Source: Clostridia bacterium
Lineage (GTDB): Bacteria > Bacillota > Clostridia > Christensenellales > Aristaeellaceae
DNA length: 36,455 nucleotides
Direction: 5' to 3'
NCBI GenBank assembly: GCA_024404245.1
Contig: JAKSQH010000017.1
Span: 1-36,455, forward strand
Positions within the stretch are counted from its first letter, which is position 1. Each line of letters starts with the position of its first letter. Shown here piece after piece: positions 1 through 36,455 of the stretch. A program made the translations under genes and the position numbers. Under the pieces are notes generated by a model. That model had not been told where the DNA came from. It did not search any database and saw only the letters and a program-made list of their open reading frames with translations.

Positions 1-241
1 GGTCGACCCGCAGGCCGAAAACCCTGCACCTTCACGCGGATAATCGCAAAGTCCCAAAGGTAAGAGGACCGGCATGCGAAGGTTTCCAAAGGGCAATCGC
101 AAAGCCCTTTGGTCGGCCCGCAGGCCGAAACCCCTGCACCTTCACGCGGATAATCGCATAGTCCCAAAGGTAAGAGGACCGGCATGCGAAGGTTTCCAAA
201 GGGCGATCGCAAAGCCCTTTGGTCGGCCCGCAGGCCGAAAC
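1..241 (+). repeat. 110-bp tandem repeat array (copy 1 of an intergenic palindromic repeat family), cut by the window edge
   Basis: The unit repeats with an exact 110-bp period: 1-110, 111-220, then a partial unit 221-241. Each unit carries, in order, a hairpin TCGGCC/GGCCGA (223-228 with 233-238), a hairpin GTCC/GGAC with a 11-nt loop (51-69, 161-179), and a palindromic core with TGCGA (185-189), CCAAAGGGC (196-204), TCGCA (207-211) and GCCCTTTGG (214-222). The two full units differ by only a few bases, including A or G at 95/205, which falls in an unpaired position. The last unit ends directly against the capD stop codon. The array may continue to the left. No gene is seen in it; the open frame crossing it is antisense to capD. 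Confidence 0.9.
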
Positions 242-2176
242 TCATGCCATCTCTTTTACGGCCGCCGCGTTCACTTCCTCCGGCGTCCGGAAAGTAGGCA
301 CACACCGGTGAAGCGCTTCGCGCACCCTGTCATTGTCGCCGGTTTTCAGTGCCGCGCGCAGCACTTCCAGTTTTTCATCAATCGCGTCCCGGCTCAGCGG
401 TTCATCCTTTTCAATAAAGATCTTTTTGTTTTCCGTTCTGCTCAGCGTCTCACTCTTCACCAGCAGTTCCTCATACAGCTTTTCCCCGTCGCGCAGGCCG
501 ATCTCCCTGATATCAATATCCCTGTACGGTTCAAAGCCTGTCAGCCGGATCATGCTTTCAGCCAGTTCCAGGATTTTCACCGGTTCACCCATATCCAGCA
601 CAAACAGTTCCCCGTCCTTCGCCATGGCGCCGGATGTCAGCACAAGCTGGCTTGCCTCCGGGATTGTCATGAAATAGCGGGTAATCCGCCTGTCTGTTAC
701 AGTCACCGGACCGCCCTCGGCAATCTGCCGTTTGAACAGCGGAATCACGGAACCGTTCGACCCGAGTACATTCCCGAACCGCGTCGCGGAAAACTTTGTT
801 TCCCCGCCCGTGCGGCTTTGCACGATCATCTCGCACATGCGCTTTGTCGCGCCCATGACGTTCGTCGGGTTCACAGCCTTGTCCGTCGATACCATGATGA
901 ATTTCTTCACCTTGTACTTTTCCGCGATATCCACCGTGTTCAGCGTTCCGAACACATTGTTCGCCACAGCCTCCGCGCAGTTATGCTCCATCAGCGGAAC
1001 ATGCTTGTGCGCCGCGGCGTGCAGCACCACATCGGGCCGTTCGGCGTCAAACACGCGGTCCAGCGCTTCGCGGTCCGTCACGCTGAGGATTTCCACATGC
1101 AGGTCCAGCCGCACGCCGTACGCGATTCTCAGCTCCTGCTGAATATCATACGCGCCGTTCTCATATACATCCAGAATCGTCAGCCTTGCGGGTTTCATCC
1201 GTGCGATCTGCCTGCACAGTTCGGATCCGATGGATCCGCCGCCGCCGGTGATCAACACGCGCTTCCCGGCGTAATAGCTCATTGTCTGCGCGTCCAGAAA
1301 ATCCTGCGGAGCACGGAACAGCAGTTCCTCAATGTCAAACTCGCGCATTGTGCGGCGGCCGTTCTCCGTTGTGGCCGCCAACGGATAATCATATACCTTG
1401 AGCCGGCAGCCGGTTTGCCTGTAATGTTCATACAGGGACCGTTTCTGATTCTGATCGCCGTCCGGCAACGCAAACACGATTTCCTGCACGGGATACCCGC
1501 CCAGCCGTTCCGCGGTCGCCTCGGTCTCGCTCAGCACGCGGATTCCGCTGATGGTTCTGCCGACTTTCTCCGGGTCGATATCCACAAAGCATACGGGTTT
1601 GTAGGCCGCGTCAGGATTGTTCAGCAGTTCCTCCGCCAGCGCCGCGCCGACACGGCCTGCGCCGACAATCGCGATATTGATCTGTCTGGATTTATCCCCC
1701 GAACCGGCAGGGTTGACTTCCTGACCGGTGATCCGGTGAAGCACACGCCGCAGGAAGCACGCCGGTTTTGAATCGGCGCTCCTTGCCTGATAAAGATACT
1801 GGTAGATGAGCCTCGACGCGATGCACAGCAGCAGATCAGCCGCGATCAGCCCGGATGTGCGCATAAAGCTCAGGCGTTTGAAAGGCAGCAGCATCTGGAT
1901 CACGAAGTATGCCGCGAGTGCCGCCGCGTCCGCGAAAATCAGATTCAGATACGTGATCGTATCCGCGTAGCGCCACACTTTTCCGTAGATTCTGAAGCAG
2001 ATACGGAAGCCGAATACCGTGAAAACCGTCAATATAATCTGAAGGAGGATATTCCACGGTTCCAGCTTCGTGATATTGCTCGGATAGCAGATCAGGAGCA
2101 GTACATCCGTCACCAGCAGGATCAGAAGGTCGATCAGAACCAGCATCAGTCTGCGCCCGGTCTTCCCTGTTTTCAT
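242..2176 (-). CDS. CapD/PglF-like membrane nucleoside-diphosphate-sugar epimerase/dehydratase
   Basis: 644 residues. The likely role is 4,6-dehydration (perhaps with C5 epimerisation) of UDP-GlcNAc, the first step to a modified sugar for capsule, exopolysaccharide or protein glycosylation, at the cytoplasmic face of the membrane. Residues about 8-120 hold four hydrophobic segments. A first nucleotide-binding fold begins near residue 165 (AIVGAGRVGAAL), and the catalytic SDR domain begins near 306 with the NAD motif VLITGGGGSIGSE. STDKAVNPTNVMGATKR near 425-440 is the typical substrate/catalytic stretch of the family, which uses a Met...Lys in place of the usual SDR Tyr...Lys. The length is normal for PglF/WbpM/CapD. 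The start has an AAAGGGG site nine bases upstream and a good promoter at 2218-2246. No other polysaccharide gene is visible. The 3' end abuts the tandem repeat. The family is clear; the exact substrate is inferred. Confidence 0.9.
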   Translation of the reverse strand: MKTGKTGRRLMLVLIDLLILLVTDVLLLICYPSNITKLEPWNILLQIILTVFTVFGFRICFRIYGKVWRYADTITYLNLIFADAAALAAYFVIQMLLPFKRLSFMRTSGLIAADLLLCIASRLIYQYLYQARSADSKPACFLRRVLHRITGQEVNPAGSGDKSRQINIAIVGAGRVGAALAEELLNNPDAAYKPVCFVDIDPEKVGRTISGIRVLSETEATAERLGGYPVQEIVFALPDGDQNQKRSLYEHYRQTGCRLKVYDYPLAATTENGRRTMREFDIEELLFRAPQDFLDAQTMSYYAGKRVLITGGGGSIGSELCRQIARMKPARLTILDVYENGAYDIQQELRIAYGVRLDLHVEILSVTDREALDRVFDAERPDVVLHAAAHKHVPLMEHNCAEAVANNVFGTLNTVDIAEKYKVKKFIMVSTDKAVNPTNVMGATKRMCEMIVQSRTGGETKFSATRFGNVLGSNGSVIPLFKRQIAEGGPVTVTDRRITRYFMTIPEASQLVLTSGAMAKDGELFVLDMGEPVKILELAESMIRLTGFEPYRDIDIREIGLRDGEKLYEELLVKSETLSRTENKKIFIEKDEPLSRDAIDEKLEVLRAALKTGDNDRVREALHRCVPTFRTPEEVNAAAVKEMA

Positions 2177-2217
2177 GATTGCTTACCCCTTTCCGCCGGA
2201 AGTGCTGTAACCTGTTA

Positions 2218-2246
2218 AGTATATCTGTTTTTGCCTGTATTGGCAA
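2218..2246 (-). promoter_or_regulatory. Predicted sigma-A promoter of the capD-like gene
   Basis: On the minus strand TTGCCA (2241-2246) and TATACT (2218-2223) are separated by 17 bases, 42 bases from the start codon at 2176. The spacing is ideal and one base departs from consensus in the -10 box. Confidence 0.7.
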
Positions 2247-2299
2247 TCTCACTGTACGGAAAAATCATCCCGCGCCCGTACCGTACGGTTTGCCGGTGC

Positions 2300-2329
2300 T
2301 TGCATACTCCGCTTTATCAATGGTATAAT
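2300..2329 (+). promoter_or_regulatory. Predicted sigma-A promoter of the envelope cassette
   Basis: TTGCAT (2300-2305), an 18-base spacer and a perfect TATAAT (2324-2329) preceded by TG (extended -10). It lies 43 bases upstream of the ATG at 2372 and is back-to-back with the capD-like promoter. Confidence 0.75.
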
Positions 2330-2371
2330 AGATAATTGATATGCTGTCTTTACCGAAAGGAGCCCTGTACG

Positions 2372-3448
2372 ATGAAGAAAACACGGATCATCTTCGGGAT
2401 TCTGGCCGTTGTGATGGCGCTCGCGCTCACAATGCTCGTCGCCTCTCCCGCCATGGCGGATGTGATTCCGCTGGATATTGACTATAAAACCCCGGGCCGT
2501 CCCGCGATCGCCGGAAACTGGGTTTCCGTTCCCGGCGCGGACGCGCTGAGTGATGAAACCGTTCTTTCCTTCGGCACCGCGCAGCCGAAGGTGCTGGTCT
2601 ACAGCGATAAAACGCGCACCTGGGCACCTTCGGAGGATGACGCGAAGGTATCCGATTTCGCCTGGCAGCGTTATGAGGATGAATCCATCTCCGTACGCTG
2701 CGAATTCGCGACGCTGATTCCCGCGTACAAGAAAAAGTCGGTTCAGTCCTCAATCACCTATATCAGGGTGGCGGACGCGTCTCAGATCCGTTCCGCCGTC
2801 AGCAAGGACACATATACCGGCCGTGCCTATGTGGAAGCCGCTGACATGGCAAAGCACGTCAACGCGATTGCCGCCGTGAACGGAGACTTTTTCAAGTATC
2901 ACGCGAAAGTAGGTTATGTCTACCGTCAGGGTCAGCTGTACAGAGACGCGCTGAACGGAAAGCGCGATCTTCTTCTCATTGATTCCAACGGCGACTTCCA
3001 CGCGATTTACGCCGCCTCATCAAAGGACGCGAAGGCATATTTCGACAGCCTCGGAAATGACTTTTCCATTGTAAATACCTATACGCTCGGGCCCGTGCTT
3101 GTTGAAAACGGCGAGGCGCGCGTGATCAAGGAAACCGTTGTGGCAAAAAGCGGTGAGTTCCAGTGGTGCTATCCGCAGCAGCGCGTCGCGATTCTGCAGA
3201 CAGGTCCTCTGGAGTACGCCATTGTGGAAACCTACGGCAAAACCGACTCCTCCAAAGGGCTGACCCTGCAGGAGTTTGCCGACTATATCGCCTATCTCTT
3301 CCCGAACTGCGTCATGGCGTATAACCTGGACGGCGGCGGTTCCACCAACGTTGTGCTCAACGGAGAGCGGATCCATACAACACCCGGTCACCGTGAAATC
3401 TGCGATATTATTTATTTCGCGTCTGCGTATACGGAGTCTGCCGAATGA
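2372..3448 (+). CDS. Secreted phosphodiester glycosidase family protein (NAGPA domain)
   Basis: 358 residues from the ATG at 2372. That start has an AAAGGAG site ten bases upstream and opens a clean signal peptide (MKKTRIIFGILAVVMALAL, then ...SPAMA-DV), so I prefer it to an in-frame ATG at 2336 whose extension would bury the signal. The C-terminal half matches the NAGPA (phosphodiester alpha-N-acetylglucosaminidase) fold: AAVNGDFF near residue 170, NLDGGGSTNVVLNG near 320 and REICDIIYF near the end. Members hydrolyse sugar-phosphodiester bonds; in bacteria the substrates are mostly unknown and may be envelope glycans or teichoic-type polymers. It overlaps the next gene by ATGA, so the two are translationally coupled. 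Domain family confident, substrate unknown. Confidence 0.85.
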   Translation: MKKTRIIFGILAVVMALALTMLVASPAMADVIPLDIDYKTPGRPAIAGNWVSVPGADALSDETVLSFGTAQPKVLVYSDKTRTWAPSEDDAKVSDFAWQRYEDESISVRCEFATLIPAYKKKSVQSSITYIRVADASQIRSAVSKDTYTGRAYVEAADMAKHVNAIAAVNGDFFKYHAKVGYVYRQGQLYRDALNGKRDLLLIDSNGDFHAIYAASSKDAKAYFDSLGNDFSIVNTYTLGPVLVENGEARVIKETVVAKSGEFQWCYPQQRVAILQTGPLEYAIVETYGKTDSSKGLTLQEFADYIAYLFPNCVMAYNLDGGGSTNVVLNGERIHTTPGHREICDIIYFASAYTESAE

Positions 3449-4449
3449 ATACGATTACACTCGGTTCCCTGACCTTTTACCCTTTCGGGATCTGTATCGC
3501 CGTATCGGCGCTTCTCGGTCTTTTCATCGCGATAGCGCGCGCCGGTGACGAAAAAGAAAAAAACGCGCTATCGCTTTTCGCGGTGCTCGCTTTCCCGCTG
3601 GGCTTTCTGTTTTCCCGGCTCGGTTACTGCCTGTGCCTGCTGGACTGGATTTCCGATGACTTCATCGGGAATTTCCTCGCCTTTACGGACGGCGGCTTCC
3701 TGTACTACGGCACGCTTGCCGGTTGTCTGCTCGCCCTGTTCATCACCTGCCGGGCGGAGCACGTATCCTTCGGCAGGCTGGCTGACCGGCTGGCTCTTCC
3801 GGCTGCTGTCACAACAGCGCTGTGCTGCGCCGGTGCCGCGCTTGCCGGTCAGGGATACGGTTGGGGCGTAACGGACTGGTTTACCGAAGATGAAGGCATG
3901 AGCCTTTTCGTGCTGGAGGACAGTTCCTTCTTCACGCGTTTCCCTTTCGCGCTGACCGATTATTACGGCACAGCCCGCTGGGCGGTATGCTTTCTTGAGG
4001 CGGTTGTGATCCTGCTGTTCGCGTTGTTCCCGCTGCGCCGTGAAAAAGCATCCGGCAGCGGTTCGACCGCGAGCCTCTTCCTGATGCTGTATGCCTCCGC
4101 CGAAGTGCTGATCGAAAGCATGCGGCAGGATGACGTGCTGCGTTGGGGGTTTGTCAGGATCAATCAGGTTCTGTCCGTTGCCCTGCTGGTGATTCTGGTT
4201 ATCATCCTGTGGAAACGCTACGGTCTGAAAGCATCCGTCCCCGTCCGTTCTCTGGTTGGAATTCTGGCCGGTGTGATTCTTTGCGGTCTCATGGAGTTCG
4301 CGCTGGAGAAAAAGATCTCCCTGATTGAATGGATGCCGATGGACGTCTGCTATCTCATCTCCGCGATCGGCTGCGCGATCATGTTCCTGTCAGCGGACAG
4401 AACGCGCCGCGCGGCATATTGTGCTGAAAAGGAGCTGATCACACCGTGA
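3445..4449 (+). CDS. Lgt-like polytopic membrane protein lacking Lgt catalytic residues
   Basis: 334 residues with about eight to nine hydrophobic segments, including two extra ones after residue 245. The layout follows prolipoprotein diacylglyceryl transferase (Lgt): PFGICIAV at the N-terminus, SRLGYCL, then GGFLYYGTLAG, GRLADRLALPAA, and the late motif VLIESMRQDD (residues 222-230) followed by NQVLSV, which corresponds to the E..R.D...GQ.LS block of Lgt. The essential Lgt His (FHGG) is Tyr88 here. The signature RIGNFxNxE is replaced by CAGAALAGQ (residues 128-136), losing the Arg, Asn and Glu. It is therefore probably not a working Lgt. A paralogue with another lipid or glycan role, or a partner-binding pseudoenzyme, is more likely. 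It overlaps both neighbours by four bases. Confidence 0.7.
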   Translation: MNTITLGSLTFYPFGICIAVSALLGLFIAIARAGDEKEKNALSLFAVLAFPLGFLFSRLGYCLCLLDWISDDFIGNFLAFTDGGFLYYGTLAGCLLALFITCRAEHVSFGRLADRLALPAAVTTALCCAGAALAGQGYGWGVTDWFTEDEGMSLFVLEDSSFFTRFPFALTDYYGTARWAVCFLEAVVILLFALFPLRREKASGSGSTASLFLMLYASAEVLIESMRQDDVLRWGFVRINQVLSVALLVILVIILWKRYGLKASVPVRSLVGILAGVILCGLMEFALEKKISLIEWMPMDVCYLISAIGCAIMFLSADRTRRAAYCAEKELITP

Positions 4450-5246
4450 AACGTCTGATCGCGATTCTGCTTGTTCTCTGCTGTCTGTGTCCCGCGGTGC
4501 TGGCGGATAATGAGCTGCGTGTGTGGAATAAAAAAGACGGTTATGTCTATGTTACGCTCGGCGCTTATCCGCAGAGCATTGACGGCGGCATTCCGGAAAA
4601 AGGAAACAATACCTGGAAATGGTCACACGCGCATATTGATGATCCTTCCTCCGTCACAATCAACAGGGATCCCCTGCTCTGGCGCGTGCTTGCCGTGGAT
4701 GATGAAAAAATCTATCTGTGCAGCGAGTACATTCTGTTCGCTATGCCGATGCATGTCAACTATACGGAATACAAAACAATCGGCGCCGATTTCGGTAATA
4801 CGGAGCTGTCACATTATCTGAACGGAACCTTCGCCGCGGACGCGTTCACGGAAGAGGAGCTGAACATGCTTCTGCCCTGTGAGACCTACGGCAAGGTGTT
4901 CCTGCTTGATTCTGAAGACGTCAAGAACAAGAAAATCGGCATGGGTACGGGAAAAGGGCTCAAAACCTGGGCGACCGAGTATGCCGTACGCGTAACGGGC
5001 GTATACGTGTTCAAGGTTCAGTACGGCGCGCACAGCGCTTACTGGGTCCGCAACCAGTCCACCACGGACAAGCGTCACGCGCGCTGCACCAAGGACGGCG
5101 GTCAGCTGGGTCATATCATTTCCGACCGTGAGAACGAAGGCGTCCGTCCGGCCGTCTATCTGGCCGCCGGCGCGTTTGATATTTCTTCCGGCAGCGGAAC
5201 AAAAACCGATCCTTATGTCATTGTGTCGAAATCCGCGGCGGAATGA
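4446..5246 (+). CDS. Secreted DUF6273-like domain protein
   Basis: 266 residues, starting with GTG in a GTGA overlap with the upstream stop; AAGGAG lies just upstream. The signal peptide is MKRLIAILLVLCCLCPAVLA-DN. The body has the features I associate with DUF6273-type extracellular domains: a beta-rich core with PLLWRVLAVDDEKIYLCSEYIL (near 76-97, written in part), SHYLNGTF, AFTEEE, VFLLDSEDV, then AYWVRN and GVRPAVYL near the end. No function is established for the fold; it is often found in surface or secreted proteins of gut Clostridia. As the last gene of the cassette with the phosphodiester glycosidase and Lgt-like protein it probably acts outside the membrane. It is followed by a strong terminator. 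Confidence 0.7.
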   Translation: MKRLIAILLVLCCLCPAVLADNELRVWNKKDGYVYVTLGAYPQSIDGGIPEKGNNTWKWSHAHIDDPSSVTINRDPLLWRVLAVDDEKIYLCSEYILFAMPMHVNYTEYKTIGADFGNTELSHYLNGTFAADAFTEEELNMLLPCETYGKVFLLDSEDVKNKKIGMGTGKGLKTWATEYAVRVTGVYVFKVQYGAHSAYWVRNQSTTDKRHARCTKDGGQLGHIISDRENEGVRPAVYLAAGAFDISSGSGTKTDPYVIVSKSAAE

Positions 5247-5269
5247 TTCATGATTATCCGTTCACACAG

Positions 5270-5296
5270 GCGGAGCCGTTTCGGCTCCGCTTTTTT
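5270..5296 (+). terminator. Rho-independent terminator of the envelope cassette
   Basis: GCGGAGCCG (5270-5278), a three-base loop and CGGCTCCGC (5282-5290), followed by six T. The arms are perfectly complementary. Confidence 0.9.
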
Positions 5297-5303
5297 CGGG
5301 TTC

Positions 5304-5536
5304 TTCACGAAAAGTCAGGGCGTCAGAAATGCAGTATGCGAAGGTTTCCGAGTGAAATCTCATTCACGACCGCCGGTGGCGGGAATCTCGTGAATGAGCT
5401 TGCGGGGGATCGCAAATCCCAAAAGTAAGAGGGGTAACATGCGAAGGGGTCTCGGGACCGATCGCAAAGCCACCGAGTCGGCCCGCAAGCCGAAACCTTT
5501 ACGATGAGAAAGCATAGCCTCGATTTCCGTGAAGAG
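5304..5536 (+). repeat. Composite palindromic repeat element (copy 2 of the family)
   Basis: This 233-bp element fills most of the 482-bp gap between the cassette terminator and metY. It begins TTCACGAAAAGTCAGG (5304-5319), as copy 3 does, and ends with TTTCCGTGAA (5524-5533), which can pair with the start. Inside are two modules that each open with ATGCGAAGG (5336 and 5439). Module 1 holds an 11-bp stem, CTCATTCACGA (5359-5369) with TCGTGAATGAG (5388-5398), enclosing CCGCC-GGT-GGCGG (5370-5382). Module 2 holds TGCGA (5440-5444), CTCGG (5451-5455), TCGCA (5462-5466), CCGAG (5473-5477) and a TCGGC/GCCGA hairpin (5478-5493). Between them sits TCCC...GGGG (5417-5434) with loop AAAAGTAAGA. No open frame of credit is present. 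It could be a structured RNA or a mobile palindromic repeat. Confidence 0.8.
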
Positions 5537-5639
5537 CCCATTTTTACGTGTCCGGTCATCACCGCGTTCAGGACAGGCTCCGCAAAAAAACCTTGAAAGA
5601 ACGTACCGCGGACCGTTTTCTGTTGTACCATCCTGCCAA

Positions 5640-5667
5640 TTGTGATAAACTTTGTTTTGTTTATTAT
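5640..5667 (+). promoter_or_regulatory. Predicted promoter of metY-metA
   Basis: TTGTGA (5640-5645), a 16-base spacer and TATTAT (5662-5667), about 62 bases before the metY ATG. The leader is too short for an S-box or T-box. Confidence 0.5.
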
Positions 5668-5728
5668 ATACCTTATTATGGCAGGTTAACATCATCAGGA
5701 CGCAACATTCCGAAAGGAGTTACCGATT

Positions 5729-7006
5729 ATGAAGCGTATTGAAACTCTCTGCGTTCAGGGCGGCTATACCCCGGGCAACGGTGAGCCCCGCCAGATACCG
5801 ATCATTCAGTCCACCACCTTCAAATATGACACCGGTGAGGACATGGCAAAATTGTTCGACCTGGAAGCAGACGGGTATTTTTATTCACGTCTGCAGAACC
5901 CAACCTGCGACGCGGTCGCGGCAAAGATCTGCGAGCTTGAAGGCGGTTCCTCCGCCATGCTCACGGGTTCCGGTCAGGCGGCGAATTTCTACGCCGTGTT
6001 CAATATCGTCTCCGCGGGTGACCATGTTGTCGCTTCCTCCGCGATTTACGGCGGAAGCTACAATCTGTTTGCCGTCACCATGAAGAAAATGGGTATTGAC
6101 TTCACCTTTGTCAGCCCGGACTGCACCCGTGCGGAGCTTGACGCGGCATTCCGGCCCGAAACAAAGGCGGTCTTCGGCGAAACGATCGCGAACCCCGCGC
6201 TCACCGTACTCGATATTGAAATGTTCGCCAAAGCGGCGCATGCCCACGGTGTTCCGCTGATTGTGGACAACACATTCGCCACGCCGATCAACTGCCGGCC
6301 CATCGAATGGGGTGCCGATATTGTCACCCACTCCACCACCAAATACATGGACGGTCACGGAGCCACGCTGGGCGGCTGTATCGTGGATTCCGGCCGGTTT
6401 GACTGGACGCGTTATCCGGAAAAATTCCCCGGTCTCACCACGCCTGATGACAGCTATCACGGTGTGATTTATACCGAGCGTTTCGGCATAGAAAAAGCCT
6501 TCATCACCAAAGCCACCAGCCAGCTCATGCGTGACTTCGGTTCCGTTCAGAGTCCGCAGAACGCTTTCATGCTGAATCTCGGACTGGAAAGCCTGCATGT
6601 CCGCGTGCCGCGCCACTGCGAGAACGCCCGCGCTGTCGCTGAATTCCTGTCAAAGCATCCGAAGATTCTTCATGTCAATTATTGCGACCTGCCGGGTGAC
6701 AAATATCACGACCGCGCGCTCAAGTATCTGCCCAACGGTTCCTGCGGCGTTGTGTCCTTCCGCATCAAGGGCGGCCGCGAGGCCGCGGAAGCGTTTATGC
6801 GCGCCCTCAGGGTAGCCTCCATTGAAACGCATGTTGCGGACGCGCGGACCTGCTGCCTGCATCCCGCCGGTACCACGCACCGTCAGATGAATGATGATGA
6901 ACTGGCCGCCGCCGGCGTCTGGCCGGATCTGGTCCGCCTGTCCTGCGGTCTGGAAAGCAGCAAAGATCTGATTGAAGATCTTGCTCAGGCACTGGAAAAC
7001 GCGTAA
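5729..7006 (+). CDS. metY: O-acetylhomoserine sulfhydrylase / aminocarboxypropyltransferase (MetY)
   Basis: 425 residues, the usual MetY length. It is a cytosolic PLP enzyme of the Cys/Met metabolism family that makes homocysteine from O-acetylhomoserine and sulfide. The N-terminus reads IETLCVQGGYTPGNGEPRQIPIIQSTTFKYD. SGQAANFY near residue 82 fits the cofactor phosphate loop, VDNTFATPINCRPIEWGADIV leads to the PLP lysine in HSTTKYMDGHG (near residue 205-210), and LVRLSCGLE is near the C-terminus. The start is supported by AAAGGAG nine bases upstream. metA follows after only 18 bases and, judged by its specificity residue, should deliver exactly this enzyme's substrate. O-succinylhomoserine use is less likely for that reason. 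Confidence 0.95.
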   Translation: MKRIETLCVQGGYTPGNGEPRQIPIIQSTTFKYDTGEDMAKLFDLEADGYFYSRLQNPTCDAVAAKICELEGGSSAMLTGSGQAANFYAVFNIVSAGDHVVASSAIYGGSYNLFAVTMKKMGIDFTFVSPDCTRAELDAAFRPETKAVFGETIANPALTVLDIEMFAKAAHAHGVPLIVDNTFATPINCRPIEWGADIVTHSTTKYMDGHGATLGGCIVDSGRFDWTRYPEKFPGLTTPDDSYHGVIYTERFGIEKAFITKATSQLMRDFGSVQSPQNAFMLNLGLESLHVRVPRHCENARAVAEFLSKHPKILHVNYCDLPGDKYHDRALKYLPNGSCGVVSFRIKGGREAAEAFMRALRVASIETHVADARTCCLHPAGTTHRQMNDDELAAAGVWPDLVRLSCGLESSKDLIEDLAQALENA

Positions 7007-7024
7007 AAGAAAGGGGCTTCGCCC

Positions 7025-7942
7025 ATGCCTATCAAGATACCGAATGAACTGCCGGCATTCAAAACGCTGACGGATGAGAATATCTTCATTATGAAGGAAA
7101 CCCGCGCCGTCACGCAGGACATCCGTCCTCTGCAGATTGCCATTGTAAACCTCATGCCCACCAAGATTGACACGGAGACACAGCTGCTGCGCCTGCTCGG
7201 CAACACTTCCCTTCAGGTGGAAACCGAGCTGATCATGATGAAGTCGCATGAGTCGAAGAACACCTCAAAAGAGCATCTTCTGGCCTTCTACAAAACCTTC
7301 GATGAGATCCGCGACAGACGCTTTGACGGCATGATTATTACCGGCGCGCCGGTGGAAAACATGCCTTTTGAGCAGGTGGAATACTGGGATGAGCTCTGTG
7401 AAATCATGGAATGGAGCAAAACACACGTTCATTCCACCTTCCACATCTGCTGGGGCGCGCAGGCGGGTTTGTACTACCATTACGGTATTCCGAAATATCC
7501 GCTGGAAAAGAAGCTCTTCGGCGTCTTCCCGCACAGCGCGGAACGAAAAAACTACATCCTTCTCCGCGGTTTTGACGATGTTTTCATGGTACCGCACTCC
7601 CGCCACACAACCGTCCGGCGTGAGGATGTGGAAGCCTGTCCCGCGCTGAAGATCCTCGCTTCCTCTCCGGATGCCGGTCTTTACGCCGTCGCCACAGATA
7701 ACGGTAAGCAGGTTTTCATCATGGGGCACAGCGAGTATGATCCGCGCACGCTGGAAAAGGAGTACCTGCGTGATAAAAACGCCGGTCTGCCCATTGATGT
7801 TCCCGCCAACTACTATCCGGACAATGACGATACGCGTCCTCCGCTTGTTACATGGCGCGGGCACGCGAATCTGCTGTACGCCAACTGGCTGAACTATTAC
7901 GTCTATCAGACCACGCCGTATGATCTGAACGAACTGCAGTAA
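7025..7942 (+). CDS. metA: Homoserine O-acetyltransferase of the MetA/HTS family
   Basis: 305 residues. It transfers an acyl group from acyl-CoA to homoserine, the committed step of methionine synthesis. The catalytic cysteine is Cys142 in FHICWGAQA; the later HSRHT and MGHSEYD stretches supply the His and Glu of the family triad. The residue known to set acyl specificity is Glu111 (GAPVENMPF). Glu there goes with acetyl-CoA, and Gly (as in E. coli) with succinyl-CoA. The gene is commonly auto-annotated as homoserine O-succinyltransferase, but sequence and the metY neighbour both point to the acetyl form. It is co-transcribed with metY (18-base gap with AAAGGGG) and is followed by two hairpins. 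Confidence 0.95.
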
Positions 7943-7946
7943 CTGA

Positions 7947-7972
7947 AAAGGCACCGGAGCTCCGGTGCCTTT
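7947..7972. terminator. Bidirectional terminator between metA and gpmI
   Basis: A perfect 26-bp palindrome with flanking A/T runs: the arms begin AAAGGCACCGGAG and end CTCCGGTGCCTTT. It lies four bases after metA. In minus orientation it is followed by TTTT and could also end gpmI transcripts. Confidence 0.8.
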
Positions 7973-7987
7973 CGCGTATCACGCCGT

Positions 7988-8014
7988 CTGCCGGATATCC
8001 CGGCAGCGGTTTTT
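7988..8014 (+). terminator. Second terminator downstream of metA
   Basis: CTGCCGG (7988-7994) and CCGGCAG (8000-8006) with a five-base loop, then CGG and five T. It directly precedes repeat copy 3. Confidence 0.75.
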
Positions 8015-8021
8015 ATGTTTC

Positions 8022-8155
8022 TTCACGAAAAGTCAGGCTGTTGGAAATGCAGGATGCGAAGGTTTCCAAAGGGCGATCGCAAAGCCCTTTGGTCGGCCCG
8101 CAGGCCGAAACCTTTGCAATGAGAATTTGCATAGCCCGGGTTCCCGTAAAGATCC
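8022..8155 (+). repeat. Palindromic repeat element (copy 3, single module)
   Basis: It opens TTCACGAAAAGTCAGG (8022-8037), as copy 2 does. Bases 8054-8111 are identical over all 58 positions to 184-241 of copy 1 (core palindrome plus TCGGCC/GGCCGA hairpin). The 3' part (CCTTTGCAATGAGAA...GCATAG, 8111-8134) parallels CCTTTACGATGAGAA...GCATAG in copy 2. It lies between convergent metA and gpmI and stops just before the gpmI stop codon. Confidence 0.85.
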
Positions 8156-8163
8156 TTATTATT

Positions 8164-9738
8164 TTACTTCAGCATGCTTTCTTCCCAGCAGTCATACGGC
8201 TTAATGCCCAGCAGACCCGCCACGGTGGGCGCCACATTGGCCAGGCCGTACGCGCCGTCCTTCATCTCATGCTTCGCGTCCGTATCATGAATGATGAAAG
8301 GAACGGGGTTCAGGCTATGCGCTGTGCGGGGCGCGATGTTACCCTTCTTGTCCTTTTCAAGCATCTGATCGGCATTGCCGTGGTCGGCCGTCACAACCAG
8401 AATGCAGCCGTGCTCATCGCACGCCTTCAGGATGCGGGCCAGGCACAGGTCAACGCTTTCCACGGCGATCTCGGTCGCCGGCAGGCTGCCGGTATGGCCG
8501 ACCATATCGCCGTTCGGGAAATTGCAGCGGATAAAGCCGTATTTTTCGCTCTCAATTGCCGCGATAACCAGGTCGGCAATCTCGGTTCCCTTCATCCAGG
8601 GACATTCATCAAAGGAGCGGACATCGCTCGGCACTTCCTGCCAGGTTTCCAGTTCCTCCGAGAACTTTTCGCTGCGGTTGCCGTTCCAGAAATAGGTCAC
8701 ATGGCCGTACTTCTGCGTTTCGGAGCAGGCGTATTCGTTAATGCCGTTTTCCACCAGCAGCTCCGTCAGCGTATGTCTGATTTCCGGCGGATTCACGAGG
8801 AAGGAACGCGGGATGCACAGGTCTCCGTCATACTGCAGCATGCCGGCGTACTTCACCTGCGGCACAACACCGCGGTCAAAGTGATCGAAATGCTCATCAC
8901 CGTCAAACGCCATGGAAATCTCCAGCGCGCGGTCACCGCGGAAGTTGAACAGAATCACGCTGTCACCGTCGTTCATCGCGCCGACGGGCTTTCCGTTCTC
9001 GGCGATCACGAACGCGGGCAGATCCTGATCAATCACGCCCAGTTCCGCGCGGAATGTGCCGATGGCGTCAGCCGCGGAAGCGAACTGCCGACCGTTGCCG
9101 TGAACATGCGTCTCCCAGCCGTCCTTCACCATACCCCAGTTTGCCTGATAGCGGTCCATGGTGATCTGCATACGTCCGCCGCCGGAAGCGATGCGTCCGT
9201 CAAAGGTATCGTCATTCAGCGCCGCCAGGGCGTCTTCCAGCTGCTGAACATATTCCATCGCGGAAGTGGCGGGCACATCACGGCCGTCCAGCAGAATATG
9301 GCAGCGTGCCGTGCGGATGCCTTCGTTCTTGGCTTCCTTCAGCATTGCCAGCAGATGACCGATATTGGAATGCACGTTACCGTCGCTCAGCAGACCGATA
9401 AAGTGCAGTGTGCTGTTGTTTTCCTTCACATTGGCGGCAATCTCCTGCCACGCGGCGGAAGCGAAGATCTTTCCGCTTTCAATGGATTCGTTCACCAGCT
9501 TGGCGCCCTGGGAATAGATCTGGCCGCAGCCCAGCGCGTTGTGACCGACTTCGCTGTTGCCCATATCATCGTCGGAGGGAAGACCGACCGCGGTGCCGTG
9601 CGCCTTGATAATCCGGAAAGGATCTTCTGCTTTCAGTTTGTCCAGGGTAGGCGTATTCGCCTTCATCACCATATTGCCGAGCTCGGCGGGCGTTTCACCC
9701 ACGCCGTCCATCACAACGAGCACAACGGGTTTCTTCAT
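8164..9738 (-). CDS. gpmI: 2,3-bisphosphoglycerate-independent phosphoglycerate mutase
   Basis: 524 residues, typical for iPGM. It interconverts 3- and 2-phosphoglycerate in glycolysis/gluconeogenesis, in the cytosol, with two Mn ions. Metal ligands and nucleophile are visible: MDGVGE at residues 10-15 (Asp11), GNSEVGHNALG with catalytic Ser62, HILLDGRDVPATSA in the phosphatase-like insertion, and the C-terminal VVTADHGNADQM metal site. The start has AGGAGG about eight bases upstream and a consensus-like promoter at 9798-9826. It stands alone, not in a gapA-pgk-tpiA operon. Confidence 0.97.
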   Translation of the reverse strand: MKKPVVLVVMDGVGETPAELGNMVMKANTPTLDKLKAEDPFRIIKAHGTAVGLPSDDDMGNSEVGHNALGCGQIYSQGAKLVNESIESGKIFASAAWQEIAANVKENNSTLHFIGLLSDGNVHSNIGHLLAMLKEAKNEGIRTARCHILLDGRDVPATSAMEYVQQLEDALAALNDDTFDGRIASGGGRMQITMDRYQANWGMVKDGWETHVHGNGRQFASAADAIGTFRAELGVIDQDLPAFVIAENGKPVGAMNDGDSVILFNFRGDRALEISMAFDGDEHFDHFDRGVVPQVKYAGMLQYDGDLCIPRSFLVNPPEIRHTLTELLVENGINEYACSETQKYGHVTYFWNGNRSEKFSEELETWQEVPSDVRSFDECPWMKGTEIADLVIAAIESEKYGFIRCNFPNGDMVGHTGSLPATEIAVESVDLCLARILKACDEHGCILVVTADHGNADQMLEKDKKGNIAPRTAHSLNPVPFIIHDTDAKHEMKDGAYGLANVAPTVAGLLGIKPYDCWEESMLK

Positions 9739-9770
9739 CGGTAGTTCCTCCTGTCGGATCTTTTCTGACC

Positions 9771-9790
9771 GTGTGACAAAAATTTCACAC
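9771..9790 (-). promoter_or_regulatory. Inverted repeat at the predicted gpmI transcription start
   Basis: GTGTGA (9771-9776) and TCACAC (9785-9790) around an A/T-rich 8-base centre. The repeat begins about where the transcript of the promoter at 9798-9826 should start. It could be an operator or a 5'-end hairpin. Confidence 0.4.
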
Positions 9791-9797
9791 AGTGCAT

Positions 9798-9826
9798 AGA
9801 ATAGAACAATTGTGCTGAAAAGTCAA
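9798..9826 (-). promoter_or_regulatory. Predicted sigma-A promoter of gpmI
   Basis: Minus-strand TTGACT (9821-9826), 17-base spacer, TATTCT (9798-9803). It is about 60 bases upstream of the gpmI ATG. Confidence 0.75.
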
Positions 9827-9917
9827 CCGCATCAACTGTGTACATAAAAATGATGTGCTGAAATTCTCGCACGAGTTTTTCTCGCAAATTTCGCAACCCT
9901 CCAGAGAACAACTCCGG

Positions 9918-9946
9918 TGGTTTTTTTCATGCTCCTGTGGTATACT
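9918..9946 (+). promoter_or_regulatory. Predicted promoter of the rsmA-dut-hflX gene string
   Basis: TGGTTT (9918-9923), 17-base spacer, TATACT (9941-9946), about 70 bases upstream of the rsmA start. It is divergent from the gpmI promoter. Confidence 0.6.
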
Positions 9947-10016
9947 GAAAGGGTTATATATCCGGCTGTGCGGCATACCGCGGCCGGTTCGGAAAGCCGA
10001 AGGAGACACGGATAAC

Positions 10017-10865
10017 ATGAGCAAGACAAAAGACCGCATGCGTGAAAACGAGCTCCGCTACAGACACTCGCTCGGGCAGAATTTCATCTACGATGACGAT
10101 CTTCTTTCCGGGCTCGTCACAGCAGCCCGCGTCACACCTGATGAGGATGTGCTGGAAATCGGTCCCGGATGCGGCAGTCTGACAAAGCACCTGTGCGGCA
10201 CTGCCGCGCACGTTACCTCCGTCGAGCTTGACGAGCGGCTGATCCCGCTGCTCGGTGCATTCATGGCGGACTTTCACAATTTCACGCTCATACAGGGCGA
10301 TGTGATGAAGCTTGATCTCGCAAAGGTCACCGAATCCATGGCAAAGCCCTTCGCGGTTGTCGCGAATATTCCCTATTACATCACCACTCCGCTGATCACA
10401 ATGCTGCTTTCTTCCGGTCTGGCGTTCAGCCGTCTTGCACTGATGGTACAGAAGGAAGTGGCGGATAAAATCCTGTCAAGCCCCGGAGAGGACGGATGGG
10501 GACCGCTGGCGGTCCGTTGCCGCTATCTGTGTGAACCGTACCGCGCGCTGGAGGTACCGGCTGCCTGTTTCACGCCGCCGCCGAAAGTTGACAGCACGTT
10601 CGTTGTTCTCCCGCGCCGTTCAGCGCCCGCGGTCACGCCCGTGAATGAAGATGATTTCTTCAGAATCGTTTCCGCGGCTTTCGCGCTCAGGCGCAAAACC
10701 ATGACAAACAACCTCTGCGCCACTTTCCGCCTGGACCGTGACACGGCAGTTACCCTGATGGAAAAAGCCGGTCTGGATACCCGTGTCCGCGGCGAAACAA
10801 TGACGCTTGAAGAGCTCGCGTCCCTGTCGGACGCGTGGACAGCCTACCGGGAGGGGCAAGCATGA
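10017..10865 (+). CDS. rsmA: 16S rRNA (adenine1518/1519-N6)-dimethyltransferase RsmA/KsgA
   Basis: 282 residues from the ATG at 10017, chosen because AAGGAGA lies 11 bases upstream and the protein then has the usual length; an in-frame upstream ATG would add 54 unusual residues. It dimethylates two adenines in helix 45 of 16S rRNA late in small-subunit assembly, using SAM. Visible motifs: HSLGQNFIYDDDLLSGLV at the N-terminus, VLEIGPGCGSLTKHL (motif I, from about residue 44), ELDERLIPLL, the target-adenine motif N117-IPYYITTPL, and CFTPPPKVDSTFV in the C-terminal part. Its TGA overlaps the dut ATG. Confidence 0.97.
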   Translation: MSKTKDRMRENELRYRHSLGQNFIYDDDLLSGLVTAARVTPDEDVLEIGPGCGSLTKHLCGTAAHVTSVELDERLIPLLGAFMADFHNFTLIQGDVMKLDLAKVTESMAKPFAVVANIPYYITTPLITMLLSSGLAFSRLALMVQKEVADKILSSPGEDGWGPLAVRCRYLCEPYRALEVPAACFTPPPKVDSTFVVLPRRSAPAVTPVNEDDFFRIVSAAFALRRKTMTNNLCATFRLDRDTAVTLMEKAGLDTRVRGETMTLEELASLSDAWTAYREGQA

Positions 10866-11347
10866 CAATCGCGAGTTTTATGCACGTATCCGAAGCGCGT
10901 TATCTTGAGGATACCGCCGGGCTGGCCGGAGCAATGCCGGTTGACGGAATCCCGCTGCCGAAGCGGGCCACCGCCGGAAGCGCGGGCTATGATTTTGTTT
11001 CCCCCGCCGATGTTACGATAGCTCCCGGCGCAGCGGCGCTGATTCCGACGGGCATCCGTGCCCGGATGGAACCGGGATGGGTACTCATTCTCTTTCCGCG
11101 CAGTTCGCTCGGCTTCAAATACGGTATCCGCCTGTGCAATACGGCCGGGATTATTGACAGCGACTATTTCTCCGCGAAGAACGAAGGGCATATTCTTGTC
11201 AAGCTGAAGAACGACGGCGATACGCCGGTCACAATCGCGAAGGGAGACCGCTTCTGTCAGGGGCTGTTCCTGCCGTACGGCACCGCCGAAGAGGATAACA
11301 ACTTCGCGGAACGCACCGGCGGCATCGGTTCCACCGGCGTTCAGTAA
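10862..11347 (+). CDS. dut: dUTP diphosphatase (trimeric dUTPase)
   Basis: 161 residues from the ATG at 10862, which overlaps the rsmA stop as ATGA and has GGAGGGG eight bases before it. It hydrolyses dUTP to dUMP and PPi, keeping uracil out of DNA and feeding dTMP synthesis. All five dUTPase motifs are present: AGYDF (I), PRSSLGFKYGI (II, with Ser for the usual Gly after RS), NTAGIIDSDYF (III, with the catalytic Asp), GDRFCQGLFLPY (IV) and RTGGIGSTG (V, the flexible nucleotide-closing tail). Motif V at the very C-terminus shows the gene is complete. Confidence 0.95.
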   Translation: MTIASFMHVSEARYLEDTAGLAGAMPVDGIPLPKRATAGSAGYDFVSPADVTIAPGAAALIPTGIRARMEPGWVLILFPRSSLGFKYGIRLCNTAGIIDSDYFSAKNEGHILVKLKNDGDTPVTIAKGDRFCQGLFLPYGTAEEDNNFAERTGGIGSTGVQ

Positions 11348-11365
11348 GTAAGTGAGGCAATATGT

Positions 11366-12826
11366 ATGATTGAACTGATCAAAGCTTCTTCCGCGGATCT
11401 GCCTGTTGTATGCGCTCTGTACAGGCGTGTCGCGGAGCATATGGTTGAAACAGGGCTCACGCAGTGGATCTGGGGCGTTTATCCTTCCGAAGCGGTGCTG
11501 CGTGAAAGCATCGAAGCCGGCGAGCTGTATCTCGCCCGTGAGGATGGCGCAATCAAGGCCTGCGTTGCCGTCCTGATCGGCCGTCAGGATCCGGAATACG
11601 AGGATCTCAACTGGAAGTTCGGTCAGAAGTACGGCCTGTTCCACAAGCTCGCTGTCGATACGGCGTGGCAGGGTCATGGCGTCGGCGGCCGGGTCCTGGA
11701 CAAGGTTGAGGAAATGCTGACCGAAGCCGGGTGTGAGGCGCTTCGCTGTGACACAAGAAAAGACAATAAACACGCGCTTTCGCTGTATTATCGCCGCGGT
11801 TTCGCGCCTGTTGAACCAATGACATGGGATCACGCGCCGGGCAAGGAATATGTGGCGCTGGAAAAGCCGCTCACGGACACATGTCCCATGTTGCCCGTGC
11901 GTATGCAGCCGGCGTTCCGCGCCGGAAAGCTCACCCCGTGGGGCGGCAGCAGGCTGCGGTCACGGTTCGGGAAAAACATACCGTGCGTGCCCACGGGTGA
12001 AAGTCTGGAAATCAGTTGCATTCCCGGGCTGGAAAGCACCGATGTCATGGGGGTGAAGCTTCCGGAGCTGATCAGCCGCTACGGGGAGCGTTTCGCCGGG
12101 CGTTACGCGCATGGGGCTTTTCCGCTGTTGCTCAAGCTGATTGACGCTTCGGAAAGCCTCAGTGTGCAGGTTCATCCGGATGACGGATACGCGAAGGAAC
12201 ATGAAAACGGCAAGCTCGGCAAAACCGAGGCGTGGCTGATTCTGGACGCGCCCGAAAACGGTGAACTGGTTTACGGTATTATGCCGGGCACGGATACGGC
12301 AGCGTTGCGTGCCGCGTGTGAAGCCGGAAGCGCCGTATCTCCCCTGCTGCGCCGCGTGCGTGTCAGACCGGGGGATGTCTGTTTTATCCCGGCGGGTTGC
12401 GTGCACGCGATCGGCGCCGGCATCATGCTGTACGAAATACAGCAGTCGTCGGATATCACCTACCGTTTCTATGACTGGGACCGTACGGACGCGCAGGGCA
12501 ACAAGCGTGAGCTTCACCTCGATAAAGCCCTGGATGTGACAGACCTTACCTTCTGCCTGAATCCGGTTTCCGCGGATGAAGGTGACTGTGTCCGCGTACT
12601 GAATGAAAAATTCTTTACGCTCGATCTGATCAACGTCCGTGATTCCGTTCAATTGCCGCCGGTTCGGGATTTCGGTCTGCTCACGGCACTCACCGGCGAT
12701 CTGAAGCTGTCCTGGTCCGGCGCGTCAATGAACCTCTCAGCGGGCGAAAGTCTCTTCCTTCCGGCTTCCTGCCCGGCGCTCACGCTGACCGGAACGGGTC
12801 GCGCCGCGCTGAGCATGCCGAACTGA
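11366..12826 (+). CDS. GNAT N-acetyltransferase fused to class I mannose-6-phosphate isomerase
   Basis: 486 residues in one open frame. Residues 1 to about 168 are a GNAT domain: FHKLAVDTAWQGHGVGGRVLDKVEE carries the acetyl-CoA pyrophosphate loop (cited in part) and RKDNKHALSLYYRRGF is the classic motif B region. Residues about 178-486 are a type I phosphomannose isomerase: LTPWGGSRL, then the zinc ligands Gln268 and His270 (SVQVHPDD), Glu288 (GKTEAW) and His347 (AGCVHAIGAG), followed by YEIQQSSDITYRFYDWDR. The PMI half should interconvert Man-6-P and Fru-6-P; the acetyltransferase substrate is unknown. I see no stop, frameshift or internal ribosome site at the junction, so a real fusion is likely, though an assembly joint cannot be excluded. 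It follows dut by 18 bases. Confidence 0.85.
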   Translation: MIELIKASSADLPVVCALYRRVAEHMVETGLTQWIWGVYPSEAVLRESIEAGELYLAREDGAIKACVAVLIGRQDPEYEDLNWKFGQKYGLFHKLAVDTAWQGHGVGGRVLDKVEEMLTEAGCEALRCDTRKDNKHALSLYYRRGFAPVEPMTWDHAPGKEYVALEKPLTDTCPMLPVRMQPAFRAGKLTPWGGSRLRSRFGKNIPCVPTGESLEISCIPGLESTDVMGVKLPELISRYGERFAGRYAHGAFPLLLKLIDASESLSVQVHPDDGYAKEHENGKLGKTEAWLILDAPENGELVYGIMPGTDTAALRAACEAGSAVSPLLRRVRVRPGDVCFIPAGCVHAIGAGIMLYEIQQSSDITYRFYDWDRTDAQGNKRELHLDKALDVTDLTFCLNPVSADEGDCVRVLNEKFFTLDLINVRDSVQLPPVRDFGLLTALTGDLKLSWSGASMNLSAGESLFLPASCPALTLTGTGRAALSMPN

Positions 12827-12861
12827 CATAAGCACGATATGCAAACAGTAAGAGGGTTACG

Positions 12862-14619
12862 ATGAAATATCTGACACACGGTAACATCGAGGGCGTCCGC
12901 GATTCCATGCTCGCGAAGCTGGATGAACTGATGACCTTCTCGCTCGAAGAAGATGAGTTTCTTCCGAAAGAGCTGATGAAATACCTTGCGGAGTACTCCT
13001 GCGCGCTGAACAGGGAAATCGCGGTTTATATCACGCGTGACGGTGAGATTGTCGATGTATGTATCGGAACCGACTGCGACGTCGAGCTGGTCGATTACCG
13101 GCTGCGCCGTGACGCGAAGCGCCTTTCCCGCGTCCGCTGCGTGCATACCCATCCGAACGGGGACGGTCATCTGAGTGATGTGGATCTGAGCGCGCTCAGG
13201 ATTTTCCGGTATGACGCGATGGTCGCCGTCGGCGTGCTGCACGGTGAACCGACCTGGATCCAGACGGCATTTCTGGAGGAGAACGCCGAACCGGTGCTCA
13301 CCGATCCGGTCCGCTGGTACAGGCTGGATGACAGCGAGCTTTTGCGCCGGATTGAGTTGTCGGACAAGCTGGTCGGGCATGATGAAACGGACGTTGTATC
13401 CTCAGGCCGCGAACGCGCCGTGCTCATGGGCATTGAGAGCGTTTCGTCCCTAGAGGAGCTCGCGCGCCTTGCCGAAACCGCGGGCGCGGAGATCGCCGGC
13501 TCATTCCTGCAGAAGCGAGACAGGCCGGACAGCGCGCTGTTCATCGGCAAAGGACGTGCGGATGAGCTGGCGCGTGAATGTCAGGCGCTTGAAGCGGATC
13601 TCTGCATTTTTGATGAAGAGCTGACCGGTATCCAGATGCGCAATCTGGAAAGTATTCTCCGCATTAAGGTCATTGACAGAACCATGCTGATTCTGGATAT
13701 CTTCGCCGGTCGCGCGTCCAGTGCCGAAGGCCGGCTGCAGGTCGAGCTGGCGCAGCTGCAGTATCAGTCCACCCGTCTGATCGGGCAGGGGCTTGTACTC
13801 AGCCGTCTGGCCGGCGGTATCGGTACACGCGGTCCCGGTGAAAGCAAGCTGGAAATGAACCGCCGCCGGATCCGCGAAAGAATCACGGAGTTGCGCCGCC
13901 GCCTGGATGAGCTGGAGAAGCAGCGCGCCATCCGCCGCAGGAGCCGCGAACGGAATCAGATCCCGGTGGTTGCCCTTGTCGGTTACACAAACGCGGGCAA
14001 ATCCACCCTGCTCAATACGCTCACCGGTTCGGATGTCTATGTGCAGGATCAGCTGTTTGCCACGCTGGACGCGGTTTCACGCCGTATGACCACACCGGAA
14101 AACACGGAATATCTGCTGACGGACACCGTCGGCTTTATCAGAAAACTTCCGCACACGCTGGTCAGCGCTTTCCGTTCAACACTGGAGGAAGCTGCCCTCG
14201 CGGATGTGCTTGTAATCGTATCGGACGGCAGCAGCCCGGATATGCTCACACAGCATGATACGGTTGAACAGGTGTTGACCGAGCTCGGCGCCACGGAGCA
14301 GAAGCGGATCGAGGTCATCAATAAATGCGACGCAGCGGATCCGCCGCCCGCGTTTCCGGGCGCGATCATGGTCTCCGCGAAAACAGGCAGCGGGCTCGGC
14401 GAACTGAAGGCCGCCATCGCCGAAGTGCTTCAGGAATCATGCGAGAGCATTACAGTCTTCATGCCGTTTTCAAAAGGCGGCGAATTGAGCAAAATCCGCG
14501 CCATGGGGCGCGTAACCGGTGAAGTCTATACAGATGAAGGAACTGAGCTGACGCTTGTTATCGCCAAAGCCGATAAAGAAAAGCTCCTCCGCCGTTACGG
14601 CGAGGAAGCCTTCAGATAA
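12862..14619 (+). CDS. hflX: GTPase HflX with N-terminal JAMM-like domain
   Basis: 585 residues, well above the roughly 420 of short HflX. The GTPase rescues or splits stalled 70S ribosomes after stress. The N-terminal 170 or so residues have a JAMM/MPN metalloprotease-like signature: Glu52 (NREIAVYI), His95-Thr-His97-Pro, then Ser105 and Asp108 (LSDVD), with RadC-like spacing. HflX proper follows: GKGRADEL, the glycine-rich GGIGTRGPGESKLE, a coiled coil RRRIRERITELRRRL, G1 GYTNAGKST (374-382), G3 DTVGF (421-425), G4 NKCD (487-490) and G5 VSAKTGSG. The start has AAGAGGG about six bases upstream. It is the last gene of the rsmA string and ends at a palindromic terminator. Confidence 0.93.
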   Translation: MKYLTHGNIEGVRDSMLAKLDELMTFSLEEDEFLPKELMKYLAEYSCALNREIAVYITRDGEIVDVCIGTDCDVELVDYRLRRDAKRLSRVRCVHTHPNGDGHLSDVDLSALRIFRYDAMVAVGVLHGEPTWIQTAFLEENAEPVLTDPVRWYRLDDSELLRRIELSDKLVGHDETDVVSSGRERAVLMGIESVSSLEELARLAETAGAEIAGSFLQKRDRPDSALFIGKGRADELARECQALEADLCIFDEELTGIQMRNLESILRIKVIDRTMLILDIFAGRASSAEGRLQVELAQLQYQSTRLIGQGLVLSRLAGGIGTRGPGESKLEMNRRRIRERITELRRRLDELEKQRAIRRRSRERNQIPVVALVGYTNAGKSTLLNTLTGSDVYVQDQLFATLDAVSRRMTTPENTEYLLTDTVGFIRKLPHTLVSAFRSTLEEAALADVLVIVSDGSSPDMLTQHDTVEQVLTELGATEQKRIEVINKCDAADPPPAFPGAIMVSAKTGSGLGELKAAIAEVLQESCESITVFMPFSKGGELSKIRAMGRVTGEVYTDEGTELTLVIAKADKEKLLRRYGEEAFR

Positions 14620-14626
14620 GCATCCG

Positions 14627-14657
14627 GCAAAAGCCGCGGAACATCCGCGGCTTTTGC
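14627..14657. terminator. Bidirectional terminator between hflX and the xylanase
   Basis: Perfect 14-bp arms, GCAAAAGCCGCGGA (14627-14640) and TCCGCGGCTTTTGC (14644-14657), with a three-base loop. The A/T run within the arm suits termination in both directions. Confidence 0.85.
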
Positions 14658-14685
14658 GTTGTCCGGCATATCCGCCGACGTCATA

Positions 14686-15912
14686 TTACTCCCCTTTCAG
14701 CGCGTGATAAATGCTGTCAAAAGAGGTTTTGATCTGATTTCTCTCCGTCAGCAAGCCGCCGAACGGACTGTTCAGCTTCCATGAATACTCGTTGCCGGCG
14801 TTTCTGACAGGGATATCGTTGATACCCCAGATGCACACGGCAGTCAGCGGCGCGCTTTCTTCCGTATTGATGCTCATAAACATACGGAACAGCTTCGCGT
14901 AATACGCGGCGTGTTCCGCCGCCCTGTCCTTTTCATAGTTCCGTACAGCCATCTCGGTGATATGCACCTGCATGCCCGCCTTGGCGTAAAGCCGGATCGC
15001 GCGCTCAACAAGGTCAATATCCTTATCGTTCAGGCATCCGCTCTGTGTGCCGTATCCGCCGATATAGCCCTGCATGCCGATACCGTCGATCAGCTTCCGG
15101 TTCTTCCCTTCCTCGTTCTGCGCGTAGCTGTTGATGCTCTTTACAAGCTTCAGCGCGGGAATCAGTTTTCCGTCGGAGAACATGTTATAATCGTTATAGA
15201 ACAGCTTGATATCCGCGCCGAGAGCCTTTACCGTATCCTTCGCGCACAGGAAGGAGTACTCAACATAGTCATCGCCGACGTGATCCAGAAACAGGTTCGT
15301 CGCGCCGCTGCGGACCGTACGGATGTGCCGTTCGTCATCCGCCCGGTATTCGCCGATGTTATCACCGATCGCTTCATTCACAACATCCCAGCAGTAAATC
15401 ACACCGGGGTAATTCGTTTCAAAATGCGTTATGACCTGTTCAATATAGCTTTTCAGACGCGCGCGCATGGTTTCCGTGTCCGCGAAAGGCTTGTTGTTGT
15501 CGTATCCTTCATGAAAGAACCATGTGGTCATATACGCGTCCCAGACCAGTACATGTCCGCGTACGGAAACACCGTTGGCCTGCGCCCATTCGATCATCCT
15601 GTCGGCATTCTTGAAGTTCATCCGCGGCATACCGTCTTCAGCGGCCTTGCTCATACGCTGATCCAGCAGTGAATACGCCTTCGTCTCATTTGTACAGGTG
15701 ATGGAATTGAAATGGCGTGCCATCACGTCCATATAAGCCTTGTCCGCTCTCTGATTAAATGAGAAGCATCCGCCGAGTTTGAACCCGTATTGCGCGGCCA
15801 GTCCGCACAGGCTCTCATAATCCGTGTTTTCCTTACCGCTCAGCTCAGCGCCCGCGGGCATCAGCCCCGCGCACAGAACAGCGGTCATCAGCAGCGCGAT
15901 CATCCTTTTCAT
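14686..15912 (-). CDS. Secreted GH10 endo-1,4-beta-xylanase
   Basis: 408 residues from the ATG at 15912 (GGAGG six bases upstream). It opens a signal peptide, MKRMIALLMTAVLCAGLMPAGA. It hydrolyses internal beta-1,4 bonds of xylan with retention. The single domain is a complete GH10 barrel: FNSITCTNETK (substrate site, near 68-78), GHVLVWDAYMTTW, the acid/base Glu180 in WDVVNEA, GIGMQGYIGG, the nucleophile Glu320 in VHITEMAV, and AVCIWGINDIP near the end. The residue after the nucleophile is Met-Ala rather than the common Leu-Asp. There is no carbohydrate-binding module, dockerin or sortase signal. It has its own consensus promoter, divergent from rqcH. Upstream in-frame codons lie before that promoter and are rejected. 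Confidence 0.93.
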   Translation of the reverse strand: MKRMIALLMTAVLCAGLMPAGAELSGKENTDYESLCGLAAQYGFKLGGCFSFNQRADKAYMDVMARHFNSITCTNETKAYSLLDQRMSKAAEDGMPRMNFKNADRMIEWAQANGVSVRGHVLVWDAYMTTWFFHEGYDNNKPFADTETMRARLKSYIEQVITHFETNYPGVIYCWDVVNEAIGDNIGEYRADDERHIRTVRSGATNLFLDHVGDDYVEYSFLCAKDTVKALGADIKLFYNDYNMFSDGKLIPALKLVKSINSYAQNEEGKNRKLIDGIGMQGYIGGYGTQSGCLNDKDIDLVERAIRLYAKAGMQVHITEMAVRNYEKDRAAEHAAYYAKLFRMFMSINTEESAPLTAVCIWGINDIPVRNAGNEYSWKLNSPFGGLLTERNQIKTSFDSIYHALKGE

Positions 15913-15945
15913 AGTCATCCTCCGTCTGATCATCATTACATATAC

Positions 15946-15974
15946 ATAGTATGCGTCCGGATGACCCGTGTCAA
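15946..15974 (-). promoter_or_regulatory. Predicted strong promoter of the xylanase gene
   Basis: Minus-strand TTGACA (15969-15974), 17-base spacer, TACTAT (15946-15951), 34 bases upstream of the start codon. The -35 box is perfect. Confidence 0.8.
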
Positions 15975-15993
15975 CCGAGTGACCATGTTTACC

Positions 15994-16022
15994 TTGTGTT
16001 TTTGCGGTATAAATCCTATAAT
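15994..16022 (+). promoter_or_regulatory. Predicted promoter of rqcH-psuK-psuG
   Basis: TTGTGT (15994-15999), 17-base spacer, perfect TATAAT (16017-16022), 27 bases before the ATG at 16049. Confidence 0.75.
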
Positions 16023-16048
16023 AGAAAGGTTGAAAGGAGGTGTTCCCG

Positions 16049-17791
16049 ATGCCGATGGACGGTCTGATGACAGGTTTCGCGGCGCGTGAACTGAATGCCT
16101 GTCTCTCGGGCGGGCGTGTCGACAGGGTCACCCAGCCTGAGCGTGACACGGTCATTCTGCTGATCCGTGCCGGCAGCGAGAATTTCCGTCTTCTTCTGTG
16201 CGCGTCACCGAATAATGCGCGTTTTCACCTTACGAAACAGAACTTTCCCAATCCGCTGGAGCCCCCGGCGCTGTGCATGTTGCTGCGCAAACAGCTGATG
16301 GGCGGCCGCGTTCTGTCTGTTAAGCAGATCGGCGGAGACAGGATTGTGCATATAGATCTGGATACCGTGAATGAAATGGGCGATCATGTCGCCCGCCGTC
16401 TTGTTCTGGAAATCATGGGGCGTCATTCCAATCTGATGCTGCTGGATGAAAGCGGCCGCATTCTCGAGGCGGCACGCCATGTCAGCGCAGACATGAGCCG
16501 GGTAAGGCAGGTGCAGCCGGGGCTGACATACACGCCGCCGCCCGCGCAGGATAAGCTTGCCCCGGAGGACATCACAAAGGAAGCCCTGAAGGAGCGTCTA
16601 CTCCGTGAGGGGGATGTTCCGCTGGCCAAAGCGCTGGCCGCGTCCGTCAGCGGTCTGAGTTCATGCTCCGCGCAGGAGTTGGCGCTGCGTGTGCTCGGGC
16701 CTTCAGGCAGCCGTATGACCGACCCGGAGGACACATGCATCCGCCTGCGTGATCTGTTCAGGCGGCTTCCTTCCGTAACGGACCCGCGTGTGCTGACGGA
16801 TGATAACGGCGATCCGGTCGATGTATTCCCTTTCCCGTATCTCAGCCGCGATCCCGCGGCGCAGGCCGCCCGCGCGACTGTTTCCGACGCGCTTGAACAG
16901 TATTTCGGCTCACGTGACCGGCAGGACCGGCTGAACCAGAAGAGCGCGACCATGGTCCATCTGCTGAAGGGGCATATCGAACGCTGCGAAAAGAAGCTCG
17001 CCCTGCAGGAAGAGGAACTGGCTTCCGCCGCGCGTATGGACGAATACCGTATTATGGGAGAAATCATCAATGCCAATCTGTTCCGGCTGAAACAGGGGCT
17101 GACAGAGGTTTCCCTGCCCAACTGGTATGATCCGGACGGCGGCAGCATGACAATCCCGCTTGACCCGCGGCTGACGCCGTCAAAGAACGCCCAGCGCTAT
17201 TTCAAAAAGTATCAGAAAGCACGCTCGGCAAGGCAGACGGCAGCCGAACAGAAGGAAAAAACAACCGCCGAGCTGTCCCTGCTGGAAGGGATGCTGCTGG
17301 ATGTGGACAAGTGCGTCGGCGAAAGCGAGCTGGAAGAGATCCGTCAGCAGCTTGTGCAGGCCGGCTATATGAAAAAGAATACCAACCGCCGGCAACAGCG
17401 CGCGCTCCCGCAGAGCAAACCCTACCGTTACCTTTCCTCCGACGGAATTGAGATTCTCGTCGGCAAGAACGCCGCGCAGAATGACAGACTCACATCCGGC
17501 GCCGCGCCGGGGGAAATGTGGCTTCACGCCAAAGATATGCCCGGAAGTCATGTCATTGTCCGTATGACAGGCGAAATTCCGACGCAGACACTGAAGGAAG
17601 CCGCCATGCTGGCCGCGTGGTACAGTAAAGGACAGGGTTCGTCATCCGTACCGGTGGACTATACACTGCGGAAGCACGTCAAAAAACCGTCGGGCGCCGC
17701 GCCCGGCATGATGATCTATACGGATCAGCACACGGCGTATATGACCGTTTCCGAGCAGGATATCCGTTCCATAACGTTGCTGGAGGCCTGA
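16049..17791 (+). CDS. rqcH: Rqc2 homologue RqcH (NFACT family, ribosome-associated quality control)
   Basis: 580 residues from the ATG at 16049 (AAAGGAGG eight bases upstream; a GTG at 16040 lies inside that site). RqcH binds 50S subunits blocked by peptidyl-tRNA and adds C-terminal alanine tails that mark the chain for degradation. The NFACT-N domain has MDGLMTGFAARELN, the Asp97-Arg98 pair (GGDRIVHIDL) needed for tail synthesis, and MGRHSNLML. The middle, about residues 305-370, is helical/coiled coil. The NFACT-R domain near the C-terminus shows GEMWLHAKDMPGSHVIVR. The length fits the family. It was formerly often annotated as a fibronectin-binding protein. psuK follows after two bases. 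Confidence 0.95.
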   Translation: MPMDGLMTGFAARELNACLSGGRVDRVTQPERDTVILLIRAGSENFRLLLCASPNNARFHLTKQNFPNPLEPPALCMLLRKQLMGGRVLSVKQIGGDRIVHIDLDTVNEMGDHVARRLVLEIMGRHSNLMLLDESGRILEAARHVSADMSRVRQVQPGLTYTPPPAQDKLAPEDITKEALKERLLREGDVPLAKALAASVSGLSSCSAQELALRVLGPSGSRMTDPEDTCIRLRDLFRRLPSVTDPRVLTDDNGDPVDVFPFPYLSRDPAAQAARATVSDALEQYFGSRDRQDRLNQKSATMVHLLKGHIERCEKKLALQEEELASAARMDEYRIMGEIINANLFRLKQGLTEVSLPNWYDPDGGSMTIPLDPRLTPSKNAQRYFKKYQKARSARQTAAEQKEKTTAELSLLEGMLLDVDKCVGESELEEIRQQLVQAGYMKKNTNRRQQRALPQSKPYRYLSSDGIEILVGKNAAQNDRLTSGAAPGEMWLHAKDMPGSHVIVRMTGEIPTQTLKEAAMLAAWYSKGQGSSSVPVDYTLRKHVKKPSGAAPGMMIYTDQHTAYMTVSEQDIRSITLLEA

Positions 17792-17793
17792 GC

Positions 17794-18687
17794 ATGAGCA
17801 GAATCTATGTGGTCGGTGCCGTAAACATCGACATATCCGGCACACCCGATACCGCTTTTCTCGCCGGAGACAGCAATCCCGGCCGGGTCATCCTGTCCGC
17901 GGGCGGTGTCGGCCGCAACATCGCCGAAAATCTCCGGTATCTGGGGCATGATGTGGAACTGGTCACACTGCTCGGCGAGGATCCCTATTCGGATATGATT
18001 CGCGGCAACTGCCGGCAGATCGGAATCGGTCTTTCTCTCGCGCGTGTGATTCCCGGCGGTCATACTTCCACCTATCTGTGCGTCAATGACGAAAGCGGCA
18101 ATGTTGCCGCCGCGATTGCCGATATGAAGATCTATGAGCGGATGACACCCGCTCTGCTGGCGCCGGTCACCGGCGAGCTGAACAAAGCGGATCTTGTCGT
18201 GCTGGACGCGAATCTGCCTGAGACCGCGATCGCATTTCTCTGCGAGCAGCTGACCGTTCCGGTCTTCGCGGACCCGGTATCGGCAAAAAAGGCCGTTCGT
18301 CTGCGTTCCTCGGTCGGCCGCCTGACGGCGGTCAAGCCCAATGTACCGGAAGCCGAAGTGCTGACCGGTATCACAATCCGGGACGATCGTGATCTGGCTG
18401 CAGCCGCGGAATACCTGCTGTCAGCGGGTGTCCGTCTTGTGCTGATCTCTCTCGGCGCGCGGGGCGTATATGCCGCCGATGAGCGCCACAGGGGCATTTA
18501 TCCGTGCATTGATTCACCGGTGATCAATACAAACGGCTGCGGGGACGCGCTGCTCGCTGCCGCCGTCGATGCTTATCTCCGGGGATTTGATTTTGAAACC
18601 GCCGTTCACCGTGCGCTGAGCGCGGCCGCGGTCACCGCCGGGTATCCCGGTGCTGCCTGTCCGACCCTGCGCGATCAGCTTTTGTGA
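17794..18687 (+). CDS. psuK: PfkB-family kinase, probably pseudouridine kinase
   Basis: 297 residues. The ribokinase fold is clear: VVGAVNIDISG at the start, GGVGRNIAENLRYLG (residues about 37-52), VKPNVPEAEVLTG, and the ATP/anion-hole motif NTNGCGDALLA with the catalytic Asp near residue 250. PfkB proteins phosphorylate many sugars and nucleosides. The gene directly downstream is psuG, so the expected substrate is pseudouridine, giving pseudouridine 5'-phosphate. It is translationally close to rqcH (two-base gap, GGAGG inside the rqcH 3' end). Without the psuG neighbour the specificity could not be called. Confidence 0.85.
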   Translation: MSRIYVVGAVNIDISGTPDTAFLAGDSNPGRVILSAGGVGRNIAENLRYLGHDVELVTLLGEDPYSDMIRGNCRQIGIGLSLARVIPGGHTSTYLCVNDESGNVAAAIADMKIYERMTPALLAPVTGELNKADLVVLDANLPETAIAFLCEQLTVPVFADPVSAKKAVRLRSSVGRLTAVKPNVPEAEVLTGITIRDDRDLAAAAEYLLSAGVRLVLISLGARGVYAADERHRGIYPCIDSPVINTNGCGDALLAAAVDAYLRGFDFETAVHRALSAAAVTAGYPGAACPTLRDQLL

Positions 18688-18712
18688 CCGGTCATCTGAA
18701 AGGAGCAATATC

Positions 18713-19630
18713 ATGGAACTGTCAAAGTATCTGTCCGTATCACCCGAGGTCAAAGAAGCGCTTGAGGAGAACCGTCCTGTAGTCGCGCTTGAATCCACCA
18801 TCATTTCCCATGGCATGCCCTACCCGCAGAACGTGGAAACGGCACTTACCGTGGAAAAAATCATCCGTGAAAACGGTGCCGTACCGGCAACCGTAGCCAT
18901 CATCGGCGGCAGGATCACCGTCGGCTGCACGCCTGAGCAAATCGAATACCTCGGCAAAAAAGGGCTTGCGGTAACCAAAGCGTCCCGCCGTGATCTGCCG
19001 GTTCTGCTTTCCCGCGGTGAGGACGGCGCCACCACCGTCACAACCACCATGATCGGCGCGGCACTGGCCGGCATCCGTGTATTCGCGACCGGCGGTATCG
19101 GCGGTGTTCATCGCGGAGCCGAAACCACCATGGATATTTCCGCCGATCTGGAAGAACTGGCGATGACCCCCGTTATGGTGATCTGTGCCGGTGCCAAGAG
19201 TATACTGGATCTCGGTCTGACACTTGAATATCTTGAAACGCGCGGTGTACCGGTCATCGGCTACGGCACGGAGGAGCTCCCCGCTTTCTATACAAGGCGT
19301 TCCGGCTTCAGGGTTGATTACCGTCTGGATACGCCGGAGGAAATAGCCGACGCGTTCCGCGTAAAGCTGGATATGGGGCTTGCCGGCGGTATGCTGGTCA
19401 CCAATCCGATACCGGAAGAGTATTCAATGGATCCGGACTACATCAACGCCAACATCGATGAGGCGATCCACGAATGTGAACGGCTGGGAATCCACGGCAA
19501 ACAGACAACCCCGTTCCTGCTTGATAAGATCCAGAAGCTGACGGGCGGTAACAGTCTGAAAGCGAATATTCAGCTGGTTTACAACAATGCTCGTCTCGGC
19601 GCGGCTGTCGCGAAAGCGCTCTGCCGCTGA
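18713..19630 (+). CDS. psuG: Pseudouridine-5'-phosphate glycosidase
   Basis: 305 residues from the ATG at 18713 (AAAGGAG about nine bases upstream; an earlier in-frame ATG lies within psuK). It cleaves the C-C bond of pseudouridine 5'-phosphate to uracil and ribose 5-phosphate. PsuG signatures are strong: VALESTIISHGMPYPQN near residues 24-40, ATVAIIGGRITVG, TKASRRDLP, GATTVTTTMIGAALAGI, and ATGGIGGVHRGAETTMDISADL (written in part), where the active-site His lies. With psuK it makes a full pseudouridine salvage route. A terminator follows at 19639-19679. Confidence 0.96.
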   Translation: MELSKYLSVSPEVKEALEENRPVVALESTIISHGMPYPQNVETALTVEKIIRENGAVPATVAIIGGRITVGCTPEQIEYLGKKGLAVTKASRRDLPVLLSRGEDGATTVTTTMIGAALAGIRVFATGGIGGVHRGAETTMDISADLEELAMTPVMVICAGAKSILDLGLTLEYLETRGVPVIGYGTEELPAFYTRRSGFRVDYRLDTPEEIADAFRVKLDMGLAGGMLVTNPIPEEYSMDPDYINANIDEAIHECERLGIHGKQTTPFLLDKIQKLTGGNSLKANIQLVYNNARLGAAVAKALCR

Positions 19631-19638
19631 CATTCCTG

Positions 19639-19679
19639 CAAAAAACGGCAATCCCGAATAAAGGATCGCCGTTTTTTTC
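19639..19679 (+). terminator. Rho-independent terminator after psuG
   Basis: AAAACGGCAATCC pairs with GGATCGCCGTTTT (one A/C mismatch), followed by further T. Confidence 0.8.
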
Positions 19680-19719
19680 TTGCGTTTTTATCTGTCTGTT
19701 CCGTGAAAACAGCGCCGGA

Positions 19720-20757
19720 TCAGATTGTTTTGAGATAATCCGCGAGCAGCAGCCCCGCTTTTCTGTTCCATTCCGCGTTCGGGTGATACCGCGCGCCGAG
19801 GTCATCCGGACCGTAATCCGGCAGTGCGAAGCAGCTCAACCCGGTAATGCCCTCCGCGAGGCACGCTTCCACCGCGTCGCGTCCGATTTCCGGATGACCG
19901 TCCGAGCCGGGCAGAATCCATACGATCCTTGCCGCCGGGTTATTGCGCCGTACCTTGCGAATCAGTTTTTTGCAGCCTTCGGTCACGGTATCACGATCCT
20001 CTGCGAAGCTGTCTCTGGCGCGCATCCCGTTATTGTCATTGCTCAGCAGACGGATACAGACAATATCCGGCTGCCATGCCGCGAAGTCATTCGTCTTGTC
20101 CAGCCCGCGCGCAGCCGCCGCTTCCCCGTGCATCACACCGGCTATCTTCTCATAGCCGTCCGTCATGTTATTCGTTTCATCATGCTGCCAGTCCCAGCAG
20201 ACACCGTATCCGCTCTGGCTCAGCACACGCCGTTCCGCGTTCAGTTCGCGGCAGGCGTACCATGAATAGTTACCGCGGCATGAAAACCACTGTGTGATCC
20301 ATTCCTCATTGCCTTTGGGTGCCAGCGCGCCTTCGCCGCTGGTCAGGCTGTCCCCGATGAATTCGATTTTCATTCCGTAAGGCGGTAGTTCCTCCAGGGT
20401 GCCTTCCCCTTTGAGCGAAAGGGCAAACACGGTTGCCTCCGGATTGGACGGCATAGCCTGCGTCTCCTTCAGCAGCGATACAACACGGCATTTATCGGCT
20501 TCCATGCCGAGTACAAGCGGGTAAAACCGTCTGCCCTGTTCCACCGGGAAACGGCCCACAGGGCATCCGTCCGCCAGCACAATCATCCACATCACAGGCG
20601 ACGCGGCGGGCGCTTCAAGTTCGGCCCACAGGTCCGTTCCGCGGAAGTTCACTTCCAGCCCTGATCCGGTCCAGTCAAACGCGGGATGCTCCTGTTCCCT
20701 GTCCATCCGGCCCAGCAGGCGCAGCACACTGCTCTCAGCGATCTTCATTTCAAACAT
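19720..20757 (-). CDS. SGNH/GDSL hydrolase with N-terminal jelly-roll domain (CE2-like esterase)
   Basis: 345 residues, no signal peptide seen. Residues 1 to about 125 look like the beta-sandwich that precedes the catalytic domain in CE2-type acetyl esterases. The SGNH domain begins with IEFIGDSLTSGEG; Ser137 is the nucleophile. LLSNDNNG supplies the oxyanion Asn, and DDLGARYHPNAEWN supplies Asp318/319 and His325. A likely substrate is an acetylated plant polysaccharide, in keeping with the xylanase nearby, but without a signal peptide it would act on imported oligosaccharides. The start has GGGAG eight bases upstream. It lies 58 bases after gyrA, separated by a weak terminator; no promoter of its own is obvious. 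Confidence 0.8.
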   Translation of the reverse strand: MFEMKIAESSVLRLLGRMDREQEHPAFDWTGSGLEVNFRGTDLWAELEAPAASPVMWMIVLADGCPVGRFPVEQGRRFYPLVLGMEADKCRVVSLLKETQAMPSNPEATVFALSLKGEGTLEELPPYGMKIEFIGDSLTSGEGALAPKGNEEWITQWFSCRGNYSWYACRELNAERRVLSQSGYGVCWDWQHDETNNMTDGYEKIAGVMHGEAAAARGLDKTNDFAAWQPDIVCIRLLSNDNNGMRARDSFAEDRDTVTEGCKKLIRKVRRNNPAARIVWILPGSDGHPEIGRDAVEACLAEGITGLSCFALPDYGPDDLGARYHPNAEWNRKAGLLLADYLKTI

Positions 20758-20776
20758 GATTTCATCTCCCGTTCTG

Positions 20777-20806
20777 AAAAGGGTTACCCGAAACCGGGCA
20801 ACCCTT
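20777..20806 (-). terminator. Probable terminator or attenuator between gyrA and the SGNH hydrolase gene
   Basis: Minus strand: AAGGGTTGCCCG pairs with CGGGTAACCCTT (one mismatch) around GTTT, then a short T run. The short T run would permit some read-through into 19720-20757. Confidence 0.6.
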
Positions 20807-20815
20807 ATGAATTAT

Positions 20816-23422
20816 TTATTCGTCCTCGCTGTCATCAGCCGTTCCGGCGTCTTCCTCATCCGCTTCATCGGCATCGTCCGCCTCATCATTCTCCGCGGCT
20901 TCCTCCGCCTCTTCCGCCTCTTCGGCGAGCGCCGCGGCCTCATCGTCCTCCGGCACTTCGCTGTCAGGAACCACAATCTCTTCTTCCGGTTCGTCCTCAT
21001 GCTCGGCACGGCATACACCGATAACCTTCGCGTCATTCACCAGCCGCATGATACGTACGCCCTGGCTTGTTCTGCCGCAAAGGCGGATATCCTTCACCCG
21101 CGCGCGGATAATGGTACCCTGATCCGTAATCAACAGAATATCCTCATCATCGCGTACCAGCAGCATTGCCGTCAGTTCGCCGTTCTTCTCGGTCAGGTTG
21201 ATGGCGCGGATACCCTTGCCGTTACGTTTCTGCTCACGGTAGGCATCCGGCACGGTCCGTTTACCGTAGCCGAGTGTCGTGATGCACAGTACATCGCTTT
21301 CCGGCTCAAGCACGGAAATGTCGATCACCTCGTCACCTTCGCGCAGGCGGATGGCACGCACACCGATACTGTTGCGGCCCATAGTGCGCACGTGCTTCTC
21401 GCTGAAACGGATCGCCATGCCGCTCCGTGAGGATACGAACATTTCGTCTTCGCCGGCGGTCAGGCGGACACCGATCAGTTCATCCTCATCGCGCAGCACA
21501 ATAGCAATCAGGCCGTTCTTCCGCAGGTTGCGGAATTCGTCCAGCGCGGTCTTCTTGATCATGCCGTTTCTTGTCGCCATCACGAGGTTGAAGTCAATTC
21601 CCTCACGCTCGCGCGGCATCGGCAGCATAGTCGAAATCTTTTCACCTGCGGTAATCTGCAGCAGGTTGATGATCGCCGTTCCGCGTGCCTGCCGTCCCGC
21701 TTCCGGAATCTGGAAGCACTTCAGGCTGTATACACGGCCGCGGTTGGAGAAGAACATAATTTCCTGATGCGTGTTCACCACACTCATCTGTACCGTGTAG
21801 TCCTCATCCCGCACATTCATGCCGGATACGCCGCGTCCGCCGCGATGCTGGGCCTTGTACATGGAAGCGGATACACGCTTTACGTATCCTTCGTGCGTCA
21901 TGGTAACAACCATGTCTTCTTCCTGAATCAGGTCCTCAACATCGATCTCGTCTTCTACGATTCCGATCTCCCTGCGGCGTTCGTCGCCGAACTTATCGCG
22001 GATCTCGGTGATCTCTGTCCGGATAACATCCATCAGCAGTTTCTCATCCGCCAGGATCGCGGTCAGCCGCTCAATGGTCCGTTCCAGTTCGGCATACTCC
22101 TCCAGCAGGCGCTCACGTTCCAGGCCGGTCAGGCGGGCCAGACGCATGTCCAGAATCGCCTGCGCCTGTTTCTCACTGAAATCGAAGCGGGTAATCAGGG
22201 CATCCTTGGCACTCGAGGTATCCGCGCTTGAGCGGATAATCGCCACAATCTCGTCAATATGGTCCAGGGCCTTGATCAGGCCTTCCAAAATATGAGCGCG
22301 CGCCTTTGCCTTATCCAGTTCGTATCTGGTACGGCGGGTCACAACATCCTTCTGATGCTCAAGATAGTAATACAGCATCTCACGCAGGTTCAGCACGCGC
22401 GGTTTGCCGTCAACCAGCGCCAGCATGTTCGCGCCGAAGTTTTCCTGCAGAGGCGTATGCTTATACAGGGTATTCAGCACAACCTGAGGCTGTACATCGC
22501 GCTTCAGTTCAATCACGACACGCATGCCCTGCCGGTCATTGGACTCATCGCGGATATCGCTGATGCCTTCAACCCGCTTGTCGCGGACCATTTCCGCGAT
22601 CTTTTCGACCAGTTTGGCCTTATTGACCTGATACGGGATCTCAGTAACCACAATGCGGCTGCGCCCGTTTCCCATATCCTCAATGTTGGACTTGGATCTC
22701 ACCGTGATGCGTCCGTGTCCGGTGAAATAGGCTTCACGGATACCGCTGCGGCCCATGATCAGGCCGCCCGTCGGAAAGTCGGGCCCCTTGATGTGCTGCA
22801 TCAGGTCGTCAATCGTGCAGTCGGGATTGTCGATCATGCAGATCACGCCGTTGATCACTTCCGTCAGATTGTGCGGCGGAATGTTGGTCGCCATACCGAC
22901 GGCGATACCGCTGGAGCCGTTCACCAGCAGGTTCGGAAAGCGTGCCGGCAGCACGGCCGGCTGCTGCAGTGTTTCATCAAAGTTCGGGTAGAAATCAACC
23001 GTATCCTTGTCAATTCCGTCCAGCATATGCATGGTCAGCTTCTGCAGGCGTGCTTCCGTATAACGCATCGCGGCCGCGCCGTCGCCGTCCACCGAACCGA
23101 AGTTACCCTGACCCTCCACCAGCGGATAACGGATATTGAAGGGCTGTGCGAGTCGAACCATCGCGTCGTAAACGGAGGAGTCACCGTGGGGATGGAATTT
23201 ACCGAGCACGTCGCCGACAACACGCGCGCTCTTGCGGGTCGGCTTGTCGGGTGTCATACCCAGCTCCTCACTCATGTCATACAGGATCCGGCGGTGTACG
23301 GGTTTCAGGCCGTCGCGCACATCCGGCAGCGCGCGGTCAACGATAACCGCCATGGCGTAGGAAATGAAGCTTTTCTTCATTTCCTGTTCCAGATTCATCG
23401 GGATTAATTTATCGTGGATCAT
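20816..23422 (-). CDS. gyrA: DNA gyrase subunit A
   Basis: 868 residues. It is the breakage-reunion subunit of gyrase, which introduces negative supercoils. The catalytic Tyr121 is in [11 protein letters not shown]. The quinolone-determining region reads [17 protein letters not shown] with Ser82 and Asp86 at the positions of E. coli Ser83 and Asp87, so no classic resistance change is seen. The C-terminal wheel carries a gyrase box QHRGGRG, which favours GyrA over ParC. The last 62 residues (from about 807) are an unusual acidic tail of Glu, Asp and Ala with no Lys or Arg. The gene follows gyrB by 19 bases with AAAGGAAAA as ribosome site. Confidence 0.97.
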
Positions 23423-23441
23423 AGCTTTTCCTTTCCCTTTT

Positions 23442-25487
<2,046 letters not shown>

Positions 25488-25503
25488 TCATTCCGGGGCC
25501 ATA

Positions 25504-25529
25504 TTTTCAAGCCCTCAACTGCTTGAAAA
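25504..25529 (-). promoter_or_regulatory. Inverted repeat in the gyrB leader
   Basis: TTTTCAAGC (25504-25512) and GCTTGAAAA (25521-25529) are perfectly complementary around an 8-base loop. They lie between the predicted -10 box and the gyrB start. A leader hairpin or an operator is possible. Confidence 0.5.
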
Positions 25530-25551
25530 ATCTACATTCTGAGCCGTTTTT

Positions 25552-25560
25552 ATTATACCA
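25552..25560 (-). promoter_or_regulatory. Predicted extended -10 promoter of gyrBA
   Basis: Minus strand TGGTATAAT, a perfect TATAAT (25552-25557) with TG upstream. No good -35 box is seen at 16-18 bases. Confidence 0.6.
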
Positions 25561-25591
25561 AAAAAGTGCCGGAAATAAAAGCTTTTTTCGC

Positions 25592-25637
25592 AAAAAAAAG
25601 ACGTCTTCCGTTCCCTTTTCCGGGTGCCCGGAGACGT
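25592..25637 (-). terminator. Second minus-strand terminator upstream of gyrB
   Basis: Minus strand: arms ACGTCTCCG and CGGAAGACGT (one bulge) enclose a smaller CCGGG/CCCGG hairpin, followed by eight T (25592-25599). Together with 25684-25711 it insulates gyrB from the oxidoreductase operon. Confidence 0.75.
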
Positions 25638-25683
25638 GTGTATGAAGTTTGGTTTTCCCGCGTTCCGGTCCGGCTTTACCGAC

Positions 25684-25711
25684 AAAAAAACGCCGCGGAA
25701 AACCGCGGCGT
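25684..25711 (-). terminator. Rho-independent terminator of the 2-oxoacid oxidoreductase operon
   Basis: Minus strand: ACGCCGCGG, loop TTTT, CCGCGGCGT, then a T run. The arms are perfect. It lies 25 bases after the last gene. Confidence 0.92.
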
Positions 25712-25735
25712 CTGTCAGTGTTGCAGCCGGTTCAA

Positions 25736-26272
25736 TCAGCGTACCGCTTCCGCGCCTTTTTCCATCGCGACGCGGTTCACGGGCAGCAGATGCTCCTTTT
25801 TCGGGCCGAAGGTCGCTTTCAGGGCTTCCATGGCGCTGTCGATTGAAATGACCTTTGTCTTCTCGATAATCGCGCCGAGCATAACCATGTTGGCGGTGCG
25901 CGCGTTGCCGGTTTCCTCGGCAATCGCGTTGCAGTCAACCGGAATGGCGATGATATCGTCACGGTCCGGCGTAATGTCTATCAGTGATGAGTTATACAGC
26001 ATGATTCCGCCCTTTTCCATAGCGGGGGTGAATTTGATCATGCTGGGCTTATTCATGATGACCGCGAACGGGATTTCGGTCACCAGCGGGCTGCCGATCG
26101 GTTCATCGGAAATAACCACAGCGCAGTTGGCCTCGCCTCCGCGCATTTCGGGTCCGTAGGAAGGCATCCAGGAAACGTTCATGCCGTCATGCATAGCCGC
26201 CTTGGCAAGCAGCTGACCGATCAGCAGCACGCCCTGTCCGCCGAAACCGGCGATCAGAAATTGAGCTTCCAT
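25736..26272 (-). CDS. 2-oxoacid:ferredoxin oxidoreductase, gamma subunit
   Basis: 178 residues, full length for the stand-alone gamma subunit. FLIAGFGGQGVLLIGQLLA at the N-terminus is the family motif, followed by PSYGPEMRGGEANCAVVIS. It packs with the alpha and beta subunits and completes the CoA/substrate site of the cytosolic complex that oxidises a 2-oxoacid to acyl-CoA while reducing ferredoxin. It is last in a four-gene operon (three-base gap after the beta gene, GGAGGT as ribosome site) and is followed by a strong terminator. Whether the complex prefers branched-chain 2-oxoacids (VOR) or 2-oxoglutarate (KOR) is not decided by this subunit. Confidence 0.92.
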   Translation of the reverse strand: MEAQFLIAGFGGQGVLLIGQLLAKAAMHDGMNVSWMPSYGPEMRGGEANCAVVISDEPIGSPLVTEIPFAVIMNKPSMIKFTPAMEKGGIMLYNSSLIDITPDRDDIIAIPVDCNAIAEETGNARTANMVMLGAIIEKTKVISIDSAMEALKATFGPKKEHLLPVNRVAMEKGAEAVR

Positions 26273-26275
26273 CGC

Positions 26276-27013
26276 TTATTCGACCTCCTTCTTCACGCCC
26301 AGCGGATAGTAGGGAATCATCTTTTCCTCAACCCACTTCAGGGCTTCCTGCGGCGTCATACCCCAGTTGGTCGGGCAGGCTGAAAGCACTTCGACCAGCG
26401 CGAAGCCCTTTCCGGCGATCTGCATTTCAAAAGCTTTCCTGATGGCTTTCTTCGCTTCCATGATATGCTTCACATCATGTACGGAAACACGGGCGATATA
26501 AGCGGGACCGTCCAGTGTGGCAAGCATCTCGCTTACGCGGATCGGATAGCCGCACAGCGCGGGATCACGGCCGTACGGTGAGGTGGTTGTCACCTGTCCG
26601 GGCAGCGTTGTCGGTGCCATCTGGCCGCCGGTCATGCCGTAAATCGCGTTGTTCACAAAGATCACGGTGATGTTTTCACCGCGGGTCGCGGCATGGGTGA
26701 TTTCCGCCGCGCCGATGGACGCGAGGTCGCCGTCGCCCTGATACGTGAACACAACATTATCCGGGTTCACACGCTTGCAGCCTGTTGCTACGGCGGGGGC
26801 ACGGCCGTGTGCCGCTTCCATCATATCGCAGTTGAAATAATCATACGCGAACACGGCGCATCCGACAGGAGCGATACCGATTGTCTTTTCCTGTACGCCC
26901 AGTTCGTCAAGCGCTTCGGCGACAAGCCTGTGAATAATGCCGTGTGTACATCCGGGGCAGTAATGAAGGGGTTTGTCCGTCAGGAGCTTCGTTTTTTCAT
27001 AAACTACAGCCAT
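26276..27013 (-). CDS. 2-oxoacid:ferredoxin oxidoreductase, beta (thiamine diphosphate) subunit
   Basis: 245 residues. [13 protein letters not shown] at the N-terminus provides the conserved Cys pair of the family. [16 protein letters not shown] with the following [16 protein letters not shown] is the thiamine-diphosphate/Mg site (GDG...N...GMTGGQ). It binds ThDP and helps to pass electrons to the ferredoxin subunit. It starts three bases after the alpha stop, with GGAGGG inside the alpha 3' end, so the subunits are made together. The GMTGGQ sequence is shared by VOR and KOR proteins. Confidence 0.94.
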
Positions 27014-27016
27014 GGC

Positions 27017-28093
27017 TTATTTTCCCTCCTTCGCAAGATTTTCTACTTCGGTAATGATCTCGCGCACGGTGGGTACAATGCCGCCTGTACGTCCGAAGAA
27101 GTGAACGGGCTTCTTTCCTTCAACAGCCAGCTTCACATCGTCCACCATCTGACCCATGCTCATTTCCACGGTCAGGAAGGATTTCGCGTGTTCCGCCGCG
27201 CGCGCGATGGGCGCGGCCGGGAAGGGCCACAGCGTGATGGGTCTGATCAGGCCCGCGCGAATGCCTTCTTCACGCAGTTTCCGCATTGCGGAGCGGGCGA
27301 TACGCGCCGTTGTACCGTAGGCGACGATCACATAATCGGCGTCTTCCGTCATTTCTTCCTGCCAGCGGCACTCGTTCGCCTCCATCGCGGCGTATTTCTC
27401 ATACAGATGGTTCACATGCTTTTCCAGCACGGCCGGATCTATATACAGGCTGTTGATAATGGCGCGGTCCCTGCCGCAGCCGGGTTTCCATCCTGTAGCC
27501 GCCCAGGTCTTCTCCGGCAGTTCCGGATCCTTCTGATAGTCCGGCATTTCAACAGGTTCCATCATCTGGCCGATCAGGCCGTCGCCCATAACCAGCATGG
27601 GATTGCGATACTTGTCAGCCAGGTCAAACGCCTTCTGCGTCAGCTCAACCGCTTCCTGTACGGACGCGGGAGCCAGCACGAGCATACGGTAGTCACCGTG
27701 TCCGCCGCCGCGGGTACTCTGGTAATAGTCACTCTGAGCGGGCTGGATGGAGCCGAGGCCGGGGCCTCCGCGAACCATATTCACAATCACGCAGGGAAGC
27801 TCCGCGCCCACGATATAGCTGATGCCTTCCTGTTTGAGGGAGATTCCCGGGCTGGATGAGGAAGTCATAACACGGGCGCCGGCGCCGGCCGCGCCGTATA
27901 CCATGTTGATCGCGGCGACTTCGCTCTCGGCCTGAAGGAAACATCCGCCCTCAATTTTGGGCAGCCTTTTGGACATATATTCCGGAATCTGATTCTGGGG
28001 TGTGATAGGGTATCCGAAGAAGAAGCGGCATCCGGCCTGGATAGCGGCTTCGGCAATTGCCTCATTCCCCTTCATGAGCATTTTCTGACCCAC
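27017..28093 (-). CDS. vorB: 2-oxoacid:ferredoxin oxidoreductase, alpha subunit (VorB-like)
   Basis: 358 residues from the GTG at 28093, nine bases after AGGAGG; a GTG at 28099 is only three bases from that site. MLMKGNEAIAEAAIQAGCRFFFGYPITP is the start expected for VorB-type alpha subunits (quoted in parts: LMKGNEA, GYPITP). AESEVAAINMVYGAAGAGARV and MTSSSSPGISLKQEGISY follow, then RGGPGLGSIQPAQSDY and GGGHGDYR. These match proteins annotated as 3-methyl-2-oxobutanoate dehydrogenase VorB, pointing to branched-chain 2-oxoacids and isobutyryl/isovaleryl-CoA products. Specificity from sequence is only moderate; 2-oxoglutarate is the main alternative. The operon order is ferredoxin, alpha, beta, gamma. 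Confidence 0.9.
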   Translation of the reverse strand: MGQKMLMKGNEAIAEAAIQAGCRFFFGYPITPQNQIPEYMSKRLPKIEGGCFLQAESEVAAINMVYGAAGAGARVMTSSSSPGISLKQEGISYIVGAELPCVIVNMVRGGPGLGSIQPAQSDYYQSTRGGGHGDYRMLVLAPASVQEAVELTQKAFDLADKYRNPMLVMGDGLIGQMMEPVEMPDYQKDPELPEKTWAATGWKPGCGRDRAIINSLYIDPAVLEKHVNHLYEKYAAMEANECRWQEEMTEDADYVIVAYGTTARIARSAMRKLREEGIRAGLIRPITLWPFPAAPIARAAEHAKSFLTVEMSMGQMVDDVKLAVEGKKPVHFFGRTGGIVPTVREIITEVENLAKEGK

Positions 28094-28113
28094 GAACACG
28101 TTCCTCCTTTTTG

Positions 28114-28317
28114 TTACTTTTCAACCTTGATTACGGCATCCGGGCACATCCGCGCGCAGAACGCGCAGCCGATGCACTTGTCCTGTTCCGTGATGGCAAT
28201 GGGATGATAGCCCTTTGTATTGATCTCCTTGCTCAGAGCAAGCAGATGCTTCGGGCAGGCATCGGCACACAGACCGCAGCCTTTGCAGATCTCACGGGCG
28301 ATGGTCAGCTTGGCCAT
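28114..28317 (-). CDS. 2[4Fe-4S] ferredoxin-type delta subunit of the 2-oxoacid oxidoreductase
   Basis: 67 residues. Two clusters are marked by CKGCGLCADACP (near residues 11-22) and CIGCAFCARMCP (near 48-59). It carries electrons from the ThDP site to free ferredoxin. As the first gene of the operon it has GGAGG eight bases before the ATG and a promoter with TTGACG and a perfect TATAAT. The 20-odd bases to the alpha start suggest strict co-expression. The size and position match the delta subunit of VOR/KOR complexes rather than a free ferredoxin. Confidence 0.93.
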   Translation of the reverse strand: MAKLTIAREICKGCGLCADACPKHLLALSKEINTKGYHPIAITEQDKCIGCAFCARMCPDAVIKVEK

Positions 28318-28354
28318 GTTTCCGCCTCCTTCCTGATCTTTCGGGTTAAAAGCT

Positions 28355-28384
28355 ATTATACGCTTTGGCGTTTCCGGCCGTCAA
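28355..28384 (-). promoter_or_regulatory. Predicted promoter of the 2-oxoacid oxidoreductase operon
   Basis: Minus strand TTGACG (28379-28384), 18-base spacer, TATAAT (28355-28360), 37 bases upstream of the ferredoxin start. Confidence 0.8.
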
Positions 28385-28485
28385 TGTCTGAACAAAACGA
28401 AAACAGCATATTTGCCGGCTTATGTTCGTGTTTTGTTCCCTGTATGTACTTTTTATCAATTTGCCGTTCGCCTTTCCGTAAACCG

Positions 28486-28494
28486 TGTTATAAT
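28486..28494 (+). promoter_or_regulatory. Predicted extended -10 promoter of the three-domain synthase gene
   Basis: TGTTATAAT (28486-28494), a perfect TATAAT with TG upstream; the -35 region is weak. It implies a leader of roughly 115 bases (to 28618), T-rich, with no conserved gene in it. The 301-bp gap 28318-28618 otherwise holds only this and the divergent operon promoter. Confidence 0.55.
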
Positions 28495-28618
28495 TTTAAC
28501 GATGTGTGCGCGCATCGGCCTGAACATGTTGATTTTATTGATACGGCATATTTTTTGTTCTCCGCTGCGCCCCGCATGCTTTTTTGTCGTGTTTTTAAAA
28601 AGAGACGGGAGGTAGAAA

Positions 28619-31600
28619 ATGAATCCTTTCAATGTAACGGAGAACCGCCGGATTCTGTCTGAAAATCCGAACACCGGAACGCTTTTCAACATCATGCGGG
28701 CATACGGAGATACCCCCGCAGCTCTCTGGCTGGAAAACGGTGAAGAACGTTCCATGTCATTTGCCGGAATGACTGCGCGCGCGGATGATTACGCCGCCGT
28801 GCTCCGATCCCGTGTACCGGAGCGGTGCTGGGTCGCCATCGCCGTGGATACATGCGTGGAATGGCCCGCCGTTTACTGGGGAGCAAGCAGAAGCGGTCAT
28901 GACGTGCTGCTTCTGGACGCCGCCTCATCTGACGAAATGGTCCAGAGTCTGATGGATGACGCCGGGTGTGCGGTGCTGATCACCGCGAAAACGCGCAGGC
29001 TGCCCGCGAAATACCGTCAGATTGCCTTTTCGGACATCATTTCCGCGCCGCATACGGAAAACTATGAACCCGTTCGCGGCAGATACACCGCCATGTGCAC
29101 AAGCGGAACCACCGGACGCAGCCGCGTATTCGTCTATGATGAGGAAACACTCTGCCGTCAGGCGCTCAGCAGCGTCGTCGTGCATGATGAAAACCGGCGT
29201 TTCATCGGTGACGGTCCCCGCCGTTTTCTGGCGTTTCTTCCCTTCCATCACGTGCTCGGTTTCATGGCCAACGTGATCTGGGGCGCCTATCTCGGCATGA
29301 CCAATATTTTCCTGAAGGACCGCACACCGGACAGTATCCGTTCCGCGTGCGCGCATTTCAAGCCGGAACTGGTGGTTGTTGTTCCGCTGGTCGGCACCAA
29401 TCTCTGCCGCGGTCTTGAAAAGGAACTGCGCAAGCAGAGTGTGTTCCGCCGCGGTATGTTCAGGGTCATGAAGGGCTTCAGCCTTGCCCTGCAGACCGTA
29501 GCGCCGGATGCCGGGCTGAACTTCGCCATGAAGAAAATGTTCCGTTCGGTCGACAGCAAGCTGCTCGGTGATGAAATCAAATGTGTGATTTTCGGCGGCA
29601 GTCACGCGCCGAAGGAAGTTCTCCGCACCATGAACGCGCTCGGTTATTATACAACTTCCGGCTTCGGCATGACGGAAACCGCCATCACCAGCTTTGAAAT
29701 GAGCATGTCACTGCGCAAGCGTCTTAGCGGAAGCGTCGGTAAGCCGCTTTCGACAATCGAATACAGGGTGCTGGACGCGGACGGAAATCCCTCCTCCGGC
29801 GGTGAAATGAGTATCCGCGGCTCAAGCATCCATTCCGGGCGGATGAGCGGCGGCAAACTGCTGCCTCCCGATACCGTTGACGGATGGTACGCCACGGGAG
29901 ACATCGTCAGTATGGATAAAGACGGTCATATTTTCATTGAAGGCCGGCTGAAGGATGTCATTATTAATGAATCCGGTGAGAACATCTATCCCGATGACCT
30001 GGAAGACAGCTTCTCCGCCCTGCGCGATGTCGATCAGCTGTGCGTCCTGGGCGTGCAGCGTTCACGCAGGAATCAGAACGAGGATGTCACACTTGTGATG
30101 AATGTCGGCGAGCGTTACGGCGATGACGCGTTCCTGGATGATCTGGCCGACCGGGTCGCCCGCCTCAACGCGAAGCAGCCCGTTTCCCGCAGGCTGAACC
30201 GCACGCTCGTTACAAACACGGCGCTGCCCCTGGTCAACGGCATCAAGGTAAAGCGGATTGAGCTGAAACGCATGCTGGCTGACAACGCTCTGGCCTATAA
30301 GGAGCTTGATCTTCACGCCCGTTCTGTCGGTGCGGAAACCGTTCCCGTCCGCGGAACCGGCAAAGCCGTGCCCGATGAAGAGATCATCGCGAAAGTCCGC
30401 GGTCTTTTTGCCGAAACGCTGGATATTCCGGAAAGCAGTATCTCCGATACCGCCAACTTCGTTGATGATCTGCAGGGCGACAGCTTGCAGGTGCTCAGCA
30501 TGGCCCTGCGCGCGGAAGAGGAGTGGGGCATCACCATTCCCGCGGAAGAATACGGCAGCTGCGCTACGGTCAATGACATGAGCGCGATGATCGCGCATCT
30601 TCTCAGCGGCGAAACGCAGAGCGCCTCCGCCGCCGAACGTGTTCCCGTCAAACCCGTTACGCGTTTTGAGGATACGGAGGAATATCAGCATTTCGTCGCC
30701 CGTCAGCAGGCGCTGATCGGCACGGGCGACAATCCCTACTTTGTCTGCCATGAGTCTCCCCTGCTGGATACGGGCATCATTGACGGTAAGGAAGTGCTTG
30801 AGTTCGGCAGCTACAACTACATCGGCATGTCCGGCCGCAGGGAAGTCAAAGAAGCCGCCAAGGCCGCGATAGACAAATACGGCACAAGTTGCTCCGGCAG
30901 CCGCCTGCTGGCCGGTGAAAAACAGATTCACAAGGAGCTGGAAGCCGCCATCGCCGCGTGGAAGCACACGGAGGACGCCATTGTCTGCGTCGGCGGTCAC
31001 AGCACAAATGTCACTTTCGTCGGCAACTTCTGCGGTAAGAAAGACCTTATTCTGTATGACGCGCTTGCGCACAACTCCATCGAGCAGGGCTGCCGGCTGA
31101 GCGAAGCAACCGCCCGTCCTTTCCCGCACAGCGACATCGGCGCGCTTGAAACGATTCTGAAGGCGCAGCGTTCCTATTACGAAAAGGTGCTCATTGTCAT
31201 CGAGGGCGCCTACAGCATGGACGGCGACATTGCCCCACTGCCTGAATTTGTCCGCGTAAAGAAAGAGTACGGTTGCTTCCTCATGGTGGACGAAGCGCAC
31301 AGCGCCTGTGTCATCGGCAAAAACGGCGGCGGTGTGGATGAGTATTTCGGTCTCGCGCCCGACGATATCGATATCAAATACGGCACGCTGTCCAAAGGTC
31401 TCGGCACCTGCGGCGGTTATCTTGCCGGTAAAAAATGCCTCATTGAGTATCTGCGCTACAACATGCCCGGATTTGTTTTCTCCGTGGGTATTTCTCCCGC
31501 GCTGGCTGCCGCTTCTCTGGAGGCAATCCGTCTTCTGCAGCGTGATCCGTCCATTATGGAAGGCATGCGCACCGCGATCAAAGCCTTTGCCGACAGTGCC

Positions 31601-31876
31601 AGACGGCGCCGCCTGGATATCTGTCTCGCGGGTGAAACCGCCGTACTGCCGGTTCTGGTCGGCAGGGATGAAGACGCGTGGCTGCTGTCCAACGAACTGA
31701 AAAAGCGCGGTGTCAGTGTGCCTCCCGCCATGTATCCGGCGGTGCCGAAGGGCAAAGCGAGACTGCGTTTCTGTGTGATCAGCGAGCATAAGCCCGAGCA
31801 GATCGAGCGCGCGCTCGACATTCTGGAGCAGACGGCGAAGGATTTCGGTATTGAACTTCCGCGCCGCGATTACTGA
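28619..31876 (+). CDS. Three-domain acyl-AMP ligase / acyl carrier protein / alpha-oxoamine synthase
   Basis: 1085 residues in one frame, GGGAGG six bases before the ATG. Domain 1 (about 1-570) is an ANL adenylating enzyme: TSGTTGRSR (from 161, with the usual Pro-Lys changed), GFGMTET, GWYATGDIV, GRLKDVIINESGENIYPDDLE and NGIKVKR near the end. Domain 2 (about 588-665) is a carrier protein with the phosphopantetheine Ser622 in GDSLQ. Domain 3 (about 690-1085) is a PLP alpha-oxoamine synthase: SGSRLLAG, His818 (AHNSIEQG), D891-EAHS, and PLP Lys926 in GTLSKGLGTCGGY. By analogy with serine palmitoyltransferase and AONS it should activate a carboxylic (probably fatty) acid, load it on the carrier and condense it with an amino acid, releasing CO2 and giving a 2-amino-3-ketone. 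The amino acid and chain are unknown. It stands alone between two terminators' reach and diverges from the VOR-type operon. Confidence 0.88.
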   Translation: MNPFNVTENRRILSENPNTGTLFNIMRAYGDTPAALWLENGEERSMSFAGMTARADDYAAVLRSRVPERCWVAIAVDTCVEWPAVYWGASRSGHDVLLLDAASSDEMVQSLMDDAGCAVLITAKTRRLPAKYRQIAFSDIISAPHTENYEPVRGRYTAMCTSGTTGRSRVFVYDEETLCRQALSSVVVHDENRRFIGDGPRRFLAFLPFHHVLGFMANVIWGAYLGMTNIFLKDRTPDSIRSACAHFKPELVVVVPLVGTNLCRGLEKELRKQSVFRRGMFRVMKGFSLALQTVAPDAGLNFAMKKMFRSVDSKLLGDEIKCVIFGGSHAPKEVLRTMNALGYYTTSGFGMTETAITSFEMSMSLRKRLSGSVGKPLSTIEYRVLDADGNPSSGGEMSIRGSSIHSGRMSGGKLLPPDTVDGWYATGDIVSMDKDGHIFIEGRLKDVIINESGENIYPDDLEDSFSALRDVDQLCVLGVQRSRRNQNEDVTLVMNVGERYGDDAFLDDLADRVARLNAKQPVSRRLNRTLVTNTALPLVNGIKVKRIELKRMLADNALAYKELDLHARSVGAETVPVRGTGKAVPDEEIIAKVRGLFAETLDIPESSISDTANFVDDLQGDSLQVLSMALRAEEEWGITIPAEEYGSCATVNDMSAMIAHLLSGETQSASAAERVPVKPVTRFEDTEEYQHFVARQQALIGTGDNPYFVCHESPLLDTGIIDGKEVLEFGSYNYIGMSGRREVKEAAKAAIDKYGTSCSGSRLLAGEKQIHKELEAAIAAWKHTEDAIVCVGGHSTNVTFVGNFCGKKDLILYDALAHNSIEQGCRLSEATARPFPHSDIGALETILKAQRSYYEKVLIVIEGAYSMDGDIAPLPEFVRVKKEYGCFLMVDEAHSACVIGKNGGGVDEYFGLAPDDIDIKYGTLSKGLGTCGGYLAGKKCLIEYLRYNMPGFVFSVGISPALAAASLEAIRLLQRDPSIMEGMRTAIKAFADSARRRRLDICLAGETAVLPVLVGRDEDAWLLSNELKKRGVSVPPAMYPAVPKGKARLRFCVISEHKPEQIERALDILEQTAKDFGIELPRRDY

Positions 31877-31887
31877 TAAGCGGATTT

Positions 31888-31922
31888 AAGCGGGCGGGGA
31901 TCGGAATGATCCCCGCCCGCTT
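31888..31922. terminator. Bidirectional terminator between the synthase and mnmG
   Basis: Perfect 15-bp arms (31888-31902 and 31908-31922) beginning AAGCGGGCGGGG, five-base loop. Convergent genes end on both sides. Confidence 0.85.
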
Positions 31923-31928
31923 GTCTGT

Positions 31929-33788
31929 TTATTCGGTTCTTGACTGTTTCTGGAGCCACACCGTCAGTACGGCGATATCCGCGGGGCTGACGCCCGGTAT
32001 CCGGCTTGCCGCGCCCAATGACACCGGCTTCTGCCGCGCCAGTTTCTGCCTTGCCTCCAGGCGCAGCGTCTCAATGCGCTCATAGGGAATATCCTCACTC
32101 AGCGGCACATCCTCCAGCTGACGCGCGTGCCTGATCAGAGCATCCTGCTTTTCGAGATAGCCCTCGTATTTGAGCGCGATCTCGGTCTGTTCGGACGCCG
32201 CGCCGGAATAGGCGTCAAGTTCGGGTGACAGTTCCTTCAGTGCTTTCAGATCAACCGCCGGACGTTTCAGCAGTTCCTCCGCGTGCAGCGATACCGGCGG
32301 ATCGGGCTGACCGTATTTCTCAAGCCAGCGGCTGCGTTCCGGGCACGGGGGATAACGTATCGTTTTCAGATCCGCTTTCATACGCTCCGTGTCGCGGATC
32401 TTTCGCAGCGTGCGTTCCATCCGTTCCTCGCCGGCAAGCCCCGCCTCATAGCCGATGGCTGTCAGACGGAGATCGGCGTTGTCCTGCCGCAGATACAGCC
32501 GGTGTTCGGCACGGGATGTCATCATTCTGTACGGTTCATCCGTGCCTTTGGTTGTCAGGTCATCCGTCAGCACACCTATATACGCCATATCGCGCGTCAG
32601 CACAATCTGCTTTTTCCCCTGCAGCATCAGCGCGGCGTTCATACCCGCCAGCAGACCCTGGCACGCGGCTTCTTCATACCCGGAGGTTCCGTTGATCTGC
32701 CCGGCGAAAAACAGGCCGCCGATCCGCAGGCTCTCCAGCGTCGGCCGCAGTTCGCGGCTGTCGATGCAGTCATATTCGATCGCGTAGGCCAGCCGTGTGA
32801 ATTCGCATCTCTCCAACCCGGGAATACTGCGGTACATCTGCCACTGAACATCCTCCGGCATGGAGGAGCTCATGCCCTGAACGTACCATTCCAGGCTTTC
32901 CTTTCCTTCCGGTTCCAGGAACACCTGATGCCGCTCCTTATCGGCAAAGCGGACAATTTTATCTTCAATGCTGGGGCAGTATCTCGGACCGATTCCGTGT
33001 ATCTTTCCGCTGTACAGCGGCGCGCGATGCAGGTTTTCACGGATTATCCTGTGCGTCTCCGGGGTTGTCCACGTAAGATAACATTTATAAGTATTCTCAA
33101 GCGCTTTATCCGTCATGAAGGAAAACGGCGTTACGGGGTTGTCACCTTCCTGCGGTTCCATCCTGTCAAAATCGACAGTATCCTCCCGTACGCGCGCGGG
33201 CGTTCCGGTCTTGAAGCGGCGCAGTGTAAACCCGAGCGCGGTAAGCCCGGCGCTCAGTTCATTCGCTGCCATCAGTCCCTGGGGTCCGCCGTCATGGCGG
33301 TGTTCACCGATAATGATACTGCCTTTCAGATATACCCCGGTACACACCGCCACCGCCCGGCACGGAATCCGGGCGGCGGTTGTGGTTGTTACGGCCGTTA
33401 CGCGGCCGTTTTCTGTTTCAATGGAGGAGACTTCGCCCTGACGAAGCGCCAGATGCGGCTGTGTCAGCAGCGCGCGGCGCATTCTGTTCTGATACGCCTG
33501 TTTGTCCGCCTGCGCGCGCAGTGAATGGACGGCGGGACCCTTGCTGGTGTTCAGCATCCTGCTCTGCAGGAAAGTATCATCGATCGCGCGGCCCATTTCG
33601 CCGCCCAGTGCGTCCAGCTCACGCACAAGGTGTCCCTTGGCGGTTCCTCCGATCACGGGATTGCAGGCCATCAGCGCGACGCCGTCCATATTCAGCGTCA
33701 GCAGCAGTGTGTCAATCCCCATTCGTGCCGCCGCGAGCGCCGCCTCACATCCTGCGTGCCCCGCGCCGATTACGACCAGATCCGCCAT
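31929..33788 (-). CDS. mnmG: tRNA uridine-5-carboxymethylaminomethyl modification enzyme MnmG (GidA)
   Basis: 619 residues, the usual MnmG length. With MnmE it builds the cmnm5 group on the wobble uridine of several tRNAs, using FAD, NADH, glycine and methylene-THF. The N-terminal FAD motif is [20 protein letters not shown], followed by [21 protein letters not shown] with its conserved Cys just ahead (MACNP). [15 protein letters not shown] lies mid-protein, and [18 protein letters not shown] near residue 435. The start has GAGGAAC upstream. mnmE is not in the window. The gene follows the Ig-repeat protein by 38 bases, with no terminator between them, so they may share a transcript. Confidence 0.97.
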
Positions 33789-33826
33789 GTTCAGGTTCCT
33801 CTTTTCTTTCCGAACTTCCCCGCCGG

Positions 33827-35908
33827 TCAGATTCCGTCTCCGGAATTCTGATCAGCCGTACCGTCATTCTCGGGTATATCATAGAACGGAGGAGTATAGT
33901 CTTCGGCATAGGGCTGCTTTTCTTCCGCTATGCTGTGTGTAAAGCCTTCGTCTGTCCGGTAACCGATAATATGCATCTGTATACCGCACAGCAGATCGGG
34001 CTGTACGAAATCGTCGAACGTGAATCTTCCGTGCGCGGTGATCGCGCCGGGCTCCAGCTCATATGAATAGCTGCCGTTGAACTCAACGTCGCCGTATCTC
34101 GTGCACTCGACAAATTCACCGTACTGCGTGAAGCAGGCAATCCTGAAGTACACTTTCGTGACGTACATGTTGCTCACGTTTTTCAGTACAATGCTGATCT
34201 TATTGTTCTTGATCTTCAGTTCCTGAATACGGACAGCGGTATCGTAATCCCCGACATGAATCTGCGCGGAAGTTGCATACCCGCCGTCATTCGTGATGCC
34301 GTGCACCGTTGTGTCGCCCCACGCGCGGCCGCGTACGGAGGGACGGTTGGTCGATCCCTTAACGGTGGCAATGGTTTCATCTTCCGAATACCAGGTCATG
34401 GTCTTGTCAGTCGCGTCGGAAGGCTCAAGCACGGCGGTGATCGTTACGCTCTTGTCCACATCCGTCGAATACTTTCCGCTGCTCATATGCACGCCGGTCA
34501 CAGGCTGAATGATCTTTACCTTTATGGTTCCGCGTACACCGGATCCGTCCGTCGCCGCAGCCGTAACGGTCGCCGTTCCGGCCTTCACACCGTACAGGCG
34601 TCCGTCCTGGTCCACGGTCACAACCTTTGTGTTGTTGCTTGTCAGCTTCACGGAAGGATCTGTTACGTCATCCGGACCGACAACCCAGCTTACATACTGC
34701 TCCGTCAGCACCTCAAACGCGATTTCCTTCTGTGTGAACGTGATACTTGTGGCAGGCTGGATCACCGTCACGCGCGCGGCAGCCTGAACATCCGGGTTCA
34801 CCTTGCTGATGCAGATAATATCACAGGTACCGGCCTTCACGCCGCGCACGGATCCGTTCGCGGATACGGTCGCGATGCTCTCGTCCGAGGACGCCCATGT
34901 CACGCTCTTGTTATTGACATCCTTCGGCAGCACGGTCGGCGTCAGCTGTACATTATGCTTGACCTTGACACTGACCTCCGCCTTGTTCAGCTGAATCGCC
35001 TCCGGCGCCTGCTGCACTTCAATCTGGATGCTGCGGCTCTTCCCGGAACCGTCGGCGGCAGTCGCGCGGATATTGACCCTGCCGCGTTTCACGCCGGTCA
35101 CAAGACCGTTTTCGTCAACAGTCGCGATCCGCGTATCGGACGAGGACCATGTAACATCCTGAATGGACGCTGTATCCGGCTGAACCGCGTAGCCCAGCTG
35201 ACGGCTTCCGCCGACGGGCACGATCTTCTCCGCCGCGATAATATCAATGGCATTCACCGGCATCAGAACCAGCACGTGATACTGCACGCCGACTTCGGGA
35301 TTCTGCACGCTGTACACACGCAGATCACATTCGCCGGTTTTCAGCGGCTTCAGGTTATTCTTGTTTTCTCCCTGCACCTTGATCATTTCCGGATCGGTCA
35401 CTTCCACCGCGAACTTCCGGTTTGACGCGTCCTTCGGCTGGCATGAAGCATTCACAAGGGTATTGTTTCCCATGAGCAGCAGGAGCACGGGATCTTCCGT
35501 TTCCACCGTCAGAAGACCGGCGATCATCGGATCATCCGGCTGGCAGACAGTCAGTTTTTCTTCGTTGACGGTTACTTCGGATACCTTTCTGGCAACCGTG
35601 ACCGTCAGCTCCGCGGTATAAGTGCGCTTTTCCGTTTTCAGTTTCGCCGTTACCTTACCGTTGCCTTTGCTCAGACCGGTAACGGTTCCGTCATCGGACA
35701 CAGCCAGAATTTTTGTGCTCTGGGTGGAATAGGTCAGTGTTCCGTCCGCCTCGGGGTTGCCCTCGCGAAGGAGCGGGATATTCGCCGTTTCGCCCTCAAA
35801 GATCGTAATCCTGGACTGTTCAAATTTGAACACGTCCGCCGCCGACGCGGAAACGGCCGCAAGCAGCAGTACAGCCAGAACAATGAGTATTGTCAGTGTT
35901 TTCTTCAT
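33827..35908 (-). CDS. Secreted protein with multiple bacterial Ig-like (BIG2) repeats
   Basis: 693 residues. The signal peptide is [25 protein letters not shown]. About six Ig-like repeats follow between residues 25 and 560. The best have the BIG2 pattern [46 protein letters not shown], and [21 protein letters not shown] (cited in part: SSD..IATV, G.V.GVK.G). The last 130 residues ([19 protein letters not shown] onward) form a separate, unrecognised beta-rich domain, ending in an acidic low-complexity tail. No LPxTG, transmembrane anchor or SLH domain is seen, so it is probably released or held by other surface parts. Such proteins usually serve adhesion or display. GGAGGTTG precedes the ATG; no convincing promoter was found in 35909-35978. 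Confidence 0.85.
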
Positions 35909-35978
35909 TCTGTATCAACCTCCGTTTTGATTGTCCGTATATATTGACGTTTATAAAGCGCACTTTATTCCGTTTCCG

Positions 35979-36004
35979 TAAAAAAACGCCGGAAAACCGG
36001 CGTT
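35979..36004 (-). terminator. Rho-independent terminator of ireB
   Basis: Minus strand AACGCCGG, loop TTTT, CCGGCGTT, then six further T. It separates ireB from the Ig-repeat gene. Confidence 0.9.
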
Positions 36005-36016
36005 CATTCACGAAGG

Positions 36017-36271
36017 TTACTGTTTTTCAAGATAGAACCTGACAAGTTCCTCCAGAATTTCATCGCGTTCAAGCCGGCAGATCATGCTTCGCGCGGCGTT
36101 GTAGCTCGTGATGTAGGTCGGATCACCGGAAATGATATACCCGACAAGCTGGGTAATGGGATCATAGCCTTTTGCCTGCAACGCGTCATACACATACATA
36201 AGAATGTCATGCGCCTCATTGCCCGTATCTGTAATCGGCTTCAGCTTCATGGTGTCGAAGGTTTCGTCCAC
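36017..36271 (-). CDS. ireB: IreB family regulatory phosphoprotein (UPF0297)
   Basis: 84 residues from a GTG at 36271, preceded by GGGGGG about seven bases upstream; a TTG at 36286 would overlap that site. IreB-family proteins are small dimers phosphorylated on N-terminal threonines by a PASTA-type Ser/Thr kinase and linked to cell-envelope stress and cephalosporin tolerance in Enterococcus. The conserved body is plain: [41 protein letters not shown] and [17 protein letters not shown] (each typical). Two threonines, TFDT, sit just after the start, where the phosphosites are expected. The common partners (alaS upstream, ruvX/yrrK downstream) are not adjacent here; a terminator follows directly. 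Confidence 0.93.
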
Positions 36272-36304
36272 GGCAATGCCCCCCAATCAATGATCCTTCA
36301 ATTT

Positions 36305-36333
36305 ATTATACATGATTTCACCTCTGAAAGCAA
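36305..36333 (-). promoter_or_regulatory. Predicted strong promoter of ireB
   Basis: Minus strand TTGCTT (36328-36333), 17-base spacer, perfect TATAAT (36305-36310), 34 bases upstream of the GTG. Confidence 0.8.
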
Positions 36334-36373
36334 ATATCTGAAGTGAATAATTTGTGTTAAAATACGGAAAATC

Positions 36374-36402
36374 TTGCGTTCAACATTCCTTTCCTATATA
36401 AT
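36374..36402 (+). promoter_or_regulatory. Predicted strong promoter pointing off the right edge
   Basis: TTGCGT (36374-36379), 17-base spacer, perfect TATAAT (36397-36402). The transcript would start near 36409. The remaining 50 bases hold no clear ribosome site or start codon, so the gene lies beyond the window. Confidence 0.75.
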
Positions 36403-36455
36403 CCGGTCTTTAACAGTTGGAGAAGAGTAAAATCCCGCCATACGTTGTAGCGCAA

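Follow-up and report, generated by a model that had tools for sequence, protein, structure and literature searches.

A Clostridia protein joining adenylation, acyl carrier and alpha-oxoamine synthase domains: a candidate one-chain aminoketone synthase

In Caulobacter and E. coli BL21, the three activities considered here are provided, together with a reductase, by AasR, AcpR, serine palmitoyltransferase (SPT) and CerR, which are encoded by four separate genes and comprise a FAAL-type ligase and an SPT, each of which passes its model cut-off, and an epimerase-type reductase. According to PMC9386255, acyl-ACP is the donor in these systems, and the arrangement in separate genes that an earlier note on this DNA had given for Caulobacter is borne out there; the operon of BL21 likewise shows separate genes for FAAL, an epimerase-type reductase, ACP and spt. 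BioWF of Corynebacterium amycolatum is a natural fusion that carries out aminoketone synthesis in one chain by joining an adenylating domain to an alpha-oxoamine synthase (AOS); according to PMC9544090, it has a BioW-type domain, a CoA thioester and no carrier domain, and serves the biotin pathway. A carrier domain followed by an AOS in one chain is found in TamD and in a Streptomyces protein (KS-AT-ACP-AOS; L145), proteins of this kind having chain-extension modules or several carriers and a metabolite setting. RedL and PigH are also carrier-AOS proteins, RedL with an A domain. The AOS of the S. meliloti capsule locus and the SDR that adjoins it are, judging from gene order, presumably RkpG and RkpH, although their annotation gives neither name, and "RkpG-like" is our own label for AOS proteins of capsule loci; an SDR also adjoins the AOS of Acidisoma. 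PMC4881576 describes the rkp-1 region as producing a lipid carrier that serves in the export of capsule.

The protein described here is encoded in a stretch of 36,455 nucleotides from a Clostridia bacterium (contig JAKSQH010000017.1; "the window"). Its coding sequence occupies positions 28,619–31,876 of the forward strand as one open frame of 1085 residues, conserved in relatives (hereafter "the fusion"). The start codon is firm, since the ATG at 28,619 is preceded by the ribosome-binding sequence GGGAGG (28,607–28,612, forward strand) and by an in-frame TAG at 28,613. A terminator-like hairpin of 17 pairs lies just 3' of the gene (31,887–31,923, forward strand) and the neighbours are on the opposite strand, so the gene looks like a single-gene unit here. 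The genes around it in the window comprise gyrBA, mnmG and a set of oxidoreductase genes; a PKS or FAS partner was found neither in cis nor among these neighbours, and we recognised no capsule genes nearby and no adjoining tailoring enzymes. A 183-residue TTG frame at 28,111–28,662 was rejected as a gene: it is antisense to a 67-residue ORF (28,114–28,317, minus strand), and L001 and L030 have this ORF again next to the oxidoreductase genes.

Three Pfam matches above the gathering score, AMP-binding (residues 27–407, 1e-38), PP-binding (592–658, 1e-11) and Aminotran_1_2 (725–1068, 2e-44), together with motifs and conservation, uphold the earlier description of an ANL domain, a carrier with Ser622 and an AOS with Lys926 in one intact frame. 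The ANL adenylation domain (residues 1–560; 28,619–30,298, forward strand) has the TSGTTG loop, GMTET, TGD, GRxKD and Lys543 motifs. The carrier domain (residues 586–660; 30,374–30,598, forward strand), which is also apparent in the model, holds the phosphopantetheine site Ser622 within LQGDSLQ (codon 30,482–30,484, forward strand); the inactive carrier serine that the earlier note had allowed for was not found, as Ser622 is present and kept in all 29 compared rows. The PLP-dependent AOS domain (residues 691–1085; 30,689–31,873, forward strand) holds the Schiff-base lysine, Lys926, within GTLSKGLG (codon 31,394–31,396, forward strand); its counterpart in S. multivorum SPT is Lys244, and of 26 rows extending into this domain 25 have it, L096 being the exception. 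The predicted structures agree with this division: an AlphaFold2 model of residues 1–664 (pLDDT 84) matches, among the matches listed, acyl/aryl-CoA ligases and adenylation-carrier didomains (FadD13, McyG A-PCP, MatB, MenE), and the full-length model (pLDDT 78.6) matches KBL, SPT and AONS folds, its domain arrangement being unsure because pTM is 0.48. With three catalytic parts in one chain and their motifs conserved, the natural reading from sequence is that activation, carrier loading and AOS condensation would take place in one polypeptide, as the earlier note had proposed; the fusion appears to be a new combination of domains with chemistry already known.

The adenylation domain is of another ligase type than that of Caulobacter and BL21. 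It aligns with BL21 AasR over only 70 residues (E 5e-8), no FAAL match occurs among the best 60 of 166 and the best 50 of 1474 matches, and among the matches listed the acyl-ACP synthetase 8hsy appears at 7e-19. We therefore rejected, on sequence comparison and structure-match listings, the idea that this domain is the counterpart of the AasR/FAAL family. The adenylation loop reads TSGTTGRSRVF and lacks the usual Pro-Lys-Gly.

The AOS domain groups with RkpG-like and PKS-terminal AOS proteins with support of 100/98 in a first tree and 100/100 in a second tree, which leaves out L156 (B. faecis), L055 (the same sequence as L020) and the two dead-AOS rows, L095 and L096, and adds BL21 SPT, Methylobacterium AOS and Streptomyces AOS. 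The S. meliloti AOS and its relatives in Paraburkholderia, Pseudomonas, Acidisoma and Methylobacterium share about 40–46% identity with the fusion AOS; unlike the fusion, they have no adenylation domain in cis, their acyl chain comes from a PKS where seen, capsule genes lie nearby, and their SDRs fall to other models. Of seven clade relatives, four (L144–L147) have the AOS within a PKS or immediately following one; L179 has no annotation, no PKS was found in the 9 kb inspected near the Acidisoma AOS (L159), and the S. meliloti AOS (L148) comes after a 7.5-kb gene annotated as SDR family, which we take to be RkpA. The fusion retains the catalytic residues His818, Asp and His of DEAH, Lys926 and Arg, and the columns of His138, Lys244 and Arg367 of S. 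multivorum SPT are all conserved in it; the roles of such residues are given in PMC10196870. Tyr52, Ser79, Asn139 and Cys249 are common to the fusion and its clade, L145 having Asp at 139 and the dead L095 and L096 lacking all four; in the alignment, Cys249 occurs in no row outside the clade. The KBL-type Val is not found at the Ser81 column, nor does a Lys stand where SulA has Lys281, columns 271–275 reading V-F-S-V-G and SulA itself being outside the alignment. Lys281 is described as a feature of cysteate acyl-ACP transferase (SulA) in PMC9304779.

The earlier note had seen no ketoreductase adjacent to the gene; this is true in the window, but a ketoreductase-like SDR lies directly upstream on the same strand in 6 of the 10 fusion-bearing family genomes outside the genus (with a gap of 12 bp in G131), and the window's genome has the orthologue at positions 9,295–10,095 of another contig, C45. 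Within the window's genus the SDR is non-adjacent, lying 6 kb off in G196, and in the remaining genomes inspected it is more distant or on a different contig. At E <1e-60, the SDR is present in 16/16 family genomes with the fusion or AOS versus 1/7 without (Fisher 6.9e-5), a threshold chosen after inspecting the table and applied to genomes that are kin; at 1e-30 the counts are 16/16 versus 4/7 (Fisher about 0.02). For f21 and f31, two other families that have the fusion, SDR matches are weak (28–35%). The best NCBIfam model of all three fusion-linked SDRs is KdsR (3-ketodihydrosphingosine reductase, NF049977), at 180–215 bits; scores in fusion-bearing family genomes (180–232 bits) stay below the cut-off of 400 bits, three family genomes without the fusion score comparably (221–236), and the cut-off is passed by none of 20 genomes and none of 14 controls, Bacteroides ihuae among them. 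In L090 an epimerase gene follows the fusion at a distance of 10 bp; it was rejected as a CerR-like reductase, as it passes the galE cut-off. FemAB-like proteins, which we take to be the Caulobacter ceramide-synthase type, were found in 0/13 genomes, with 2 of 14 controls positive.

The full fusion occurs in 16 of 19 genomes of the genus and, among 297 genomes sampled across the order, in 22, with the same frame present in many separate assemblies, and a chance or chimeric frame or an assembly accident was rejected on these counts. Two further genomes of the genus keep the AOS alone, so that the gene is kept in 18/19. The forms constitute a natural series: AL-ACP-AOS, ACP-AOS, the AOS by itself (as in G018 and G097), and AL-ACP joined to a dead AOS. 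The last form is kept in two genomes (G181 and G246), and therefore the AL-ACP part can serve something besides AOS condensation. No second full fusion was found on plasmids or phages, where 0/1125 and 0/32 matching records cover 80% of the protein, and no published description of such a fusion was found at the level of titles and abstracts in mainly open-access literature.

From the domains, motifs, conservation and clade, and from the SDR linkage in some genera, we infer the individual reactions and their substrates, the point at which reduction occurs, and any head group or N-acylation, and we consider it reasonably probable that the fusion is a self-contained aminoketone synthase feeding SDR reduction to a sphingoid-like envelope lipid. 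The N-terminal ANL domain would convert a carboxylic acid (a free fatty acid being the likeliest) and ATP to acyl-AMP, and the acyl group would pass to the phosphopantetheine arm on Ser622 of the fusion's own carrier domain. The PLP domain, with Lys926, would hold a small L-amino acid, preferably serine but possibly alanine or glycine, as external aldimine, take the acyl group from the tethered carrier and, with loss of CO2, release a 2-amino-3-ketone. A separate SDR would then reduce the ketone to a sphingoid-like 2-amino-3-alcohol, which would enter an envelope lipid; judged from sequence, the fusion may thus be the start of a sphingolipid-like lipid. Points against this reading are the SDR scores below the KdsR cut-off and their counterparts in genomes without the fusion, the looser-threshold SDR counts, the separate SDR location in the window's genus, the weak SDR matches in f21 and f31, the negative FemAB-like search, the family genomes that lack the gene, the unusual adenylation loop and the fusions with a dead AOS. 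Compared with the Caulobacter and BL21 system, this would be one chain with another ligase type, another AOS clade and a classical SDR.

That the fusion is a true SPT joined to an acyl-ACP synthetase and ACP, i.e. a Caulobacter-type system as one chain, seems improbable to us. The three jobs and the need for a reductase are the same as in the BL21 operon, the closest PDB chain by sequence is the SPT of S. multivorum (1.2e-62, with an AONS/KBL-type chain at 4e-62), and Ser81, the Ser before Lys and, with 2x8u, a Tyr-Asn-Tyr motif are shared with SPT. However, SPT rows form their own clade (100/98); a clade of the fusion with SPT is rejected by the AU test (p 0.00027), though one that also includes the RkpG-like group is not (p 0.3); the fusion scores 300/640, 269/500 and 230/670 bits against the cut-offs of the NCBIfam SPT equivalogs, one of which is passed by named or plasmid SPTs; it differs from SPT rows at Ser79, Asn139 and Cys249; and its adenylation domain is outside FAAL/AasR. 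The interpretation in the earlier note is partly supported: the three parts in one chain stand, and the AOS domain is outside the SPT clade. A biotin-type or threonine-type enzyme, condensing pimelate with alanine to AON or acetyl with glycine, is highly improbable. TIGR00858 (bioF) does give the highest AOS model score and BioWF is a precedent for adenylation-AONS fusion, but the scores fall below the cut-offs (340/426 and 296/460 bits), and the grouping with AONS or KBL that the earlier note had named as refuting its proposal did not appear, the AU test rejecting both BioF (p 0.00013) and KBL (p 5e-129). Moreover, an ANL domain and ACP stand in place of BioW, and bioB is over the cut-off in 0/13 genomes (sub-cut-off matches in 3) versus 7/14 controls; we rejected a biotin role on bioB, clade and cut-offs.

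The aminoketone could instead be a signal or precursor, such as an alpha-hydroxyketone as for CqsA, a pyrazine, or a pyrroline or pyrrole as for RedL, PigH and TamD, and not a membrane lipid, which we regard as rather unlikely. An SDR is likewise used in the CqsA pathway, and the nearest AOS sequences in named-plasmid records include PKS-terminal domains (Planktothrix 49%, Streptomyces KS-AT-ACP-AOS 47%). TamD is hypothesised to use L-serine, according to PMC4698589. Against such a route, the window gene stands alone with no tailoring enzymes beside it, the CqsA model scores 154/428 bits, and retention throughout most of the genus is unlike typical patchy clusters, yet the gene is absent from 7 of 23 listed family genomes.

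Returning to the lipid reading, it is possible, if tentative, that numerous gut Clostridia in this order produce sphingolipid-like lipids via a single-chain RkpG-like-AOS synthase and an SDR, apart from known bacterial SPT. The fusion would then be the first one-polypeptide long-chain-base synthase, as far as we have found; gut sphingoid lipids would not come from Bacteroidota and the host alone, and one gene in rumen and gut Clostridia would encode the step that commits to sphingoid-like lipids. Because its AOS falls short of the SPT cut-offs and belongs to a clade other than that of SPT, SPT-model searches would miss the fusion gene, which could itself be a ready marker when such lipids are sought. 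The fusion might also act as a compact biocatalyst, a single protein that turns a free acid and an amino acid into the aminoketone and may not need CoA, and the natural series of forms could provide a test bed for fused catalytic steps coming apart. As regards gene order, comparison of neighbouring genes found no partner adjoining the fusion across the whole of the window's genus, where its commonest recurring neighbours are mnmG, a Big_2 protein and an 84-residue ORF. In some genomes of the genus, a gene of 250–280 residues without a Pfam match lies upstream of the fusion.

The fusion gene occupies an intact frame with a firm start (28619-31876, +), and domain matches place adenylation, carrier and PLP-dependent alpha-oxoamine synthase (AOS) domains in that order, bearing out the single three-domain chain of the earlier note; Ser622 and Lys926, assigned in that note, are confirmed in the protein sequence. 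Upstream, on the opposite strand, lie a 67-aa ORF and 2-oxoacid:ferredoxin-type oxidoreductase genes, then gyrB and gyrA; directly downstream is a terminator-like hairpin of 17 pairs, beyond which mnmG lies on the opposite strand. Given opposite-strand neighbours on both sides and the hairpin, the fusion looks like a single-gene unit. The fusion is real, conserved, and not filed under serine palmitoyltransferase (SPT).

Domain 3 falls below the NCBIfam equivalog cut-off for AONS, KBL, SPT, ALAS and CqsA alike. In an AOS tree of 54 rows including named anchors, fusion and split forms make one clade of 19 rows (support 100/99), which joins the S. meliloti capsule-locus AOS (which we take, from gene order and recall, to be RkpG), its relatives in Paraburkholderia, Pseudomonas, Methylobacterium and Acidisoma, and the PKS-terminal AOS of Planktothrix and Streptomyces at 100/100, or 100/98 in the other tree. 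The AU test rejects fusion plus SPT alone as a clade (p 0.00027) and fusion grouped with KBL (5e-129) or BioF (0.00013), but not a wider clade that takes in the fusion, the RkpG-like group (our own label for AOS of capsule loci) and SPT (p 0.3). The proposal of an SPT-like enzyme stands in part: judged by its parts the protein would work like the AasR-AcpR-SPT set; by descent the AOS belongs to the RkpG-like/PKS-AOS clade. On the KBL side of the tree, two further AOS (L075, L080) are parts of 809- and 785-aa frames in which ~420-440 residues precede the match, and on a Streptomyces plasmid an ALAS-like AOS gene overlaps an AMP-binding gene (L178 3183-6094, +).

The joined clade has its own active-site letters (S. 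multivorum numbering): Tyr 52, Ser 79, Asn after His138, with Asp at column 139 in the Streptomyces row, and Cys 249. Some SPTs likewise have Tyr at column 52 (2x8u; excerpt of PMC9304779), and the ALAS rows have Asn at 139; the roles of Asn52, Ser81, His138 and Lys244 are those in an excerpt of PMC10196870. These letters do not settle which amino acid is used.

Domain 1 matches, by profile and model, acyl/aryl-CoA ligases and NRPS-like A-PCP didomains (MenE, FadD13, MatB, McyG), with no FAAL among the matches listed; an acyl-ACP synthetase (8hsy) is among them at 7e-19, and only a short stretch is shared with BL21 AasR. The TSGTTG loop, Lys543 and the TGD and GRxKD motifs are all conserved in it, but the Pro-Lys-Gly that by consensus follows the loop is missing. 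It is likely that this domain adenylates an acid. Between relatives this domain has changed more quickly than the AOS (60% vs 88% identity to L002; 34% vs 61% to L090), as if the acid had varied while condensation stayed fixed.

We propose that the protein would charge its own carrier domain and pass the acyl group on to the PLP domain, dimeric in its family. In Caulobacter and E. coli BL21 this job is divided among three separate proteins, AasR, AcpR and SPT (excerpt of PMC9386255; for BL21 also the locus itself). The S. meliloti AOS relative presumably lies in the rkp-1 region. That region produces a lipid carrier for capsule export (excerpts of PMC4881576 and PMC7902896). For TamD, in which a carrier and an AOS are combined, L-serine is the hypothesised substrate (excerpt of PMC4698589). 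From these parallels we favour serine as the putative amino acid and a sphingoid-like base as the putative product; alanine or glycine as the amino acid, and a secreted aminoketone as the product, are possible. None of the titles and abstract openings listed in the literature searches describes the adenylation-carrier-AOS order. RedL is a known near version of the fusion. BioWF is another (excerpt of PMC9544090), so the fusion counts as a variant of an existing type.

As the earlier note states, no ketoreductase is adjacent in the window. Within the genus the putative partner reductase (SDR) is encoded elsewhere (G000:C45:9295-10095 in the window's genome; 6 kb from the fusion in G196), but in 6 of the 10 fusion-bearing family genomes outside it (G131, G146, G172, G238, G260, G309) the SDR gene lies directly upstream on the same strand. 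At E < 1e-60, a threshold chosen after the table was seen and applied to related genomes, the SDR is present in 16/16 family genomes with fusion or AOS vs 1/7 without (Fisher 6.9e-5); at a looser 1e-30, in 16/16 vs 4/7 (about 0.02). In families f21 and f31 the match is weak. KdsR is the best NCBIfam model, below cut-off, for 3/3 fusion-linked SDRs, and other models are best for SDRs beside RkpG-like genes; since full-length KdsR-like SDRs also occur in three fusion-less family genomes, the KdsR label is no more than a hint. After the SDR in the window's genome come genes for a 250-aa protein outside any Pfam family and for a zinc-ribbon protein of the SPFH/Band-7 type (L132 9280-12124, +); a similar arrangement accompanies the SDR in L140.

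Full fusions occur in 16 of 19 genomes of the genus and the AOS domain alone in two (G014, G018); nothing in G007 (71% complete) matches at E 1e-100. A sample of 297 genomes from across the order contains 26 with a match at 1e-80, made up of 22 full fusions, two contig-end fragments (G066, G023), one AOS alone (G097) and one adenylation-carrier form alone (G039), with no match in 7 of the sample's 23 family genomes. The phylum-wide sample of 398, whose counts are not additive with these because the sets overlap, gives 24 matches: the window's own genome, two carrier-AOS forms (G348, with the carrier domain confirmed, and G652), one adenylation-carrier form (G624) and 20 bare AOS at 36-43% identity. 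A search of named genome contigs, able to reach only close relatives, returned 30 loci, all uncultured Clostridia or Clostridiales assemblies; all align from residue 1, 2, 13, 15, 22 or 47 through 1085, and every animal named in their titles is a ruminant. In plasmid and phage searches no matching record spans 80% of the protein. Judged by GC content, size and habitat, the genus may be close to the rumen's Aristaeella. Three genomes of the genus retain the AOS alone, as a separate gene (L048 7362-8603, +; L049 9345-10574, −; L084 8775-9941, +), and no close adenylation-carrier homologue was found in them.

Two f31 genomes (G181, G246) carry a full-length fusion without stops (L095 and L096 9428-12610, +) in which the Schiff-base lysine of the AOS is Gly, the stacking histidine is Ser and further residues are lost. 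The L096 adenylation domain is 34% identical to that of the window, like f21/f31 peers (33-35%), and its AOS 35%, against 55-61% for those peers. A search at E 1e-12 turned up no second AOS in these two genomes, of which one is 78% complete. These AOS would be either decaying or turned scaffold; eukaryotic SPT, with its lysine-less subunit, offers a parallel for the scaffold reading.

Several neighbouring genes recur. In the window's genus, a gene of about 250-280 aa immediately precedes the fusion in the same orientation in four loci (L012 8894-9706, L013 3699-4541, L021 9004-9825, L022 9038-9784), with no Pfam match for the one copy scanned (L013); in f21, one of ~170-224 aa immediately precedes the fusion or adenylation-carrier gene (L088 7485-7997, +; L090 2-652, +; L092 5832-6506, −), likewise without a Pfam match in the one copy scanned (L092). 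MATE-type transporter genes directly follow the fusion (L006 13271-14629, +; L023 13271-14653, +; L025 13337-14626, +) or precede the AOS-only gene (L084 7134-8519, +, the copy assigned by Pfam), and could serve as exporter or flippase. Beside mnmG, the window encodes a protein of 693 aa (33827-35908, −) that contains five Big_2 immunoglobulin-like stretches and has relatives in 25 loci; elsewhere in it, mannose-6-phosphate-isomerase domains come after a GNAT acetyltransferase domain in a single frame (11366-12826, +).
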